Of a stretch of 64,000 nucleotides of DNA, positions 1 to 64,000 are shown piece by piece. Origin of the DNA: Cytophagales bacterium. Its GTDB lineage: Bacteria > Bacteroidota > Bacteroidia > Cytophagales > Thermoflexibacteraceae. How positions within the stretch are numbered: position 1 is the stretch's first letter; every line of letters starts with the position of its first letter. The translations under genes were made by a program, and so were the position numbers. The notes under the pieces are model-generated. The model was given only the letters and a program-made list of their open reading frames with translations. It was not told the DNA's origin and did not search any database. The stretch covers positions 124,001 to 188,000 of the forward strand of contig JAAFKA010000004.1 in assembly GCA_013299115.1 (NCBI GenBank), written 5' to 3'.

Positions 1-615
1 GTCTTGGAGGTAAGGTGGCGACTCTTGCTGCATAAGCCCACGTTTGATAAGGTTTTCGTGAAACATATACAACATTTTTTTGTAAACGGCTGTTCGGCGG
101 CGGAGCAAATACATTTTTTGGATAATGGAAGCTGGGGTAGTACCTGCAAAAATCTCTTTTTCGTATTCCTCTATCTCCTCCATTGCATTGAGAATTGGGT
201 TTTCGTAAGTGGCAATGATGCCCCCCAACAAGTCTATCAAAATAGCATCTGCCATATTGGAAACTCTATTGGCAACTTTCCACTTATTGCGAATAACTTT
301 TAAGTAATCTTTATCGGTGCGGTGAACAGTAATCACATAGTTGGTATGCACAAAAATAGCCAACTTGTTGGTCAGTTTTCGCACCGTATCTCCCGAAGGG
401 TCTGCATCAGAGTCGTAGCCGCGTGTGATAACAAACGACACATTGCCATTTCTCTCAAACTTAGGCAAGTTTTCGGGTTCGAGGCAATCATGCACAGAGG
501 CAGAGTGGAGGTCATACTGCACAGACATCTGCGAAAGTTCTCGCAACGTAGGGTCTATGAGATTAATCCATTCAAAATCACTGTTTTCGGTCTTTTTTAC
601 TATTACTTCTATCAT
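1..615 (-). CDS. CorA-family divalent metal transporter, N-terminal part
   Basis: The minus strand is open from an ATG at 615 to the window edge (205 residues, C-terminus missing). The protein starts MIEVIVKKTENSDFEWINLI and continues with a stretch around SVHDCLEPENLPKFE that matches the CorA N-terminal cytoplasmic domain (usual form: a DxLHPL/VHDxLE segment followed by RPKxE). The helix-rich part after residue 130 (NPILNAMEEIEEYEKEIF) fits the long stalk helix. In this family the two membrane helices and the GMN selectivity motif lie at the C-terminus, which is outside the window, so ion transport itself cannot be confirmed. CorA proteins are pentameric inner-membrane Mg2+/Co2+ channels. 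An AAGG-like ribosome site lies about 10 bases upstream of the start. Confidence 0.75.
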   Translation of the reverse strand, partial: MIEVIVKKTENSDFEWINLIDPTLRELSQMSVQYDLHSASVHDCLEPENLPKFERNGNVSFVITRGYDSDADPSGDTVRKLTNKLAIFVHTNYVITVHRTDKDYLKVIRNKWKVANRVSNMADAILIDLLGGIIATYENPILNAMEEIEEYEKEIFAGTTPASIIQKMYLLRRRTAVYKKMLYMFHENLIKRGLMQQESPPYLQD

Positions 616-847
616 AGCTTGCCGTAACCCTTCAGGATTTTTTGCTTGAAGGTTTGTTTAGAAAAGTCTTTTGGTTTGGCAAAGATAAGTTTTTATCTAT
701 GCAAACCAACAAAAGGAGCTTACAAAATTAAAAAAACTCTTTGGGCTTGCAATTTCTTATAAAAAAAAGATAAAATAATTTTGCAGTAGCTTTTGATTTG
801 ATTTAATTGCAGAAAATAATCTATCGTTTTTAACCATTTGACTCCTT

Positions 848-2704
848 ATGTCGTTAAAAAATCTACTATCAACTGTTGCTTTTTTTATTTTACTTACCTC
901 TTGCCCCGTCTTTGCCCAAAAGTATAAAGGAGATACTTGGCAGACTGTGCAAGAAAAAAAGACAGGCAAAGTCTATATTCTTCATTATGACAGAAAACCT
1001 TTTGTCTATGTCAATGAAAGAGGCAAAGTAACAGGCATAGAATACGATATTATTACGGAATTTTTGGCTTATTTGCAAAACGAAAGAAATATCAAACTCA
1101 AAATAGAGTGGGTCAAATTTGACGACTACCACACTTTATTCAAAGAACTAACAGCTTGCGACCACGGTGTGTGGGGCTTGCCTTCTGTACCCCTCAACGA
1201 AGTAAGCATCAAAGAAGTGCAAACTTCACAGGTGTTTATGCCCGATATAGAGGTGTTGATAAGCAGCCAAAATATGCCCCCTGTCCGCGACAAAGTGAGC
1301 CTAAGAAGCACCTTACGCCACCACATTCCTGTTACCATGCCCTCCTCAACGGTGGAAATGAGCATGAACAGAATCAGACAAGCCTATTTTCCCGACAAAC
1401 AATATGAATTGGTGCAAACCGAGTGGGACGTAGTGGAAAAAGTAGCCAACAATCCCGATAGATTTGGCTATGTTTCATTGATAGACTATTATTTGGCACT
1501 GAAACAAGGCAAGGACATTAACAGACAAAAATATTTTGAAATCAAAAGGTCTAACTTCGCCTTTGTATTCCCCTACACCAGTGATTGGACTGATGCTTTT
1601 GATGACTTTTTTCACGAAGACCGTTATAAGCAACTTATCAACCTGATAATCAAAAAACATTTGGGTACAGACGTGAGTGATGTGTTGTTAGAAGTACCTG
1701 GTGAGGCTCACCAAAAAATAATGGACGCAGAGGAAATGGCGGAAAGGTCTTTCTTGAAAATGCAAAAAACACAAAACGACTTCGATGCCTTCAAATGGTG
1801 GCGGGCTTTGCCTGTTGGTTTATTGTTGGTCATTCTATTGGCTATTTTGGTTGCAAAAATGTATCGCAACAAAAAAGCAAACCTCAACCATTTGGCTGCA
1901 AAAGACGAGGAAATAGAAAGATTAAACCTCCAACTGCACCACGCAAACGAGCAAGCACACGATGGAATAACCTTTGCAAAACATATACAAGAAGTGCTGA
2001 TACCCAGCCCCGAACAAGTAAAAACAGTATTTCCAGAGTCTTTTATCTATTACAAACCACGCGAGGTGGTCAGTGGAGATTTTTATTGGGTGGGGCAAAG
2101 TGGCGATGAAAAAATCATTGGCTTGTTCGACAGCACAGGACGAGGTGTAAGAGCATCTTTTATTACGCAGTTGGCTATCAACAGTTTAAAAAATATTATT
2201 GCCGAAAAAATTACCAATCCAGCCGAAATTTTGAGAGAAATGGACAAACGACTTGCCGACATGATTATGGACGCAGGTTTTGATTTCATAGAAAAAGAAG
2301 GCATAGAAGCAGCCGTTTGCACAGTAAACACCAAAGAAAAAATTGTAACTTTTGCAGGTGCCCACCAAACCATTTACTTTTTCAACGGCAATACGCTGCA
2401 ACAAGTCAAAGGTAGCCGTTATGATATTGGCAATGTGGTATTTAAACGCAAAGAATTTCAGGCTTCGTCTTTCAACTACAAAACAGGTGATGTATTCTAC
2501 CTAAGTTCAGATGGTTTTTACGACCAAATTGGCAGCGAAGAAAGAATGAAATTTATGGTTAAAAACTTCCAAGACCTGCTAACAGACATTCACCTCTTGC
2601 CTATCAAAGACCAATACAAAGCCTTAGACTCCATTTTCAAATCGTGGAAAGGCACAGGCAAACAAACTGATGATGTGTCGGTTTTTGGTGTAAGATTGGC
2701 GTAA
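848..2704 (+). CDS. periplasmic-sensor SpoIIE-type PP2C phosphatase
   Basis: A 618-residue protein. A signal peptide (about 1-23, ending VFAQ) is followed by a periplasmic region (about 40-290) resembling extracellular solute-binding proteins of the amino-acid (SBP_bac_3) type, with an early ILHYDRKPFVYVNERGKVTG stretch. A single membrane helix (about 317-340) and a short coiled coil lead into a cytoplasmic SpoIIE/PP2C phosphatase domain (about 375-618). Metal-ligand motifs SGDFYW, SSDGFYDQIG and TDDVSVFG are present. The usual DCTGHG motif reads DSTGRG, so the histidine is replaced. The layout suggests that ligand binding outside controls dephosphorylation of a cytoplasmic partner, as in anti-anti-sigma switches, but no such partner gene is adjacent. 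It stands alone and is followed by a possible hairpin terminator. Confidence 0.8.
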   Translation: MSLKNLLSTVAFFILLTSCPVFAQKYKGDTWQTVQEKKTGKVYILHYDRKPFVYVNERGKVTGIEYDIITEFLAYLQNERNIKLKIEWVKFDDYHTLFKELTACDHGVWGLPSVPLNEVSIKEVQTSQVFMPDIEVLISSQNMPPVRDKVSLRSTLRHHIPVTMPSSTVEMSMNRIRQAYFPDKQYELVQTEWDVVEKVANNPDRFGYVSLIDYYLALKQGKDINRQKYFEIKRSNFAFVFPYTSDWTDAFDDFFHEDRYKQLINLIIKKHLGTDVSDVLLEVPGEAHQKIMDAEEMAERSFLKMQKTQNDFDAFKWWRALPVGLLLVILLAILVAKMYRNKKANLNHLAAKDEEIERLNLQLHHANEQAHDGITFAKHIQEVLIPSPEQVKTVFPESFIYYKPREVVSGDFYWVGQSGDEKIIGLFDSTGRGVRASFITQLAINSLKNIIAEKITNPAEILREMDKRLADMIMDAGFDFIEKEGIEAAVCTVNTKEKIVTFAGAHQTIYFFNGNTLQQVKGSRYDIGNVVFKRKEFQASSFNYKTGDVFYLSSDGFYDQIGSEERMKFMVKNFQDLLTDIHLLPIKDQYKALDSIFKSWKGTGKQTDDVSVFGVRLA

Positions 2705-2726
2705 AAATTGGTAAAAAAAATTTAAA

Positions 2727-2767
2727 ACAAAACCCTAATAGTTTTTAAGGAACTGTTGGGGTTTTGT
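2727..2767 (+). terminator. possible hairpin terminator after the SpoIIE gene
   Basis: Arms ACAAAACCC (2727-2735) and GGGTTTTGT (2759-2767) pair around a 23-base loop, which can itself fold through TAGTT/AACTG. A T-rich TCTTTGTT follows. The long loop makes it a weaker candidate than the other terminators in this window. Confidence 0.4.
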
Positions 2768-2876
2768 TCTTTGTTACAGTTTATTAAACTTTCAATTAAA
2801 ATACAACAATTACTTTTAAATTGAAAACAAGTAATATTTTTTAGAAAGTTCGTTTATTTTTAACCTAAAAAAAACC

Positions 2877-2884
2877 TACCTTTG
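2877..2884 (+). promoter_or_regulatory. Bacteroidota -7 promoter box of dnaB (TACCTTTG)
   Basis: TACCTTTG matches TAnnTTTG, the -7 element of Bacteroidota housekeeping promoters. A T-rich TTTA at 2853-2856 lies 20 bases upstream in the -33 position. The box ends only 6 bases before the ATG at 2891, so the transcript would have almost no leader. Confidence 0.5.
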
Positions 2885-2890
2885 TTGTCT

Positions 2891-5800
2891 ATGAAAAATC
2901 AAAGCACCTCATCTTCGAGCAAGAGTATTCGCAACACTTTCTCCAAAATAGCAGCCGACCACACCCTCATGGGCAAAATACCGCCACAAGCCACCGAATT
3001 AGAGGAGGCTGTCTTGGGTGCTTTGATGTTGGAGAAGGAGGCTTTGAATGATGTAATAGAAATCTTAAAACCCGAAAGTTTTTACAAAGACGAACACCGC
3101 CAGATTTACGAATCTATCTTGTCTTTGTTCAAAAAATCGGAGCCTGTCGATTTGCTCACCGTAGTAAGTGAACTCCGCAAAATGGGGGCTTTGGAGGCTG
3201 CGGGTGGCTCGTCTTACATAGCCCAGCTTACGACAAGGGTAAACTCCTCCGCCAACGTGGTTTTTCACGCAAGGGTAGTAGCCGAACAAGCCATAAAACG
3301 TGAATTGATTAGTGTAGCCAGCCAGATTTTGAAGGAAGGTTACGAAGATATTACAGACGTTTTTCAACTCCTCGACCGTACGCAACAAGCACTGTTTGAG
3401 ATTTCGGAGTCTAACATTCGCAAGAATTATGAAAATATGCAATCAGTAATGAGTCAGGCTTTTGCAGAGTTGGAGGTGCGAAAAAATCACAAAGACGGCT
3501 TAACAGGTGTGCCTACGGGCTTTATGTTGCTCGACCGTATCACGTCGGGTTGGCAAAAATCCGATTTGATTATTTTGGCAGCAAGACCTGCCATGGGCAA
3601 ATGTTTGGCAAAAGGCACAAAAGTTTTGCTGTATAATGGCTGTTTCAAAAAGGTGGAAGATATTGTAGTTGGAGATTTGTTGATGGGCGACGATTCTACT
3701 CCCCGAAAAGTTTTGCAACTGGGGCAGGGGCAAGAAATGATGTACTGGGTGCGACAAAACAGAGGCATTGCGTACAGCGTAAACGAAAGTCATATTTTAT
3801 CTCTCAAAAGGAGTAGAAATGAAGGCAAACACCGCACAGGCGAAGTGTTGAATATTTCGGTAAAAGAATACATAGAAAAATCTCCAAAATTTCAATCAAA
3901 CTACAAAGGTTATAAGGTTGCCGTAGAGTTTGCAACCCAACATTTGCCCATTGCTCCTTACTTTTTAGGCTTGTGGTTGGGAGATGGACATAGTTATAGT
4001 TCGAGAATTACCAATACAGACCAAGAAATTATTGATTATATGCAAAATTACGCCAATTCATTGGGCTTGACTTTGCAAACTTATACCCAAACAGGAAAAA
4101 CCAATAACTACGCAATTACGAAGGGAGAACAAGGACAGCAACATTTCTTTTCTTTGCAAGCCGAACTTCGCAAATTAGATTTATTGGAAAATAAGCACAT
4201 TCCGCAAAATTATTTGGTAAACAATACAGCCAATCGACTGGAATTATTGGCAGGATTGATAGACAGCGATGGCAGTTATTTAGACTATGCTTGTGGCTAT
4301 GAAATTACGCAAAAAAACAAGCAACTTGCCGAACAAATCAAGTTTTTATGTGATTCGTTGGGTTTTCGCACCTCTTTGACTGCAAAAAAAGCAAGCCTCA
4401 AATCCAGAAATTATGAAACAACGGTTTATCGTGTAAGGTTTTATGGAGATGTGAACAAAATACCTGTAAAAGTTGCCCACAAAAAAGCCCGAACATGGAA
4501 CAGCCAAGTGAGTTGGCAGCAAACAGGAATTACAGTCGAAAAAAACAAAATAGACACCTACTATGGTTTTGAGATAGACGGCAATGGTTTATTTTTATTG
4601 GAAGACTGCACCGTAACGCACAATACAGCCTTTGTTCTTTCGGCACTTCGCAATGCTGCGGTCATGTTCAAAAAACCTGTTGCTATTTTTTCCTTAGAAA
4701 TGTCGTCCATTCAGCTGGTCAATCGTCTGATTTCGGCAGAGGCAGAATTGGAAAGTGAGAAGTTGAAAACGGGCAAGTTGGCAGATTATGAGTGGGAGCA
4801 AATTGTCCACCGCACCGCCCAGCTAACCGAAGCCCCGATTTTTATAGACGATACACCCGCCATTTCTATTCTCGAACTGCGGGCAAAGGCACGCAGATTG
4901 AAGGCACAGCACGACATTCAGTTGATAATCATAGACTATATGCAGCTCATGACAGGCGACACCAGCAAAGCAGGTGGCAATCGTGAGCAAGAAATTGCCT
5001 CTATCTCACGTGCCTTGAAGCAGCTTGCCAAAGAACTGAGTATTCCTGTTATTGCTCTTTCGCAGTTGAGCAGGGCGGTGGAAACCAGAGGAGGAGATAA
5101 AAAACCGCAACTTTCGGATTTGAGGGAGTCTGGTTGTGTTACAGGAGATACGCTAATTTTTGATGCCACCACAGGACAACTTGTTCCTATTCAACAACTT
5201 GCAGAAAGAAGCTTGCAAACGCCAATACAATGCTTGTCTATTGACGAAAAACTAAAATTAGGCTCGCAAAGTATGGTTAAGGCTTTTTATTCGGGCAAAA
5301 AAGAGGTTTTTGAACTCAAAACTCGCACAGGCAGAACCATAAAAGCAAGTGCCAACCACCCTTTTCTGAAATTAGAAGGCTGGACAAGGTTAGACCAGTT
5401 GGCAGTAGGGCAGAAAATAGCCTTAGCAAGAGAATTAAAAGTAGAATCTGACATTTTGTGGGACGAAATTGCAAGCATTACACCTTTGGGAATTACAGAT
5501 GTCTATGATGCAACTGTTGATGTTACACACAACTTTGTAGCAAATGACTTCATCATTCACAACAGCATAGAACAGGATGCCGATATGGTTTTATTCCTCT
5601 ACCGTCCTGAATACTACCAAATTACGCAAGATGAAAACGGAAATTCTACGTTGGGCGTGGGCGAAGTGATTATAGCCAAACACAGAAACGGTGCCTTAGA
5701 TACGGTGCAACTTAAATTTATTGGTAAGTTTACCAAATTTACAAACCTCGATGATGGGGACAATTTCAGTGGCACTTATGGCTCGTCTTTCAACCAAAGC

Positions 5801-5947
5801 AGTGTGCCTTCTGACTTTTCAGACAATACCAGCAACAATGGCGAAATTATTTTGGGTAGCAAAATTAATAACACCAACAATGGTTTTGACAACGGCAAAA
5901 CAAACTTTGACTACAAAAATACCAATGATGACGAAGTGCCATTTTAA
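2891..5947 (+). CDS. dnaB: replicative DNA helicase DnaB with two inteins
   Basis: 1018 residues from the ATG at 2891. The frame is open to a TTG at 2882, but the ATG gives the normal N-terminus. After removal of both inteins the helicase would be about 534 residues. The N-terminal domain begins with PPQATELEEAVLGALMLE and is followed by the linker. The RecA-like ATPase has its P-loop ARPAMGK-T split by intein 1 between Lys237 and the Thr. Walker B is IIIDYMQLM. The later DLRESG-SIEQDADMVLFLYR segment is split by intein 2. The C-terminus is Asn/Gly-rich (about 80 residues, ending NDDEVPF). DnaB unwinds DNA ahead of the replisome and is normally essential, so both inteins presumably splice. 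It appears monocistronic, with its own promoter at 2877. Confidence 0.97.
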   Translation: MKNQSTSSSSKSIRNTFSKIAADHTLMGKIPPQATELEEAVLGALMLEKEALNDVIEILKPESFYKDEHRQIYESILSLFKKSEPVDLLTVVSELRKMGALEAAGGSSYIAQLTTRVNSSANVVFHARVVAEQAIKRELISVASQILKEGYEDITDVFQLLDRTQQALFEISESNIRKNYENMQSVMSQAFAELEVRKNHKDGLTGVPTGFMLLDRITSGWQKSDLIILAARPAMGKCLAKGTKVLLYNGCFKKVEDIVVGDLLMGDDSTPRKVLQLGQGQEMMYWVRQNRGIAYSVNESHILSLKRSRNEGKHRTGEVLNISVKEYIEKSPKFQSNYKGYKVAVEFATQHLPIAPYFLGLWLGDGHSYSSRITNTDQEIIDYMQNYANSLGLTLQTYTQTGKTNNYAITKGEQGQQHFFSLQAELRKLDLLENKHIPQNYLVNNTANRLELLAGLIDSDGSYLDYACGYEITQKNKQLAEQIKFLCDSLGFRTSLTAKKASLKSRNYETTVYRVRFYGDVNKIPVKVAHKKARTWNSQVSWQQTGITVEKNKIDTYYGFEIDGNGLFLLEDCTVTHNTAFVLSALRNAAVMFKKPVAIFSLEMSSIQLVNRLISAEAELESEKLKTGKLADYEWEQIVHRTAQLTEAPIFIDDTPAISILELRAKARRLKAQHDIQLIIIDYMQLMTGDTSKAGGNREQEIASISRALKQLAKELSIPVIALSQLSRAVETRGGDKKPQLSDLRESGCVTGDTLIFDATTGQLVPIQQLAERSLQTPIQCLSIDEKLKLGSQSMVKAFYSGKKEVFELKTRTGRTIKASANHPFLKLEGWTRLDQLAVGQKIALARELKVESDILWDEIASITPLGITDVYDATVDVTHNFVANDFIIHNSIEQDADMVLFLYRPEYYQITQDENGNSTLGVGEVIIAKHRNGALDTVQLKFIGKFTKFTNLDDGDNFSGTYGSSFNQSSVPSDFSDNTSNNGEIILGSKINNTNNGFDNGKTNFDYKNTNDDEVPF
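3602..4624 (+). other. intein 1 in DnaB, with LAGLIDADG homing endonuclease
   Basis: 341 residues (DnaB 238-578) inserted exactly between Lys and Thr of the Walker A motif. It starts with the nucleophile Cys (CLAKGTKVLL, block A) and ends with the HN dipeptide (CTVTHN). The first extein residue is Thr. The block B histidine lies in NESHILSL. Two dodecapeptide motifs of the LAGLIDADG (DOD) homing endonuclease are visible: YFLGLWLGDGHS and LLAGLIDSDGSY. Both acidic residues are kept, so the endonuclease may be active. Splicing residues are intact (Cys1, penultimate His, terminal Asn, +1 Thr). Confidence 0.95.
5135..5563 (+). other. intein 2 in DnaB, natural mini-intein
   Basis: 143 residues (DnaB 749-891) between RESG and SIEQD, the same site as the well-known Synechocystis DnaB intein. 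It starts CVTGDTLIFDATTG and ends VANDFIIHN. Block B is TIKASANHPFL and block F is VYDATVDVTHNF. There is no room for an endonuclease and no dodecapeptide motif, so it is a natural minimal splicing domain. The +1 residue is Ser. All residues needed for splicing are present. Confidence 0.95.
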
Positions 5948-5965
5948 ACAATGAAAGTTGGGTAG

Positions 5966-6026
5966 GAATGTAACATACTCCAAAGCGTATGATTTTTTCC
6001 TGAATTTACTTTACAAATTCAGGAAA
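5966..6026. repeat. degraded TGTAACATAC repeat end plus hairpin
   Basis: GAATGTAACATAC at 5966-5978, followed by AAAGCGTATGA, is a shrunken form of the palindromic element seen complete at 32921-33011 and 55003-55122. Directly after it, TTTCCTGAATTT (5996-6007) and AAATTCAGGAAA (6015-6026) form a perfect 12-bp stem with a 7-base loop. There is no T-run after it on the plus strand, so its role as a terminator of dnaB is uncertain. Confidence 0.5.
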
Positions 6027-6121
6027 GAAAATTTGCTATTTCACACTGCGTAATTAAATAAACAAATAGACAAGTTTGGGAGTTTTTTTACAAAATTTAT
6101 AACTAAAAAACGTATAATCTT

Positions 6122-8725
6122 ATGAAAATTTGCTACAAAAAATTTGCCTATTTCTTTGCTATTTTTTCTCTATTTTTTATGCAAGTAGGCAAAGCCCAAA
6201 CAGAAAAAATACAGCAAGATGCCGAAAAATTGGCAGCACAAGGGCAGTTTTTAGAGGTCGAAAAACTGTTGCAACCTGTTCTTGCAACTTTGCCTACCAC
6301 GCCCACCCAACAACTTGGTGACTTGCAACGTCTATTGGCAAGCAGCCAATTAGCCGTAGGACGAAACGACATGGCTCTGGACAATTACAACAAAGCCCTT
6401 GCCACTTACCAAAAAGTGCATGGCGAAAATCATGATGAAGTTGCTGATTGTTACGACCATTTGGGCATTGTCTATTGGAACACAGGCAACAACGAACAGG
6501 CTTTAGAGTTTATGAACAAAGCCTTGTCTATCAGAAAAAACTTGTATCAAGAAAATCACGCAGAAGTGGCTGCTTCTTACAACAATATGGGGCTGGTTTA
6601 TGCCCAACGCCAACCTTTTGAGGCAGTGGAGTTTTACGAAAAAGCATTGGCTATTTACAAAAAAGTGTATCCTGAAAACCACCCTACCCTTGCAAATACC
6701 TATAACAATTTGGCTATCATTCAGCGTGGGCAGCAACAATACGAGGAGGCTTTGCTAAACTTCGATAAAGCCTTGTCTATCAGGAACATGGCTTTTGGCA
6801 AAGACCACCCTACACAGGCTTTTACTTACCTTAGTTTGGGGCAGGTGCAGACAGATATGGGCAATTTTGACAAAGCCTTAGAAAATTTTGAAAAAGCACT
6901 GGCTATTTACCAAAAAAACTACGGACAAAAGCACCCCGAAATTGCCCAAACTTACAATCTTTTAGGTACTTTATGCAACAAACGCAATGATTTTAATAAA
7001 GCTATTGCCTATTTTCAACAGGCTTTGGTGGCAAATGTGGCTGATTTTCAAGACCTTAACTCCGAACAAAACCCCAAACCCAAAAATTATTTCAACGGAA
7101 ATGCTTTGCTCAATTCTTTGCTACTCAAAGCCCAAACTCACGAAAACAAGCATTTTCAAAAAACTTTGAAGTTCAAAGACCTCAAAATTGCTTTGCAAAC
7201 CTTAGAAACAGCCGACCAACTGCTCGACGAATTGCGACAAACAACCAAAAACAAAAACGACAAAATTTCGCTAAGTATCACAGCATCAGAGGTTTACGAA
7301 GATGCTATTCGGCTTTGTGGGCAGATGGCAGATGTTACCCTTACGCCAGCTTTTTATTACCGCAAAGCCTTTGCCTTTGCCGAAAAAAGCAAGTCGGCAG
7401 CTTTATTGAGTGCCATTTTTGATGCCCAAGCCAAAGAATTTGCGGGTTTGCCTGCTGCGGTGTTGGAAAACGAAAAAGAGTTGAAAGCCGAAATTGCGTT
7501 TTATGAACAGCAAATAAGTAGCAAAAAACAAGAGGAACAAGCCACTTATCGTGATAAATTGTTTGCCCTCAACCGCCAATACGAGGAGTTAATTAAAGAT
7601 TTGGAACAAAAATATCCCGATTATTACAACTTGAAGTACAACGTGAAAACGGCAACCATAGACGAAATTCAGGCTACTATGTCCCCAAAAACCACTTTGG
7701 TTAGTTATTTTATTGCAGAAAGGCAAAAAAGATTGTATTGTTTTACCATTACCAACAAAAATTTTAAGGCAACAAGCAAAGCCCTGAACGAAAAATTTAA
7801 CGACCAACTCACCATTTTACGCAACGCCATTGTCTATAAAACGCAAGCCATTTACCAAGAAACAGCCTATCAACTGCACGAACAGTTGCTCGACCCTATC
7901 TCCATTGCCTCTGATAATGAGCAAGTTATCTTTGTTCCCGATGGCAGATTGGGCATTATTCCTTTTGAGGCTTTGCTCACCAACAAAATAAAAGACAAAA
8001 CGGCTACTTATGCAGATTTGCCTTATTTGGTAAAAAAATATGCTATCAGCTATGCGTATTCAGCTACATTATGGGTGCAGAGTTTGAAAAAAATGCAAAC
8101 GCAAACACAAAATCCAAATCAAAAAATAGCCCTCTTTGCTCCTGTCAATTTTGAGAAAGCAGCCTCACTCAAAGATAGCGAAATAGAAGTGCAAGAAATT
8201 GCAGGTTTGTATCAACAATCCACTATTTTTGTCAAAAAAGAAGCCCAAGAAAAGCTATTGAAGTCTAATCAAATGCTTGATTATCAGGTAGTTCATTTTG
8301 CTACACATGGTTTTGTAGATGAAAATGTGCCTGACAAATCGGGAATTTTGCTTGCTGCCGATTTGAGCAAACAAGAAGATGGTGTATGGTATTTGGGCGA
8401 AATTTACAACGCCAAATTCAATGCAGATTTGCTGCTGTTGTCGGCTTGCCAAACAGGAGTCGGCAAAATTTCACGAGGCGAGGGCATCATCGGGCTTACG
8501 CGTGCTTTTCTTTACGCAGGAGCAAAAAATATGGCAGTCAGTTTTTGGAAAGTGGCAGATAGTTCGACTTCGAGATTAATGGTAGATTTTCACCGAAATT
8601 TTAGAGAAAAAGAATCTGCTAATAATTTTGGAAAAGCCTTGCAACGGGCAAAGTTGGCAATGATAACCAGCAAAGATTTTGCAGCTCCGTATTATTGGAG
8701 TGCCTTTGTGCTGATAGGGCAGTAA
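6122..8725 (+). CDS. secreted TPR-CHAT (caspase-like) protein
   Basis: 867 residues. A signal peptide (about 1-25, ending GKAQ) is followed by six or seven tetratricopeptide repeats of the 42-residue, kinesin-light-chain-like kind (about 35-300; units such as ALEFMNKALSIRKNLY). A helical linker (about 330-560) leads to a C-terminal CHAT domain (about 590-867). The His-Cys pair of the CHAT/caspase fold is present: His729 in HFATHG and Cys776 in LLSACQTG, followed by GEGIIGLTRAFLYAGA. CHAT proteins are cysteine peptidases or their relatives, and many serve in stress or defence responses. The signal peptide places this one outside the cytoplasm. No obvious substrate gene is adjacent; the next gene is convergent. 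Confidence 0.88.
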   Translation: MKICYKKFAYFFAIFSLFFMQVGKAQTEKIQQDAEKLAAQGQFLEVEKLLQPVLATLPTTPTQQLGDLQRLLASSQLAVGRNDMALDNYNKALATYQKVHGENHDEVADCYDHLGIVYWNTGNNEQALEFMNKALSIRKNLYQENHAEVAASYNNMGLVYAQRQPFEAVEFYEKALAIYKKVYPENHPTLANTYNNLAIIQRGQQQYEEALLNFDKALSIRNMAFGKDHPTQAFTYLSLGQVQTDMGNFDKALENFEKALAIYQKNYGQKHPEIAQTYNLLGTLCNKRNDFNKAIAYFQQALVANVADFQDLNSEQNPKPKNYFNGNALLNSLLLKAQTHENKHFQKTLKFKDLKIALQTLETADQLLDELRQTTKNKNDKISLSITASEVYEDAIRLCGQMADVTLTPAFYYRKAFAFAEKSKSAALLSAIFDAQAKEFAGLPAAVLENEKELKAEIAFYEQQISSKKQEEQATYRDKLFALNRQYEELIKDLEQKYPDYYNLKYNVKTATIDEIQATMSPKTTLVSYFIAERQKRLYCFTITNKNFKATSKALNEKFNDQLTILRNAIVYKTQAIYQETAYQLHEQLLDPISIASDNEQVIFVPDGRLGIIPFEALLTNKIKDKTATYADLPYLVKKYAISYAYSATLWVQSLKKMQTQTQNPNQKIALFAPVNFEKAASLKDSEIEVQEIAGLYQQSTIFVKKEAQEKLLKSNQMLDYQVVHFATHGFVDENVPDKSGILLAADLSKQEDGVWYLGEIYNAKFNADLLLLSACQTGVGKISRGEGIIGLTRAFLYAGAKNMAVSFWKVADSSTSRLMVDFHRNFREKESANNFGKALQRAKLAMITSKDFAAPYYWSAFVLIGQ

Positions 8726-8832
8726 GTTAATTGCAAACCTCTATACGTTTTCCCAACTAAACTCGTAGTTGTCGTGGACTTTTGGCACCGCAGAGGTTTA
8801 TCAAAAATTAACGAAATAGTTGCCAAAACTTC

Positions 8833-9975
8833 TTATTCTTTCGGCAATATTTCGGCGGGTGGTAGTACTGTTTGTTGCATAGAATCCTGTCGTTTTCGCA
8901 TGAGGTCTATCACAAATTGTGGAGATTTTTTATATTCCTCGTAGGCAATTCTTTTGTCCATTTTCTTTACCAAATCAGCAATTACTGTATTGGTAGGCTC
9001 AGCTGCTAAGGCTTTTTCGTAGGCTTGTTTGGCTTTTGAAAAATCTTTGAGGTGGTAATCATAGACCAAACCAACCAAATAAGCTGCCCCTTTGATGGTG
9101 GCGTTGGTTTTAAGTGCCTTTTCCAAATAACTTACGCCTAATTCATAATGTTTTTCCTCCAAATGAAATTTGCCCAAACTATAAGCTGCCTCCCAACGCA
9201 TGGTGTCTAAGGCAAAGGCTTTTTCATACCAATTCATTGCAGTTTCCTTCTCCTCTAATTGCAACAACACCTCACCATAAAATTGATTCAGTTCGGCATC
9301 TTGACGCAAAACAGGATGTTCCATTGCCCTTTTTAAAATAGCAAGAGCCTGATAAGGCTGTTCATATTTTTGTTTCAAACGAAACAAAAATTTATAGGCT
9401 TCTATGTAGGTTGGCTGCACTGCAATAGCCTTATTCATGTGTTGAATAGTGAGCAAAGTATCTGCAATGGCGTTACTCAGCAGTCCTTGATAGTAATAAA
9501 CTTCGGGCTTTTTGGGCAAAATAGTTTTTACTTTGTTCAGGTACAGTACGGTTTGAATAGGTTGTTGTGTTTGATAATAGAGCCTTGCCAATAATAAATA
9601 TAAATCTACTTGTTTCAATCCATTTTTTTCAGCAGTTTGGGCGGCAGTCAAGGCTTCAGGGTAGTTTTTCAGAGCCTCTAATATTTGGGCTTGCACAAAA
9701 AAGTATTTGCTCTTGCTTTTGTCCAATTTCAAAACTTGGTTAATGTCTTGCAAGGCTCGAATGTAGTTTTTGTTTTCTAACCACAACACTGCCCGTCGAT
9801 AGTAATAATCAGAAACAGTAGGCTCATCAGCTATTATTTCGGTCAAGAAAGCAACTTGTTGAGCTGTAGTCCTGTTGCTATTGCCACTACTTTGAGGAAT
9901 TTTATCAGAAGAAAAATCTAATTTTTGGCAACTTAGGGCAAAAACCAAAGTCAATATAAGCAAACGAAACATCAT
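8833..9975 (-). CDS. TPR-repeat lipoprotein
   Basis: 380 residues with a short lipoprotein signal (FALSC, Cys16 as lipid anchor). About eight tetratricopeptide repeats follow (YYYRRAVLWLENKNYIRALQ, EVYYYQGLLSNAIADT, AAYSLGKFHLEEKHYELG, AYLVGLVYDYHLKDFSKAKQ), then a short charged tail. TPR lipoproteins of this kind act as scaffolds at the outer membrane or periplasm, but nothing here names a partner. It lies 8 bases downstream of the SIMPL-domain gene on the same strand, so the two probably form an operon driven from the promoter at 10957. Confidence 0.75.
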   Translation of the reverse strand: MMFRLLILTLVFALSCQKLDFSSDKIPQSSGNSNRTTAQQVAFLTEIIADEPTVSDYYYRRAVLWLENKNYIRALQDINQVLKLDKSKSKYFFVQAQILEALKNYPEALTAAQTAEKNGLKQVDLYLLLARLYYQTQQPIQTVLYLNKVKTILPKKPEVYYYQGLLSNAIADTLLTIQHMNKAIAVQPTYIEAYKFLFRLKQKYEQPYQALAILKRAMEHPVLRQDAELNQFYGEVLLQLEEKETAMNWYEKAFALDTMRWEAAYSLGKFHLEEKHYELGVSYLEKALKTNATIKGAAYLVGLVYDYHLKDFSKAKQAYEKALAAEPTNTVIADLVKKMDKRIAYEEYKKSPQFVIDLMRKRQDSMQQTVLPPAEILPKE

Positions 9976-9983
9976 TTTATTTT

Positions 9984-10892
9984 TTATTTCTTTATGAAAA
10001 ATCTAACCCTTAGTTGCAAACTATACTGAATAACAGGCTCTATTACAATCGGATTTATCACTTTGTCAAACAAACTATACGAATTGGTATCAAAATAATA
10101 GGTTGTCATTTTGCGGGCTTGTATTTTTTTTAGTCTGTTATTATAGCTGTCGTAGTAGTCTTCGTTGATAGTAGCAGCCTCATAAGCCGTATAACTCTTA
10201 TAAGAGTCAACAGGTTGTCGGACATCAGTAGCCTCATAAATTAACCTACTTTGGGGCAGTAAGTCTATTTTTGTCAAATCGAGGTATTGGTCTTTTTTCC
10301 GATGTATGATTTTGGTAGCTTCTGCAAATAATTTTTGTCGAATATCGTCGAGGTCTGTCCGCAAATAATCTACCTTAATCAAGTCAAAAATACCAAATTC
10401 GGAGGCAACCAAAGTTAATTTATCTATCATTTCTTTTTGTGTTATCTGAATACCAATATTTTTTTTGACCTCAAAACCTGCCAATTTTTCTATGGCAACC
10501 ATATTATTGCTTTGCAATTCATAATTATAAATTCTATTTTGGGTAATTAAATCTACATAAAAATCTTGCTGATTTATTCCCAACTTGCCAATAGTTGCTA
10601 TGAAACTTTCTATTCGTTTGTTGAGCAGCGTAGTAGCTTCGCCCACAGTTTTGCCTTCTTGTGAAATACCAAACCAGACGACATAATTTGTAGCTTTTTC
10701 GTTTAGCAACACCGCAACCTGCACCAAAAGGGCAGTATCTCCTTGTGCAATTACCTGCTCGTATATGGCGTGAGATTGCGAATAATTGCGATTGTTATTG
10801 CTGTTGCCATGCACAGCATTGCCACTTACTTGGGCTTGTGTGGCAGAGGTAACAAGAAAAAAAAAGAGTAGGAAAAGTGTAAAGATTTTCAT
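9984..10892 (-). CDS. secreted SIMPL-domain (DUF541) protein
   Basis: 302 residues with a signal peptide (about 1-20, ending ATQAQ). The body has the SIMPL/DUF541 pattern: a strand near ALLVQVAVLLNEKATNYVVW, then GKTVGEATTLLNKRIESFIA with KLGINQQDFYVDLITQN, then a second half with ARKMTTYYFD. SIMPL proteins are periplasmic or outer-membrane proteins of poorly known function, and some are linked to oxidative stress. An Asn/Ser-rich stretch follows the signal peptide. First gene of a two-gene unit with the TPR lipoprotein. Confidence 0.65.
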   Translation of the reverse strand: MKIFTLFLLFFFLVTSATQAQVSGNAVHGNSNNNRNYSQSHAIYEQVIAQGDTALLVQVAVLLNEKATNYVVWFGISQEGKTVGEATTLLNKRIESFIATIGKLGINQQDFYVDLITQNRIYNYELQSNNMVAIEKLAGFEVKKNIGIQITQKEMIDKLTLVASEFGIFDLIKVDYLRTDLDDIRQKLFAEATKIIHRKKDQYLDLTKIDLLPQSRLIYEATDVRQPVDSYKSYTAYEAATINEDYYDSYNNRLKKIQARKMTTYYFDTNSYSLFDKVINPIVIEPVIQYSLQLRVRFFIKK

Positions 10893-10949
10893 TAGTTTGT
10901 GTATAAAATATAAACTTTATTCATTTGTTAGTGTTGCAAAAATACTGCA

Positions 10950-10957
10950 CAAAGATA
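10950..10957 (-). promoter_or_regulatory. -7 promoter box of the SIMPL/TPR operon (TATCTTTG)
   Basis: Reading the minus strand, TATCTTTG matches TAnnTTTG and lies about 60 bases upstream of the SIMPL gene start. The upstream -33 match is weak (GGTTTA). It sits in the divergent spacer shared with pheA. Confidence 0.45.
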
Positions 10958-10988
10958 GAATAAAGATTTTGATAAACCCAAAAATACA

Positions 10989-12059
10989 ATGCAAGAAAAA
11001 CTTACGCAAATTCGCACTCACATAGACCAAATAGATAATCAACTCCTTGCCTTGCTCAACCAACGTATGGAATTGATTAAGGAAGTTGGCGAACTCAAAC
11101 GCCAACAAAACGCCATTATTTACAGACCCGAAAGAGAAAAAGCTATTTTAGAAAGGCTCAATCAGCTCAATCAAGGGGCTTTGACCGAAAAGGCAATAGA
11201 AACCATTTTTTTAGAAATATTTGCAGTGAGTCGCAATTTCGAATTGCCTGAAAGAGTGGGTTATTTGGGACCCGAAGGCACTTTTAGCCACCAAGCTGCC
11301 GAAAGCAGGTTTGGGGCTATGAGCAGTTACATTGCCCTGAACACCATTCAATCTGTTTTTGAAAGTGTAGCCACCAACAGAGTACGTTTTGGGGTTGTGC
11401 CTATTGAAAACAACCAAGAAGGAACTGTGCGGGAAACCGTGGATTTGTTGGCTGCCACCGAAGTAAAAATTGTGGCTGAAATACCGCAAAATATTCATTT
11501 TACCTTTGCCTCTTTTGAAGATAGATTAGAAAAAATAGAAGTAGTTTATTCGAAAGATATTGCTTTCAAACAATGTAGCAAATTTATAGAAGACTATCTG
11601 GGGCAAGACATAGAGCTGATTCCTGTCGACTCTACCTCCAAAGCTGCCCAATTAGCAGCCAAAAACAAGCACGCAGCAGCCCTTTGCTCGCACATAGCTG
11701 CCAAAATCAATGGATTGCCTTTGCTTTTTGAGAATGTGGAAAACAGCAGTTTCAACCGCACTCGTTTTTTGATATTGAGCAAAGACTTTGTCAATCAACC
11801 CAGTGGCAACGACAAAACAACCTTAATAGCCAAAGTCGATGACAAATCGGGAAGTTTAGCCACTTTGTTAGACGATTTTAAGTTGGCGGGTATCAACCTC
11901 AATAAAGTGGAGAGCCGACCTGCACGTCAGGCAGCGGAGTTTAAATATTGGTTTTTGATAGAATTTGACGGACATTATGCAGACCCACAAGTGTTGCCCA
12001 TTATGGAAAAAAACAAAGAAGTGATTACGTGGATGGGGAGTTACCTTAAACTTTGTTAA
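10989..12059 (+). CDS. pheA: bifunctional chorismate mutase / prephenate dehydratase (P-protein)
   Basis: 356 residues. An AroQ-type chorismate mutase (about 1-85; IDQIDNQLLALLNQRMELI and YRPEREKAIL) is followed by prephenate dehydratase (about 92-270; GYLGPEGTFSHQAA, then VPIENNQEGTVRETVDLL and the catalytic NRTRFLIL). The C-terminal ACT domain (about 275-356; KSGSLATLLDDFKLAGINL, ESRP) senses phenylalanine. It converts chorismate to phenylpyruvate for phenylalanine synthesis in the cytoplasm. The length is normal for the family. It stands alone with no other aromatic pathway gene beside it, which contrasts with the clusters found in many Bacteroidota. Confidence 0.95.
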   Translation: MQEKLTQIRTHIDQIDNQLLALLNQRMELIKEVGELKRQQNAIIYRPEREKAILERLNQLNQGALTEKAIETIFLEIFAVSRNFELPERVGYLGPEGTFSHQAAESRFGAMSSYIALNTIQSVFESVATNRVRFGVVPIENNQEGTVRETVDLLAATEVKIVAEIPQNIHFTFASFEDRLEKIEVVYSKDIAFKQCSKFIEDYLGQDIELIPVDSTSKAAQLAAKNKHAAALCSHIAAKINGLPLLFENVENSSFNRTRFLILSKDFVNQPSGNDKTTLIAKVDDKSGSLATLLDDFKLAGINLNKVESRPARQAAEFKYWFLIEFDGHYADPQVLPIMEKNKEVITWMGSYLKLC

Positions 12060-12211
12060 ACAAAATAAGTTTTTTGCTAACTTTCTAAACCTATTTCCTT
12101 ACTGTACTTTGATGTTTTTAAGTTCCTCAATGTTGCCCAGTTTCAAGCCAAAATTATAAAAATTTATGCTTCTTTGTTTTTCCTTTCTAAAATGTTAATC
12201 ATATTGCAAGT

Positions 12212-12871
12212 ATGAAAACCTTACAATTTGCCAAACTATTTTTGGCTCTATTTTTACTCGTAGGCACTTTTCCTGCCTTTATTTTGCCCTCGTCTGCGGT
12301 TGTAAAACCCAAAAAAGACAAGGAAATGGAAAAGCTTTTTCAGTTTATGACGGGCAGTTTTCATTCGGGAGAACAGGCAAAGGCAGACTCTGCCAACTTT
12401 TATGAGGTACACCTGAATATGAAACCTATTTGGCAAGACCGAAACATAGGCTATTGGCTTTATGTGGAACAAGCTATGGCAACCAGCCTCGACAAACCGT
12501 ACAGGCAACGAGTGTATCATTTGGTTAGAAAAGGTAGCAACATAGTAAGTGAAGTCTATACCCTCCAAGTTCCTTTGCGTTTTGCGGGGGCTTATCGTCA
12601 GGCGAAACCCTTAGACCAACTTACGCCAGATTCGTTGCTCAAAAAAGACGGTTGCGAAATCATTTTGGAGAAAAAAGGCAAAACTTTTGTAGGCAAAACC
12701 ATAGAGGGGGCTTGCAGCAGTGAGTTGCGTGGGGCAAAATATGCCACCTCCGAAGTGGTGATTAGCAAAAAACTCTTGCTAAGTTGGGATAGAGGTTTCG
12801 ATGCCGACAAAAAACAAGTCTGGGGAGCTACCAAAGGAGGTTATCTTTTTAAAAAAGTCAAAAAAGGTTGA
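12212..12871 (+). CDS. CpcT/CpeT-family protein (chromophore lyase-like)
   Basis: 219 residues with an N-terminal signal-like segment (about 1-30). The body carries the family core: LFQFMTGSFHSGEQA, then WLYVEQAMATSLDKPYRQRV, then the YTL turn and the GCEIIL/ATSEVVIS strands. In cyanobacteria CpcT and CpeT attach bilins to phycobiliproteins. Relatives in non-photosynthetic bacteria are common and of unknown role, and nothing in this window suggests bilin pigments. The signal peptide suggests export. The gene is flanked by a hairpin downstream and looks monocistronic. Confidence 0.8.
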   Translation: MKTLQFAKLFLALFLLVGTFPAFILPSSAVVKPKKDKEMEKLFQFMTGSFHSGEQAKADSANFYEVHLNMKPIWQDRNIGYWLYVEQAMATSLDKPYRQRVYHLVRKGSNIVSEVYTLQVPLRFAGAYRQAKPLDQLTPDSLLKKDGCEIILEKKGKTFVGKTIEGACSSELRGAKYATSEVVISKKLLLSWDRGFDADKKQVWGATKGGYLFKKVKKG

Positions 12872-12878
12872 TTGTTTT

Positions 12879-12925
12879 GGTACGTTGGCAATGGTGCCTT
12901 TCGCACCTTGACAATCGTACCAACT
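12879..12925. repeat. palindromic repeat of the GGTGC-TTTCGCACC family
   Basis: TTGGTACG (12879-12886) pairs with CGTACCAA (12918-12925), and inside this CAATGGTGC faces GCACCTTG around a CTTTC loop. The inner part resembles the hairpins at 61.1-61.3 and 63.2-63.6 kb. It may serve as a terminator for the CpeT-family gene, although no T-run follows. Confidence 0.55.
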
Positions 12926-12966
12926 CTACTTTTGTACGAAAGTCAAGTTGTAGTTGAATTGATTAG

Positions 12967-13001
12967 TAAAACTAACAGTTTTTGAAAAACTGTTAGTTTT
13001 A
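12967..13001. promoter_or_regulatory. perfect 17-bp palindrome upstream of the arginine-deiminase-like gene
   Basis: TAAAACTAACAGTTTTT (12967-12983) is the exact reverse complement of 12985-13001, with one base between. Its right arm covers the -33 position of the promoter at 13014. It could be an operator for a dimeric regulator or a bidirectional terminator; the sequence does not decide. Confidence 0.45.
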
Positions 13002-13013
13002 GTACAAAATTGC

Positions 13014-13021
13014 TACCTTTG
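13014..13021 (+). promoter_or_regulatory. -7 promoter box (TACCTTTG) of the arginine-deiminase-like gene
   Basis: TACCTTTG matches TAnnTTTG and lies 37 bases before the ATG at 13059. No clear TTTG is seen at -33. The palindrome at 12967-13001 occupies that position. Confidence 0.5.
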
Positions 13022-13058
13022 CAACACCAAACCAATATACACCATAACAAAATTACTT

Positions 13059-14681
13059 ATGAACACTTTTGCAAATGTGGCAAAGCCAACTGCACAGCCA
13101 CCGATGGACAATTCTGATAAAATTTTAGTAACTTCCGAAATTGGCACGTTAAGGCGTGTGGTAACGCACAGCCCCGATGGAGGGATAGGAAAAGTAGTGC
13201 CGACCAAAGCACAAGATTGGCTTTATGAGGATATAGTCGACTTGGTAGAAATGCAAAAAGAATACGACATTTTTAAACAAACTTTGTTGGCTTTTCTCGA
13301 CGAGCCTGTACTCAAACAGTGGTTTACCAAAGAAATTGAGTTTGAAAAAACCAATAGCAAAACACCACAAAAAAGGGCATCTTTCAAAAAACCCGACCAC
13401 CCCGATTTTTTGGCATCAGACAAAGTAATTGAGATTCAAGGATTGATAGCCGAAGTGCTGACCAATGAAAGAGTCCGCGACCAATTAGTAGCCTCTATTT
13501 GTGCCGTAGAGAGGTGTGATTTTAACACCCAACAGATGCTTTCTGACCGCAGCTATATGGACGAAAACGAATTGGCAAAGGCTTTGATTACAGGTTTCAT
13601 TCGCAAGCCCGATGGAGAAGACCACCAAATTTTTCCGCCCTTGCCCAATTTTATTTTCACACGAGATATTGGCATTATCATAGAAAACAATTTGCTTTTG
13701 AGCAAAACTGCCAAGCAAGCCCGACTTCGAGAGTCTATTTTGACTAAATACGTTGCCTATTATCATTTTTACAAAGAAAATCCCGATAAAGTCATAGAAA
13801 TTACGGAAGATGACGAGTTTTTTCTTTGCGAGGAAAACGAAAAGGAAAATAAAATTGTAACCATAGAAGGTGGCGACTTGATGATGATTGCTGCCAATCA
13901 CTTGCTCATTGGTTACAGCGAAAGGACTTCTGCCAATGCCATTGACAAAATCATTAAAAGATTTTTTGCCCTCAAAAAACACAACAGCCAAGAACCTTTG
14001 TTGCAAAAAATTTCGGTCATTGTCATTCCAAAATGGCGGGGGACTATGCACATAGACACCATTTTTACGCAAGTGGATAGAGGTAGTTGGGTGCTACACA
14101 GCCCTATGTCTTTGGAAGGACAGCCTCAATACAACACCGAAATTAACTATATCAACGACTTGACAGGCAAAACCAAAATTACGCCTCAAGAAATGACAGG
14201 GGTGCGAATTGTGCAGTTTCACAACCAAATAGACAAACAAACCAACAAATATGTGGTCAATCACAACCTCAAAGGTTTCGAGGAACTCATGCGTCATGTG
14301 AGTTATGAAGATTTTGGCTACAAAGGCGAGGTTAATTTTATTTACAGTGGCAATGCCGAATATCCTTATGATGAACGTGAGCAATGGACAGATGCCTGCA
14401 ATGTGGTGGCGGTGCGTGAAGGGGTGGTATTGGGCTATGACCGCAATCACAAAACGAATGATGCGTTTCGCAAGGCAGGCTATGGTGTGTTGAAGGCGGA
14501 GGACATGATAAAAGAGCTGAAAGAAGCCCACCAGATAAATCCAAATTCCAATTTGACTCAACTCCTCAATAGCATAGTGCCTGAAAAATGCTTGATACTT
14601 ATACCTTCTTCCGAATTGTCGAGGGCAAGAGGAGGCACACATTGTATGACCATGCCTATTTTGCGGGAACAAGTGAAGTAA
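13059..14681 (+). CDS. arginine deiminase/amidinotransferase-family enzyme
   Basis: 540 residues, longer than classical arginine deiminases (about 400). The guanidino-group-modifying fold is shown by LRRVVTHSP near the start, FTRDIGIII (about 199), EGGDLMMI (about 270), MHIDTIFTQVDRGSW (about 330) and the C-terminal nucleophile Cys529 in GGTHCMTMP. These match the Asp/Glu-His-Cys catalytic set of the superfamily. The extra length lies mainly between residues 60 and 190, a charged helical region with KTNSKTPQKRASFKKPDHPD. Arginine deiminase would make citrulline and ammonia from arginine. The substrate is not proved by sequence, and no carbamate kinase or ornithine transcarbamylase gene is nearby. 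Confidence 0.75.
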   Translation: MNTFANVAKPTAQPPMDNSDKILVTSEIGTLRRVVTHSPDGGIGKVVPTKAQDWLYEDIVDLVEMQKEYDIFKQTLLAFLDEPVLKQWFTKEIEFEKTNSKTPQKRASFKKPDHPDFLASDKVIEIQGLIAEVLTNERVRDQLVASICAVERCDFNTQQMLSDRSYMDENELAKALITGFIRKPDGEDHQIFPPLPNFIFTRDIGIIIENNLLLSKTAKQARLRESILTKYVAYYHFYKENPDKVIEITEDDEFFLCEENEKENKIVTIEGGDLMMIAANHLLIGYSERTSANAIDKIIKRFFALKKHNSQEPLLQKISVIVIPKWRGTMHIDTIFTQVDRGSWVLHSPMSLEGQPQYNTEINYINDLTGKTKITPQEMTGVRIVQFHNQIDKQTNKYVVNHNLKGFEELMRHVSYEDFGYKGEVNFIYSGNAEYPYDEREQWTDACNVVAVREGVVLGYDRNHKTNDAFRKAGYGVLKAEDMIKELKEAHQINPNSNLTQLLNSIVPEKCLILIPSSELSRARGGTHCMTMPILREQVK

Positions 14682-14780
14682 GAAATAAGTATCTTCCTAA
14701 GTTTCACCTATCATTAATTGTAAGTAGTTAGACTTAAGTAAACAACAATATTTTAAACCCTATATAGCTGATTATCAGAT

Positions 14781-14809
14781 TTATCCGATGCCTTTGAGGT
14801 GTCGGATAA
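14781..14809. repeat. palindrome of the TATCGGACACTT family
   Basis: TTATCCGATGCCT and AGGTGTCGGATAA face each other around TTG. It is a diverged relative of the hairpins at 26161-26187 and 30638-30664. Confidence 0.5.
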
Positions 14810-14839
14810 TTAAGTTCAATTACTTATGTGTAATACTTA

Positions 14840-14958
14840 GAGGCTGTCCAAAAAATTCGAGTTGTTTCCAGAATTTGGTCTGTGAGTAGTTGGTTATCAA
14901 GTATTTGTACATTCACAAACTAAACTGTATTATAAATTTTGATTTTTTGGATAACCTC
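14840..14958. repeat. 119-bp inverted-repeat element (MITE-like)
   Basis: GAGGCTGTCCAAAAAATT (14840-14857) is nearly the reverse complement of 14941-14958 (read backwards GAGGTTATCCAAAAAATC, 15 of 18 alike). The GAGG-TNTCC-A(n) end resembles terminal repeats of insertion sequences. No coding capacity and no clear target duplication were seen. Confidence 0.5.
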
Positions 14959-15254
14959 CAATAAAATTATAACATTACTTCTGTTGCACTATCAAAGGCA
15001 TTATAACCTTTTGTAGTCTTAAAAACCTTACACCTATGAAAGGTTTGTTACTTGCTGCTTTCCTTTTGGTAGCTATCTTCGCCACTTTTTGGTATCAAGA
15101 ATGGCGATACCTCCTGCCTACACCTGTGCCTGAAAATTATCAGGAAAAATTGCCTAACCAAACCCTTAGTTTAGATAGTTTGGTGCAATTAGACTACTCA
15201 AAACCTGTTTTTTTGCACTTTTTTAGCCCCGAATGTCCTTGCTCAAAATATAAT

Positions 15255-16377
15255 CAGGACTTACGCAAAAAAAATAGATTTACCAAAAGTGTTATCTTTG
15301 CCTTAAAAATGCCTATGTTCCGCTATGGTCAATTTAGAGATATTTACTGCAACTTTTTGTTGCAGAGTCAATTCAATTATACCTGTACTTTTATGGCAAG
15401 TCATACTACAGTTAGCCACGACAAAATCAATAGGTTTTTAAATTTGGGACTTATGGAAGAGAAAAATTTTTATGATTCTGTTCATTTGGACACCAACCTG
15501 CCTACTGGTGGTTATTTGATTTTTGATGATACCGTTTTAGATAAAAGTCACAGTCGTTTTATCGAATTAGCTCGCAAACAATATAGTGGCAATGCAGGCG
15601 GGGTAGTTTTAGGTATTGGGGTAGTTATTATGTTATACTATGTTCCTTTGGAAGACAAATTTTATTTAGTAGGCTACCGTATCTTTGACCCTGGATTAGA
15701 CCATAAAACCAAAGTAGACCACGTGATGACGATGTTGAAAGAAGCTGAACAACATTGTATTGGGTATGTAGCCGTGCTGATGGATAAGTGGTATGCTGTC
15801 AATAAATTATTTCAACTAATCCATAGTTTTGGGAAATACTTTTATTGTCCCATCAAAAGTAACCGTTTAGTGAAGCCTCAACCTAACCTGACCTACTGCA
15901 CCGTGGGGGAGTTAGCTTGGCGTAAACAAGAATGTCAAGCAGGTAAAAGTGTGAAAGTAAAAGAACTGAATTTAACAGTCCGTTTGTATAAAGTTACCTT
16001 TTCTACCAAAGGAACAGCGCATACAAATTATGTATTGACCAATGATACCAGCCCGCATGAAGTGCAAACCATTAGGGAGTTTTGTCAAATGCGATGGACT
16101 ATTGAAACATTTAATCGGGAGATTAAACAGCTAAGCGGAATTGACAAATGCCAATGTAGAAGTGCAGCAGCACAAAGGACTCACATTTATTGTGCCTTGT
16201 TAGTGTGGAACAAACTAAAAAAATGGGCGTATGACACTTTTGAATCAGTATATCAACAAAAAAGGAAACTTTTTACAAACTATCTTATCGAACAACTAAA
16301 AACAAACAGCTATAATTTCGCCTTATAAAGCCTACTGCTAAAATAGAAGGGAGAGGTTTTTTTTTGCGTAAGTCCTG
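15255..16377 (+). mobile_element. insertion sequence, 1,123 bp, DDE transposase, 6-bp target duplication
   Basis: Terminal inverted repeats CAGGACTTACGCAAAAAAAA are identical over 20 bases at both ends (15255-15274 and the reverse complement at 16358-16377). The element is flanked on both sides by TATAAT (15249-15254 and 16378-16383), a 6-bp target-site duplication. It carries one transposase gene. Perfect ends and duplication suggest recent insertion. The transposase points to the IS4/IS701 superfamily; the exact family needs a comparison against a curated IS collection. Confidence 0.93.
15309..16328 (+). CDS. DDE transposase, IS4/IS701-like
   Basis: 339 residues from the ATG at 15309, the first in-frame ATG inside the element (MPMFRYGQFRDIYC). 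The catalytic acids are visible in order: first Asp in LIFDDTVLDKSHSR, second Asp in VLMDKWYAV, Glu in RWTIETFNREIKQLSG (the Y-(2)-R-(3)-E-(6)-K-like signature of IS4-type enzymes). YFYCPIKSNR lies between the second Asp and the Glu. A TATCTTTG -7 promoter box at 15293-15300 lies just upstream inside the element. The same frame is also open from the interrupted redoxin gene at 15036, so a longer fusion could be made if that gene is transcribed. Confidence 0.9.
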   Translation: MPMFRYGQFRDIYCNFLLQSQFNYTCTFMASHTTVSHDKINRFLNLGLMEEKNFYDSVHLDTNLPTGGYLIFDDTVLDKSHSRFIELARKQYSGNAGGVVLGIGVVIMLYYVPLEDKFYLVGYRIFDPGLDHKTKVDHVMTMLKEAEQHCIGYVAVLMDKWYAVNKLFQLIHSFGKYFYCPIKSNRLVKPQPNLTYCTVGELAWRKQECQAGKSVKVKELNLTVRLYKVTFSTKGTAHTNYVLTNDTSPHEVQTIREFCQMRWTIETFNREIKQLSGIDKCQCRSAAAQRTHIYCALLVWNKLKKWAYDTFESVYQQKRKLFTNYLIEQLKTNSYNFAL

Positions 16378-16779
16378 TATAATGTCGAACATTTTAAAAA
16401 TTTAGTCGAGCAATATGGACAAAATATCAACTTTTATGCTGTTATTTATAGTGAGGAAAACTATACAAAAGAGAATTTTTTAAAACAATATGGTTTAGCT
16501 ATTCCTTTAATTAGAGCCAATGGTGTGAAAATTGCAGCGCATTGTGGAATATATAGCACGCCACAGGCAGTTTTGCTTAAACAAAATAAATTCCTTTTTT
16601 ACAAAGGAAATTACAATAAAAGTAGGTATTGTAATGATAAAAATACTTACTTTGCACAGAAGGCAATAGATTTGCTCTTAACAGGGCAAGCACCACCAAA
16701 TTTTGGGGAAATGGCAACGAAGGCGTATGGGTGTGAATTGCCCGAAAATTACTATAAATAACAAGTTGTGTAATATCCT

Positions 16780-19700
16780 ATGAAAAAAATTACTCCAAAC
16801 TTGATAACATCTGAAACCAATCTTAGTGATTATTTTTTGGTGCAGGGCAAGACTGACCAGTTGATAGAAAGATTTATCATCTTCTTTTTCATTTTTGGGG
16901 TGTTGCTTTGCCCCATTTACCAAACATGGACTTTCGGCTTGGCGGTTGGCGGATTAAATTTGTTGCTTTATGGTGTGGCGAAGTTTGCAATAAGCAATAA
17001 ATTTGCTTCTCGAATGGTGATTAGTGTAGTGTTGGCTATTTTTGTGTTGCAATACATAGGGCAGTTGCATGGCATGGCAGAACTGCACTTTTTCTTTTTT
17101 ACCAACATTGCTCTGCTGATTTTATACCAAGATTGGCGGTTGATTTTGCCTTATACTATCCTCACTGTTTTGCACCATACGCTATTGGCTTTTTTCCAAT
17201 GGTATTTGGGAATGGACAACTTAGCCCAATATTTTATTAGCTATACCAATATTACACTGCTGCAAATGGCTTTCCATTTTGGCATTGTTTCCTTAATGGC
17301 ATACATAGCCATTTTGTGGGCTGTGATGCTCCGCAACAACAGTATGAAACTGTTGGCAATGCAGCAAGAAATGGCTGTAAAAAATGAAAAGCTAACCATT
17401 TCAGAAACGCAATTACAAGCAGCCTTAGCCAATACAGAACAAGAAGTGCAGCGAAAAACAGCACACCTGCAAACAAAAACTGAAGAATTGCTGGCGGCAG
17501 AGGAAGAACTTCGCCAAAATTTAGAGGAAATATCTGCAACCCAAGAACAACTGCAACAGACTAATTTAGCTATGGAAGTTAAAATGTTAGCTATTAACAC
17601 TACTGTTGGTTACATGGAGTTGGGCGTGGACAAAACAATTTTGGAAGTGAATGAAATGTTAGCTACTGCTTTGGGTTATAAAACAGTAGAGTTAGTCAAT
17701 CAAAAACATAGTGTTTTAGTTTCTAAAGAAGTTGCAAGCAGTGAAAGCTACCAACAACTCTGGAATGACTTAATCAATGGCAAAATTATTTCTCAAGAAT
17801 TTGAACGGAGAAGCAAAACAGGTAAAACTGTTTGGATAAATGCCTCTTATTGCCCTGTGAAAGACGAAAAAGGACAAGTAACAAAAATTGCCAAATTAGC
17901 CATAGACATCACCGCCCAGAAAGAAAGAGAAAGAGAATTGATATTGTTAGAAACCTTGATAGACAACTCGACAGATGCTTTTCAGGCTGCTACGGACAAC
18001 GGAAAAATAATGTATATGAATAGGGTTGGCAGAGAGAGGTTAGGTTTGCAAAAAGAACAACTTAAAAATCTTTGGGTGCGAGATTACGAAAAGCTATTTG
18101 AAAAAGACGGCACTTGGGAGGCACACGCAGCCGAAATGAAGGAGTTGAAACAACTTACGATACAAAGTATAAACCACGACAAGAGCCGAAACAGAGATTT
18201 TCCTGTGGAAGTTTCTATTCGCCACTTGACCATAGAGGGGCAAGGTTACTTGATGGCTACGTCAAGAGATATAACGGAAAGAGTAAAAGCCGAAGCTGCC
18301 TTGCGTGAAAGTGAGGCATTTCAGCAACGTATATTTGAGTATTCGCCTGTGCCAACGGTGGTAATGGACGTAGCCACTTTCAAATACATCGATTGCAATG
18401 AGGCTTGCGTGAAAGTTTATGGCTTTGGTTCAAAAGAAGCCACATTAGGCAAAACGCCATTAGATGTTTCTGCCCCTATTCAGTATGATGGCACACCTTC
18501 GTCTGAAAAAGCAATAGGGTATATAAACCAAGCCATGCAAGAGGGCTATGCAAGTTTTGAGTGGCTGCAACAACGTCCCGATGGTTCTCAGTGGGATTCT
18601 GATGTTCATTTGTTGTTATTCACTTCGGGTGAACGTCAGTTTTTCCAATTTTCACTAATAGACAAAACGGAAAGGAAAAAAGCCGAAGCTGAAATTAAGC
18701 AACTTTCTATGGTTGCCTCCAAAACCTCCAATGCCGTGGTCATTACAGATTCAACAGGTCATATTACATGGGTCAATGAAAGTTTTGTTAGCATTACAGG
18801 CTATACTTTTGCTGAAGTTGCGGGCAAAAAACCAGGACATCTTTTGCAAGGAAAAGACACCAACCCTGCCCACGTACAAAAAATAAGGGAAGGGCTGGCA
18901 AGCAAAAAATCTTTTACCCAAGAAATTCTCAACTACAATAAACAAGGTGTGCCTTATTGGTTGGAGTTAAACATTACACCTGTACTCAATGCAGCAGGCG
19001 AAGTAGAGCAGTTTTTTGGAATTGAAGTAGATATTACAGAAAGAAAAGCAATCTCCGAAAAATTGGAGCAACAAAACGAACAACTATTAAATAGTGAGCA
19101 AATCTTGCAACAAAATATGCAAGAGTTGCAAGAAGTGCAAAAGTATTTGACCGAAATAAACGAACAGTTGGAAACCAACCAACGTGAGATAGAACTTAAA
19201 AATGAGGAATTGGCATCTTCGGAAGAAGAATTGAAACAAAATTTGGAGGAACTTTCTGCTACACAAGAAAAATTGCAAGGAATTTACGAAGAAGTGCAGG
19301 AGAAAGAAGCACAAATTCGGAGGTTGCTCAATGCTTTGCCTAATTGCGTGTTTGATAGTAAATTGAATACCAAAACAGGGCAGTATGAAATAGAAATGGT
19401 TAATGATACAGTAGAAACTATCTATGGTATCAGACCTGAACAAGTCAAAGAAAATCCTTTGGTGCTTACTACCTTGCTGAATGAGGAGGAAAACCAACGA
19501 GTGAATGAACTGATGACAGAAGGTATGCAAAGGATGCAGCCTTTCAATATGGAGTATCGGATTACGAAAGCCAATGGCAAGAAACCTTGGTTATATTCCC
19601 ACGTAATTCCAGAACTCCTGCCCGATGGCAATATTCGTTTGACCAGCGTTGTTACGGACATCACAGACCGAAAACGTGCAGAATTGGCTATTCAACAGCA

Positions 19701-20667
19701 ATATGAACTGTTGCAGACCAACGAGGAGGAACTACGCCAAAACTTAGAGGAACTCAACGCCACACAGGAACAACTGCAAAACCAATACAATGTTTTGGCT
19801 ACCAAAGACAAAAACATAGCCGACAGTATCAACTATGCGTTGCGTATTCAAAATGCCTTGTTGCCTCGTTTGGCAGACATACAGGCTGCTTTCCCCGAAA
19901 GTTTTGTGCTATTCCGCCCAAGAGATGTGATTAGTGGCGACTTTTATTGGTTTGCAGACAAAGGAACAGAGCAAATAATGGTGGCTGCCGACTGCACAGG
20001 GCATGGCGTGCCTGGGGCTTTTATGTCTATGTTGGGCAGTTCTTTGATTAACCAAATTGTACATGACAAGGAAATTCACAGCCCCGATAGCATACTAAAT
20101 CTACTCCATCAAGGCATAGAAACTATGCTCGACCAGCGAAACGCGGAGAGCAATAACAGAGATGGCATGGATGCATCTATTTGCGTAGTGGACAGAAGCA
20201 AAAAACTAATTCACTATGCAGGGGCAAACAATTCTATTTTTGTATTGTCTAAAAAAGACTTGCAATTTAAAATGTTGCTCGATGAGGAAACCACCAAAAT
20301 AGATACTTGCGAAACTATGGGATTGGCACAAGACCTCACAGATTGGCAGCTAACAGACATAAAACCCGACAAAAAATCGGCAGGTGGTAGGGTAAACAAA
20401 AAAATAGACGACACAGGCTATACTTTGCGTACTTTTGCCTTAGACCAACCTCTGAAAATTTATATGTTCTCTGATGGCTATGCAGACCAAATAGGTGGCG
20501 AGCATCGCCGAAAAATACAGTCAAAAGGTTTAAAAAGTTTAATTTTGCAATATCACGACAAGAAAGCAGACGAGCAAAAAGAATTGTTTAACAATTATTT
20601 TGTGGAGTGGACAAAAACAACAGGCAGACAATTTGATGACGTGATGATGTTAGGTTTTAATGTATAG
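16780..20667 (+). CDS. membrane-bound multi-PAS SpoIIE phosphatase
   Basis: 1295 residues. The N-terminal membrane domain (about 30-190, six helices) contains HGMAELHFFFFTNIALLILY, then DWR and LHHTLLAF, the His-rich pattern seen in some chemotaxis-receptor membrane domains. A coiled coil (about 195-265) is followed by five PAS-like domains: about 266-385, 390-510, 510-630, 635-765 and 845-965, the last two separated by another coiled coil. A third coil leads to a SpoIIE/PP2C phosphatase (about 1017-1295) with all motifs: SGDFYW, DCTGHGVPGAFMSMLG, SDGYADQIGGEHR and FDDVMMLGF. The heptad phrase EEELRQNLEE-(I/L)-(S/N)ATQEQL recurs in the coils. It probably signals to an anti-sigma-factor antagonist from the inner membrane. 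No cognate STAS gene is adjacent. Confidence 0.88.
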   Translation: MKKITPNLITSETNLSDYFLVQGKTDQLIERFIIFFFIFGVLLCPIYQTWTFGLAVGGLNLLLYGVAKFAISNKFASRMVISVVLAIFVLQYIGQLHGMAELHFFFFTNIALLILYQDWRLILPYTILTVLHHTLLAFFQWYLGMDNLAQYFISYTNITLLQMAFHFGIVSLMAYIAILWAVMLRNNSMKLLAMQQEMAVKNEKLTISETQLQAALANTEQEVQRKTAHLQTKTEELLAAEEELRQNLEEISATQEQLQQTNLAMEVKMLAINTTVGYMELGVDKTILEVNEMLATALGYKTVELVNQKHSVLVSKEVASSESYQQLWNDLINGKIISQEFERRSKTGKTVWINASYCPVKDEKGQVTKIAKLAIDITAQKERERELILLETLIDNSTDAFQAATDNGKIMYMNRVGRERLGLQKEQLKNLWVRDYEKLFEKDGTWEAHAAEMKELKQLTIQSINHDKSRNRDFPVEVSIRHLTIEGQGYLMATSRDITERVKAEAALRESEAFQQRIFEYSPVPTVVMDVATFKYIDCNEACVKVYGFGSKEATLGKTPLDVSAPIQYDGTPSSEKAIGYINQAMQEGYASFEWLQQRPDGSQWDSDVHLLLFTSGERQFFQFSLIDKTERKKAEAEIKQLSMVASKTSNAVVITDSTGHITWVNESFVSITGYTFAEVAGKKPGHLLQGKDTNPAHVQKIREGLASKKSFTQEILNYNKQGVPYWLELNITPVLNAAGEVEQFFGIEVDITERKAISEKLEQQNEQLLNSEQILQQNMQELQEVQKYLTEINEQLETNQREIELKNEELASSEEELKQNLEELSATQEKLQGIYEEVQEKEAQIRRLLNALPNCVFDSKLNTKTGQYEIEMVNDTVETIYGIRPEQVKENPLVLTTLLNEEENQRVNELMTEGMQRMQPFNMEYRITKANGKKPWLYSHVIPELLPDGNIRLTSVVTDITDRKRAELAIQQQYELLQTNEEELRQNLEELNATQEQLQNQYNVLATKDKNIADSINYALRIQNALLPRLADIQAAFPESFVLFRPRDVISGDFYWFADKGTEQIMVAADCTGHGVPGAFMSMLGSSLINQIVHDKEIHSPDSILNLLHQGIETMLDQRNAESNNRDGMDASICVVDRSKKLIHYAGANNSIFVLSKKDLQFKMLLDEETTKIDTCETMGLAQDLTDWQLTDIKPDKKSAGGRVNKKIDDTGYTLRTFALDQPLKIYMFSDGYADQIGGEHRRKIQSKGLKSLILQYHDKKADEQKELFNNYFVEWTKTTGRQFDDVMMLGFNV

Positions 20668-20681
20668 TAAATTTATAGTGT

Positions 20682-20791
20682 CTGTAGAACGGACTTTAGT
20701 CCGTTTTTTGGTGTTTTCAATATTAAATGTGTGTTTTAAAACAAAATCCTGTTTTTCATTCACAAGAAACGGACTAAAGTCCGTTCTACAG
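20682..20791. repeat. 110-bp palindromic element with ACGGACTTTAGTCCGT arms
   Basis: A 25-bp arm (20682-20706, starting CTGTAGAACGGACTTTAGTC) is repeated exactly as its reverse complement at 20767-20791. Each arm is itself nearly palindromic (CGGACTTTAGTCCG). The left arm is followed by a T-run, so it may also end transcription of the phosphatase gene. The arm design resembles the CGGGCTTTAGCCCG hairpin after ndk. Confidence 0.75.
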
Positions 20792-20818
20792 TAGTCTAAA
20801 TAAAAATTATTTCAAAAT

Positions 20819-21325
20819 ATGAACACAACCTTACTACTCAAAAACAACAGCACAAAAATCATTTTAGATGTTGTAGCTCTGCTGGTGGTGGCTTTTATGC
20901 CCGCCATTTCGCACTTTTTGCCCATTCCGCTGTACCTCATAGAGCCTATGCGGTTGTTTGTGGTCTTGGCACTCTTGCTCACAGGCAGCACCAATGCTTA
21001 CGTTTTGGCGGTTTTGTTGCCTCTGGTAGCAGCCAGCACTTCGCACCCTGTTTTTGCAAAATCTTTGTTGATTGCCATTGAGTTGGTGCTAAATGTTGCC
21101 TTGTTTGCCTATTGCCAAAAAGCAATGAAAAACGTAGGGCTTGCGATTTTTGTTTCTGTTTTGACAAGCAAAATGATTTACTACGCCCTCAAATACGGAT
21201 TTCTGCAAATGACTTGGCTTTCAGGCAATTTGATTTCTACAAGTATTTTTGTGCAGTTGGTAGTGGCAGTGGGTTATGGCGTGATGACTTGGGTGTTTTT
21301 TAGGAATTATGTTGCCAAATCATAA
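20819..21325 (+). CDS. hypothetical integral membrane protein
   Basis: 168 residues and almost entirely hydrophobic, with five or six membrane helices (about 14-31, 40-58, 62-80, 84-100, 106-122, 138-162). The layout and size are like substrate-binding membrane components of small uptake transporters (ECF S-component type), but no diagnostic motif was recognised. The stop overlaps the start of the adenine methyltransferase gene by one base (TAATG), so the two are probably cotranslated, although their functions have no evident link. Confidence 0.6.
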   Translation: MNTTLLLKNNSTKIILDVVALLVVAFMPAISHFLPIPLYLIEPMRLFVVLALLLTGSTNAYVLAVLLPLVAASTSHPVFAKSLLIAIELVLNVALFAYCQKAMKNVGLAIFVSVLTSKMIYYALKYGFLQMTWLSGNLISTSIFVQLVVAVGYGVMTWVFFRNYVAKS

Positions 21326-22941
21326 TGGAAATAGCATTAAAACAACCTACCAAAAATAAATTCGGTCAGTACTTTACCCCAAAAGTAGTGGCTGAATTTA
21401 TGATTGGTATGGCTACTATTTCCAAAAACTCAAAAATTTTAGAACCTTCATGTGGCGAAGGTATATTTTTGGATTTGTTGCAACAAAAAGGATTTGAGAA
21501 CCTAACAGCTTATGAAATAGACAAAGAGTTAGCACAAACTTACGATTGTGTGCGGTACGAAAGTTTTGTTGCTGCCAAAATTGACAATAAATTTGATTTG
21601 ATAATTGGCAATCCGCCTTATATACGTTGGAAAAATCTGGAGGAGGAGTTAAAACAAGAATTGGCTGTCAATCCAATTTGGAACACTTATTTTAATTCTC
21701 TTTGCGACTACTTGTATATTTTTATCCTAAAATCTATTGAGTTGTTGAATGAAAATGGGCAGCTAATTTTTATTTGTCCTGAATATTGGTTGAATACAAC
21801 TCATTCAATTACACTTCGCAATTATATGGTGCAACATGGCTCTTTTGAAACTATTTACCACTTTAATGAAACTCCAATTTTTGATAAAGTAACAGTTTCA
21901 AGTATTATTTTCAAATTTATAAAAAGCAAAGAGGAAAAAGAGAAAATAAAGGTTGCTAAGTTTTATGCTAATCAAAAATTGACTACCGAAATATTGTATA
22001 ATCTCAAAAATGAAATTCCTTTTAAAGATGCAGAGTATTTGGAGGTTTCACAATTCAAAATAAATGAAAGGTGGATTTTGCAGACAGATGAAATACGCCA
22101 AACACTAAGTGTTTTGGAAAATAATTGCAGAAAGAAAGACCAAAATTTAAAATTTAATTTATTTGTAGAAAATCAACAATTTTATACGATTGGTGATTTT
22201 TGCGACATTGGCAATGGATTAGTTAGTGGATTAGCTAAGGTTTTTCAAGTTAACGGACATATTTTAAATGAGGCAGAAATCAAGGCAACTATCAAGGTAA
22301 TAAAAGCTAAAGATTTACAGCCTTTTTTTGGAGAAAGTATAACAAAATATATCTATATAGCCGAAGGATTAGCAGAAGATGATTTTAAAGAAAAATATCC
22401 AAACTTTTTCAACCATTTTCAAAAATATAAGGCAGATTTAGAGAAAAGATATGAATACAACAAAAAGACAAATTATTGGGAGTGGAGTTTTTTGAGGAAT
22501 TTCAACTTGTTTGCAAAGCCCGAAAAACGGATTTTTGTGCCTTGTAAAGAAAGAATTTCTCATAAAAATTACTTTCGTTTTGCTTTGGTTGAGGGTGGTG
22601 TTTTCCCTACACAAGATGTAACAGCACTTTTTAGAAAGCCAACAACAAAAGAAAGTATTGAATATATGTTGGCTTATCTCAATAATCCAATTATTTTTGA
22701 TTGGCTCAGGTGCAATGGAATTGTGAAAGGCAATATTGTGGAATTTTCGGAAAAACCATTGGCAAGTATTCCTTTTAGGGCAATAGACTGGGCAAATGAG
22801 CAGGAAGTTAAACTCCACAATTTGATTACAGAACAGACAAAAACCTATTTAAAAAATAGAGATTTTGCTTTGCTAAACCTCATTAAACTGTCTTTTGACA
22901 AATTATTCGTATCTCAAACATTTTGTTTCGCAAGTTTATAG
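21325..22941 (+). CDS. N6-adenine DNA methyltransferase, Eco57I/TaqI class, 3' end probably frameshifted
   Basis: 538 residues. Gly-rich region around ILEPSCGEGIFLDLLQQKGF (SAM binding, about 38-57), catalytic NPPY at 96-99 (IIGNPPYIRW), then a target-recognition half with ICPEYWLNTTHSITLRNYMV and a GNGLVSGLAKVFQV segment. The opening KFGQYFTPKVVAEFM is typical of this class. The frame ends FVSQTFCFASL at 22941. The +1 frame just before continues as YLKHFVSQVYRRADYMIEQY and ends at 22999, which looks like the natural C-terminus, so a one-base change near 22895-22905 probably removed the last ~35 residues. No restriction endonuclease gene is beside it; it may be a solitary methyltransferase or a combined enzyme that has lost its nuclease. 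Confidence 0.85.
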   Translation: MEIALKQPTKNKFGQYFTPKVVAEFMIGMATISKNSKILEPSCGEGIFLDLLQQKGFENLTAYEIDKELAQTYDCVRYESFVAAKIDNKFDLIIGNPPYIRWKNLEEELKQELAVNPIWNTYFNSLCDYLYIFILKSIELLNENGQLIFICPEYWLNTTHSITLRNYMVQHGSFETIYHFNETPIFDKVTVSSIIFKFIKSKEEKEKIKVAKFYANQKLTTEILYNLKNEIPFKDAEYLEVSQFKINERWILQTDEIRQTLSVLENNCRKKDQNLKFNLFVENQQFYTIGDFCDIGNGLVSGLAKVFQVNGHILNEAEIKATIKVIKAKDLQPFFGESITKYIYIAEGLAEDDFKEKYPNFFNHFQKYKADLEKRYEYNKKTNYWEWSFLRNFNLFAKPEKRIFVPCKERISHKNYFRFALVEGGVFPTQDVTALFRKPTTKESIEYMLAYLNNPIIFDWLRCNGIVKGNIVEFSEKPLASIPFRAIDWANEQEVKLHNLITEQTKTYLKNRDFALLNLIKLSFDKLFVSQTFCFASL

Positions 22942-23045
22942 ACGTGCAGATTATATGATTGAGCAATATGCAAAACCTTTTGAAAAATATATTGTGTAAG
23001 AAAAGGGTACAGTATTACTAACAATTAAAAACTCACAATTACCCC

Positions 23046-23792
23046 ATGCACTCACTCAAAGAATTGCTTACAAACGAAGTGGTAAGCAAGCTAAAAACAA
23101 ACATAGAACAGCAAGCTGCTGGCAAAGTTTTTTTGGACGAAATAGCCCAAAGCATTACCAACACTATCTACCAATATTTTGAGGAGTCGGTGGTGCTGGT
23201 GAGATTATATGTTACCATGCCTTACGGTCAGCTTTCGCCAATAGGCACAAACTTTGTGAATGGATTGGCACAAGCCACAAACAACAACGAGTTTATTAAC
23301 CCCAAAACTCCTATTTTGTCCCTGATGGGTACAAGTGGCAAAGAACCCGAATGGAACAGCCGTCTGCAATCGAAGGGACATGTAGCCATTCCGCTAATTT
23401 CCAAAGAATTTATAGATGGAATCCCAATGATGGCGAGGCTGCTGCGAGATTTGGGCTTAAACATCGATGGATTGGACAAAGACGACCAAAAGCTAACCAG
23501 CAACGTGTTGAGCAACTTGCAAGGCTTGTTTTTGGTAGAAAATGCAGCCACCAAAATAGACGATTTAGGTCGGAAAATTATAGCAGCACAAGATTTTGTG
23601 CAGCAATATGGCGTGAAAAGTGTATTTGGTTTGGGTGGCAAATTGACGATTGCCAATAATTTTGTGGTTTTGGTATGTTTTACAAAAGAGGATTTAGAAA
23701 AAACAAAATCCTCTATGTTTTTGTTGCTCAATTCGCCTATCAAAAGTTTGGTGCAAAAGGCTGTGATGGCAAATAAATTGTTTGCAGTATAA
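23046..23792 (+). CDS. hypothetical cytoplasmic protein, possibly sensory
   Basis: 248 residues with no signal peptide or membrane helix. Family not recognised with confidence. A hydrophobic alpha/beta core is visible (SVVLVRLYVTMPYGQL, ILSLMGTSGKEPEWNSR, GHVAIPLISKEF, FVLVCFTKEDL), which could fit a GAF-like ligand-binding fold; this is inference. It begins after a 100-base spacer and is followed by a cluster of short repeats, with no clear operon partner. Confidence 0.55.
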   Translation: MHSLKELLTNEVVSKLKTNIEQQAAGKVFLDEIAQSITNTIYQYFEESVVLVRLYVTMPYGQLSPIGTNFVNGLAQATNNNEFINPKTPILSLMGTSGKEPEWNSRLQSKGHVAIPLISKEFIDGIPMMARLLRDLGLNIDGLDKDDQKLTSNVLSNLQGLFLVENAATKIDDLGRKIIAAQDFVQQYGVKSVFGLGGKLTIANNFVVLVCFTKEDLEKTKSSMFLLLNSPIKSLVQKAVMANKLFAV

Positions 23793-23798
23793 AAAATT

Positions 23799-23878
23799 AA
23801 AAAAGTCGTTTGTGAGGACACAAACAACGGCAGAGCGGCAGTAAAAAAGTCGTTTGTGAGGACACAAACAACGGCAGA
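23799..23878. repeat. 44-bp tandem duplication with a hairpin core
   Basis: AAAAAAGTCGTTTGTGAGGA plus ACAAACAACGGCAGA-like sequence occurs at 23799 and again at 23843, a period of 44 bases, alike over about 35 bases. Each copy contains the stem GTTTGTG-AGGA-CACAAAC. It may act as a double terminator for the gene ending at 23792. Confidence 0.75.
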
Positions 23879-23879
23879 A

Positions 23880-23972
23880 AAAATAAAAGTGAAACTTTGT
23901 AGTGAAACCTTGCCAATAGTCGATAGACTTTGGCAATGGTTGAACGGAAGGCAAGAAAATAAAAGTGAAACT
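23880..23972. repeat. GGTCTATCGACC-family repeat flanked by a 17-bp direct repeat
   Basis: The 17-base sequence AAAATAAAAGTGAAACT occurs at 23880-23896 and again at 23956-23972. Between them lies, in reverse orientation, the core seen at 61.1 and 63.2-63.6 kb (TTGCCAATAGTCGATAGACT followed by TTGGCAATGGTTGAACGG). The direct repeats may record the insertion or a slip duplication. Confidence 0.65.
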
Positions 23973-23988
23973 GTATAAATAAAAAACA

Positions 23989-24534
23989 ATGAAACTACAA
24001 AAAGGTGAATTGGCAATAGACTTTGCCACAAAAGATATTTATGGCAAATCACTAACTTTGTCGAGTTTTAAAGGCAAAAAAATTATGTTGGGCTTTTTTC
24101 GCAATGTAAACTGCCCTTTTTGTAATTTGCGAGTGCATGAACTAACCAAACGAAAAGATGAATTTGACAAACAAAATTTGCAAATGATTTTTTTATTTGA
24201 AAGCAACCCTAAATTGTTGTTAATCAGTACGTTTCATCAAGGTATTTCGCCTATTCCTTTGATTGGCGACCCTGAAAAAAGCATTTATCAACAATACGGC
24301 ATAGAGGCATCGATACTTAAAATGTTGAAAACTTTTTTAGCACCGACTACTTTTAAAATGATAGAAGAAGCTAAAAAGTTAAATCTTCCAAAAGAGGAAG
24401 ACAAGGCAGCTACCAAATCTCTAATGCCCGCCGATTTTTTGATTGACGAAAATTTTATCATTCAAGAAGCCTATTATGGGCAACACATGGCAGACCATGT
24501 TACGATTGAAACAATAAAAAAATTCGCAAGTTAG
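23989..24534 (+). CDS. AhpC/TSA-family peroxiredoxin-like protein
   Basis: 181 residues with no signal peptide. The opening GELAIDFATKDIYGKSLTLS and the active-site stretch FFRNVNCPFCNLRVHEL are typical of the thioredoxin-fold redoxin (AhpC/TSA) family. The CPFC pair corresponds to a CxxC redox centre rather than the single-Cys peroxiredoxin motif. PIPLIGDPEKSIYQQYG matches the later conserved peroxiredoxin part, and FLIDENFIIQEAYYG the closing strands. It probably reduces peroxides or disulfides in the cytoplasm. Specific substrate unknown. Followed after 31 bases by a secreted-protein gene. Confidence 0.8.
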   Translation: MKLQKGELAIDFATKDIYGKSLTLSSFKGKKIMLGFFRNVNCPFCNLRVHELTKRKDEFDKQNLQMIFLFESNPKLLLISTFHQGISPIPLIGDPEKSIYQQYGIEASILKMLKTFLAPTTFKMIEEAKKLNLPKEEDKAATKSLMPADFLIDENFIIQEAYYGQHMADHVTIETIKKFAS

Positions 24535-24565
24535 TTGCTTTTGTCATTAATTAACCGAAATAAAA

Positions 24566-24979
24566 ATGCAATCTATAACAAAAAATATACACTATTTTTG
24601 CTTTTTGCTTAGTTTAGCCTTTGTATCTTGTTGGCTTACTCCCCAACAAGCTATAGCACAGGCAACGACTACACCCAAAGCACAGATAGGTTTCGATGGG
24701 CAAGTGGCAATCTTGACAGATGGCGAATCTGTTTTTATGAACTTCGGAGGACCTGGTATCCGTATGAAATCGGGGTCTTGGGCAGTTTCTGCCAATATGT
24801 TGCCTTCGCTGCGGTTTTATGAAGACCCCAAAAAAATAAACACTTTGCTTACGCCAAGTTTAGGTGCAGGTTTGCAACTTTACTACAAAAGATTAATTTT
24901 ATGCGGAGCAGGTTATTATTTGCAAAATCGTGGGCAGTGGACTTTGACAGGAGGTGTTGGCTTTAAGTTATCGAAATAG
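24566..24979 (+). CDS. hypothetical secreted protein, small beta-rich
   Basis: 137 residues. A hydrophobic N-terminus with a cleavage site near AIAQA (about 32) is followed by a short beta-rich domain with alternating aromatic residues and a Gly-rich end (LLTPSLGAGLQLYYKRL, GAGYYLQ, LTGGVGFKLSK), as in small outer-membrane barrels. The family was not recognised; similar small proteins are frequent in Bacteroidota. A possible function at the outer membrane is inference. Confidence 0.55.
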   Translation: MQSITKNIHYFCFLLSLAFVSCWLTPQQAIAQATTTPKAQIGFDGQVAILTDGESVFMNFGGPGIRMKSGSWAVSANMLPSLRFYEDPKKINTLLTPSLGAGLQLYYKRLILCGAGYYLQNRGQWTLTGGVGFKLSK

Positions 24980-25024
24980 TGTAATTTTTTTTCAACAGGT
25001 TATGACCTTCAAAAATAAAAACTT

Positions 25025-25243
25025 ATGAAAACCTATCAAATACAACTACTTGAGCCTAATGCAGAAAGGCTTTTAGAGGAGTTGGTAAAGTTGAAACTCA
25101 TTAGTGTTCAAGAATTATCAACTCCCAAACAACTTTTTTCTCAACTTTTAGCAGAGTTTAGAAGAGAAGAAAGTAATTTACCAAATTTAGAGGAGATTGC
25201 AAAAGAAGTTGAAATAGTTAGAGCAAAAAGATATGAAAAATGA
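25025..25243 (+). CDS. orphan antitoxin-like protein (partner of a lost PIN toxin)
   Basis: 72 residues, charged and helical, starting MKTYQIQLLEPNAERLLEEL and ending IVRAKRYEK. On its own it has no strong motif. Its role is suggested by the next frame: its TGA overlaps an ATG (ATGA at 25240-25243) that begins MKIRVILDTNL, the start of a PIN-domain toxin, which is the usual antitoxin-toxin gene order and overlap. The toxin is destroyed after 11 codons, so this is an antitoxin without its toxin. Confidence 0.6.
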   Translation: MKTYQIQLLEPNAERLLEELVKLKLISVQELSTPKQLFSQLLAEFRREESNLPNLEEIAKEVEIVRAKRYEK

Positions 25244-25273
25244 AAATTAGAGTAATTCTCGATACTAATCTAT
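25240..25273 (+). pseudogene. truncated PIN-domain toxin (first 11 codons)
   Basis: The reading frame from the ATG at 25240 gives MKIRVILDTNL, the typical first strand of PIN ribonucleases with the first catalytic Asp (VILDTN). Homology stops at once and is replaced by GCGTATGTTACATT (25274-25287), the end of the palindromic repeat found at 32921 and 55003. The remainder of the toxin (normally about 130-150 residues) is absent. Confidence 0.65.
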
Positions 25274-25287
25274 GCGTATGTTACATT
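25274..25287. repeat. end fragment of the TGTAACATACGC palindromic repeat
   Basis: GCGTATGTTACATT matches the last 14 bases of the right arm of the complete copies. It lies exactly at the point where the PIN toxin frame loses homology. Confidence 0.6.
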
Positions 25288-25303
25288 TTAATAGAATACA
25301 ACA

Positions 25304-25741
25304 ATGAAAATTCATTCTCTACTCTTAGGATTATTCCTTTCGGCAAGTTTGGTAGCTTGCCAATCAAAAACCGAAGGCACAGCCGCCACTACCACTGAAA
25401 CTGCAACCACCAGCACTTCGTTGTTAGCCAATACCTCTTGGAAAGGTACAGATGGCAACAAATATCCGTTGAGTTATACTTTCAAAGACGGCAATACGCT
25501 GGAAATGAAAGACGAAACAGGCGAAATTCCTAATACCTATTTGGGAACTTACTCCCAAAAAGCCGACTCTTTGTTTATAGAAATTACAGACGACAAGGGC
25601 GGGGCAGGCAGCACTTCGCCTATGTTTGGCTACAAACAAACCTTAGTCTATCAAAACAATACGCTATTGTTAGTTGCCGACCAAATGCCTATGCAAAAAA
25701 TGGATTTTTACGGCACTCCCGATAAGTTTGTGAAGGAATAA
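25304..25741 (+). CDS. hypothetical lipoprotein
   Basis: 145 residues. A lipoprotein signal peptide with lipobox LVAC (lipid Cys at about 19) is followed by a Thr/Ala-rich linker (KTEGTAATTTETATT) and a compact domain beginning LLANTSWKGTDGNKY and continuing with YTFKDGNTLEMKDETGE. The W-x-G start and strand pattern recall small beta-barrel lipoproteins of the lipocalin-like kind, but this is only a resemblance. The gene lies 12 bases before the DUF2721 gene and may be cotranscribed with it. Confidence 0.65.
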   Translation: MKIHSLLLGLFLSASLVACQSKTEGTAATTTETATTSTSLLANTSWKGTDGNKYPLSYTFKDGNTLEMKDETGEIPNTYLGTYSQKADSLFIEITDDKGGAGSTSPMFGYKQTLVYQNNTLLLVADQMPMQKMDFYGTPDKFVKE

Positions 25742-25753
25742 CAACAAACTAAA

Positions 25754-26152
25754 ATGGAAATCAACCTCAACACCCCTGCTTTGCTATTTCCTGCGGTTTC
25801 GTTAATTTTGTTGGCATACACCAACCGTTTTTTGGCTATTGCCAGCCTTGTCCGCAACCTCCGCAAACAGTATGACGAGCAACATGACGAAGCTATTATC
25901 TTGCAAATCAGGAGTTTACGCAAACGGCTGGGTATGATACGCTATATGCAGGCTTTCGGTGTGGTAAGTTTGTTGGTGGCTATTGTGTCTATGTTTTTGT
26001 TGTATATCGACCTTCGGTTGGCAGCCAATTATGCCTTTGGGCTGAGTCTGCTGTTGCTGATGATTTCCTTAGTCTTTTCTATCTCTGAAATTATAGTTTC
26101 TATCAATGCCCTCAATGTGGTGTTGCAAGACTTAGACCAGTCCAAAAAATAA
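25754..26152 (+). CDS. DUF2721 membrane protein
   Basis: 132 residues. TPALLFPAVSLILLAYTNRF at residues 7-26 is the family hallmark and first helix, then IASLVRNLRKQY and a charged cytoplasmic loop, then two more helices (about 66-85 and 92-112). DUF2721 proteins are small inner-membrane proteins of unknown function, common in Bacteroidota and cyanobacteria. A TATCGGACACTT hairpin follows 8 bases after the stop and may serve as its terminator. Confidence 0.8.
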   Translation: MEINLNTPALLFPAVSLILLAYTNRFLAIASLVRNLRKQYDEQHDEAIILQIRSLRKRLGMIRYMQAFGVVSLLVAIVSMFLLYIDLRLAANYAFGLSLLLLMISLVFSISEIIVSINALNVVLQDLDQSKK

Positions 26153-26160
26153 AAATCACT

Positions 26161-26187
26161 TATCGGACACTTGCAAAGTGTCCGATA
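26161..26187. repeat. TATCGGACACTT palindrome
   Basis: TATCGGACACTT and AAGTGTCCGATA pair around GCA, followed by AATTTGTCC. The same stem and the same AATTTGTCC tail occur at 30638-30664. Confidence 0.75.
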
Positions 26188-26206
26188 AATTTGTCCTTAA
26201 TAACCC

Positions 26207-27367
26207 ATGATACCTCAACAATTCAGAATGGTAGCCCAAACGATGTTTGGCTTAGAAGAAGTTTTGCAACAAGAACTGCTTGCTTTGGGAGCAACAAGCA
26301 TAGAACTCCACAACAGAGCCGTTGGGTTTATGGGAGATTTGGCTCTGCTCTATAAGGCTAATCTTTGTCTGCGGACTGCCCTGCGGGTGCTGATTCCTAT
26401 TCACTCCTTCGAGGTACGCAACGAGCAAGACCTCTATGACAAAATTCGGGCTATGGCTTGGGAGGAGTATATGCACGTGGACAATACGCTGGCTATCAAC
26501 TGTTCGTTGAACTCCGATTTGTTTAGGCACTCCCAATTTTTGGAGCAAAAAACCAAAGATGCCATTGTCGACAGATTCAGGGACAAATACGGCAAAAGAC
26601 CTTCGGTAGAACTCAATTTGCCCGATTTGCGTGTGCATTTGTTTATCAACCAAAACCGTTGCATTGTTTCCTTAGATAGTTCTGGCGAGTCTTTGCACAA
26701 AAGAGGGTACAGAGATAAAACCAACCTTGCCCCTATCAACGAGGTATTGGCGGCGGGTTTGGTGCTGCTCACTGGTTGGGACAAAAAAAGCAATTTCATA
26801 GACCCCATGTGTGGTTCGGCTACCATTTTGATAGAGGCTGCTCTCATTGGTGCAAATATTCCTGCGGGGTCATACAAAAGTTTGTTTGGTTTTGAAAAAT
26901 GGCTAAACTTCGACCAAGACCTTTGGAATGATACTTTTGACGAGGCAATGAACCAAGTGAAAGAAGATTGTCCGTTGATAGTAGGCGGAGAAATTTCAAA
27001 AAACGTAGCCCGAAAAGGAATTATCAACGTGAACGAAGCCAATCTGAAAAACAAAATCCAAATTCACACTTGCTCCTTTGCCGACTTGCCCGTACCCGAA
27101 GGCAGCGGCGTGTTGGTAATGAATCCGCCTTATGGCGAAAGAATGGACAAAGACGAGGACATCAACGCCCTCTACCAATCTATTGGTGACACCCTCAAAC
27201 AAAAATGGGCAGGTTATGAGGCATGGGTCATCACTTCCAATATGGAAGCTGCCCAGCACATTCGCCTTGCCCCCAAACCCAAAATTAAACTCTATAACGG
27301 CTCTATCGAATGTCGTTTTATGCGGTATGAGTTGTATGCAGGGTCAAAAAGAGGGGAGAAAAAGTAG
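26207..27367 (+). CDS. THUMP-domain class I RNA methyltransferase, RlmL/YcbY-like
   Basis: 386 residues. An N-terminal THUMP region (about 5-160) starts FRMVAQTMFGLEEVLQQELL and contains AVGFMGDLALLYKANLCLRT. A Rossmann methyltransferase domain (about 165-386) has NLAPINEVLAAGLVLLTGW, DPMCGSATILIEAAL (SAM binding) and the catalytic VLVMNPPYGERM. The domain set and length match the N-terminal enzyme of RlmL, which makes m2G2445 in 23S rRNA; the second (RlmK) domain is absent, as is usual in Bacteroidota. The exact target base is inferred, not shown. Convergent with the formimidoylglutamase gene with only 23 bases between. Confidence 0.88.
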   Translation: MIPQQFRMVAQTMFGLEEVLQQELLALGATSIELHNRAVGFMGDLALLYKANLCLRTALRVLIPIHSFEVRNEQDLYDKIRAMAWEEYMHVDNTLAINCSLNSDLFRHSQFLEQKTKDAIVDRFRDKYGKRPSVELNLPDLRVHLFINQNRCIVSLDSSGESLHKRGYRDKTNLAPINEVLAAGLVLLTGWDKKSNFIDPMCGSATILIEAALIGANIPAGSYKSLFGFEKWLNFDQDLWNDTFDEAMNQVKEDCPLIVGGEISKNVARKGIINVNEANLKNKIQIHTCSFADLPVPEGSGVLVMNPPYGERMDKDEDINALYQSIGDTLKQKWAGYEAWVITSNMEAAQHIRLAPKPKIKLYNGSIECRFMRYELYAGSKRGEKK

Positions 27368-27390
27368 GGAGATATAGTCGCTAATTATTT

Positions 27391-28548
27391 TTACATTCCT
27401 CTTTGCACTGCCTTTATCCACCTATCGGGTATTTCGCCTTCGAGAGCAGCCAAATAATCTCGGTAGCTACAAGGCACTAATTTGGTGGTTTGGTAAGGCA
27501 ATGTAGGTTGTGAAATAGGCACTTCGAGCCACCATTTTTCGGATAAATTGCTTTTGTAAAATACCAAATTTTCGTTTGTCTTGTCCAAAGGTACAATATA
27601 TTTGGTGTGAAAAGAAGCCGACAAAATATTTTCGCCTTTGCGGTGATAAAAACCTTCTATAAAATACCAAATCATAGTAGCCAAAGCAAAAGCAGTTTGG
27701 CTGTTGGAGTCTGTGTGTGGTTGGTAGCCGTAAAAACCTACCGAAGATAGTTTTTCGTTCAGCCCTGCATACCACGCTAATTGGCAACCTTCCTCCCAAG
27801 TCAAGCCAAAAGGCAAACCTCCAAGTGCATGAGGCACGTGATTTTGTTTGAAAGCAGCCACATCAAAACTTAGCATATCTGCATTGCGAATATAAGGCTC
27901 TGTTTCCTGAAAATTGTTTCGCATTTCGCCCACACTTAGCGTATCGAAACCTAATTTTCGCAACAAATCTATGTGTGTGTGGTCGTTGAGGTAAGTTTGG
28001 TAGCCTAATTGCGTGAAACTAAACAAATAATTGGGCAGGTGCATGAGCAAACTGTGCGTGTGCGAGGTAACAGCCTCCTCCGAGTTGCCTTCCATATCGC
28101 AACGAGAGTCGACCAGCACCACGTCTATCAACTTATTGAGTTGTTCGTAGCCTTTGTATTGGGCAAAAGTGAGGTCGTGAGAACCGCCAATAATCAAGGG
28201 CAATACGTTGTGTTGCAACAAAATTTCGCACACTTCGCTTAACCGCAAATAGGTGTCTTGGCGTGTGGCTCCCAACCGCAAATTGCCCAAATCCACGAGA
28301 TGATACGATTTGTTGGTGTGAAACAAGTTATAAAGATGCTTTCTAATTTCATTGGCGGGGTGTGTGGTTTGAGGAAAAGTAGCAAAACTACCCCTGTTTT
28401 CGTCCACACCCAGCAGGGCAATGGCAGATTTTTTCCATGTAGGCACTACGGCTGTGTTGGTCGTGATGACCTCCGCCATCGTATGCGTGGCATGGTGCAA
28501 ATCGGAAAAATTGGTGGGCAGGCTATCGAAAAAAAGTTTTAAATCCAC
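27391..28548 (-). CDS. formimidoylglutamase-like protein of the arginase family
   Basis: 385 residues. Arginase-fold motifs are GGSHDLTFAQYKGYE and LSFDVAAFKQN, with WYFIEGFYHRKGE near the C-terminus as in the Bacteroidota proteins annotated as formimidoylglutamase. Several metal ligands of true arginases are changed: the DAHxD motif reads DSRCD, and SxDxDxxDP reads SFDVAAFKQ. The family is known to be divergent, so histidine degradation by hydrolysis of formimidoylglutamate is possible, but loss of the two-manganese site is a real doubt. No other histidine-utilisation gene is adjacent. Confidence 0.75.
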   Translation of the reverse strand: MDLKLFFDSLPTNFSDLHHATHTMAEVITTNTAVVPTWKKSAIALLGVDENRGSFATFPQTTHPANEIRKHLYNLFHTNKSYHLVDLGNLRLGATRQDTYLRLSEVCEILLQHNVLPLIIGGSHDLTFAQYKGYEQLNKLIDVVLVDSRCDMEGNSEEAVTSHTHSLLMHLPNYLFSFTQLGYQTYLNDHTHIDLLRKLGFDTLSVGEMRNNFQETEPYIRNADMLSFDVAAFKQNHVPHALGGLPFGLTWEEGCQLAWYAGLNEKLSSVGFYGYQPHTDSNSQTAFALATMIWYFIEGFYHRKGENILSASFHTKYIVPLDKTNENLVFYKSNLSEKWWLEVPISQPTLPYQTTKLVPCSYRDYLAALEGEIPDRWIKAVQRGM

Positions 28549-28640
28549 ACGGTTAGTCGTTGTAAGTTTTTTAGTTGTAAATTTTGCAAATTATTCATTA
28601 GCAAACAAACAAAACCAACGGAAATATGTTGCAAGCAAAG

Positions 28641-28715
28641 TCAAGAACAAATTGTTACACTTGCTACTATGAAATGTAGTGCAATTAGTACGGTTTTAAT
28701 TTGCCATTTTTTCAT
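28641..28715 (-). CDS. possible 24-residue hydrophobic peptide
   Basis: ATG at 28715 reads MKKWQIKTVLIALHFIVASV and ends ICS before a TGA. It has a Lys-rich start and a hydrophobic stretch like a membrane micropeptide or a leftover signal sequence. No ribosome site or homologue evidence; given low confidence. Confidence 0.2.
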   Translation of the reverse strand: MKKWQIKTVLIALHFIVASVTICS

Positions 28716-28743
28716 ATAAGTTTGAAAGTTAATTATGTTTTAA

Positions 28744-28894
28744 AGTGCCTTCGGCACGAAATATTTATAGTCAATTCGTATTTTCACTACCTTCAAGTCC
28801 CGTGGGGACGAAATAAATAGCACTATTTCGTCCCTACGGGACTTAGAAACAGTTGTGTCCTCTTTACTATAAATATATCGTGCCTAACGGCACT
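28744..28894. repeat. nested double palindromic element, 151 bp
   Basis: The outer arms 28744-28770 (AGTGCCTTCGGCACGAAATA...) and 28867-28894 are inverted copies with a few mismatches. The inner arms 28796-28820 (AGTCCCGTGGGGACGAAATA...) and 28823-28843 are also inverted copies. Outer and inner arms share the design N-GTCC/GTGCC-hairpin-CGAAATA-TTTATAG, so the inner pair looks like a second copy inserted in the first. Confidence 0.7.
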
Positions 28895-28945
28895 AAAAAT
28901 GCCAATTTACTAATTTTGGAGTGTAACAATAGAATTAAAAACTTT

Positions 28946-29044
28946 TTAACTTCCACAGCCATTAGAAGTTAGCACAAAGTAAATGATGAATAAAACAGGT
29001 GAACATAACAAGATAAACATCAAAAACTTCATGATTTTTTTCAT
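28946..29044 (-). CDS. possible 32-residue membrane peptide
   Basis: ATG at 29044 reads MKKIMKFLMFILLCSPVLFI and ends LTSNGCGS. One hydrophobic helix fits a small membrane protein, like the 24-residue frame 230 bases away on the same strand. No other support. Confidence 0.25.
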   Translation of the reverse strand: MKKIMKFLMFILLCSPVLFIIYFVLTSNGCGS

Positions 29045-29214
29045 TACAAGTCTAACGAAAAGCCTAATGATTTTGTCTGCTTCACTTTCTTTTTTGGAGT
29101 TCTCATAAGAAACATTTGTGTCTAGGTAAATGAAAATTTTGTCTAATCGTACAAGCTATGTAGATAATAATGTGAAAAAAATAGACTATTTGACTCTAAA
29201 ATCCTTGCAATATT

Positions 29215-29305
29215 AGAGTTTATGAATAAATTTTTGTTATGAGGTTTGAAAAAAGATGTCATTTTTTTGAAAAATGACATCTTTCGAAAATTATTCATAA
29301 ACTCT
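29215..29305. repeat. 91-bp element with outer and inner inverted repeats
   Basis: AGAGTTTATGAATAA (29215-29229) is repeated inverted at 29291-29305. Inside, AAAGATGTCATTTT (from 29252) faces AAAATGACATCTTT (to 29284). The whole can fold into one long interrupted hairpin. It lies 56 bases upstream of the ndk promoter. Confidence 0.7.
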
Positions 29306-29360
29306 ATTATATTCAAGTTCACAAAATTAAATTTATTCCTATACGCTATTTGCTTTTTAT

Positions 29361-29392
29361 TTTGTTACTTCCAAAAAATCAATGTAGCTTTG
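29361..29392 (+). promoter_or_regulatory. ndk promoter, TTTG-N20-TAGCTTTG
   Basis: TTTG at 29361-29364 and TAGCTTTG at 29385-29392, with a 20-base spacer, match the Bacteroidota -33/-7 consensus closely. The ndk ATG lies 36 bases downstream. A clear example in this window. Confidence 0.75.
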
Positions 29393-29427
29393 CAGCCAAA
29401 TTTAACCTTAAAAGTAGTCAAACAAAA

Positions 29428-29847
29428 ATGGCAACGAACAGAACATTTACCATGATTAAGCCTGATGCCTTCGGTGCAGGCAACAGTGGTGCTATTATCG
29501 CAATGATAGAAAAAGCAGGTTTTCGCCTTGTGGCAGCCAAAGTTACGCGTCTTACAGCCGAAACAGCAGGACGTTTTTATGAAGTGCATAAAGAAAGACC
29601 TTTTTATGCAGACCTTTGCAAATATATGTCATCAGGTACAATTATGGCAATTATTTTAGAAAAAGATAATGCCGTAGCAGATTTCCGCACTTTAATTGGT
29701 GCTACCAATCCTGCTAATGCAGCCGAAGGTACTATTCGCAAATTATTTGCAAAATCAATAGAAGCCAATGCAGTACATGGCTCAGACTCAGACGAAAATG
29801 CAGCCATAGAAGGCAGCTTTTTCTTTGCCCAAACAGAACAGTTTTAA
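29428..29847 (+). CDS. ndk: nucleoside diphosphate kinase
   Basis: 139 residues from the ATG at 29428. The frame is open further upstream, but that part overlaps the promoter and adds a non-family sequence. Conserved features: [10 protein letters not shown] at the start (Lys of the phosphate site), the [14 protein letters not shown] segment, [13 protein letters not shown], and the phospho-histidine His117 in NAVHGSDS. It balances nucleoside triphosphate pools by transferring phosphate from ATP through His117. Cytoplasmic. It stands alone between its own promoter and an intrinsic terminator. Confidence 0.97.
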
Positions 29848-29862
29848 CGAAATTTTTTGTAG

Positions 29863-29887
29863 CTACGGGCTTTAGCCCGTAGTTTTT
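29863..29887 (+). terminator. intrinsic terminator of ndk
   Basis: CTACGGGCTTTAGCCCGTAG (29863-29882) is a strong GC stem with a minimal loop followed by TTTTT. The same sequence type (N-CGGGCTTTAGCCCG-N) is a common dispersed repeat, so it may be a repeat recruited as a terminator. Confidence 0.75.
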
Positions 29888-29906
29888 ATTTCATATTAAA
29901 AAAATC

Positions 29907-30314
29907 ATGGCACTTTTCGGTAATGCTGCCAAAGAAGAACGCAAAATAGATGACTTCTCTGGCAATTTGAATAACATTATAGCCAAAGGCACTTCCATCA
30001 CAGGAGATATAGATGCAGCAGGCAATATCCGTTTTGATGGCAAAATCAAAGGACATATCAAATGCAAGGCAAAAGTAGTAACAGGCAAAGGCTCATTGGT
30101 AGAAGGCAATGTGTATGCACAAAATGCTGAAATAGAAGGAGATATAGTAGGTGTTTTGGAAATAGCCGACATCTTAATACTCAAACCAACGGCAGTGGTG
30201 CAGGGTGATATTCGCACAGGCAAACTTATAGTAGAGGCTGGTGCCAGATTCAATGGTAGCTGCCGAATGGGAGAAACTTCTCTGAACGACAAAAAATTGG
30301 CAAGCAATGGCTGA
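29907..30314 (+). CDS. bactofilin (polymer-forming cytoskeletal protein)
   Basis: 135 residues. After a short flexible N-terminus come repeated beta-helix rungs of the bactofilin core: TSITGDIDAAGNIRFDGKIK, VTGKGSLVEGNVYAQNAEIE, DIVGVLEIADILILKPTAVV and QGDIRTGKLIVEAGARFNGS. Bactofilins polymerise without nucleotide and organise cell-shape or envelope machinery beneath the inner membrane. Its 3' end overlaps the AtpZ gene by 8 bases, so the two are cotranslated. Confidence 0.93.
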   Translation: MALFGNAAKEERKIDDFSGNLNNIIAKGTSITGDIDAAGNIRFDGKIKGHIKCKAKVVTGKGSLVEGNVYAQNAEIEGDIVGVLEIADILILKPTAVVQGDIRTGKLIVEAGARFNGSCRMGETSLNDKKLASNG

Positions 30315-30546
30315 TAATCAACCCACGCCACCACCAAAAGCTAAAAAAACTATCAATCCTTACCTCAAATATTCGGGTATGGGTTTCCAGTTGATTGCTG
30401 CGTTGTGCTTTGGGGCATGGCTCGGCAATCTGCTCGATGAGTATATGCAAAACCAAACGCCATATTTTACCCTTGCTCTTTTGTTGTTTTTTCTTTCTGC
30501 CACCTTGTTTGTGATTATCAGGGATTTGAGCAAAGAAAATAAATAG
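30307..30546 (+). CDS. AtpZ/AtpI-family small membrane protein
   Basis: 79 residues with two membrane helices (about 25-43 and 51-70). The pattern YLKYSGMGFQLIAALCFGAW, then LGNLLDEYM, matches AtpZ/AtpI proteins that assist F-type ATP synthase assembly or carry Mg2+/Ca2+. These usually precede atpI-atpB, but here the ATP synthase genes do not follow: the next gene is a transporter on the other strand after 302 bases. It overlaps the bactofilin gene by 8 bases. Confidence 0.8.
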   Translation: MADNQPTPPPKAKKTINPYLKYSGMGFQLIAALCFGAWLGNLLDEYMQNQTPYFTLALLLFFLSATLFVIIRDLSKENK

Positions 30547-30848
30547 CAATGCGGTGTTTTTATTTGCATTTGATAAAGATAGGTAATAAGACAAAATAAA
30601 AGTAAGTTTTTATTTTTGTAACTCCTTGAAAATCAATTATCGGACACTTTTAAAGTGTCCGATAAATTTGTCCACTTACTTATATTGCTCAACCCACCAT
30701 ATTCCAAACTATGATAATTTTGTGTAATGTTGGGAATTTTCTCAAAATCTTCATTTACAACAGGAATTTGTCCTCATGGTTCTTCCGTTCTTTTTGTTCC
30801 GTGTTTTTTGATGAGGTAAAATATTTAAAACCTTAGAGTTCATAACGA
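30547..30848. other. 302-bp convergent intergenic region
   Basis: It contains the TATCGGACACTT palindrome at 30638-30664, which may end transcription from one or both sides. Nothing else was recognised. Confidence 0.5.
30638..30664. repeat. TATCGGACACTT palindrome
   Basis: TATCGGACACTTT and AAAGTGTCCGATA pair around one T and are followed by AATTTGTCC, as at 26161. Confidence 0.75.
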
Positions 30849-32714
30849 CTACTTATTTTTCTCTTGCTGTTGTTTTTCCAATAGCTGTTGTTGTTTCTTT
30901 TTGAGCATCATGCGTTTGCGAATATCCTCTATGCTGCCTTTGGGAATGGAAGAAATCAGTTTTTTTGTATATTCTTTTTGCGGTTTTGCATAAACATCTT
31001 CGCCAAAGCCAATTTCCTCTATCTGCCCCATGTTCATCACCATAATTCTATCCGAAATAAATTTGATAACAGACAAATCATGCGACACGAAAATGTAGGT
31101 CAAATTGAATTTTTGTTTTAGGCTGTTGAGCAAGTTCAAAACTTGGGCTTGCACCGATACGTCTAAGGCAGAAACCGACTCATCACAAATCACAAAACGA
31201 GGCTCTATTGCTAAGGTACGGGCTATGCAAATCCGTTGCCGTTGCCCACCCGAAAATTCGTGAGGATAACGGTTAAAAAATTCGGCTTTGAGGTTTACCG
31301 TTTCCAATAATTCTATCACTTTTTCCTTCCGTTGCTTGTCCGATTCGCAGACTTTGTGAATCCGCATAGGCTCCATAATAGTTTCGCCTACGGTCATTCG
31401 AGGATTTAGGGAGGAATAAGGGTCTTGAAAAATAATTTGTATGTCTTTTCTCAATTTCCGCAATTTTTCTTCGGGCAGTTTGCGTATATCTTGCCCATCA
31501 AAAATAATTTCGCCAGAGGTAGCCTCCACCAAACGCAAAATCGTACGACCCAGCGTAGTTTTGCCACAGCCCGACTCGCCAACCAAACCCAAAGTTTCGC
31601 CTTTATAAACGTCAAAACTTATTCCATCTACGGCTTTTACTATGGCTTTGGCAGTGCCAAATATATTTTTGTCTATTGGAAAATGTACTTTTAAGTTTTT
31701 GATAGAGAGCAAAGGCTTTTCTTGCATCATTTCCAAATGCTTTTCTCTCAGTTCGTTACCACTTTGATAGTTCATCATCAAAGCCTGCCCTACGGAAGTA
31801 AATTTATTAGTTTCTGTAATATTGCCCGCCTCATCGCTGGTCATAAAATCTGCTACCACAGGCAAGACTTTCAATTTAATATCGGCACGTGGACGGCAAG
31901 CCAACAAACCTTTGGTGTAAGGGTGCTTAGGATTAGAAAAAATATCCCAAACTGTACCTTCCTCCACTACTCTGCCCCGATACATCACAATTACCCTGTC
32001 TGCAATTTCGCCTACCACGCCCAAGTCGTGTGTAATAAAAACAATGGACATGGCTTTTTCCTCTTTCAGTTCTTGCACCAACTCCAAGATATGCGACTGC
32101 ACAGTAACGTCTAAGGCTGTTGTAGGCTCGTCTGCAATGAGCAAAGAAGGATTGCAAGACAACGCCATCGCAATCATTACGCGTTGTTTTTGCCCACCCG
32201 ATAGTTCGTGAGGATAGGAATTGAACATAGACTCTGGTCGGGGCAATTTCACTCTTTTCAACAATTCTATGGTGCGGACTTTTGCTTCTTTGAGGGTAAC
32301 ATTTCTTTCGTGAAGCAAAATATTTTCCATCACTTGCTCGCCACAAGAGTAAACAGGATTCAGAGAAGTAGCCGACTCCTGAAATATCATAGCCATTTCG
32401 CTGCCACGCAACTCCCTGATTTGCTGCGGATTAATCTTGGCAAGGTCTATACGCCCCAGTGTAGGCGAATCAAACCACATTTCGCCTGTGGCTATCTGCC
32501 CTTGCGGGTGCGGAATGAGCCGCATCAAAGACATGGCAGTAACAGATTTGCCCGAACCCGACTCGCCAACAATGCCTACGGTTTCGCCTTGCCGAACTTT
32601 AAAGCTCGAATGATTGACTGCAATATTTTCGCCTCTTTCAGTAAAAAATTTTACAGTCAAGTCGTTTACTTCCAAGATGTAAGGTTTTGGTGATTCAGGT
32701 AGAATTGTAGCCAT
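30849..32714 (-). CDS. double ATP-binding subunit of a peptide/nickel-type ABC transporter
   Basis: 621 residues holding two complete ABC ATPases, like DppD and DppF joined (the YejF/GsiA layout). First domain: Walker A GESGSGKS, signature LSGGQKQR, Walker B LLIADEPTTALD. Second: Walker A GESGCGKT, signature FSGGQRQR, Walker B FVICDESVSALD. Each is followed by the family region for binding the permeases (HPYTKGLLACRP after the first). The C-terminus is a Lys/Gln-rich coil. It should power uptake of oligopeptides or similar solutes through permeases encoded elsewhere; no permease or binding-protein gene is adjacent. Confidence 0.93.
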   Translation of the reverse strand: MATILPESPKPYILEVNDLTVKFFTERGENIAVNHSSFKVRQGETVGIVGESGSGKSVTAMSLMRLIPHPQGQIATGEMWFDSPTLGRIDLAKINPQQIRELRGSEMAMIFQESATSLNPVYSCGEQVMENILLHERNVTLKEAKVRTIELLKRVKLPRPESMFNSYPHELSGGQKQRVMIAMALSCNPSLLIADEPTTALDVTVQSHILELVQELKEEKAMSIVFITHDLGVVGEIADRVIVMYRGRVVEEGTVWDIFSNPKHPYTKGLLACRPRADIKLKVLPVVADFMTSDEAGNITETNKFTSVGQALMMNYQSGNELREKHLEMMQEKPLLSIKNLKVHFPIDKNIFGTAKAIVKAVDGISFDVYKGETLGLVGESGCGKTTLGRTILRLVEATSGEIIFDGQDIRKLPEEKLRKLRKDIQIIFQDPYSSLNPRMTVGETIMEPMRIHKVCESDKQRKEKVIELLETVNLKAEFFNRYPHEFSGGQRQRICIARTLAIEPRFVICDESVSALDVSVQAQVLNLLNSLKQKFNLTYIFVSHDLSVIKFISDRIMVMNMGQIEEIGFGEDVYAKPQKEYTKKLISSIPKGSIEDIRKRMMLKKKQQQLLEKQQQEKNK

Positions 32715-32920
32715 GTTTTAGTGCAATTAAATAGCCTTGCTGATTAATAGAGCAATATACTTATTTTTTCAAAGAAATACCAAAAATCGTATGCTTTTTA
32801 TTGAAACCTAATTGAAACCCTAACAACCTTTTTTCGTAACTAAATCAAGGTATCAAAATATTTATAGAGATTAGTTTTTATTGGAATAAAATTTGTTATT
32901 TAATACAAGTTGCCTATCCT

Positions 32921-33011
32921 GAATGTAACATACGCTTTAGCGTGTGAAATTTTGCATAATTTGCAGAACAAATTTAAGAAAAAATCACACGCTAAAGCGT
33001 ATGTTACATTC
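32921..33011. repeat. 91-bp palindromic element, 27-bp perfect inverted repeat
   Basis: The left arm starts GAATGTAACATACGCTTTAG (32921-32947) and is the exact reverse complement of 32985-33011. The 37-base centre is AT-rich. A second full copy lies at 55003-55122, with fragments at 5966 and 25274. Too short to encode a protein; MITE-like. Confidence 0.85.
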
Positions 33012-33057
33012 ATACGAAATAACTTATACTTTTTAACAAAAAATTATTACAAAAAGA

Positions 33058-33087
33058 TTGAATATTCAAAGTTTGTACCTACTTTTG
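33058..33087 (+). promoter_or_regulatory. promoter of the DksA-like gene, TTG-N19-TACTTTTG
   Basis: TTG at 33058-33060 and TACTTTTG at 33080-33087 with a 19-base spacer fit the Bacteroidota consensus. The start codon follows 44 bases downstream. Confidence 0.6.
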
Positions 33088-33131
33088 CACCCAAAATTTT
33101 CACCTATACAAAACACCAAATTACAGCCTAT

Positions 33132-33521
33132 ATGAAAACCATAGTCGATGACAAACTTCGCTACTCCGAAGTAGAATTGAAAGAGTTTGAAGTGTTGATA
33201 ACCGAAAAACTTGCAAAGTCGAAAGCCGAGTTAGCACAACTCAAAAACTCTATTTCGCACACTGCAACAGGTGAAGATAACAATTTAAGCAGTTTAAAAT
33301 CATTGGAAGACGGGGCAGACTCTATGGAGAAAGAACAGCTTAATCAGTTGGCAGCCAGAGCCCAAAAGTTCATTGTGCAGTTAGAAAATGCCCTCATTCG
33401 TATCAAAAACGGCACTTATGGCATTTGTGTAGATACAGGCAAATTGATTTCGAAAGAAAGATTGCGTGCCGTACCTCACACACAACATTCCATTGAAGCT
33501 AAAAACTCAAAGTTAAAATAA
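33132..33521 (+). CDS. DksA/TraR-family protein lacking the zinc-finger cysteines
   Basis: 129 residues from the ATG at 33132. The frame is open upstream through the palindromic repeat, but the family N-terminus and the promoter support this start. An N-terminal coiled coil (ELKEFEVLITEKLAKSKAEL) and ALIRIKNGTYGICVDTGKLI, then ERLRAVPHTQHSIEAK, match the DksA/TraR family. The usual four zinc cysteines are reduced to one (GIC), as in many Bacteroidota members. DksA relatives bind RNA polymerase through the secondary channel and tune transcription with ppGpp; that role is inferred. A strong terminator follows. Confidence 0.88.
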   Translation: MKTIVDDKLRYSEVELKEFEVLITEKLAKSKAELAQLKNSISHTATGEDNNLSSLKSLEDGADSMEKEQLNQLAARAQKFIVQLENALIRIKNGTYGICVDTGKLISKERLRAVPHTQHSIEAKNSKLK

Positions 33522-33553
33522 AAGTTGCAACAACAGAAAATCTTAAAAAACTA

Positions 33554-33588
33554 AACTCCGCAGGTTTTAAAAACTTGCGGAGTTTTTT
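33554..33588 (+). terminator. intrinsic terminator after the DksA-like gene
   Basis: AACTCCGCAGGTTTT pairs with AAAACTTGCGGAGTT (one mismatch) and is followed by a run of seven T. It lies about 30 bases after the stop codon. Confidence 0.85.
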
Positions 33589-33591
33589 TAT

Positions 33592-33743
33592 GAACTTGTT
33601 TAGTTGCCTTCAACCAGACGATTTAGCACACAGCCAATACTAATTAAACTGATTTTTATGGACAAAAAAACAGTGTTTTATCCGTAAAAAACAGTGTTAT
33701 CTGTGTGCAAAAGACATTATAGCTTTCTCAGCTAAACAAGTTC
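33592..33743. repeat. 152-bp inverted-repeat element with GAACTTGTTTAG ends
   Basis: GAACTTGTTTAG (33592-33603) is repeated inverted at 33732-33743. Inside, GCACACAG faces CTGTGTGC, and AAAAAACAGTGTT-like sequence occurs twice. A related left end (GAACTTGTGTAG followed by TTCAACCAGACGA) lies at 54955, so this is a dispersed family. Confidence 0.6.
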
Positions 33744-33841
33744 TATAAATGAAAGTCTTTATTGGATTTTAAAATTGGAGGTATGTTAGCAAACAATTTT
33801 CAAAAAAAAATGTTATTCTTGGGAAGTTAAAGCCACATCAA

Positions 33842-36010
33842 ATGAATTCACAACAGTTTTTGCCCATAGCCAAAAAATTAGCCGACCTGACAGATTTTAA
33901 GTATAAAAATTTTGCTCTGACAGACAATTATTATAACAGAATAGACTTTGGTGATGAGGTAGATAATTTTGTGGAAGGATTGACTGCCAAATGCGAAAAA
34001 ATTAGTTTAGCATTGGTGCGTCATACGGTTTCCAAAGCTAATTTTCCAGATTTGCTCGATGCCTTAGAAAGTCCATTTTTGACTTTTGTAAAAGATGAGC
34101 AACGGACTGTTCCTATTATTTTTTACAAAGAAGCAGGCGAAGTGGAGGCTTATGTTTTTGCCGACAATGGCTCGGTAGATGTGGACGATGATGCCCAACG
34201 ATACTGGGACAAACTGGTAGAAACCAAAAAAGATGAGATTAGTTATGTTTTGCCTTTTCCGTTGCCTTCTCTGGTCAGTGATGATGAGCAAGGTACTATT
34301 ATTACGCCAATTACCAGATTATTTCGCCTTTTATTGACCGAAAGAAAGGATATTGCCTACCTCTATTTTTATGCTTTTATCATTGCCATTGTCAATTTGT
34401 CTTTGCCTTTGGGTATTCAGGCAATCTTGCAGTTGGTATCGGGTGGCGTTATTTTCAACTCCATTGTGCTGTTGATTGGCTTTGTGATTATGGGCGTTGC
34501 AGTGGGCGGCGTGTTGCAAATTATGCAATATTCCATAGTAGAGGTGCTGCAACGGCGACTGTTTACGAAAGCAGCTTTTGAGTTTAGCTACCGACTCCCT
34601 CGCATACGCAACGAGGCTTTGCTCAATTACTATGCTCCTGAACTCATGAACCGTTTTTTTGAGGTCATTACCCTCCAAAAAGGGTTGCCCAAATTGTTGA
34701 TAGACTTGGCGGGTGCTATTTTGCAAATTTTGTTTGGTATGGTGCTGTTGTCGTTTTATCACCCATTCTTTGTGTTTTTTGGTATTGCCGTTATTACCAT
34801 TTTGATTTTGATATTTTACCTCACAGGCGGGGCTGCTTTGCGGTCAAACATTGTGGTATCGAAGTACAAATTTAAGATGGTGTATTGGTTGCAAGAGCTG
34901 GCAAGAACCTTGACTTCTTTCAAATTGGCAGGTTATACCGAATTGCCTTTGAGCAAAACCGAAAGTTTGGTAAACAGTTACCTCTACTATCGCAAAAAAC
35001 ACTTTCAGGTCTTAATGACTCAATTTCTGAACATTTTGGCTTTCAAAACCCTCATTGTTGGTGGTTTGTTGTTAATAGGTACAAGTTTGGTAATTAACCG
35101 CCAAATCACATTGGGGCAATTTGTAGCTGCCGAAATCGTAATTATTTTGGTTATTGGTGCAGTAGAAAAAATTATTTTGAATATGAGCAATATTTACGAT
35201 ATGCTCACGGCAGTAGATAAATTGGGCTACATTACCGATATGCCCTTAGAAAGAAAAGGTGGAGTTTATTTGCAATACAAAAAACACGAAGGTATGCAAA
35301 TCAAAATCAAAGATTTGTCTTACAGGTATCCCGATTCGCCAAGTTATGTATTGCAAGACGTGAATTTAGAAATTCAGGCAAGTGAAAGAGTAGGGTTGGC
35401 AGGTTACAGTGGGTCGGGCAAAAACTCCTTAGTCAAAGTTTTGTCGGGTGTACTGCACAATTATCAGGGCAGCGTGGCTATCAATGGTTTGCCCTTGCGG
35501 GACATCAATTTGGTTTCTCTGCACAACGCCATAGCCAAAAACGTATCGATGGAAGAGCTTTTTGACGGCACTATTTTGGAAAATATCACCATGGGCAGAC
35601 CTTCTGTAAGTTATGATGATGTGTTGTGGGCAATAGACAAGATTGGTTTGATAGACACCATTAACAGCTTGCCCGATGGCTTGATGACTCACGTCATTTC
35701 AGGTGGCAAAAGATTGTCGAGTAGTATCAATATCAAGTTGATTTTGGCAAGATGCGTAGCCGAAAGACCACAAGTAATGATTTTGAATGACTTTTTGCAC
35801 GACTTGAACAAAGAGGAAAGAGTGAGAATAGTGAAGTTTTTGCTCGACCGCAGCAATCCTTGGACTTTAATCAGTGTATCTAACGAACCTTTAATCCTCG
35901 AAGGTTGCGACAGAATTATATTAATGAACAAGGGCAAAGTAGCAGAACAAGGCTCGTACAAAGAGCTAATGAAAAATCCAATTTTTCAAGAAGTAGTTGC
36001 ATCAGATTAG
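33842..36010 (+). CDS. ABC exporter-like protein with degenerate ATPase site
   Basis: 722 residues. N-terminal soluble domain (about 1-155) of unknown type, then six membrane helices (about 180-440) in the type I exporter pattern, then a nucleotide-binding domain (about 480-722). Its catalytic motifs are altered: Walker A reads GYSGSGKNS (521-529; Asn528 where Ser/Thr is expected), Walker B and the catalytic Glu read MILNDF instead of LLLDEP, and the H-loop reads SVSNEP without His. The signature ISGGK survives. It probably binds ATP poorly or not at all and may need an active partner, as in asymmetric exporters. The following gene is an NtrC-type regulator. Confidence 0.85.
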   Translation: MNSQQFLPIAKKLADLTDFKYKNFALTDNYYNRIDFGDEVDNFVEGLTAKCEKISLALVRHTVSKANFPDLLDALESPFLTFVKDEQRTVPIIFYKEAGEVEAYVFADNGSVDVDDDAQRYWDKLVETKKDEISYVLPFPLPSLVSDDEQGTIITPITRLFRLLLTERKDIAYLYFYAFIIAIVNLSLPLGIQAILQLVSGGVIFNSIVLLIGFVIMGVAVGGVLQIMQYSIVEVLQRRLFTKAAFEFSYRLPRIRNEALLNYYAPELMNRFFEVITLQKGLPKLLIDLAGAILQILFGMVLLSFYHPFFVFFGIAVITILILIFYLTGGAALRSNIVVSKYKFKMVYWLQELARTLTSFKLAGYTELPLSKTESLVNSYLYYRKKHFQVLMTQFLNILAFKTLIVGGLLLIGTSLVINRQITLGQFVAAEIVIILVIGAVEKIILNMSNIYDMLTAVDKLGYITDMPLERKGGVYLQYKKHEGMQIKIKDLSYRYPDSPSYVLQDVNLEIQASERVGLAGYSGSGKNSLVKVLSGVLHNYQGSVAINGLPLRDINLVSLHNAIAKNVSMEELFDGTILENITMGRPSVSYDDVLWAIDKIGLIDTINSLPDGLMTHVISGGKRLSSSINIKLILARCVAERPQVMILNDFLHDLNKEERVRIVKFLLDRSNPWTLISVSNEPLILEGCDRIILMNKGKVAEQGSYKELMKNPIFQEVVASD

Positions 36011-36023
36011 AATTTGCCTTAAA

Positions 36024-36082
36024 TTAGGTAGTGTCAAGTTTCTGCTAATAAGGTTGTTAGATTTTATATTGCCACTACCTAA
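36024..36082. repeat. 59-bp palindrome after the ABC exporter gene
   Basis: TTAGGTAGTG (36024-36033) is repeated inverted at 36073-36082. No T-run follows on the plus strand. It may be a small repeat or a weak terminator. Confidence 0.45.
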
Positions 36083-36158
36083 AAAATATTGCGTAAGTTA
36101 TTTTCTACTTTTGTGCTTTGTTTAAGAAAGAATGGAAACAAAATATTTTAATTAGAAC

Positions 36159-36190
36159 TTGCTACCCAATTCTTATTTTTTCTACATTTG
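36159..36190 (+). promoter_or_regulatory. promoter of the NtrC-type regulator gene, TTG-N21-TACATTTG
   Basis: TTG at 36159-36161 and TACATTTG at 36183-36190 with a 21-base spacer. The start codon is 32 bases downstream. Confidence 0.55.
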
Positions 36191-36222
36191 TATAATAGCA
36201 AACTTTTTAATCTTACATTTTC

Positions 36223-37599
36223 ATGACCTCCTTTGGCAAAATACTTGTTGTAGATGACAACGAAGATATTTTATTGGCAGCAAGACTCTTGCTCAAGAAA
36301 TATGCACAAGCCGTATTGATAGAAAAAGACCCTCGCCGTATCCCGTTTTTGCTCAATCAAGATAAATATGATGCTATTTTGCTCGATATGAATTTTAGCA
36401 AAGACATTACTAGTGGAAAAGAGGGTTTTCATTGGCTACACGAAATTATGGCTCGTGAACCTTCAGCTACGGTGATTATGATTACGGCTTACGGCGACGT
36501 GGAAATGGCAGTACGTGCCTTAAAAGAAGGGGCTACGGATTTTGTGCTGAAACCTTGGCAAAACGAAAAGTTGGTTAGCACCATCAGCAACGCCATAGAA
36601 ACGCAGAAAAACAAACGCAACGCCCAAACTGTTGCTGCTACACCTGCCACTATGCAACGTAAAGATAAAAACGCAGAAAGCAATATTATTTTGGGAGAAA
36701 GTGAGGCAATGAAGAACTTGTTTACTATTATCTCCAAAGTGGCTGTTACAGATGCCAATATTTTGATTTTAGGCGAAAATGGTACAGGCAAAGAAGTCAT
36801 TGCAAGGGCTATTCACCAGCAGTCGTTGCGAAAAGATAAGATTTTTGTGGGCGTGGACATGGGGGCAATTACCGAAACTTTGTTTGAAAGTGAACTATTT
36901 GGACACAAAAAAGGTGCTTTTACAGATGCCAAAGACGACAGAGCAGGTAGGTTTGAGGCAGCTAACAAAGGTTCCTTGTTTCTCGATGAAATTGGCAACC
37001 TTTCTTTGTCCCTCCAATCAAAATTATTGACTGTTTTGCAGCGGCGCGAAGTCTATCGGGTAGGTTCTAATCAAGCTGTTCCTGTGGACATCCGCCTGAT
37101 ATGTGCAACCAATATGCCCCTGTACGAAATGGTCGAAGGCAACGAATTTCGCCAAGATTTGCTCTACCGTATCAATACGGTAGAACTCAAAGTGCCAGCC
37201 CTCAGAGAAAGAGAGGAAGACATCCCTGCTTTGGCTTCGCATTTTGTCAAAACCTATTCGGAAAAATACAAAAAAGAAGTCAAAGGTTTTTCGCCAACGG
37301 CTATAAAAAAACTGCAAAAATATCACTGGCCTGGCAATGTGCGTGAACTGCAACACGCCATAGAAAGAGCCGTAATTATGTGTGATGAACCAGAATTAGA
37401 AGGCGGAGATTTCTTGTTTTTACTCGAAAAACACGAGTCGGCAGAAATGGAAATAACAGATTACAACCTCGAAAATGTAGAGAAAATTGTTATTCAAAAG
37501 GCTATTGCCAAATATGCAGGTAATATTTCGCAAGCTGCCAAAGCCTTGGGCTTAACCAGAGCCTCGCTGTACAGGCGAATGGAAAAGCATGGCTTATAA
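36223..37599 (+). CDS. sigma-54-dependent response regulator, NtrC family
   Basis: 458 residues. Receiver domain (1-125) with the acidic pocket VVDDNED and phosphoacceptor Asp55 (ILLDMNF); signalling Thr in MITAYGD. The AAA+ domain has Walker A GENGTGKE (184-191), the sigma-54-contacting GAFTDA loop (about 231), GSLFLDEIGNL and the arginine-finger region FRQDLLYRINTVEL. The C-terminal Fis-type helix-turn-helix (about 415-458) includes NISQAAKALGLTRASLYRR. It should activate sigma-54 promoters after phosphorylation. No histidine kinase gene is adjacent, and no -24/-12 promoter was noticed in the window. It ends 4 bases before the convergent recF stop. Confidence 0.95.
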   Translation: MTSFGKILVVDDNEDILLAARLLLKKYAQAVLIEKDPRRIPFLLNQDKYDAILLDMNFSKDITSGKEGFHWLHEIMAREPSATVIMITAYGDVEMAVRALKEGATDFVLKPWQNEKLVSTISNAIETQKNKRNAQTVAATPATMQRKDKNAESNIILGESEAMKNLFTIISKVAVTDANILILGENGTGKEVIARAIHQQSLRKDKIFVGVDMGAITETLFESELFGHKKGAFTDAKDDRAGRFEAANKGSLFLDEIGNLSLSLQSKLLTVLQRREVYRVGSNQAVPVDIRLICATNMPLYEMVEGNEFRQDLLYRINTVELKVPALREREEDIPALASHFVKTYSEKYKKEVKGFSPTAIKKLQKYHWPGNVRELQHAIERAVIMCDEPELEGGDFLFLLEKHESAEMEITDYNLENVEKIVIQKAIAKYAGNISQAAKALGLTRASLYRRMEKHGL

Positions 37600-37603
37600 A
37601 ATG

Positions 37604-38683
37604 CTACAGTTCCATCACCTTTACCTCTCTTTGCATAGTAGCCAATAATTTTTTGGTTCTTTCAGGTCGGGCGTCAGTCAAAAAAACTTGTCCGCAGTTA
37701 GAGTTGTCTAATTGTGCCAATAATTGGGCTATGCGTTGGTCGTCTAATTTATCGAAAATATCGTCGAGCAAGAGTAAAGGTTGTTGTTTTTTTTGCTGGG
37801 CAATCAAAGCAGTTTGAGCCAACCGCAAGGCAATGACATAGCTTTTTTGTTGCCCTTGCGAGCCAAATTTTGCTACGGATAAATCTTGCAAGCTAAATAA
37901 ATAATCGTCTTTGTGAATACCCAGCGTAGTCCGTTGAGCAGCTAAATCTTTTTGTAGTTGGCTGTAAAACAAGGTTTTAAAGTCCGTTGCTTGCAAATCT
38001 GTTTCATAAGCTAACTTTGCCACTTCGCTGCTATTGGCTATTTGTTGGTAAGCCATTTGCAACAAAGGCACAAAAAGATTGACGAATTGCTGCCTTTCTT
38101 TGAATATTTTTTGGTTGAGTTGCAACAAAGGAAGGTTGTAACTTTCTAATAAATCTTTGTCTAATAGGTTTTTTTGGGCAAAAAGTTGCAAAGTCGCATT
38201 GCGTTGTTTTTGGAGTTGGTTGTATTGCATGAGGTTTTGCAAATACAATAAATCCATTTGCGAAATCATATTATCAAAAAAACGTCTGCGAATTTCGCTG
38301 CCCTCGCGTATGAGGTCTGTGTCGTAAGGCATCATCAGCACACAGGGAAATTCGCCAACGTGTTGCGATATTTTTTCGTACTCTTTTTTGTTGCACCGAA
38401 AAATTTTGCCTTTGCCTATTTGCACGTTGCAATCTATCAAAAATTGGTGTTGTTCTCGGTAAAATTGCCCCTGCACCATAAAAAACTGCTCGCCATGTTT
38501 GATATGTTGGGTGTCTATGTTGCCAAAGGCACTTTTGGTGAGGCAGAGGTAGTGAATGGCATCTAATAAATTGGTTTTGCCTGCCCCATTTTTGCCTACA
38601 ATACAGTTGATTTGAGGAGAAAAAGTAAACTTTTTTTCCTCGTAATTTTTAAAGTTAAACAAAGATAAAGAGGCAAGGTGCAT
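37604..38683 (-). CDS. recF: DNA replication and repair protein RecF
   Basis: 359 residues from the ATG at 38683. The frame reaches a TTG at 38701, but the ATG gives the family start MHLASLSLFNFKNYEEKKF. Walker A is GKNGAGKT (30-37), the ABC-like signature lies in FGSQGQQKSYVIALRLAQ, and Walker B and D-loop are LLLDDIFDKLD. RecF is an SMC-like ATPase that loads RecA at gaps with RecO and RecR. Length is normal. It is not in the classical dnaA-dnaN-recF order, which is usual for Bacteroidota. It has its own well-formed promoter. Confidence 0.97.
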   Translation of the reverse strand: MHLASLSLFNFKNYEEKKFTFSPQINCIVGKNGAGKTNLLDAIHYLCLTKSAFGNIDTQHIKHGEQFFMVQGQFYREQHQFLIDCNVQIGKGKIFRCNKKEYEKISQHVGEFPCVLMMPYDTDLIREGSEIRRRFFDNMISQMDLLYLQNLMQYNQLQKQRNATLQLFAQKNLLDKDLLESYNLPLLQLNQKIFKERQQFVNLFVPLLQMAYQQIANSSEVAKLAYETDLQATDFKTLFYSQLQKDLAAQRTTLGIHKDDYLFSLQDLSVAKFGSQGQQKSYVIALRLAQTALIAQQKKQQPLLLLDDIFDKLDDQRIAQLLAQLDNSNCGQVFLTDARPERTKKLLATMQREVKVMEL

Positions 38684-38706
38684 AGTTTTTTGTGCAAGCA
38701 AACCAC

Positions 38707-38737
38707 CAAAACTAAACTAAACCAATTCGAAATCAAA
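38707..38737 (-). promoter_or_regulatory. recF promoter, TTTG-N19-TAGTTTTG
   Basis: On the minus strand TTTG (38737-38734) and TAGTTTTG (38714-38707) are separated by 19 bases, an excellent match to the Bacteroidota -33/-7 consensus. The recF ATG lies about 23 bases further on. Confidence 0.75.
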
Positions 38738-38776
38738 GTTCTTATAGGAAATAAAAGTTATTTCCAATTATTTGCC

Positions 38777-38784
38777 TATCTTTG
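38777..38784 (+). promoter_or_regulatory. -7 promoter box (TATCTTTG) of the lipoprotein gene
   Basis: TATCTTTG lies 80 bases before the ATG at 38865. The -33 region is weak. Between it and the gene is a decayed TATCGGACACTT-type palindrome (about 38804-38831). Confidence 0.45.
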
Positions 38785-38864
38785 CACCTGTAAAATAAGT
38801 CAATTATCAGATACTTTTTAGGTGTCTAACAAATTAGTTTCTCAAAGTATTCATTAAATTGAAA

Positions 38865-39521
38865 ATGATAAATCCAACTAAATATTATTGGTATATGTTG
38901 TTTTGTCTTTGCATTTTAGGAAGTTGTATCAATAACTCCCAAACAGCTGACAATACTGCTGCCAATGACACAGACGAAACCACCGAAAAATCTCGCCAAG
39001 ACAAACAAGTCAGCGAGGATTTTGGAGAATTTTACCCTCAATTTATAGAGGACTTTAATCTCAAAAATGTACGTTACCTGAACAGATACGTAGATGAAGA
39101 CAATGGGCTGGTAGTAGTAGTATCAGAAGGTGCTTATAGTTTGCCTCATGTTTTTAAAAACTTTGGTCAGTTTATGCAATATACAGGCGAAGGCGAAATT
39201 CCTACTATTCAAAAGCTAAAAACCAATACGAGTTTCAAATACGGGGCAAAACCAGTCTATGATTGTGTAGCCCAAAAATGGAGCAACGAAGGTTGTTATT
39301 GGAATGACAAACCAAATCCACAGTTTACAGCCCTGTATGACGTGTTGATGGAACACAAAATAATGCCTCACGACCAAGCCGTAGAGGAACAAATCAAAAC
39401 CATAGATGCCTTAGCCACTCGGCTGGTTTATGATACTGAACACAATTTGGGCTTTTACTTCAACCGAATGAATGGCAAATGGTATTTATTGGGTATAGAA
39501 AGGATTTTACCTTGCAAATAG
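38865..39521 (+). CDS. hypothetical lipoprotein
   Basis: 218 residues from the ATG at 38865. A hydrophobic N-terminus with lipobox ILGSC (Cys21) is followed by a Thr/Asp-rich linker (NTAANDTDETTEKS) and a domain with DFGEFYPQFIEDFNLKNVRY, VVVVSEGAYSLPHVF and FYFNRMNGKWYLLGIE. The last phrase resembles the DUF4348-type or NTF2-like folds found in Bacteroidota lipoproteins. Function unknown; it is likely anchored in the outer or inner membrane facing the periplasm. It converges on pgk. Confidence 0.7.
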   Translation: MINPTKYYWYMLFCLCILGSCINNSQTADNTAANDTDETTEKSRQDKQVSEDFGEFYPQFIEDFNLKNVRYLNRYVDEDNGLVVVVSEGAYSLPHVFKNFGQFMQYTGEGEIPTIQKLKTNTSFKYGAKPVYDCVAQKWSNEGCYWNDKPNPQFTALYDVLMEHKIMPHDQAVEEQIKTIDALATRLVYDTEHNLGFYFNRMNGKWYLLGIERILPCK

Positions 39522-39552
39522 AAAGGCAAATAAAACATTTCTTGCAAAAGTC

Positions 39553-39603
39553 CCCAAATTTATTTACCAGCCCCCTTCGCGTGGTCTGATAAATAGATTT
39601 GGG
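39553..39603. terminator. hairpin between the convergent lipoprotein and pgk genes
   Basis: CCCAAATTTATTTACCAG (39553-39570) pairs with 39586-39603 with two mismatches. It lies between the two convergent stop codons, where a shared bidirectional terminator is expected. Confidence 0.5.
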
Positions 39604-39639
39604 CAAGCAACTAATTTTCCTTAGCTTAATAGCATTTAT

Positions 39640-40824
39640 TTAGCTCAATGCTTTTACACCTGGTAGGTCTTTGCCTTCCATAAATTCGAGCAAAGCACCG
39701 CCGCCTGTGGACACATAGGATACGTCATTGGCAAAACCTAATTGGTTGATAGCTGCTGCCGAGTCGCCACCACCAATAAGAGAAAACCCGCCGTTTTTAG
39801 TGGCTGTTACTAAGGCTTTGGCTACGGCTACTGTTCCTTTTGCAAAGTTTGGCATCTCAAATACGCCCATAGGTCCATTCCAAAGGATTGTTTTTGAGTT
39901 TTCTATGACTTTTGTGTAGTCGGCTATTGCTTTTTCGCCTATGTCTAAACCCATCCAGCCATCAGGAATGTTCATGTTGTCGGTAGTTTGCGAGTCGGCT
40001 TCGTTTTTGAAAGCATTGGCAACTACGGAGTCTTTGGGCAGTAAAAGCTGCACACCTTTGGCTTTTGCTTGGTCTATCAGTTGTTTAGCCAATTCCAATT
40101 TGTCGGCTTCCACCAAAGAATTGCCAATCGTACCACCCATAGCTTTGAAAAAAGTGTAAGCCATGCCGCCGCCAATGATGAGGTTGTCCACTCGGTCTAA
40201 TAGGTTTTCAATCAACAAAATTTTGTCTGAAATTTTAGCACCGCCCATAATAGCCGTAAAAGGTTTTTGCGGGTTGAGCATGACTTTGTTGCCATTCGCA
40301 ATTTCGGCGTGCATGAGGAAACCGCAAATTTTGTCTGCAAAAAACTGGGCAACAATGGTAGTGGAGGCGTGGGCGCGGTGTGCCGTACCGAAGGCATCAT
40401 TTACATAGACATCGCCTAATTTCGATAGTTTTTCGGCAAAACCTGCATCTCCTTTTTCTTCTTCTTTGTAGAACCGCAAGTTTTCGAGCAACAGTACCTG
40501 ACCAGCTTTTAGCGAAGCAGCCAAATTTTTTGCACTGTCGCCTATGCAGTCATCAGCAAACAAAACTGTTGTGTCTAAGGCAGTTTCCACATTTTTTATG
40601 ATGTGTTTCAACGAAAATTCGTCTTGAAAACCACCTTTGGGTCTGCCCAAATGCGACATGAGGACAACTGACCCACCGTCTTTCAAAATCTTTTTGATAG
40701 TAGGCACAGCAGCCTTGATTCGGGTTTCGTCTGTAACTTTCAATGCCTTGTCTAAAGGCACATTAAAATCTACACGAATTAAGGCTCGTTTGCCTGAAAA
40801 ATTAAATTGTTCTACGAGTTTCAT
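39640..40824 (-). CDS. pgk: phosphoglycerate kinase
   Basis: 394 residues, full length. Conserved N-terminal substrate site RVDFNVPLDK, then VLMSHLGRPKGG, ENLRFYKEEEKGD and the NDAFGTAHRAHAST segment. Nucleotide site IMGGAKISDKI, GGGMAYTFFKAMGG, WNGPMGVFEMPNFAKGT and the closing GGGDSAAAI with STGGGALLEFMEGKDLPG. It makes ATP and 3-phosphoglycerate from 1,3-bisphosphoglycerate in glycolysis. Single gene; upstream DNA is an AT-rich repeat region with no clear promoter box. Confidence 0.98.
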   Translation of the reverse strand: MKLVEQFNFSGKRALIRVDFNVPLDKALKVTDETRIKAAVPTIKKILKDGGSVVLMSHLGRPKGGFQDEFSLKHIIKNVETALDTTVLFADDCIGDSAKNLAASLKAGQVLLLENLRFYKEEEKGDAGFAEKLSKLGDVYVNDAFGTAHRAHASTTIVAQFFADKICGFLMHAEIANGNKVMLNPQKPFTAIMGGAKISDKILLIENLLDRVDNLIIGGGMAYTFFKAMGGTIGNSLVEADKLELAKQLIDQAKAKGVQLLLPKDSVVANAFKNEADSQTTDNMNIPDGWMGLDIGEKAIADYTKVIENSKTILWNGPMGVFEMPNFAKGTVAVAKALVTATKNGGFSLIGGGDSAAAINQLGFANDVSYVSTGGGALLEFMEGKDLPGVKALS

Positions 40825-40908
40825 ATTAATTTTTAATGTTTAATTTTTAATGCTTAATGTTTAATGTTTAATTTTGAAAGTTGCCTACGGCAAAATTCAA
40901 AATTCAAA

Positions 40909-41009
40909 AGAGGTTATTACGATAATTTTTAGATAGAAAATTAACTTGTTGATTTTCAGCTAATTGACCTTTCTCCCTAAAGGGTACGGTACAAATTGTA
41001 ATAACCTCT
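40909..41009. repeat. 101-bp element with AGAGGTTATTAC inverted ends
   Basis: AGAGGTTATTAC (40909-40920) is the reverse complement of 40998-41009. No coding capacity. MITE-like. Confidence 0.55.
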
Positions 41010-41124
41010 AATGTTGAGGTTTAAATATTTTGCTACTAAAAGTGGATTTTTTTCAACCTTTTAAAACTTTATCTACAAAAAAACATTATTTCTGTTTTCT
41101 ACCTACAATTTACTGAAAAATATT

Positions 41125-41132
41125 TATCTTTG
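41125..41132 (+). promoter_or_regulatory. -7 promoter box (TATCTTTG) of the polysaccharide cluster
   Basis: TATCTTTG is the best TAnnTTTG match upstream of the cluster. It implies a leader of about 265 bases before the first start codon. The -33 match is weak. Confidence 0.5.
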
Positions 41133-41402
41133 ACAAAAAAAATAGAGCGGAGGCATCTTAATTTTTCAAAAATTAGGTTGCCATTTTCGTGACCTTAGCA
41201 CCCACAAGGCTTTATGGGGCAATACAACCAACTACATAAAACTTTGTAGTTTGAGAGTTTGCAGGTGGCGTGGAAAAGATTTATGAAGTAATTTAATATG
41301 CAAATTCAAATCAACCATTCCAATTTTAGTTTTACTATGTAGTTTCGGTAATGTGCCACAAGTAACCTAAGTTTGCGAGTTGGGTCTAATAAACGGTACG
41401 AA

Positions 41403-42557
41403 ATGACAGACAAAAAAATAAACAAAGTTTTGGTAGTTGCACAAGGGTTATGTGGAGGAGGTGCTGAAAAGTTTTTAAAAAATTTGGTAGAAATAAATCA
41501 TAAAAATGCTATAAAAACGGCAGTGTGTAGTCCTGAAAACACCACACACTTAGCTCCTTTTTTTGAAACTTATGGCGTAAAGTTTTATCAAACCTATTTA
41601 GTAGAAAACGGAAATGCAATGACCTACAACTTTTTTGGGAAAACAATAAAATTGCCCTTTGTAGAAAACTTATTTGCGGTTTATGAACTACTAAGTATTT
41701 TGAAAGCCTTTTTTTTGTTCAGACCTCATCTTATTGTAATTTCTAATACGTTGCCAGCTTCTTTGTTTGGTGTTTTTTTGTGCTTTGTTCCTACAATTCT
41801 ATTTGTGCATAGTTTGCCAAACTACTACTTAACTCCGAATAAAAGACATTTTGTCCGCCTCATCACTTCAAAATTGTTTAGAAATAAGTTTGTTACAGTT
41901 TCGGCTTATTCGAATAAAATGATAGAAAAATTTTGGTGTATTCCTCTAAGGAAGCAACAAACAGTGCCTAATGGTGTGAAAATACAAGCCGAAAATTCTT
42001 TTGAAAAAAGAGAAAATATTATTTTGACAGTTGGCGATTTTATTGGTTATAAAAATCCTGAAACTTGGTTTGAAGTAGCAAAAATATTTGTTCGCAAATA
42101 CCCTACTTACAAATTTGTATGGGTAGGCAAAGACCACCTGAACAATCAATTTCAGGAGAGAATTAGAGCAGAAAATTTAAGCCATCAGCTCATCATAGCT
42201 GGTCATAGCAGTGAGATTGCCACTTGTTATTTGAAAAGCAAAATATATTTTCACCCAAGTTTTTTAGAAAGTCAAGGAATTAGTATCTTGGAGGCAATGA
42301 GTTTTGGGCTGCCTTGTGTGGCTTCTTGTGTAGGCGGTATTCCAGAGTCGGTAATAGCTGAAGAAACAGGTTTTTTGGCTGAGCCAAAAGATATAAATAA
42401 TTTTGTGAATTATCTCGAAAAATTGCATCTTGACAACGAACTATACAAAAAAATGAGTGCAAGTTCATTTCAGCGAATAAAAGATTGTTTTTCTTTTGCA
42501 AAGAATGAGCAAAATATAATGGCAATGTATCAATGGGCATTTAAGTCTAATAAATAA
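41403..42557 (+). CDS. glycosyltransferase family 4 protein
   Basis: 384 residues from the ATG at 41403. A TTG at 41373 extends the frame, but the ATG precedes the normal Rossmann start KINKVLVVAQGLCGGGAEKF. The second half has the GT4 donor site: ILTVGDFIGYKNPETW, IAGHSSEIATCY and SFLESQGISILEAMSFGLPC followed by GGIPESVIAEETGFL, with the EX7E pair. It adds a sugar to a growing surface glycan, using an unknown nucleotide sugar. First gene of the cluster, 7 bases before asnB. Confidence 0.88.
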   Translation: MTDKKINKVLVVAQGLCGGGAEKFLKNLVEINHKNAIKTAVCSPENTTHLAPFFETYGVKFYQTYLVENGNAMTYNFFGKTIKLPFVENLFAVYELLSILKAFFLFRPHLIVISNTLPASLFGVFLCFVPTILFVHSLPNYYLTPNKRHFVRLITSKLFRNKFVTVSAYSNKMIEKFWCIPLRKQQTVPNGVKIQAENSFEKRENIILTVGDFIGYKNPETWFEVAKIFVRKYPTYKFVWVGKDHLNNQFQERIRAENLSHQLIIAGHSSEIATCYLKSKIYFHPSFLESQGISILEAMSFGLPCVASCVGGIPESVIAEETGFLAEPKDINNFVNYLEKLHLDNELYKKMSASSFQRIKDCFSFAKNEQNIMAMYQWAFKSNK

Positions 42558-42564
42558 AAAATTT

Positions 42565-44463
42565 ATGTGTGGCATATTGGGTACTCTTCCCAAAACAGAA
42601 GAACATCAATTCAAATTGGCTCTCGATAGACTCGAACATAGGGGACCAGACGGCTACGGTATTTGGGCAAGTGATGATGATTTGGTCAGTTTGGGGCATC
42701 GCAGGCTGGCTATTCTCGACCTTTCTGAAAACGGCAAACAACCTATGCACTATGCAGACCGTTATACGATTACGTTTAATGGAGAAATTTACAATTTTTT
42801 GGAAGTTCGCAAAGAACTTTTACTGCTTGGCTATCAATTTCAATCTGATTCGGATACAGAAGTGATTTTGGCTGCTTACCACCAATGGCAGGAAAAATGT
42901 TTGCTCAAATTTAATGGAATGTGGGCATTTGCTATTTGGGATAAACAACAAAAGAAACTTTTTTTGTCCAGAGATAGATTTGGTGTAAAACCTTTGTTCT
43001 ATGCTCTAATTGACAACAAATTTATCTTTGCATCTGAAATGAAGGCTATTTTTCCGTTTTTGGCAAAAGTGGAGGTTGTAGCTAATTTTGAGGATTTTAA
43101 GAATGATATTTTTGGCTATGAGCAAACCGAAAAATGTCTTATCAAAGGTATTCGGCGTTTTCCTGCGGGAAGTTTTGCTACTTTCAACATGATTTCTAAG
43201 GAACTAAACATTACAAAATTTTGGGATACTAAAGAGCATTTGCAAGAAGTGCCAACGAAGTATGAGGAGCAAGTAGAACAGTTTAAGGAAATTTTTATCG
43301 ATGCTTGCAAAATTCGTATGAGGTCAGATGTCCCGATTGGTACAGCCCTCAGCGGCGGCATGGATTCGAGTGCTATCATCTGCACGATGGCACAAATAGG
43401 CAAGGCACAACAGCAAGAAAGAGTAAACAAAGATTGGCAGCACGCCTTTGTTGCTACTTTTCCTAACACTTTTTTAGACGAAAGTGTATATGCCAAAAAA
43501 GTAGTGGAGCATATCAATATCAATGCAACCTATTTGCCAATAGACCCTGTGAGTGGTATTGATAATTTGGAAAAATATTTATACTATTGCGAAGAATTAT
43601 ATATCACAAGCCCTATTCCTATGATAGAAACCTACAAAGCTATTAGAAATAATGGCGTAGTGGTGAGTATAGACGGACACGGGGCAGACGAATTATTTTC
43701 AGGTTATGGGCATTTGCCTTATGCTTTGCTCGATGCAGGACATCAATTAGGAAAAGTAAAAGGAGTTTTGTCTGCTATGCAAGCCATGCAAGAGTTTGAT
43801 ACGAAGCAACTAACCAAACAAAAATACGATTGGGCGTGGTACAAAAATTATATAGAATCAAATTATGGTAGAGGCAATAAACAGTTTATCATTTATTTGC
43901 TTAGGAGTTTATTGGGCAGACTACCCAAAGAACAAGCCAATAAAGGAGAATTTGGTTTTTTGAACACACAACTTTATGAGATTTTTCACCATACCATTTT
44001 GCCAACTTTGTTGCGAAATTATGACCGTTATGCTATGACAAGTGGCGTGGAAATACGAATGCCTTTTATGGATTATAGGTTAGTCAGTTTTTGCTTTTCC
44101 TTGCCTTGGGATAGCAAGTTGAGAAATGGATTTACCAAAGCCATTCTTAGGGACAGTATGCAGGGGATTATGCCCGACGAGGTACGACTAAGGAGAACAA
44201 AAATTGGGTTTAATACGCCGATTGTCGATTGGATAAAAGGAGCTTGGAAACCATTTTTATTGGACACTATACACTCACAAGATTTTAAACAGTCTGCCTT
44301 AATCAACCCAAGCAAAGTAGAAAAACAAATGATGGACATCATCAATAACCCCAACGCACAATATGTGGCAGGAGAGCAAGCATGGACAGCCATTATGCCT
44401 TATTTTTGGGAAAAAGCCGTTGTAAAAAACCATAAAAAATATGCAATCAGCAGTAAAGCATAA
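42565..44463 (+). CDS. asnB: asparagine synthetase (glutamine-hydrolysing), AsnB type
   Basis: 632 residues. The N-terminal glutaminase begins MCGILG with catalytic Cys2 and contains LEHRGPDGYG, LGHRRLAILDLS and TFNGEIYNFLEVR. The synthetase domain has the PP-loop ALSGGMDSSAI (about 260) and the later GHGADELFSGYG and EIRMPFMDYRLV. AsnB-like enzymes in polysaccharide clusters often amidate uronic acids rather than make free asparagine, so the role here may be modification of a sugar carboxyl group; this is inference from context. Its 3' end overlaps the next gene by 23 bases. Confidence 0.92.
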   Translation: MCGILGTLPKTEEHQFKLALDRLEHRGPDGYGIWASDDDLVSLGHRRLAILDLSENGKQPMHYADRYTITFNGEIYNFLEVRKELLLLGYQFQSDSDTEVILAAYHQWQEKCLLKFNGMWAFAIWDKQQKKLFLSRDRFGVKPLFYALIDNKFIFASEMKAIFPFLAKVEVVANFEDFKNDIFGYEQTEKCLIKGIRRFPAGSFATFNMISKELNITKFWDTKEHLQEVPTKYEEQVEQFKEIFIDACKIRMRSDVPIGTALSGGMDSSAIICTMAQIGKAQQQERVNKDWQHAFVATFPNTFLDESVYAKKVVEHININATYLPIDPVSGIDNLEKYLYYCEELYITSPIPMIETYKAIRNNGVVVSIDGHGADELFSGYGHLPYALLDAGHQLGKVKGVLSAMQAMQEFDTKQLTKQKYDWAWYKNYIESNYGRGNKQFIIYLLRSLLGRLPKEQANKGEFGFLNTQLYEIFHHTILPTLLRNYDRYAMTSGVEIRMPFMDYRLVSFCFSLPWDSKLRNGFTKAILRDSMQGIMPDEVRLRRTKIGFNTPIVDWIKGAWKPFLLDTIHSQDFKQSALINPSKVEKQMMDIINNPNAQYVAGEQAWTAIMPYFWEKAVVKNHKKYAISSKA

Positions 44464-46000
44464 TTTAGCACCTATTGTTTTATTTGTCTATAACCGTCCT
44501 TGGCACACTGAGCAAACTTTAAATGCTCTCATGCAAAATGACGGAGCAGACGAATCTGTGCTGTATATCATAGCTGATGGAGCAAAAGAAAATGCCAATG
44601 CCGAACAACTGCAAAAAATACAAGAAGTAAGGGAGGTTATTCGCAAAAAACAGTGGTGCAAAGAGGTACACATAGAAGAAAAGACAAAGAATTGGGGTTT
44701 GGCAGACAGCATCATAGAAGGTGTAACAAGGATAGTCAATCAATATGGGAGAATTATAGTTCTGGAAGACGATATTGTTACGGCAAAAGGTTTTTTGAGT
44801 TATATGAATCAGGGATTAGCAATGTATGAAAACGAGGAGCAAGTTATGCACATTTCAGGTTATATGTTTCCTACAAAGGTACAATTACCTGAAACATTTT
44901 TTCTGTATCAAACCTCATCTTGGGGCTGGGCTACTTGGCACAGGGCGTGGACTAATTTTCAGTCAGATGATAGTAAAATATTAGCCCAACTTCGTGCCAA
45001 TAAAATGGTGGACAAATTTAACACCAATGGTACTTATAATTATATACAATTTTTAATAGACAATATAACCGAAAAAAATAAAACATGGGCAATAAAGTGG
45101 TATGGTAGTGTATTTTTGAAAAATGGACTTTGTTTGTTTCCTTCTCAAAGTTTGGTAAAAAATATAGGTTTTGATGGTAGCGGAGAAAATTGTGGCAATA
45201 GTGATGAACTATTATTAAATCAAACATTTCAGAAAGATTATGTTGCTGTTCAAAAGCAAAAATTGGTTGTCAATGACAAAGCTCTCACAGCAATAAAAAT
45301 GCACAACAATCCTAATTTGGTAAATTCTCAATACAAAAAATATAGTATGTTTGCAGCACTAAAAAAATTGATAAAAAATAAAATAAACAACTTTTTGCTA
45401 AAAGTATTAGACGTGGATGCGTTGGCAGAAATTGTACATGAAAAGAATATTAATAAAGTAATTAATGATTGCATAAGTCAAGTAGAACTTGGAGAACATA
45501 GTAAATTTTATGAGCAAGCAAGGGTGTTTAATCTGCAAAATAATAATGAAAAAATTAGGATAAATAATCATACGCATATAAGAGGAGAATTGTTGATATT
45601 TCCATTTGGTGGCGAAATTATTGTTGGCGATAATTGTTACATTGGAGAACATACTCGAATTTGGTCTGCTGAACATATCACAATTGGAAATAATATTCTT
45701 ATTTCGCATAATGTTAATATTATGGACACTAATTCACATGAATTAAATCACCTTGAAAGAACAGCCAGCTATGCGAAAATGTTACAAGAAGGGCATCCTA
45801 AAATAAAACCAAATATTAAAACGGCTCCTATTGTCATAGAAAATTATGTTTGGATTAATTTCAATGTTGTTGTTGCAAAAGGAGTTACCATAGGAGAAGG
45901 AGCAATTATTGCCCCTAATTCAGTGGTTACTACCAATGTACCTCCCTTTTCTCTATTTGCTGGGAGTCCTGCAAAACTTATAAAATATTTAAATGAATAA
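44441..46000 (+). CDS. glycosyltransferase fused to a hexapeptide-repeat acyltransferase
   Basis: 519 residues in two parts. Residues about 10-300 resemble the GNT-I/GT2-like nucleotide-sugar transferases found in O-antigen clusters: APIVLFVYNRPWHTEQTLNA, YIIADGAK, ENWGLADSIIEG-like sequence, the DxD-type metal motif VLEDDIV and SSWGWATWHRAW. Residues about 370-519 form a left-handed beta helix of acyltransferase (LbH) type with IIVGDNCYIGEHTRIWS, HITIGNNILIS, VNIMDTNSHELNH and IAPNSVVTTNVPPFSLFAGS. One chain would both add a sugar and acetylate one. The start overlaps asnB; the stop is 5 bases before the next gene. Confidence 0.85.
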   Translation: MQSAVKHNLAPIVLFVYNRPWHTEQTLNALMQNDGADESVLYIIADGAKENANAEQLQKIQEVREVIRKKQWCKEVHIEEKTKNWGLADSIIEGVTRIVNQYGRIIVLEDDIVTAKGFLSYMNQGLAMYENEEQVMHISGYMFPTKVQLPETFFLYQTSSWGWATWHRAWTNFQSDDSKILAQLRANKMVDKFNTNGTYNYIQFLIDNITEKNKTWAIKWYGSVFLKNGLCLFPSQSLVKNIGFDGSGENCGNSDELLLNQTFQKDYVAVQKQKLVVNDKALTAIKMHNNPNLVNSQYKKYSMFAALKKLIKNKINNFLLKVLDVDALAEIVHEKNINKVINDCISQVELGEHSKFYEQARVFNLQNNNEKIRINNHTHIRGELLIFPFGGEIIVGDNCYIGEHTRIWSAEHITIGNNILISHNVNIMDTNSHELNHLERTASYAKMLQEGHPKIKPNIKTAPIVIENYVWINFNVVVAKGVTIGEGAIIAPNSVVTTNVPPFSLFAGSPAKLIKYLNE

Positions 46001-46005
46001 TTGTA

Positions 46006-46896
46006 ATGGTAATCACTCTACTTAGAAAAATAAAACGCAGACTATTTCCAACGCCTGTTATACCCCCTATCAGTCAGGAGGAAAAAATAGCCAATTATAT
46101 AGCCAATGGTCGTGTGCCTTGGTCAGAAGGCTATGCCGAACACAAGTATAACGAAATAAAAAAAGCTATTCAAAACCCTGAAATAATTGCAGCTTTTCGG
46201 GAACAAACCTTGCCCGCAAATTATGGCTACCGAATAGACGAAAGAATAGTAGAATATCCTTGGATTTTTTCGCAGCTTTCAACAGAAAAAAAAACTATGC
46301 TTGATGCAGGCTCTACTTTCAACTTCGAGTATTTGTTAGACGAGCCAACTATTGCAAATAAACACCTTTTTATTCATACCTATTACCCTGAAAGTCCTAA
46401 TTTTAACCACAAAAGGATAAGCTATGTATATGGAGATTTGAGAGAACTACCTTATCAAGATAATTTTTTTGAGGAAGTCGTTTGCCAATCCACTATCGAA
46501 CATATTGATATGGACAACTCTATATATGGTTATGACATCTCTCACGTGAACGAAGAAAAGAAAAGTTATGAATACCTCAAAGTGGTAGAGGAATTGCTAA
46601 GGGTATTAAAAAGTAAAGGAGTTTTGCTACTTACTTTTCCTTATGGAAAGTTTGAAAATCATGGTTTTTTTCAGCAATTTGACGAGGAGATGCTAAAAAA
46701 AATTTTACACAATATTGACAACATCGGCAATTATCAACTTACTTTCTTTTGCTATTCAGCACAGGGTTGGAGTTTTTGTAGCCAAGAAAATTGTAAAAAT
46801 ATAGAATCTTTTAATCCACACACAGGCAGAGGAAAAGGCAACGACGGTGCTGCACACTGTCGCAGTATTTGTTGTATAAAGTTTATTAAAAACTAA
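46006..46896 (+). CDS. SAM-dependent methyltransferase-like protein of the glycan cluster
   Basis: 296 residues. Weak class I methyltransferase pattern: MLDAGSTFNFEYLL at motif I, ISYVYGDLRELPYQDNFFEE at motif II/III, and CQSTIEHIDMDNSIYG with LRVLKSKGVLLLTFPYG as motif IV/post. The final Cys-rich segment (CSQENCKNIESFN, HCRSICCIKF) is unusual. It is likely to methylate a sugar or lipid-linked glycan. It starts 5 bases after the fusion glycosyltransferase and is followed after 2 bases by another methyltransferase gene, so both belong to the same operon. Confidence 0.75.
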   Translation: MVITLLRKIKRRLFPTPVIPPISQEEKIANYIANGRVPWSEGYAEHKYNEIKKAIQNPEIIAAFREQTLPANYGYRIDERIVEYPWIFSQLSTEKKTMLDAGSTFNFEYLLDEPTIANKHLFIHTYYPESPNFNHKRISYVYGDLRELPYQDNFFEEVVCQSTIEHIDMDNSIYGYDISHVNEEKKSYEYLKVVEELLRVLKSKGVLLLTFPYGKFENHGFFQQFDEEMLKKILHNIDNIGNYQLTFFCYSAQGWSFCSQENCKNIESFNPHTGRGKGNDGAAHCRSICCIKFIKN

Positions 46897-46898
46897 TC

Positions 46899-47765
46899 AT
46901 GACTTGGGAAGAAACTATACAATACATTCGCACACAACCGCAATATGCGGAACTGGTTGAGAAAGCCTATTTTAATGCAGATTTGCCTCTTAATGTGGAA
47001 AGATTTAGGCAAAGTGAGGAGTTTGTAGAAACTCTGAACTTACTAAAACACTATCAACCCAATGCAAAAACCATCTTAGATATAGGCAGTGGCAATGGAA
47101 TTAGTGCCGTTGCTTTGGCTTTGCAGGGCTATAAAGTAACAACAGTAGAGCCTGACGCAAGTGAAACCATTGGTGCTGGGGCTATTCGCAAGCTAAAAGT
47201 ACACTACCAATTAGAAAATTTAGAAATTTTTGAGGCTTTTGCAGAGGAAATAAAATTTCCAGCCTGTCATTTCGATATAGTCTATGCTCGTCAATGTATG
47301 CACCACGCCTATGATTTGGAAAAATTTATAGCCGAAGGAAGTCGTGTCTTGAAACCCAAAGGGCTTTTTATTACTATTCGTGACCATGTAATTTTCAACC
47401 AACAAGACAAGGATTGGTTTTTGGAATCACACCCCCTACAAAAATACTATGGTGGTGAAAATGCTTTTACAGCCCAAGAATACAAGAATGCAATGCAAAA
47501 AGCAGGTTTGGCTATCAAAAAAGAATTGAAATTTTATGATAGTGTGATTAATTATTTTCCAAAAGAAAGGGAAAACGTAGAAAATAAAATTGATAAAGAA
47601 ACAACTATTCGCCTAACAAGTTTGAAAAATAAAATTGGCTTTTTTGCTACTATTCCTTTTTTGCAAACTATTTATTTTGAATATTTAGACAAAAAATATG
47701 GTAAAATTATAGATGAAAAAGGTGTAGCAGGTAGAATGTACTCTTATATTTGTCTGAAAAAATGA
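46899..47765 (+). CDS. class I SAM-dependent methyltransferase
   Basis: 288 residues. Clear SAM-binding motif I ILDIGSGNGISAVALALQGY, acidic loop VEPDAS, then FDIVYARQCMHHAYDLEKFI and VLKPKGLFITIRDHVIF, typical of Methyltransf_11/25 enzymes. C-terminal part (about 200-288) is helical and of unknown role. Probably modifies the surface glycan. Its TGA overlaps the ATG of the truncated epimerase copy by 4 bases (ATGA), which marks where the native epimerase once followed directly. Confidence 0.88.
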   Translation: MTWEETIQYIRTQPQYAELVEKAYFNADLPLNVERFRQSEEFVETLNLLKHYQPNAKTILDIGSGNGISAVALALQGYKVTTVEPDASETIGAGAIRKLKVHYQLENLEIFEAFAEEIKFPACHFDIVYARQCMHHAYDLEKFIAEGSRVLKPKGLFITIRDHVIFNQQDKDWFLESHPLQKYYGGENAFTAQEYKNAMQKAGLAIKKELKFYDSVINYFPKERENVENKIDKETTIRLTSLKNKIGFFATIPFLQTIYFEYLDKKYGKIIDEKGVAGRMYSYICLKK

Positions 47766-47866
47766 AAATCCTCATTATTGGCAGCACAGGTTTTATTGGT
47801 AGTCATTGTTCAGCCTATTTTTTGGCAAAAAATTATGAAATTTGGAAAAAAATGATTAACTTGTGA
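47762..47866 (+). pseudogene. truncated copy of the 5' end of the epimerase gene
   Basis: The frame starts MKILIIGSTGFIGSHCSAYF and ends after 34 codons. The first 28 codons match the start of the intact epimerase at 48753 (about 88 percent alike at DNA level, with mostly third-base differences), then homology stops. The ATGA overlap with the methyltransferase gene is the same type of junction as the TAATG at 48753, so this is the old operon position. The DUF6922-like/AbiEii cassette lies between the two copies. Confidence 0.85.
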
Positions 47867-47885
47867 TATAAAACAACAATTTTAT

Positions 47886-48167
47886 ATGGACAATAGAGCA
47901 AATTTAATAACAAGTTACCAACAACTTTTTTGGTATTTCGATAAATCAAAATTGCATAACATCAGTGATGCTGTGCTGGTAGAGTTTATTCTCAATTATG
48001 GGGATATGGAGGCTGTGAAAAGGCTTTTTGAAGTATTAGGAAAAGAAGCAGTAGCAAAGGAATTTAGCAAGACTATTCAAAATCATAGAAGCAATTATTT
48101 TCCACAAGTAAAAAACTTTTTTAACTTATATTTTCAAAAATATGTTCCTCAATATCCTTTCTCCTGA
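47886..48167 (+). CDS. DUF6922-like antitoxin of an AbiEii-type module
   Basis: 93 residues. QLFWYFDKSKLHNISDAVLV, then EFILNYGDMEAVKRLFEVLG and KEAVAKEFSKTIQ, fits the DUF6922 family of small helical proteins that precede AbiEii-type nucleotidyltransferases. The gene overlaps the next by 26 bases, a common antitoxin-toxin arrangement. Antitoxin function is inferred from this order and from the family; the sequence does not show a DNA-binding motif with certainty. Confidence 0.65.
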   Translation: MDNRANLITSYQQLFWYFDKSKLHNISDAVLVEFILNYGDMEAVKRLFEVLGKEAVAKEFSKTIQNHRSNYFPQVKNFFNLYFQKYVPQYPFS

Positions 48168-48753
48168 ACAAGTAACCTATTTGCCACTTTTACAGCATTT
48201 TAAAAGAGAGTTTGTATTAGTTGGTGGCACTGCCATTGCCCTGCAAATAGGGCATCGTAAGAGTATTGATTTTGATTTATTCAAGACAAAACCGTTGAAT
48301 AAAAAAAACATAAAAGAAAAAATAGCTTTACAAAAAGCACCAGCACAAAAATTATTTGAAAATAGCGAGGGTATTCACTTCATTATAAATGGTGTAAAAT
48401 GGACTTTTTTTTACTATCCATTCCCAATAAAAGGAACTGTTTTGTTAGATAATTATATAAAAATGCCCGACTTGCTTACTCTTGCAGCAATGAAATTTTA
48501 TGCAATGGGCAGACGTGCTAAATGGAAAGATTATGTAGATATTTATTTTTTATTAAGAGAGCATTTTACAATACCAGAAGTTAGTGTTCGAGCAACTGAA
48601 CTTTTTGGAGATGGTTATTCTGAAAAATTGTTTAGACAACAGTTGGCTTATTTTGAAAATATAGACTATTCTGAGCCATTGGAATGGGTTAGCAATGCTG
48701 TAACAGAAGAAAATATCAAAAATACTCTTTTAGATTTATCACTAAGTTTTTAA
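48142..48753 (+). CDS. nucleotidyltransferase, AbiEii/AbiGii toxin family
   Basis: 203 residues. The minimal nucleotidyltransferase core is visible: FVLVGGTAIALQIGHRKSID, then FDLF, where GG and DxD form the catalytic triad region. MPDLLTLAAMKFYAMGRRAK, then WKDYVDIYFLL, is the second family hallmark. AbiEii toxins transfer nucleotides to tRNA acceptor ends and cause growth arrest, and several protect against phage. The pair with the upstream DUF6922-like gene forms a probable toxin-antitoxin or abortive-infection module. Its stop overlaps the ATG of the intact epimerase by one base, so the cassette is fused into the operon. Confidence 0.82.
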   Translation: MFLNILSPEQVTYLPLLQHFKREFVLVGGTAIALQIGHRKSIDFDLFKTKPLNKKNIKEKIALQKAPAQKLFENSEGIHFIINGVKWTFFYYPFPIKGTVLLDNYIKMPDLLTLAAMKFYAMGRRAKWKDYVDIYFLLREHFTIPEVSVRATELFGDGYSEKLFRQQLAYFENIDYSEPLEWVSNAVTEENIKNTLLDLSLSF

Positions 48754-49673
48754 TGAAAATCCTCATCATTGGCAGCACAGGTTTCATTGGTAGCCATTGT
48801 GCAGCCTATTTTTTGGCAGAAGGTCATGAAATATGGCACGCAAATACCCAATATGCCAATCAACTCAATTATTTTGTAGTTTCGCCAACCCAAAGCAATT
48901 TTGAGGCTGTTTTTAGCACCCAACAATTTGAGGTTTGCATTAATGCCTCTGGCTCTGCCCATGTTGGTTTTTCGTTTGAAAATCCTGCCCTCGATTACGA
49001 ACTCAATGTATTGAATGTGCAGAAAATTTTGGTAGCTTTGCACAAATACAACCCAACCTGCAAACTCATCAATTTTTCGAGTGCGGCGGTGTATGGCAAT
49101 CCCCAAAAATTGCCAATTAGCGAAAATACAGCTACGCAACCCATGTCGCCTTATGGCTTTCATAAATTGCAAAGTGAGTATCTTTTAACAGAATATCACA
49201 AGTTTTTTGGCTTAAAAACGTGCAGTTTGCGAGTTTTTTCGGCTTATGGCGAAAGGCTAAAAAAGCAACTTTTTTGGGATTTGTACCAAAAAAGTAAGCA
49301 AAAAACAGAAGGCAACCACAGGAACAAAATTGAAATTTTTGGGACAGGAACAGAAACTCGTGATTTTATTTATATTTCAGATTTAGTAAAATGTGTGGAT
49401 TTGGTAATAGAAAAAGCTAAATTTGAAGGCGAAACTATCAATGTGGCTAACGGAAAAGAAACGGAAATTCAGGAAGTTGTCAAAATTTTTTATACCTTGC
49501 TCGACCCAAATTTAGAGTACTTTTTTTCGGGCAAAGTAAAAATAGGTGACCCCCGAAATTGGCAAGCTGATATTAGTTGTATTCAAAATTTTGGTTTTTC
49601 ACCAGCAATTTCAGTTTTAGAAGGATTAACAAATTATGTAAAATGGCTAAAAACAACAATAGAAAAAGAATAG
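48753..49673 (+). CDS. NAD-dependent epimerase/dehydratase (extended SDR)
   Basis: 306 residues. N-terminal dinucleotide site GSTGFIGSHCAAYF (residues 7-20), catalytic Ser-Tyr-Lys set in INFSSAAVYGNP and SPYGFHKLQSEYL, RVFSAYGERL, and the substrate-side motif GTGTETRDFIYISDLV. It probably converts a nucleotide-linked sugar (epimerisation or dehydration) for the surface glycan; the substrate is not decided by sequence. It overlaps the following glycosyltransferase by 31 bases. A diverged, truncated copy of its first 28 codons lies 990 bases upstream. Confidence 0.92.
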   Translation: MKILIIGSTGFIGSHCAAYFLAEGHEIWHANTQYANQLNYFVVSPTQSNFEAVFSTQQFEVCINASGSAHVGFSFENPALDYELNVLNVQKILVALHKYNPTCKLINFSSAAVYGNPQKLPISENTATQPMSPYGFHKLQSEYLLTEYHKFFGLKTCSLRVFSAYGERLKKQLFWDLYQKSKQKTEGNHRNKIEIFGTGTETRDFIYISDLVKCVDLVIEKAKFEGETINVANGKETEIQEVVKIFYTLLDPNLEYFFSGKVKIGDPRNWQADISCIQNFGFSPAISVLEGLTNYVKWLKTTIEKE

Positions 49674-50821
49674 GTTTGATTTTTTCATATAACGAGAACT
49701 GGATTGCTGGCTCTTATTATATCTTAAACCTTATTCAAGCCCTGAATACTTTGGAAGACGCAAATAAGCCTATACTTTATATTTTTTGTGGGTCTGCAAA
49801 AGAAATGAACGTCATCAAGACCATTACTTACCCTTATGTTCACTATCAATTTATCAATAACACAGGTTACAATTCAGGACTTTATACTTTTTGGCAACGC
49901 CTAATTAACAAAATATCATTGCTAATAACTAAAAAACTTGTTTTTGACGAAAGACCCAACCAATTAGATTTTTGTTTTCCAAATCCCGAAGGTTATTTTT
50001 TTGAGAAAACGGACAAAACAAAAAAATGGTATTGGATACCAGATTTTCAAGAGGATTATTTGCCCCACTTTTTTAGTCAAGAGGAGGTAAACAGTAGAAA
50101 AACTACGCAAAAAACATGGGTGGCTAATCAATATAACTTAATTGTGAGCAGCCAAGATTCGCTAACAGACTTCAAAAGATTGTATGCCAATGCTGAAAAT
50201 AAAATAGCAGTCATGCCTTTTGCGGTTACTCACCCAAGCTACATAGAGTTGAACATTGACGAATTGAGAGAAAAATATGCTATTCCTCAACAATATTTTT
50301 TCGCACCTAATCAATTTTGGATACATAAAAATCAGCAAATAATTTTGGGAGCAGTCAAATTATTGAAAGACAAGGGCATAGAAGTTTTTGTTGCCTTTTC
50401 TGGCAAAGAAACTGACTACCGCAATCCTAATTATTTTGCGAGTTTACAGCAATATGTAGAAAAAAATAATTTATCGAAAAACATTAAATTTTTAGGATTT
50501 ATTGACCGCAAAGAACAGCTAAAACTAATGGCAGAGGCTTTAGCTATTGTGCAACCTTCCCTTTTCGAAGGTTGGAGTACAGTGGTAGAAGACGCAAAAA
50601 CTATGAACCAATTTGTTATATTGTCTGATTTGAGAGTACATCACGAGCAAATTAGTGATAATGTCATGTTTTTTGACCCTAAAAATGCAGTTGCTTTAGC
50701 AGAACATTTACAAACTGTTTGGGAAAAAAGCACAACCAAAATTCAGATAGACTATTCAAAAAATGTCCGACAATTTGCCGAACATTTTATGAATATTGTT
50801 GAAAGTGGCAATAAAAAATAG
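49643..50821 (+). CDS. glycosyltransferase family 4 protein
   Basis: 392 residues from the ATG at 49643. The longer frame from a TTG at 49577 only reads through the end of the epimerase gene. Start MAKNNNRKRIGLIFSYNENW. The C-terminal GT-B half has YFFAPNQFWIHKNQQIILGA (a typical donor-domain opening), IKFLGFIDRKEQLKLMAEAL and IVQPSLFEGWSTVVEDAKTM, the EX7E motif region. Likely adds a hexose to the glycan. Last gene of the cluster in this window; what follows is remnant DNA, so the cluster may have lost its end. Confidence 0.88.
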   Translation: MAKNNNRKRIGLIFSYNENWIAGSYYILNLIQALNTLEDANKPILYIFCGSAKEMNVIKTITYPYVHYQFINNTGYNSGLYTFWQRLINKISLLITKKLVFDERPNQLDFCFPNPEGYFFEKTDKTKKWYWIPDFQEDYLPHFFSQEEVNSRKTTQKTWVANQYNLIVSSQDSLTDFKRLYANAENKIAVMPFAVTHPSYIELNIDELREKYAIPQQYFFAPNQFWIHKNQQIILGAVKLLKDKGIEVFVAFSGKETDYRNPNYFASLQQYVEKNNLSKNIKFLGFIDRKEQLKLMAEALAIVQPSLFEGWSTVVEDAKTMNQFVILSDLRVHHEQISDNVMFFDPKNAVALAEHLQTVWEKSTTKIQIDYSKNVRQFAEHFMNIVESGNKK

Positions 50822-50897
50822 TAAATGAGCCTCACCAATAGCAAAGTCCATGACTTTATCCAATTATCAAATTGGATATGAGTGCATTGAGTTATAA

Positions 50898-51335
50898 AGA
50901 CCAAAGTTTAACCAATTTAAGTATGACATCAGAAATTTACAAGCCGATGCCCTATCTTTTGATACACATTCTTTGTCTAATTTAGATAGTACAGCTTTAT
51001 TGTTTCAAACAGGCTACTTGACTTTATGCAGAGATTTGGGATTTGGAATGTATGAATTGAACTATCCAAATTTGGAAGTTCGCAATTCTATGATGAGGTT
51101 TTTGTTGGCAGACTTTTCGCAAAATCATGTGGGGCATATTCAGCCTGTTATCTACCGTTTATACAGAAGTTTGCTGCCTGTAGAGCCTGATTTTAAAGAG
51201 TTTTTTGAGAACCTGAAAACTTTGTTTGATACTATTCCCTATCCAATTTTTATTGCAAACAGCGAAAAATATTATCATTCTGTTATTTTTCTTACACTAA
51301 ATCTATTAGACTATTTTACCCAAGCAGAGCATGAG
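50898..51335 (+). pseudogene. remnant of an AAA-ATPase/PD-(D/E)XK (DUF1703-type) gene
   Basis: The open segment reads FKYDIRNLQADALSFDTHSL, then SNLDSTALLFQTGYLTL, YELNYPNLEVRNSMMRFLLA and later FIANSEKYYHSVIFLTLNLL. This matches the central part of the large Bacteroidota proteins with an AAA-ATPase-like domain and a C-terminal nuclease-like domain. Both the N-terminal ATPase (stop at 50895) and the C-terminal nuclease part are missing. It ends abruptly near 51335 where minus-strand PaiB sequence begins. Confidence 0.7.
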
Positions 51336-51531
51336 GATTCTCTTTTGCCAAATGCCCTTCTATTATCAATTCATCTTCACTATATTGCACCAAAAAGGGC
51401 AAATGCGTAGCTAATGGAAGTGGTTTGGCTTGTGTTTGGTCGGTAGAAACCAAAATACCAAAGTTATATTGACGAATAAATGCCAATACTTCTTCGGGCT
51501 TATCCATTAAAAAATTAGGAGGTATATACAT
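51336..51531 (-). pseudogene. 5' fragment of a PaiB-like FMN-binding protein gene
   Basis: On the minus strand an ATG at 51531 begins MYIPPNFLMDKPEEVLAFIR, then NFGILVSTDQ and PLPLATHLPFLV, and breaks off at EGHLAKENPHA. This is the typical start of PaiB/FMN-binding negative transcriptional regulators (MYxPxxF, PLATHxP, GHxAxANP), which normally have about 200 residues. The last two thirds are gone. Its broken end is joined to the broken end of the DUF1703-type remnant. Could still be expressed as a short peptide, but it is not a complete protein. Confidence 0.75.
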
Positions 51532-51636
51532 AAGCAACTGGGGTAAAATGAAGTCTGTTTGCAATTTTTTTTTAAAATTACAAAAAATAATTATCAGGTG
51601 GTTTTTAGCCACCTGATAGCTGTTTTTGCAAGCAAT

Positions 51637-52524
51637 TTACTCTAAACTAACCTCTAAATCTTCTATTTTTTCGGCTTGTTTTTTGGTTTCATCTTTGGTT
51701 TCATAGACCTGTCCCATTCTGTCGAAGGCGGGGCTACGTTCTGGCTCCTGTTCTATGAGTTTAGTAATGATGCCATGAATTTCCTCTAAGGTATAGCTAT
51801 CGTCAAAATAAATGGGTTGTTTGAATTTGATATTCAGCGTAGTACCTAACTTTTTGAGCTTCAAGCCTTTTTTGTCAAAAGCACGTCTAAATCCATCTAT
51901 CACCACAGGAACTACAATCGGATTATATTCTTTTATCAAATTAGCTACACCTTTACGCACAGGGGCGTAAGGTTTAGTAGTGCCTTGTGGAAAATTGACC
52001 ACCCAGCCCGAAGATAAGGCTTTGCGTATTTTTTCGGGGGCTTCCATGTCCACACCGCGTTGGGTGTCTTGCCCTTTTGCTCGCCACGACCTTTTGACTG
52101 TTACGGCGCCTGCATAAGCAAACAACTTAGGCAACCAACCACTATCTTTGATAGTTTCTTCGGCTGCTACATAATAAGTTTTATCTCTTGGGGTGAGGAA
52201 ATACAAAGGATTGTTCAGTCTGTCTTTGTACTGCCATTTTACGCTACAAAAAATATGGTACAATGCCATCACGTCTGCATAATACGTTTGGTGGTTTGAC
52301 ACAAACAATACATTAGTTTCTGGCAATTCACGCAAATGGTCTAATCCTTCTACTCGCAATTTATTGAGTACATTGAAACGAGCATAAGTAGCTAATCCCA
52401 TGACCCCTATCAAGGCTCTTTTTAGCAGAACAAAATTGCCAAAGGAGTCTTTTTTTATCTTAGGTACAGCAGCTTTTATAGGGTCTGTTGCTTTTTTGAA
52501 ATTAAACAAATTTTTGAAATCCAT
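51637..52524 (-). CDS. 1-acyl-glycerol-3-phosphate acyltransferase (PlsC-like)
   Basis: 295 residues. The acyltransferase block 1 reads VSNHQTYYAD (His and Asp separated by five residues rather than the common four), block 3 FPQGTTKPYAPVRKG in place of FPEGTR, and block 4 PIVVPVVIDGF. This variant set is seen in Bacteroidota relatives. It should esterify lysophosphatidate to phosphatidate at the inner membrane. A hydrophobic patch near VLLKRALIGVMGLATYARF may anchor it. Both ends are charged. Monocistronic; a perfect palindrome lies upstream. Confidence 0.82.
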   Translation of the reverse strand: MDFKNLFNFKKATDPIKAAVPKIKKDSFGNFVLLKRALIGVMGLATYARFNVLNKLRVEGLDHLRELPETNVLFVSNHQTYYADVMALYHIFCSVKWQYKDRLNNPLYFLTPRDKTYYVAAEETIKDSGWLPKLFAYAGAVTVKRSWRAKGQDTQRGVDMEAPEKIRKALSSGWVVNFPQGTTKPYAPVRKGVANLIKEYNPIVVPVVIDGFRRAFDKKGLKLKKLGTTLNIKFKQPIYFDDSYTLEEIHGIITKLIEQEPERSPAFDRMGQVYETKDETKKQAEKIEDLEVSLE

Positions 52525-52928
52525 CGTTGGTAGTAGTGGTTTTATGGTGTAGTGGGTCTATTGACAATAGACTTTATGATTTTACCAAAATTTGACAATA
52601 ATTTTTGAAAAAACAAATTTTTCCCCTGATTTTCAATCTTTTACAAATTTTTAACAAAATGCACTGTTACATAACTTGTTGGTATTCAAAAAGTTGTGAA
52701 TAGTAGTTTGAATTGTCATACTTTTTGGGAAACAAATTGCTTATAAAAATAGTAATTTGAATTGAATATAAAAACTTTAATCCAAATGAATTATTTACAA
52801 AACCCTTGCCGACCTCGCCCAACAAGCCGAATAGCAGGAGGTTTTGAGTGCCGTGCCCTGTTCTTGATAGAACTGTTGTAGGGTTTAGATTAAATTATGA
52901 AAAAGTTATACTTTATAAGAGGCAATTT
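52525..52928. other. 404-bp intergenic region
   Basis: Apart from the palindrome at 52556-52572 nothing was identified. The segment at about 52800-52880 is less AT-rich and has CAAAACCC and AGGGTTT near its ends, but shows no gene. Confidence 0.4.
52556..52572. promoter_or_regulatory. palindrome upstream of plsC-like gene, possible operator
   Basis: GTCTATTGACAATAGAC is a perfect 8-bp inverted repeat around a single base, 32 bases upstream of the acyltransferase start. The size fits a dimeric repressor site, but no regulator is known here. Confidence 0.3.
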
Positions 52929-53654
52929 TCACAAATCTTTTAACACCCGACTAATCCCTCCGTCTATTTCTATATTTGCTCCGTTTATAAATCCTGCCTG
53001 AGCAGAGGCAAGAAAAACAACCATGGCAGCTATTTCTTGCGGAGTGCCTATTCGTCCTGTGGGGTGAATTTGATGTAGTTTCAAGTAGTCATTTTTGTCA
53101 GGGAAACCAGCTTTGAGCATCGGCGTTTCTACGGCTGCGGGGCTAATAGCATTGACCCTTATTTTGCCTGCTAAATCGACAGCCATACTTTTAGTCAGTC
53201 CAATCAAGGCAGCTTTACTGGTTGCATAAGCCACAAAACGAGGTTTGGTCAGTTGGTTGTGAATACTTGCAATATTGACAACAGAGCCTTTGGCAAAGGT
53301 AAGCGCAGCCAATAAACCCTGTGTAAGCAAAAAAGGTGCAGTTAAATTGACATTTAAAGTCTGCTGCCACTGCTCAAAAGTAAGATTTTCAGTAGAGTTT
53401 AGCAACTGTTCGGCTGCGTTGTTTACCAATAAATGTAAGGTAGGGTGTGGGTTCAAAAAATTTGTAATAGCTGCTAGCACTGCTTGGCGTTTGTTTTCGT
53501 CTATCACAAACTCATTAAGATTAATTGGCACAAAAAAATCTGTGTTCCCTTTGGTTTCACGGTCTAAGCCAATGACCTGATATTGCTGCTGATGCAATTC
53601 CTCTACAATGGCACTGCCTATGCTGCCCGATGAACCTGTAACTAATGCAAACAT
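52929..53654 (-). CDS. SDR-family oxidoreductase
   Basis: 241 residues of a classical short-chain dehydrogenase. Cofactor motif TGSSGSIGSAI (6-16), NNAAEQLL for the NNAG motif, catalytic Ser in VNIASIHNQ and the YxxxK pair in FVAYATSKAALIGLTKSMAV, then RVNAISPAAVETPM and the C-terminal FINGANIEIDGGISR. It would reduce or oxidise a small carbonyl or alcohol with NAD(P); substrate unknown. It follows the vWA-like gene after 14 bases on the same strand, so the two may be cotranscribed. Confidence 0.92.
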   Translation of the reverse strand: MFALVTGSSGSIGSAIVEELHQQQYQVIGLDRETKGNTDFFVPINLNEFVIDENKRQAVLAAITNFLNPHPTLHLLVNNAAEQLLNSTENLTFEQWQQTLNVNLTAPFLLTQGLLAALTFAKGSVVNIASIHNQLTKPRFVAYATSKAALIGLTKSMAVDLAGKIRVNAISPAAVETPMLKAGFPDKNDYLKLHQIHPTGRIGTPQEIAAMVVFLASAQAGFINGANIEIDGGISRVLKDL

Positions 53655-53668
53655 TTTATTGATTGATT

Positions 53669-54814
53669 TTATCTTATTTGAACAAATACACCATTTTGAA
53701 TTTTGAAAATATGCTTGCCAATCTTAATACTTTGCCCTTCGGTTAGCTTGTTGAGGTCATAAATATCTTTGTCTATGGTGTGAATGGAGCCTTTGGTGGC
53801 TCTTGCTATTTGCAAATATTCAGAATTGACACTGCCGTTTTTGGCTGCACAGACTATAATCTTGACAGGTTTGCGAATTTGCGACAGCAAGGCTATATCT
53901 CGCACATCAGACCAATTATCTACTATCATTACCACGTTTTCGCAGTCAGGACATTTGCTGATGCCCGTCATCAGGGCTTCTATGTTGTTTTCGGGGGCAT
54001 CGCCACCATAGCCTTTGCTCATGGTAAGCATAGCCAAATCCATTAATTTGTTTACGTCTGTGGCAGGTGAGTGATAAATACCGCCTGTTCTACCCAATTC
54101 TTTTGCACTTTGGGGCTTATTATCTCCATCGTTGAAAAAAACAAATTCTTTGATAGGTTTTTCCTTGTCGTCTTGGTTTTGTTTATACCACAAAAGTAAC
54201 TGCGCACTGTATTGTGCCATGTTGCCAGTGAGGTCTGTTACCACTACTGTTTTTTTCCATTTGTTTCGTTTTAGTGTTTTATAAACTGTGGAGTCTTCGA
54301 AAGCAAACTTACCTGATAAGATGTCTTTTACAGATTTAGATTCGGCAGCAGCACTTGTTTTGGTAACTTCAGGTCTGTATGTAATCACAAAACCATGCGG
54401 CATTTTGGAGGCTTGGTCGTGGCTGTGAACAGAAGTTTGCACCACAAATTGCCATTCTATACGAGCATCAGAAAACACATGAGGTGCTAAGATAAATAAA
54501 GCTGCCAAACGGCGTTTGTTGAGCAACTCGAAATCTGCACCTTTGGGATAGTCTGTATAGAGCAACTCTATTTTTTGAATGGTTTTATTTTCCAAAAATC
54601 GTTGCATAGCAGTCGTATGGAGGTTGTAATAGCCATATGCCATACTCAAAAAGGTTTGGTTTTCTCCAATCGTTGTAAATTTGTAGCTGGGGACACGCAT
54701 TGTATCTGCACGAATATCGAAGTGAATAGCCACTGATTGTGCGTGTAATTGGAATTGATTGGTAACTAAACAGCTTAAAAGCAACAGATGTAAGAAATGT
54801 AGTAGCTTAGTCAT
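53669..54814 (-). CDS. secreted protein with a von Willebrand A-like domain
   Basis: 381 residues. A signal peptide (about 1-25, ending LHAQS) is followed by a first domain including PHGFVITYRPEV, where numeric strings such as KRRLAALFILAPHVF suggest an OmpA-like or SIMPL-like fold, uncertain. The second half (about 190-350) resembles a vWA domain: KTVVVTDLTGNMAQYSAQLL carries a DxTxxM variant of the metal site, ENNIEALMTGI and ENVVMIVDNWSDVRDIALL follow as later strands. Function unknown; probably periplasmic or outer-membrane facing. No other gene of a known vWA complex is next to it. Confidence 0.6.
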   Translation of the reverse strand: MTKLLHFLHLLLLSCLVTNQFQLHAQSVAIHFDIRADTMRVPSYKFTTIGENQTFLSMAYGYYNLHTTAMQRFLENKTIQKIELLYTDYPKGADFELLNKRRLAALFILAPHVFSDARIEWQFVVQTSVHSHDQASKMPHGFVITYRPEVTKTSAAAESKSVKDILSGKFAFEDSTVYKTLKRNKWKKTVVVTDLTGNMAQYSAQLLLWYKQNQDDKEKPIKEFVFFNDGDNKPQSAKELGRTGGIYHSPATDVNKLMDLAMLTMSKGYGGDAPENNIEALMTGISKCPDCENVVMIVDNWSDVRDIALLSQIRKPVKIIVCAAKNGSVNSEYLQIARATKGSIHTIDKDIYDLNKLTEGQSIKIGKHIFKIQNGVFVQIR

Positions 54815-55189
54815 ACAATAGGCAGAAAAAAGTAGTTAGATATTAGTTGCGAGTATGCAGCAACCTTGACAAAAATAGTGCGAAAGATTGACTTTGAATA
54901 GTTTTTTTGATAATATATTTAGTTAATTTTCAATTTTGAATGTAATTTATGGTTGAACTTGTGTAGGTTAATTCAACCAGACGACTGTAAGTTGCGTAGT
55001 ATGAATGTAACATACGCTTTAGCGTGTGGTTTTTGTATAATAAGCTGCATTAGAGGCATTTTTTACCGAGTTTTCTTTGCAAATCTATTGAAACATCACA
55101 CGCTAAAGCGTATGTTACATTCTACGCAACTTTTTGACTCTCTTAGCGTATAACAAGTTGTAAATCATTGCAAATAAACTCAATAAATT
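54815..55189. other. 375-bp intergenic region with nested palindromic elements
   Basis: It contains a GAACTTGT-type element (about 54955-55157) into which the TGTAACATACGC element (55003-55122) appears to be inserted. A CAAAAATA at 54870-54877 (TATTTTTG on the minus strand) could be the -7 box of the vWA-like gene but lacks a -33 partner. Confidence 0.5.
55003..55122. repeat. 120-bp palindromic element, 26-bp perfect inverted repeat
   Basis: The left arm starts GAATGTAACATACGCTTTAG (55003-55028) and is the exact reverse complement of 55097-55122. Arms match those at 32921-33011 while the centre differs in length and sequence. Outside the arms GTTGCGTA and TACGCAAC continue the symmetry. Confidence 0.85.
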
Positions 55190-55435
55190 ATGAAAAGCAT
55201 TATGGTAGCCCTCGTGGGCATCGTTTCAATTATCTATTTAATCAATCCAACGGCGGGAGTTTTGGAGTTGATTCCTGATAATATTCCTTTGGTTGGCAAT
55301 TTAGACGAGGCAACTGCTGTGGCATTATTAGTTTCTGCCTTGCGTTATTTTGGGATAGATATTGCCAATTTATTCAAAAGGGACAAGGAAACCAAAGCAA
55401 GCAAATTGGCAGAGCATAAAGACCTCAAATATTAA
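55190..55435 (+). CDS. small membrane protein, DUF1232 (YkvA)-like
   Basis: 81 residues. A hydrophobic start (about 4-20) is followed by LELIPDNIPLVGNLDEATAV, which resembles the DLIPDFIPVLGYLDD core of DUF1232/YkvA proteins, then ALLVSALRYFGIDIANLFKR and a Lys-rich tail. The family is small, membrane-associated and of unknown function. It has its own intrinsic terminator and no operon partner. Confidence 0.65.
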   Translation: MKSIMVALVGIVSIIYLINPTAGVLELIPDNIPLVGNLDEATAVALLVSALRYFGIDIANLFKRDKETKASKLAEHKDLKY

Positions 55436-55443
55436 TTCATAAC

Positions 55444-55493
55444 ACAAAACCTCACAAAGTATTAGAAACTTTGTAAGGTTTTGTTGTTTTTTT
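55444..55493 (+). terminator. intrinsic terminator after the DUF1232-like gene
   Basis: ACAAAACCTCACAAAGT pairs with ACTTTGTAAGGTTTTGT (one mismatch) around a short ATTAGAA loop, and the stem is followed by a T-rich run to about 55493. Confidence 0.8.
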
Positions 55494-55506
55494 AGATACA
55501 AAAAAC

Positions 55507-55860
55507 TTATTTTTTTGTTGTATCCGTTGCTGGCGTTGGGGTTGCTGCCGAGTCTTTGGCTACAATGGCAGGGTTGCCACCCGCAGGCGGAGCCACTGCA
55601 TTGTCTATGTTCGGACTTGCCATGCCACCTGTAAGGTCAGGTTTCATCACATTGGCGGTAAGTGCCAAAGCAAAGATAAAAATACCTAAGCCCCAAGTCA
55701 ATTTTTCTAAGAAATCTACGGCACGTTTTGCACCCATGACCTGTCCTGCTCCTGCAGCACCTGCCACTAAGCCACCGCCTTTTGAGCTTTGAGCCAACAC
55801 CACCAATACCAACAAGACCGCAGCCACTAAGATAAGGCTGATAATAAATGTAGTTATCAT
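55507..55860 (-). CDS. secG: preprotein translocase subunit SecG
   Basis: 117 residues. First helix (about 4-22, LVAAVLLVLVVLAQSSKGGG), the Gly/Ala-rich loop LVAGAAGAGQVMGAKRAVDF and second helix (about 55-73). A Pro/Ala/Thr-rich tail of about 40 residues follows. The QSSKGGGL turn and size are typical of SecG, which helps SecYE move proteins across the inner membrane. It lies 5 bases downstream of the large acidic TPR protein gene, in the same unit. Confidence 0.93.
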   Translation of the reverse strand: MITTFIISLILVAAVLLVLVVLAQSSKGGGLVAGAAGAGQVMGAKRAVDFLEKLTWGLGIFIFALALTANVMKPDLTGGMASPNIDNAVAPPAGGNPAIVAKDSAATPTPATDTTKK

Positions 55861-55865
55861 TTTGA

Positions 55866-58436
55866 TTATTTCAGATTTTCAATTTGAGTTGCAAAGTACG
55901 CACTTTTTTCTGGATATTTCAAAGCTAATTTCTCATAAATTACAATAGCTTTTTGTTTTTTGCCCTGCCTTGCATAAATCAACGCCAACTGCTCGGATAC
56001 CACAAACTTAGATTCTTGCGTGCTGACCACAGAAAGGTCGGTTTGGTTTTCGGTTTCCATGCGGTTTTTGTCTATCTGCATATTGGGAATTTCACTGATA
56101 AATTTCTCTATCAACGTAGCCTGTTCCTTCTTTCTCTCGTCATAAAGGGCTTTTTGCTCCTCTATGGCTTTCTTGTAGTCCCAAAACTCCTCAATGAAAC
56201 TTTCATTGGAGTTAAACAATTTTTGTGCATCATCAGGCATATTCTGGTATTGTTCGGTGAGCCACTTATTTTTTTGATAATTGAAAATATCCGTACCAAA
56301 ACGACTGTCGTCAAACTGTTGGTAGGCTTCGTCTAATTTTTCCATTTTGTCGTACTGTGCCAAATTTTCGAAGAAATTTACCTCTTTCAGGGTTTCTTTT
56401 TCGGCTTCGATGTGTTGTAGTTCTTCGGCAAAAAAACTATCAGGGTCGTCAAACACCAATTCCTCTGTTTCTGTCGAGATGTTTTGGAGTTCTTGGGCTG
56501 TGTTTTCTGCTGTTGCCGTTTCTTGCTGCAAAGATACTATATTTTCAATAGGCTTTGCATCATCGAGAGCTAAATTATCAAAAAAATTATCACCGCTAAT
56601 TTCTTGATTAGTAGTATTTAACACCAAAGGAGGTGAAGTAATACTTTTAGTTTCAGGCGTTGCTGTTTGTTGCTGTGTTTCAATTTGACTTTTGAGAGTA
56701 GTTTCAGGCGAAACTTCGGCTTCGCCATCGCCGTAGAGGTTGTCGTAGTTATAAAAACCTTGTGATTCCTCCTCTAAACTCATCTCCACTATCACGTCAT
56801 TGTCATAGTCGGTAGCACTTTGGTATTGGTGGAAATCTGTACGGTCGAACAACTCCTCATATTCGGTCTGCAAAGTAGCATAATCAATCTCCTCATGCGG
56901 TTGCAAAGCATCTACTTCGAGGTGCAGGTCTTGGTCGTCAGAGTCGTATTGGTGAAAATCTGTTCTATCGTAAAGATCGAAGGCGTGGGCGTGTTCGTGC
57001 AAATTTAGGTTTTCTTGGTCTATTTTTGCAAGCAAAGCCGCTTGGTCTTCGGCTTTTTGCTCCTCTTTCACTATATTTTTTGCCTCCTCTACGGCAGTAA
57101 GCACCACGGTTTTGGTAGGTTCTGGCATTTCATTGACCAACGAATTGTATTTGTCTGCATACAAAGAATCGTAGTCTATAAATTCATCTTCTTTGTGCAG
57201 GTTTACGTCTATGTGGTAGTCATCACCTTCATAACCACCCTCAATTTCCATATATTCACTGCGGTCAAAATCTGTATCATACACACTTGCAAATTCCTTG
57301 ACCTCCTCCGCTTGCTGTTCGGTTTCTGGCAAAGTAGCCAAATGAGCCACTTCATTGGTCGTTGAGGTTTCGTTTGCAATTTCATTTGAAACTTCATTTG
57401 AAACTTCATTATTTGAAACTACATTAGTTGCAACTACATTAGTTACAATTAGTTGATTTTCAGGTTGTTGTGTTGTGGTTGTTTCGTTGTTTTCAGTCAA
57501 AGAATCAAAGAAATTGCCACTGTCCACACTAACACTATCAATCGGCTGTATGATTTCGTCTGTTGGCGTTGCGGTTGCTGCGTTTTCAGTTGCCGTAGTT
57601 TCAGTTGCCGTAGTTTCAGTTGCTGTATGGGTTGGGGTTATTTGCAAAGGCAAATCTGTTGGCTGCGTTTGGGTTTCGTCAAACGAAATGCTGTCAAAAA
57701 ATGAGGTGCTTTGCTGGTCGGCAGGAGGAATAGTTGGGTTTTTGTCCTCAAAAACAATAGGCTCAACGGCAATAGGCTCGATGTTTATTTTTTCAACCGC
57801 AATAGGCTCTATAAAATAAACAGGAGGTTGCTCGTTGCTTATTTGGTTGCTTATTTCGTTGCCATTTTCTAAGTCAACGGGCTTGATAATTTCGTTGGTA
57901 TCCTCGTTGGTTTCGGTTTCAGAAACAAATTGGTCTTGTTGCAAAGGAGCTAATTCCTCTTGCAAACTTTGCTCAAAACTTTCTATTTTTTTGTAAGACT
58001 CAAAACTATTGAAGTCGGGCAAACTATCTGCCTGACGCAAATCGTCATGCGAATCACGTGGGAAAGTGGGCAAAGAATGTTCTTCTTTTTGTTCTTGTTC
58101 TTGCTTTTGTTCCGTTGTTTGGTTGTTTGCGTCTTCTGTTGCAGTCAATTTGTCAAACAAATTGGTTTCCTCTGTTTGCAAATCAATATCGTAAATATCA
58201 CCTTGTTTTTTGGTAGAGGAAAACTCCGTATCGAGGAGTTTTTTCAGCACCCTGCGGTCGAGGGTTCTCACAGCAACCTTCGTAATATTTTCGTTGGTGG
58301 GCGTAGTTTTGGCGTTGAGAACAAAAGGGGCTTGAAAATAAGGGTACAATCGAATCATAGATTTGATGTCACTCAATGCCTCACTTTCAAGGCTGTTCAC
58401 GTTGTTGAGAAGCCGAATCAATTCATTCTTATTCAT
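55866..58436 (-). CDS. large acidic repeat protein with C-terminal TPR, linked to secG
   Basis: 856 residues. An N-terminal helical domain (about 1-100; NELIRLLNNVNSLESEALSD, then MIRLYPYFQAPFVLNA) is typical of Bacteroidota proteins encoded next to secG. The middle (about 100-640) is disordered, very acidic and Thr/Asn/Gln-rich. It contains three related units of about 42 residues near FDRSEYMEIEGGYEGDDYHI, YDRTDFHQYDSDDQDLHLEV and FDRTDFHQYQSATDYDNDVI, and low-complexity runs of ATETT and VSNE. The C-terminus (about 740-856) ends with a tetratricopeptide unit (LALIYARQGKKQKAIVIYEK). Not secreted. Function unknown; a role near the Sec translocon is suggested only by gene order. Confidence 0.7.
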   Translation of the reverse strand: MNKNELIRLLNNVNSLESEALSDIKSMIRLYPYFQAPFVLNAKTTPTNENITKVAVRTLDRRVLKKLLDTEFSSTKKQGDIYDIDLQTEETNLFDKLTATEDANNQTTEQKQEQEQKEEHSLPTFPRDSHDDLRQADSLPDFNSFESYKKIESFEQSLQEELAPLQQDQFVSETETNEDTNEIIKPVDLENGNEISNQISNEQPPVYFIEPIAVEKINIEPIAVEPIVFEDKNPTIPPADQQSTSFFDSISFDETQTQPTDLPLQITPTHTATETTATETTATENAATATPTDEIIQPIDSVSVDSGNFFDSLTENNETTTTQQPENQLIVTNVVATNVVSNNEVSNEVSNEIANETSTTNEVAHLATLPETEQQAEEVKEFASVYDTDFDRSEYMEIEGGYEGDDYHIDVNLHKEDEFIDYDSLYADKYNSLVNEMPEPTKTVVLTAVEEAKNIVKEEQKAEDQAALLAKIDQENLNLHEHAHAFDLYDRTDFHQYDSDDQDLHLEVDALQPHEEIDYATLQTEYEELFDRTDFHQYQSATDYDNDVIVEMSLEEESQGFYNYDNLYGDGEAEVSPETTLKSQIETQQQTATPETKSITSPPLVLNTTNQEISGDNFFDNLALDDAKPIENIVSLQQETATAENTAQELQNISTETEELVFDDPDSFFAEELQHIEAEKETLKEVNFFENLAQYDKMEKLDEAYQQFDDSRFGTDIFNYQKNKWLTEQYQNMPDDAQKLFNSNESFIEEFWDYKKAIEEQKALYDERKKEQATLIEKFISEIPNMQIDKNRMETENQTDLSVVSTQESKFVVSEQLALIYARQGKKQKAIVIYEKLALKYPEKSAYFATQIENLK

Positions 58437-58590
58437 GGTTGCCTACGAGAAGTTGGTGAAAAAAATTGGTGATATTTGCTGTTTTGATAACTAAAAGCAC
58501 ATTAAGGCTGCAATATAGTTTTTTTTACAGATTTGTAAAGTTTTTTTTCAACAAAAAGCAAATAGAAGATAAAAAAGTGGTAGATACGAT

Positions 58591-58614
58591 TGGCAAGGTC
58601 TGCGACCATTGCCA
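58591..58614. repeat. GGCAAGGTC-TGC-GACCATTGCC hairpin
   Basis: TGGCAAGGTC and GACCATTGCCA pair with one mismatch around TGC. A lone, diverged member of the GGTCTATCGACC repeat family at 61.1 and 63.2-63.6 kb. Confidence 0.55.
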
Positions 58615-58660
58615 TTTTCTATCCTCAACCAACTGATTGCCAAAGAAAAAATTCCAACTA

Positions 58661-59794
58661 TTATTTTTTTACTACAATAAACTCAATGCTTTCTACTTTT
58701 TGCTGTTTCCAATAATAGTCAGCTATTTGGTTTTCAAAACTGTACAAAAAATAAAACAAAAAATCACGTACCTGAAAAAACGTAAGCAATTCAGTTTCAG
58801 CCACCAACAATTCTGTTACTCGATAAGAAACATTTACTTTTTCAAACAGTTTATTCACTTTTCTGAATACACGAGCTGTAAGCGAAGGAGCTTGTGGCGG
58901 AATGGCTTGAAAAGATTGTTTGATTTGCAGGCTTTGCCCACTTTGCAGATTTGTAAATAGATGAGTAAATTCCAAATAAGCCTGTGTCGATGGATAGGTA
59001 AACATAAAATTTTGATAAACAGGCTTTTGTCCTTGTGCCACTTGCAAGGCAGGACGGTGAACAAGGTCAAAAAGTTGTTCGGGGTGAGGGTGCGGGGCAA
59101 CATCTTTGGGCTTTTGTTCCCAGCATTTTCGCATAAAATCCAGCCAGCTTTTGGGCATAGCCTCTATTTGATTTGCCGAATGATGCCACTGGTGAAAAGT
59201 TGGCAAGTCTGTGATAGAAATCCGAACATTTTGCAGCCCTTTGTCTTCGAGGCGGTGAAACATATCTCTGTCCTCAAATCCCCAAACTTTGAAAACGGTA
59301 TCAAAGCCACCTACTTCTTCTAAAATTTTTTTGGGAGCAACTAACAAGCCTGTACCTGAAAAATCACTGACTACATAAGGGTATGTGTTATGGTAATCTA
59401 AACCTGTGTAGTCTGTAAAATCTTGGGGCAGATAGTAGCAAGCATAATTAAAGTAGGTTTGAGGATTAACTTTTGCAGTCAAATAAGCCACAAAATGCGG
59501 ACAATATACAATATCGATGTCGACAATAATCAAATAAGGTCGGGTAGCAGCGGCTATCCCTAAATTGAGAGCATGAGAACGACACCAAAACCAGCCTTGT
59601 GTGGGTGCATACACATAGCGAATGACAGGGAAATTTTGGCAATAGGCAGCTACAACTTCGCTTTGATTGGTTTCACTTCCATAGTCTAAAAATATAATTT
59701 CAAAATCTGTATTTGCTTGATTGACAATAGATTGCAAACATCTTTCTACTCTTTCTATTTCTCTATTGCGATATAAAACTATGAATGAAAACAT
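58661..59794 (-). CDS. glycosyltransferase family 2 protein
   Basis: 377 residues. GT-A start FSFIVLYRNREIERVERCLQ, then DFEIIFLDYGSETN, the metal-binding VDIDIVYCP (DxD), and VVSDFSGTGLLVAPKKIL. The GFDTVFKVWGFEDRDMFHRL segment is the C-terminal catalytic part found in glycosyltransferases with a WGxED motif (galactosyltransferase type). The last 120 residues are a helical extension without clear match. Likely adds galactose or a similar sugar to a surface glycan. Not in an operon; separated from the main glycan cluster by about 8 kb. Confidence 0.88.
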   Translation of the reverse strand: MFSFIVLYRNREIERVERCLQSIVNQANTDFEIIFLDYGSETNQSEVVAAYCQNFPVIRYVYAPTQGWFWCRSHALNLGIAAATRPYLIIVDIDIVYCPHFVAYLTAKVNPQTYFNYACYYLPQDFTDYTGLDYHNTYPYVVSDFSGTGLLVAPKKILEEVGGFDTVFKVWGFEDRDMFHRLEDKGLQNVRISITDLPTFHQWHHSANQIEAMPKSWLDFMRKCWEQKPKDVAPHPHPEQLFDLVHRPALQVAQGQKPVYQNFMFTYPSTQAYLEFTHLFTNLQSGQSLQIKQSFQAIPPQAPSLTARVFRKVNKLFEKVNVSYRVTELLVAETELLTFFQVRDFLFYFLYSFENQIADYYWKQQKVESIEFIVVKK

Positions 59795-59950
59795 GGATTA
59801 ATTTTTAGTTGAATATTTTTTTGCAATATAATACAACTTTACTTTGAATAGTGCCGAATTACAATTTTTTGTGATTATTTAGGACAGTTGCCATTTTCTA
59901 TTTTCTGCATTGCTTTGTATATTTTTTGTAGTCTGTATCGTTTCTGCACT

Positions 59951-61078
59951 TTATGTTTCTGCAACCACCGACAAATTATTCTTTACCTGTTCGGTTTTTT
60001 GTTTAATTTCAGTTTCGTCATTGCCTAAGATAGTAACATGACCCATTTTGCGGAAAGGTTTGGTGTTTTCTTTGCCGTACAGATGCACAAATACGCCTTG
60101 CATTGCCAGCACTTTGTCCAGACCTTTGTAAACAGCTTTGCCTGTATGCCCTTCTGCACCCAACAAGTTCAGCATAGCAGCAGGACAACGATGGGCTGTA
60201 TTGCCCAAAGGCAGGTTGAGAATAGCCCGCAAATGCTGTTGGTATTGCGAAGTAAAATTAGCCTCTATCGTATGATGTCCACTGTTATGAGGTCGTGGGG
60301 CAATTTCGTTTACCAAAATTTGTCCCGAAGGAGTTATAAACAACTCTACGGCTAATATGCCAACGATACCCAATTTTTCGGCTACAATTTGGGCTATTTC
60401 CTCCGCATCAGCAGCCAAACAACTCGACAAATTGGCGGGTGCATAGAGGTACTCTACCAAATTTTTTTCGGGATGAAAAACCATTTCGCAAGGTGGAAAA
60501 GCAGCCGTTTCGCCTTTTTCATTGCGAGCCACTATCACTGCAATTTCCTTGTCGACTGTAATCATTTTTTCTAACAGCCCCAATTTATCAAAACCATTGG
60601 GAATATCTGCCGAAGTATAAATTTTGTGTACCCCTTTGCCATCATAGCCGTCTTTGCCCAATTTTTGTACAGCAGGCAAAAAATCTATGAGTTGGTACAA
60701 ATCCATCAACGTATCGGTAAGGTAAAACGGGGCAGTCGGAATATTATTTTGCTTATAAAATTGCTTTTGCAACCTTTTGTCCTGAATAAGCCGAATAATG
60801 TGGGGCTGCGGAAATATTTTTTTGCCCTCCTTTTCCAATGCTTCTAAGGCTTCTGTGTTTACATTTTCAATCTCAATGGTCAGCACTTCGCAGGTTTTGC
60901 CAAATTCATAAACCGTAGCAAAATCTTGCAAAGAGCCTTGCACGAATTGATTAGTAAGCACTGCACAAGGTGCTTGGGCATCAGGGTCTAAAATTTTGCA
61001 ATGAATATTCCAATCGGCAGCAGCCTGCACCAGCATTTTGCCTAATTGTCCACCACCTAAAATACCTAATTGTATCAT
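59951..61078 (-). CDS. purK: 5-(carboxyamino)imidazole ribonucleotide synthase
   Basis: 375 residues from the ATG at 61078. The frame reaches a TTG at 61102, but the family begins at MIQLGILGGGQLGKMLVQAA. ATP-grasp features: FPQPHIIRLIQDKRLQKQFY, AVQKLGKDGYDGKGVHKI and NEIAPRPHNSGHHTIEA, with the HRCPAAMLNLLG C-terminal domain. It makes N5-carboxyaminoimidazole ribonucleotide from AIR, bicarbonate and ATP in purine synthesis, and works with PurE, which is not next to it. A single gene followed upstream by a repeat-rich region. Confidence 0.96.
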   Translation of the reverse strand: MIQLGILGGGQLGKMLVQAAADWNIHCKILDPDAQAPCAVLTNQFVQGSLQDFATVYEFGKTCEVLTIEIENVNTEALEALEKEGKKIFPQPHIIRLIQDKRLQKQFYKQNNIPTAPFYLTDTLMDLYQLIDFLPAVQKLGKDGYDGKGVHKIYTSADIPNGFDKLGLLEKMITVDKEIAVIVARNEKGETAAFPPCEMVFHPEKNLVEYLYAPANLSSCLAADAEEIAQIVAEKLGIVGILAVELFITPSGQILVNEIAPRPHNSGHHTIEANFTSQYQQHLRAILNLPLGNTAHRCPAAMLNLLGAEGHTGKAVYKGLDKVLAMQGVFVHLYGKENTKPFRKMGHVTILGNDETEIKQKTEQVKNNLSVVAET

Positions 61079-61114
61079 TTTTGTAATTATTTCATTTGGC
61101 AATTTCTAAACTTC

Positions 61115-61262
61115 CTCCGTTCAACCATTGCCAAGGTCTATCGACCATTGGCAAGGTTTCACTAAACTTTGGCAATAAGTAAGAAACTTTGGCAGTGGTG
61201 CTTTTTCGCACCCTGCCAATAGTTTCGCCCCCTCCGTTCAACCATCGGCAAGGTTTCACTAT
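61115..61262. repeat. composite repeat block of the GGTCTATCGACC family
   Basis: Units in order: CTCCGTTCAACCATTGCCAA with its hairpin partner ACCATTGGCAAGG around GGTCTATCG, then AAACTTTGGCAATAAGTAAG, then a hairpin GGCAGTGGTGC-TTTTTC-GCACCCTGCC, then a second CTCCGTTCAACCATCGGCAA. The same order recurs three times at 63240-63608. Confidence 0.8.
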
Positions 61263-61374
61263 TGAATTTTACAAAGGTGGATTTTTAAAATAACTTAGCA
61301 AGAAACTTTCTAAAAAATCTATCCGTTTTTGTTTCTCGTCTATCAATCTTTCGTATAGTAGGCTAAACAAGCCA

Positions 61375-61382
61375 TACTTTTG
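61375..61382 (+). promoter_or_regulatory. -7 promoter box (TACTTTTG)
   Basis: TACTTTTG matches TAnnTTTG, 74 bases before the ATG at 61457. The -33 region is poor. Confidence 0.4.
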
Positions 61383-61456
61383 CAGCGTATTAAAACAATA
61401 CAGCCAAAGAAACAATTTTTTTGGTTTATCTCAAATTTTTAACCTAATTTTCCATT

Positions 61457-61769
61457 ATGTTTAAGTTTAATTATCTATTTGCTGTAGCATTATCGAGGTA
61501 TTGATATGAAAGTAACGCAAGGCTTACATGCTTATTTGGTTAATTCAAACAATTTAGTGAAAATTGGCAACCAAATTCTTCAATATAACTATGATAACAT
61601 CAAGGTCATTGGTAATGGAGATGAAAATCAAATTGCTAATTTAGCTACTACTAAATCTACACAAGGTACTTTTATCGTTGTAAATGGTTCTTATAGTATT
61701 GCAAATAGTAGTTCTCCAACACACACAAGGGAAGATTATTTCTTCCATTATAATTTTCTTTTCAAATAA
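61457..61769 (+). pseudogene. decayed small secreted-protein gene
   Basis: An ATG at 61457 begins MFKFNYLFAVALSRY and stops at 61504. It looks like the start of a signal peptide. The next frame, from 61506, continues MKVTQGLHAYLVNSNNLVKI and then LQYNYDNIKVIGNGDENQIA, with 87 residues in all and no signal sequence. The two together look like a secreted protein with a frameshift between leader and body. The family was not recognised. The second frame could instead be a separate small gene. Confidence 0.4.
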
Positions 61770-61836
61770 TTTTGCCCTCCTCATGGGTAAATTATTTGAA
61801 AAGGAAGTTACTTTTCGCACAAATCATAAAAAAAAT

Positions 61837-62525
61837 ATGTTCAGAAAAATTATACTAACCTTTCTGTTTTCTCATTTATCAGTTCTTGTTTATTCACAGC
61901 AAACGCTAAGTTTTCGCCTAAGTTTAGCTTCTACTTTTGCCTCACAAACCTATAAAGACCTCCCTTTTGATAGACCAGCTAAGAATGCTTTTGGTGTTTG
62001 GACATTTTCAAACGTAGAAAACGGTAATTTTACACCTAAGATAGGATTTGCATTAGGGTTGCATATAGGCTATAAAGTGTCAAAAAAGATAGAACTACAA
62101 ACAGGTTTTGGCTTTCTACTTCGTAGATTTGGTGTTGATAATGTTGCAATAGAAATTCCACACTATGGTTTTCCATTTCTTGTTAAAGTAAACCCAATTA
62201 ATCGGATTAAAAATCTATATTTTTTAGGTGGTCTAAGGGCAGATTATGCTTTTGATGCAGTTACAACCTATTACACTTTTCCAACTATGGGTTATTTAGT
62301 TGCTTATAATGAAAAAAGTGGGAACTATCACCTATGATTGGCGTTGGTTATGATTTTAAAAATTTGCCTATCATAGATTTAACAGCAGATATTCGGTTTA
62401 ATCAAGGGCTTAAAAATGTGCTTGAAAATGTGGCTTGGAAACAAGACTCACAATTGGACACCTACGCCTACAATCACACCCTTTGGCTTAATCTAAACCT
62501 ATGGTTTAAGAAAAATAAGAAATAA
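61837..62525 (+). pseudogene. outer-membrane beta-barrel protein gene with a frameshift
   Basis: From the ATG at 61837: signal peptide MFRKIILTFLFSHLSVLVYS, then barrel strands with alternating hydrophobic residues (IGFALGLHIGYKVSKKIELQ, TGFGFLLRRFG, NLYFLGGLRADYAFD). The frame stops at 62337 after EKSGNYHL. Another frame resumes in the same place as LSPMIGVGYDFKNLPIIDLT and ends ALWLNLNLWFKKNKK-like at 62525. Restoring one base near 62327 (AAC-CTA) rejoins them as GNLSPMIGVGYDF, a typical barrel end. Whole protein about 229 residues, of the PorT/OmpW-like Bacteroidota barrel type. Function unknown. Confidence 0.7.
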
Positions 62526-62642
62526 GCATTGTCTGTTGGCTTGCTACTTCAAACTAAACCAACTACCTCATAATAATTTCGACCTTACTTGGCTATCAAA
62601 CTATTAATTGCTATATTTACAAGCCATTTAATCAAGTTTTTT

Positions 62643-63227
62643 ATGTCAGCCCTCGCAAAATCCGAAACCACAGAAAGATTTTTTGCTACACCAGCAGAAT
62701 ATTTGTTCTATGAAGAAACTTCACCCGAAAAATATGATTATTTCATGGGCGAAGTAATTGCAAAAGCAGGTAGTTCTGCACCTCACATTGATATTGAAGT
62801 CAATCTTGTTGGAGATTTACGTACTTTGCTACAAGGAAAGCCTTGTAAACCTTTCAACAATAATGTCAAAATTTGGATTCCAGAACATAATTCGTTCTTT
62901 TATCCTGATGCGGCGGTAGCTTGTGGCGAAATTGACATCAACAAAAAAAATGGTATTTTAAATAATCCAACTGTAATTTTTGAAATCCTATCGAGCAGTA
63001 CAGAGGCTTTTGACAGGGGGCGTAAGTTTGATTTTTATAGAACCTTGCCTTCACTCAAAGAATATATTTTGATTAGGCAAGATGCCTATCATGTAGAATC
63101 TTTTTTGATAATAGACAAAAATAGGTGGGACACTATCTTATTTGAAGGAATTGATAATGAGCTAACTATCAGGAGTTTAGACCTCAAAATTGCTATGAAA
63201 GATTTGTATAGGTATGTGGAAATTTAG
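62643..63227 (+). CDS. Uma2-family (DUF820) putative endonuclease
   Basis: 194 residues from the ATG at 62643; the frame extends upstream to a TTG, but the ATG gives the usual short N-terminus. The restriction-endonuclease-like core is visible: EKYDYFMGEVIAKAGSSAPH near the start, SFFYPDAAVACGE (catalytic Asp), PTVIFEILSSSTEAFDRGRK (Glu) and FDFYRTLPSLKEYILI (Lys and hydrophobic end). Uma2 proteins are abundant in cyanobacteria and some Bacteroidota, often in mobile-rich DNA; their cellular role is not established. It sits just before the largest repeat array of the window. Confidence 0.88.
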   Translation: MSALAKSETTERFFATPAEYLFYEETSPEKYDYFMGEVIAKAGSSAPHIDIEVNLVGDLRTLLQGKPCKPFNNNVKIWIPEHNSFFYPDAAVACGEIDINKKNGILNNPTVIFEILSSSTEAFDRGRKFDFYRTLPSLKEYILIRQDAYHVESFLIIDKNRWDTILFEGIDNELTIRSLDLKIAMKDLYRYVEI

Positions 63228-63239
63228 AAGTATTAATAA

Positions 63240-63608
63240 ACTTTGGCAATACGCAAGAAACTTTGGCAGTGGTGCTTTTTCGCACCCTGCCAATAGTTTC
63301 GACCCCTCCGTTCAACCATCGGCAGGGTCTATCGACCACTGCCGAGGTTTCGCTAAACTTTGGCAATAAGTAAGAAACTTTGGCAGTGGTGCTTTTTAGC
63401 ACCCTGCCAATAGTTTCGACCTCCTCCGTTCAACCATTGCCAAGGTCTATCGACCATTGGCAAGGTTTCACTAAACTTTGGCAATAAGTAAGAAACTTTG
63501 GCAATACGCAAGAAACTTTGGCAGTGGTGCTTTTTCGCACCCTGCCAATAGTTTCGCCCTCCTCCGTTCAACCATCGGCAGGGTCTATCGACCACTGCCG
63601 AGGTTTCA
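63240..63608. repeat. tandem composite repeat array of the GGTCTATCGACC family
   Basis: Three imperfect units begin at about 63261, 63378 and 63516 (CTTTGGCAGTGGTGCTTTTT...), giving periods of 117 and 138 bases; the longer period contains an extra 21-base AAACTTTGGCAATACGCAAG. Each unit combines a GGCAGTGGTGC/GCACCCTGCC hairpin, an AATAGTTTCG-CTCCGTTCAACC spacer and a GGCAGGGTC-TATC-GACCACTGCC hairpin, with variants where GGCAAGG/CCTTGCC replaces GGCAGGG/CCCTGCC and the stem pairing is kept. The array ends at AGGTTTCACTA. Confidence 0.85.
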
Positions 63609-63617
63609 CTACTTTTT

Positions 63618-63637
63618 GTGTGGGCTGAAGCCCACAC
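63618..63637 (-). terminator. hairpin GTGTGGGCTGAAGCCCACAC, likely terminator of the S46 peptidase gene
   Basis: A perfect 9-bp stem with a 2-base loop ends 5 bases after the peptidase stop codon on the minus strand; the next bases on that strand are AAAAAGTAG. The same N-GGGCT-AGCCC-N design appears at 29863, so it may be a repeat used as a terminator. Confidence 0.5.
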
Positions 63638-63642
63638 TACCC

Positions 63643-64000
63643 CTACCGCACAATTTTCATTTCTTGAATGAGGTTGGTAGCACCGCCCACTTTTTCTACT
63701 ATGAACAAAGTATAACGAATATCGACATTGATACATCTTTTGAGGGCTTTGTCAAACACCAAGTCGCCTGTCATGGCTTCCCAGTTGCCATCGAAGGCTG
63801 TGCCTACCAACTCTCCGTTGCCGTTGATAACAGGGCTGCCCGAATTGCCACCTGTGATGTCGTTGTCTGTGATAAAGGCAACAGGCACTGTGCCGTTTTC
63901 GGCATACATACCAAAATCTTTGTTTTTATAGACTTCCGATAGTTTGGTAGGTACAATAAACTCCTCATTAGCAGGGTCTTCTTTTTCCATTAGCCCTTCT
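63643..64000 (-). CDS. S46-family dipeptidyl-peptidase (DPP7/DPP11 type), C-terminal part
   Basis: The minus-strand frame is open from the window edge to the stop at 63643 (119 residues). It contains [20 protein letters not shown], then [20 protein letters not shown] with the catalytic Ser, and [15 protein letters not shown], then [15 protein letters not shown]. These are the signature of S46 peptidases, periplasmic serine exopeptidases of Bacteroidota that release dipeptides from imported oligopeptides. The full protein has about 700 residues; the N-terminal signal peptide and the catalytic His and Asp lie outside the window. Confidence 0.93.

Follow-up and report, generated by a model that had tools for sequence, protein, structure and literature searches.

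The exporter gene described here lies in a stretch of Cytophagales DNA of 64,000 nucleotides, referred to below as the window, where an intact open reading frame at 33842-36010 on the forward strand starts with ATG, contains no internal stop and encodes a protein of 722 amino acids. AF2 predicts the structure of the full protein with a pLDDT of 87 and a pTM of 0.85, and the solved folds nearest to this model are those of PCAT1, HlyB, TM287/288 and MsbA. Both the six-helix membrane domain of ABC exporters and the fold of the nucleotide-binding domain (NBD) are present in the model, which matches TM287/288, MsbA and PCAT1 at Z of about 30-32. In Pfam, PF00005 is found above its cut-off (E 2e-15) and PF00664 below it, while all NCBIfam models fall below their cut-offs among the matches listed (25 of 165), the best of them scoring 181 vs 853 bits. 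Models likewise stay below their cut-offs among the matches listed for three relatives of the window exporter. The gene stands alone, its neighbours being a 203-aa ORF and one that by eye looks like a sigma-54-type regulator. Its features are collected in Table 1.

Table 1. Positions in the window of the exporter gene, its domains and its altered motifs.
Feature	Coordinates	Strand	Size or basis
Pseudo-ATPase ABC exporter: C39-like domain, six-helix membrane domain and degenerate NBD	33842..36010	+	722 aa
N-terminal C39-like domain (presumed), residues 1-152; first helix without Cys	33842..34297	+	AF2 pLDDT 91; PCAT1/ComA/HlyB matches
Membrane domain, residues 155-470, with the type IV fold of ABC exporters; better conserved than the rest of the protein	34304..35251	+	Fold and conservation
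First intracellular loop, PELMNRFF..QKG motif, residues 258-290; kept in NBD-less relatives too	34613..34711	+	Alignment
Second intracellular loop, presumed coupling-helix-2 region, SFKLAGYT, residues 354-369; motif absent from NBD-less relatives	34901..34948	+	
TM6 charged residues Glu431, Glu442 and Lys443; near-invariant across the exporter family	35132..35170	+	
Degenerate NBD, residues 486-715	35297..35986	+	Pfam, AF2, alignment
Walker A GYSGSGKNS, Ser/Thr to Asn528	35402..35428	+	Alignment
Q-loop position, Gln to Ser569	35546..35548	+	Alignment
Signature position, LSGGQ to LSSSI (625-629)	35714..35728	+	Alignment
Walker B VMILND, Asp to Asn649, catalytic Glu to Asp650	35774..35791	+	Alignment
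H-loop, His to Asn681	35882..35884	+	Alignment

The motifs of the window protein were read by alignment with its orthologues and with two other exporters of the same genome. Lys527 and the glycines of Walker A are still present, and the six further features of the ATP site that were checked are all altered; the motif set for ATP hydrolysis, consisting of the Walker A Ser/Thr, the Walker B Asp, the catalytic Glu, LSGGQ and the H-loop His, is not carried by this protein. A first-pass annotation had already pointed to three of these changes, and the alignment bears them out: Asn follows Lys527 in Walker A, ILND occupies the place of the Walker B Asp and catalytic Glu, and Asn replaces the H-loop His. 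The signature, which the same annotation took to be intact, is altered as well, since the ISGGK that it had read (619-623) lies upstream of the true position, where LSSSI aligns with LSGGQ of the two other exporters.

The N-terminal region was claimed earlier to match no known domain, and Pfam alone indeed gives nothing above cut-off for these approximately 150 residues. In a structure search with the full model, only HlyB (8dck_A) covered this region among the 50 matches listed. However, the model of the domain alone (pLDDT 91) has its best matches in the C39 and C39-like domains of PCAT1, ComA and HlyB, with Z of 8-10 over about 120 residues at 3-8 A, although other papain-like folds (CtaG, PeiR) trail at Z 8.4-8.5, so that the lead of the C39 group is small, and Foldseek returns one match only below E 1e-3. 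As its first helix has no Cys, the predicted domain is presumably a non-proteolytic C39-like domain. The C39-like domain of HlyB tethers unfolded cargo (PMC8277102).

A search of 59 related genomes, with that of the window included, detected an orthologue of the exporter in 46, and loss of motifs or of the whole NBD was found in all 41 proteins examined, which come from 40 of these 46 genomes. Across the phylum, a membrane-domain query at E 1e-30 identified relatives in 97 of 395 genomes, 96 of which have one family exporter and one of which, G030, has two. This genome (loci L042 and L043) is also the sole one among the 59 to contain the complete trio of exporter, HlyD and TolC twice, and both of its exporters are degenerate. 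A scan of named genomes recovered at least 584 relatives from Cytophagales, Flavobacteriales, Chitinophagales, Saprospiraceae and other groups, and the best 80 of them were taken forward. Relatives also occur on 7 of 72,556 plasmid records at E 1e-60, including those of Persicobacter (CP012852.1, NZ_AP025293.1) and plasmids of about 102 kb in Riemerella anatipestifer. Among the open-licence PMC papers listed, none on this exporter family was found.

Removal of three identical proteins left 158 distinct proteins from 161 loci, and one at a contig end (L192) was omitted from the motif counts. Among the 129 NBD-bearing proteins of the main clade, the Walker A Lys is kept in 126 and the Ser/Thr next to it in 93, while the Walker B Asp is found in 32, the catalytic Glu in 10, both of these in three, and the H-loop His in only two. 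None of the 129 combines Walker A GK[S/T] with all of Asp, Glu and His, and in 31 the Ser/Thr, Asp, Glu and His are all missing. Which motifs are lost varies by lineage, a pattern to be expected when selection for hydrolysis has ceased. Two separate lineages (L067:7965-9716 and L150:5614-7272) have an erased P-loop in an NBD of retained length. In a set of 17 basal relatives, Lys, Ser/Thr, Asp and Glu are present in all, and His, and with it the complete set of four features, in 13, while the signature and Q-loop are not fully canonical in these proteins either. Two basal-type exporters (L157 and L158) have intact Asp and Glu and an H-loop Asn, with an upstream gene that looks RecG-like by eye; HlyD and TolC were not found at the L157 locus, and the L158 contig ends just after the exporter. 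As a control we used one active exporter, whose 30 ORFs were chosen by the Walker A pattern in related genomes, with no locus failing the pattern; all 30 orthologues have Walker A, Q-loop, signature (LSVGQ), Walker B, Glu and H-loop in intact form. The earlier view that the decay is not random is thus upheld, as the ATPase motifs are consistently lost in an exporter that is otherwise maintained. Homologues with normal motifs, which that annotation had named as a sign of a strain-specific loss, do exist in the 13 basal proteins, but they are confined to a deep basal branch, which dates the motif loss as old; the loss is not specific to one strain.

Domain conservation was compared pairwise, with 57 proteins taken from the degenerate set of 129 and 11 from the basal set of 17. 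Conservation of the NBD exceeds that of the membrane domain in none of 1596 degenerate pairs (means 32.4 vs 50.3%) and in 7 of 55 basal pairs (45.2 vs 54.6%), as against 420 of 435 pairs of the active control (n=30; 72.7 vs 63.7%). Since the membrane domain is also the better conserved domain in the basal group, part of this inversion predates the motif loss. Comparison of the window protein with its closest relative, L034, gives a membrane-domain dN/dS of 0.08 and an NBD dN/dS of 0.10 at a dS of about 1.6, which is near saturation. Synonymous sites are saturated in many comparisons, and the finite values, the only ones quoted, are 0.03-0.08 for membrane domains, 0.04-0.13 for NBDs (three pairs), and 0.06 and 0.19 for N-terminal domains. 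These NBD values, together with the Lys kept in 126 of 129 proteins, suggest that a retained NBD is still of importance to the protein, perhaps along with its binding of nucleotide.

The exporter is usually accompanied by two partners. HlyD and TolC genes lie within 7 kb on the same strand at 136 of 161 loci, some of the others ending at contig ends, and Pfam identifies the partner proteins at L037 as HlyD_3 and OEP. The genome of the window has one HlyD match (C32) and one TolC match (C51), both unlinked to the exporter, with 60 and 53% identity, respectively, to the L037 operon proteins. Exporter and HlyD are either both present or both absent in 58 of the 59 genomes (Fisher p 1.2e-11, a test that ignores kinship), and exporter and TolC in 57, again ignoring kinship; the exporter occurs in 46 genomes, HlyD in 47 and TolC in 48. 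The mismatches are G003, an assembly of 390 contigs and 89% completeness with HlyD and TolC and no exporter, and G055, where neither exporter nor HlyD was found and a TolC match in a frame of 159 aa (G055:C1:1345232-1345690) may be left over from a lost operon. A second half-exporter was sought by ORF clustering, judged by length and by eye, and none was found near the gene in the window and in 80 loci from outside the named-genome scan; the earlier suggestion of an inactive half of a heterodimer thus finds no support at these loci. Only three other ABC-type ORFs are near the exporter in these loci, two of 259-282 aa and a 621-aa tandem ATPase next door in the window, and none of the clustered ABC-type ORFs lies near HlyD or TolC in the window's genome.

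A further group of 11 relatives, 332-352 aa long, stops after the membrane domain and has no NBD at all. In a quick tree search of 154 membrane domains, reduced from 158 by removal of four near-identical rows and rooted by us on L172/L173, these proteins make up one side of a single branch (SH-aLRT 100) that is nested inside the degenerate clade. Among them are three records from Spirosoma and one from Larkinella. HlyD starts between 8 bases before and 118 bases past the exporter stop in all 11 loci. At least 100 residues precede the membrane domain in 51 of 129 degenerate and 13 of 17 basal proteins and in none of these 11. Relocation of the NBD to another site was considered and rejected: with one NBD as query, seven NBD-less genomes yielded no family NBD at any other site, and the best of the matches listed there (E 1.6e-26 to 3.4e-31) lie inside other exporters of at least 590 aa, while the same query finds the fused NBD in three NBD-bearing genomes at E 4e-63 to 4e-75. 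A sensor, the other role suggested by the first-pass annotation, may still apply to NBD-bearing forms, but given 11 members of the same operon type without it, the NBD is dispensable in this branch. One such protein, L069, has no NCBIfam match at E 1e-20 and only ABC_membrane in Pfam at E up to 0.1, and by Pfam it does not belong to SbmA/BacA. Two genes past TolC at this locus there is an ABC ATPase ORF, flanked by sensor-kinase-like and permease-like ORFs with a short regulator-like ORF beyond the latter; by eye we judged it to be unrelated to the exporter. In genus g18, L071 of genome G040 is NBD-less and L060 of G023 is NBD-bearing without a C39-like domain. The G040 protein groups on the tree with proteins of family f23, which, next to its NBD-bearing congener, suggests horizontal transfer of a working module. 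As far as sequence comparison reaches, these results show an old, lineage-wide loss of ATP-hydrolysis motifs, followed in a nested clade by deletion of the NBD, with the membrane domain, HlyD and TolC retained.

Charged residues in TM6 set this membrane domain apart from those of the active exporters compared. Glu431 is present in 155 of 157 proteins (Asp in one, Gln in one), an acidic residue at position 442 in 155 and Lys443 in 152. In contrast, the 32 active exporters, of which 30 are orthologues of a single one, have Ile, Val or Met at position 431, Arg at 442 in 30 cases, and mostly Met or Leu at 443. However, most basal members, whose Walker motifs are intact, already have Glu431 (16/17) and Glu442 (13/17), so these residues are not the sign of a change to proton drive; they could represent a pre-adaptation, and proton use is not proved by them. 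SbmA/BacA transporters have a ladder of glutamates in the cavity, for which Glu431 and Glu442 would be candidate counterparts at most. Of the intracellular loops, the second has lost its SFKLAG motif in NBD-less proteins, whereas the first keeps PELMNRFFDV, and something may therefore still dock there.

We give an even chance to the reading that the window protein belongs to a type-1-secretion-like tripartite exporter that transports without ATP hydrolysis, possibly driven by protons, and that has converged on SbmA/BacA. What we infer for the window exporter extends to transport, energy source and cargo alike. The protein would be the inner-membrane part of an exporter completed by a HlyD-type adaptor and a TolC-type outer-membrane channel, would descend from a type-1-secretion or PCAT-like ABC transporter, and would still work as a transporting homodimer that hydrolyses no ATP. 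What is left of the NBD would act on the intracellular loops, either as a regulator or as a structural clamp, and would be dispensable. By analogy with SbmA and with NBD-truncated MsbA, the likeliest energy source would be a proton gradient acting on the membrane domain: published accounts describe SbmA-type transporters as proton-driven without NBD or coupling helices (PMC13316013), and MsbA without its NBD as exporting drugs by the proton gradient (PMC4979069). At 69 of 161 loci the exporter start has a TetR-type gene no more than 1.5 kb away, which suggests a small molecule or lipid as cargo, though this is a guess; no cargo gene was recognized by eye among the exporter's neighbours.

Other explanations have to be weighed against this. 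The six altered features of the window protein could by themselves reflect strain-specific decay or a pseudogene, but the full-length frame, the low dN/dS, the orthologues in 46 of 59 genomes and the loss of motifs or NBD in 41 of 41 proteins refute this, and its chance is negligible. The conserved Walker A Lys and the purifying selection on the NBD in the three measurable pairs would fit an ATP-binding switch, in which the NBDs bind ATP through Walker A and gate the exporter without turnover, in the manner of a degenerate site or a sensor; degenerate sites have been proposed to hold ATP as glue (PMC7756269). We nevertheless consider such a switch unlikely, because the signature and the Walker B Asp are altered in most proteins, the P-loop is lost in L067 and L150, and 11 members of the same operon type have no NBD.

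An exporter energized in trans, through pairing with an unlinked active half-exporter or ATPase, would account for the first intracellular loop conserved in NBD-less members, and the related genomes do contain many other ABC exporters. This looks quite improbable to us, however, as neither a half-exporter near the gene, nor, among the clustered ORFs, an ABC-type one near HlyD or TolC in the window's genome, nor a family NBD in the seven NBD-less genomes was detected in the searches above, and the second-loop motif vanishes together with the NBD. Finally, the protein might not be a pump, and as a passive channel or a scaffold anchoring HlyD-TolC for cargo from the membrane or periplasm it would need no substitute for ATP, which agrees with its strong co-retention with both partners. 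This possibility seems improbable, since no part of the protein is better conserved than the membrane domain, over its full extent, and a plain anchor would have no obvious need for that.

The proposed non-ATP exporter resembles HlyB/PCAT1-type exporters of type 1 secretion in domain order, in the folds of its three domains and in having HlyD and TolC partners, to which the C39-like N-terminal domain, optional in that class, may be added; it differs from them in that the ATPase motifs of the family are degenerate or the NBD deleted, and in that the window protein is below cut-off among the 25 NCBIfam models listed. Heterodimeric exporters with one degenerate site include TM287/288, TAP and CFTR. 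As in this class, which PMC7756269 reviews, the Walker B Glu and the H-loop are altered together, but no partner half-transporter was found near the window exporter or in the 80 loci, and one or more of the four key features is missing from each of the 129 main-clade NBD copies, so that both sites of a homodimer would be affected. With SbmA/BacA, the proton-driven peptide importers (SLiPT), the family shares a membrane domain of ABC-exporter descent and, in its 11 NBD-less members, the absence of NBD and coupling-loop motif. Unlike SbmA/BacA, it adjoins HlyD and TolC and presumably exports, has living intermediates with degenerate NBDs and keeps the first intracellular loop, and the window protein itself retains a degenerate NBD. 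MsbA-MD and LmrA-MD are likewise ABC exporter membrane domains without NBD (PMC4979069), but they are laboratory truncations, whereas the NBD-less relatives of the window exporter are natural. Among the open-licence PMC papers listed on this subject, only PMC13316013 appeared to deal with natural NBD loss.

In summary, we tentatively propose, as a possibility we rate somewhat below even, that Bacteroidota preserve a series in which a type-1-secretion-like ABC exporter became a non-ATP, probably proton-driven pump feeding HlyD-TolC, with the intact, degenerate and NBD-deleted stages all extant. If true, an SbmA-like secondary transporter would have arisen here without descent from SbmA, and as far as the searches of open-licence PMC papers reach, no earlier case in a tripartite exporter is known. 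The use of ATP defines ABC exporters, and here a single ancestry holds Walker-intact, motif-dead and motor-less forms with the same membrane domain and partners, so the conversion of a primary pump can be tested by comparing living members. Many Bacteroidota look-alikes of the 'ABC transporter ATP-binding protein' probably do not hydrolyse ATP, and the family would, if the proposal holds, reveal an unrecognized way to power tripartite exporters.
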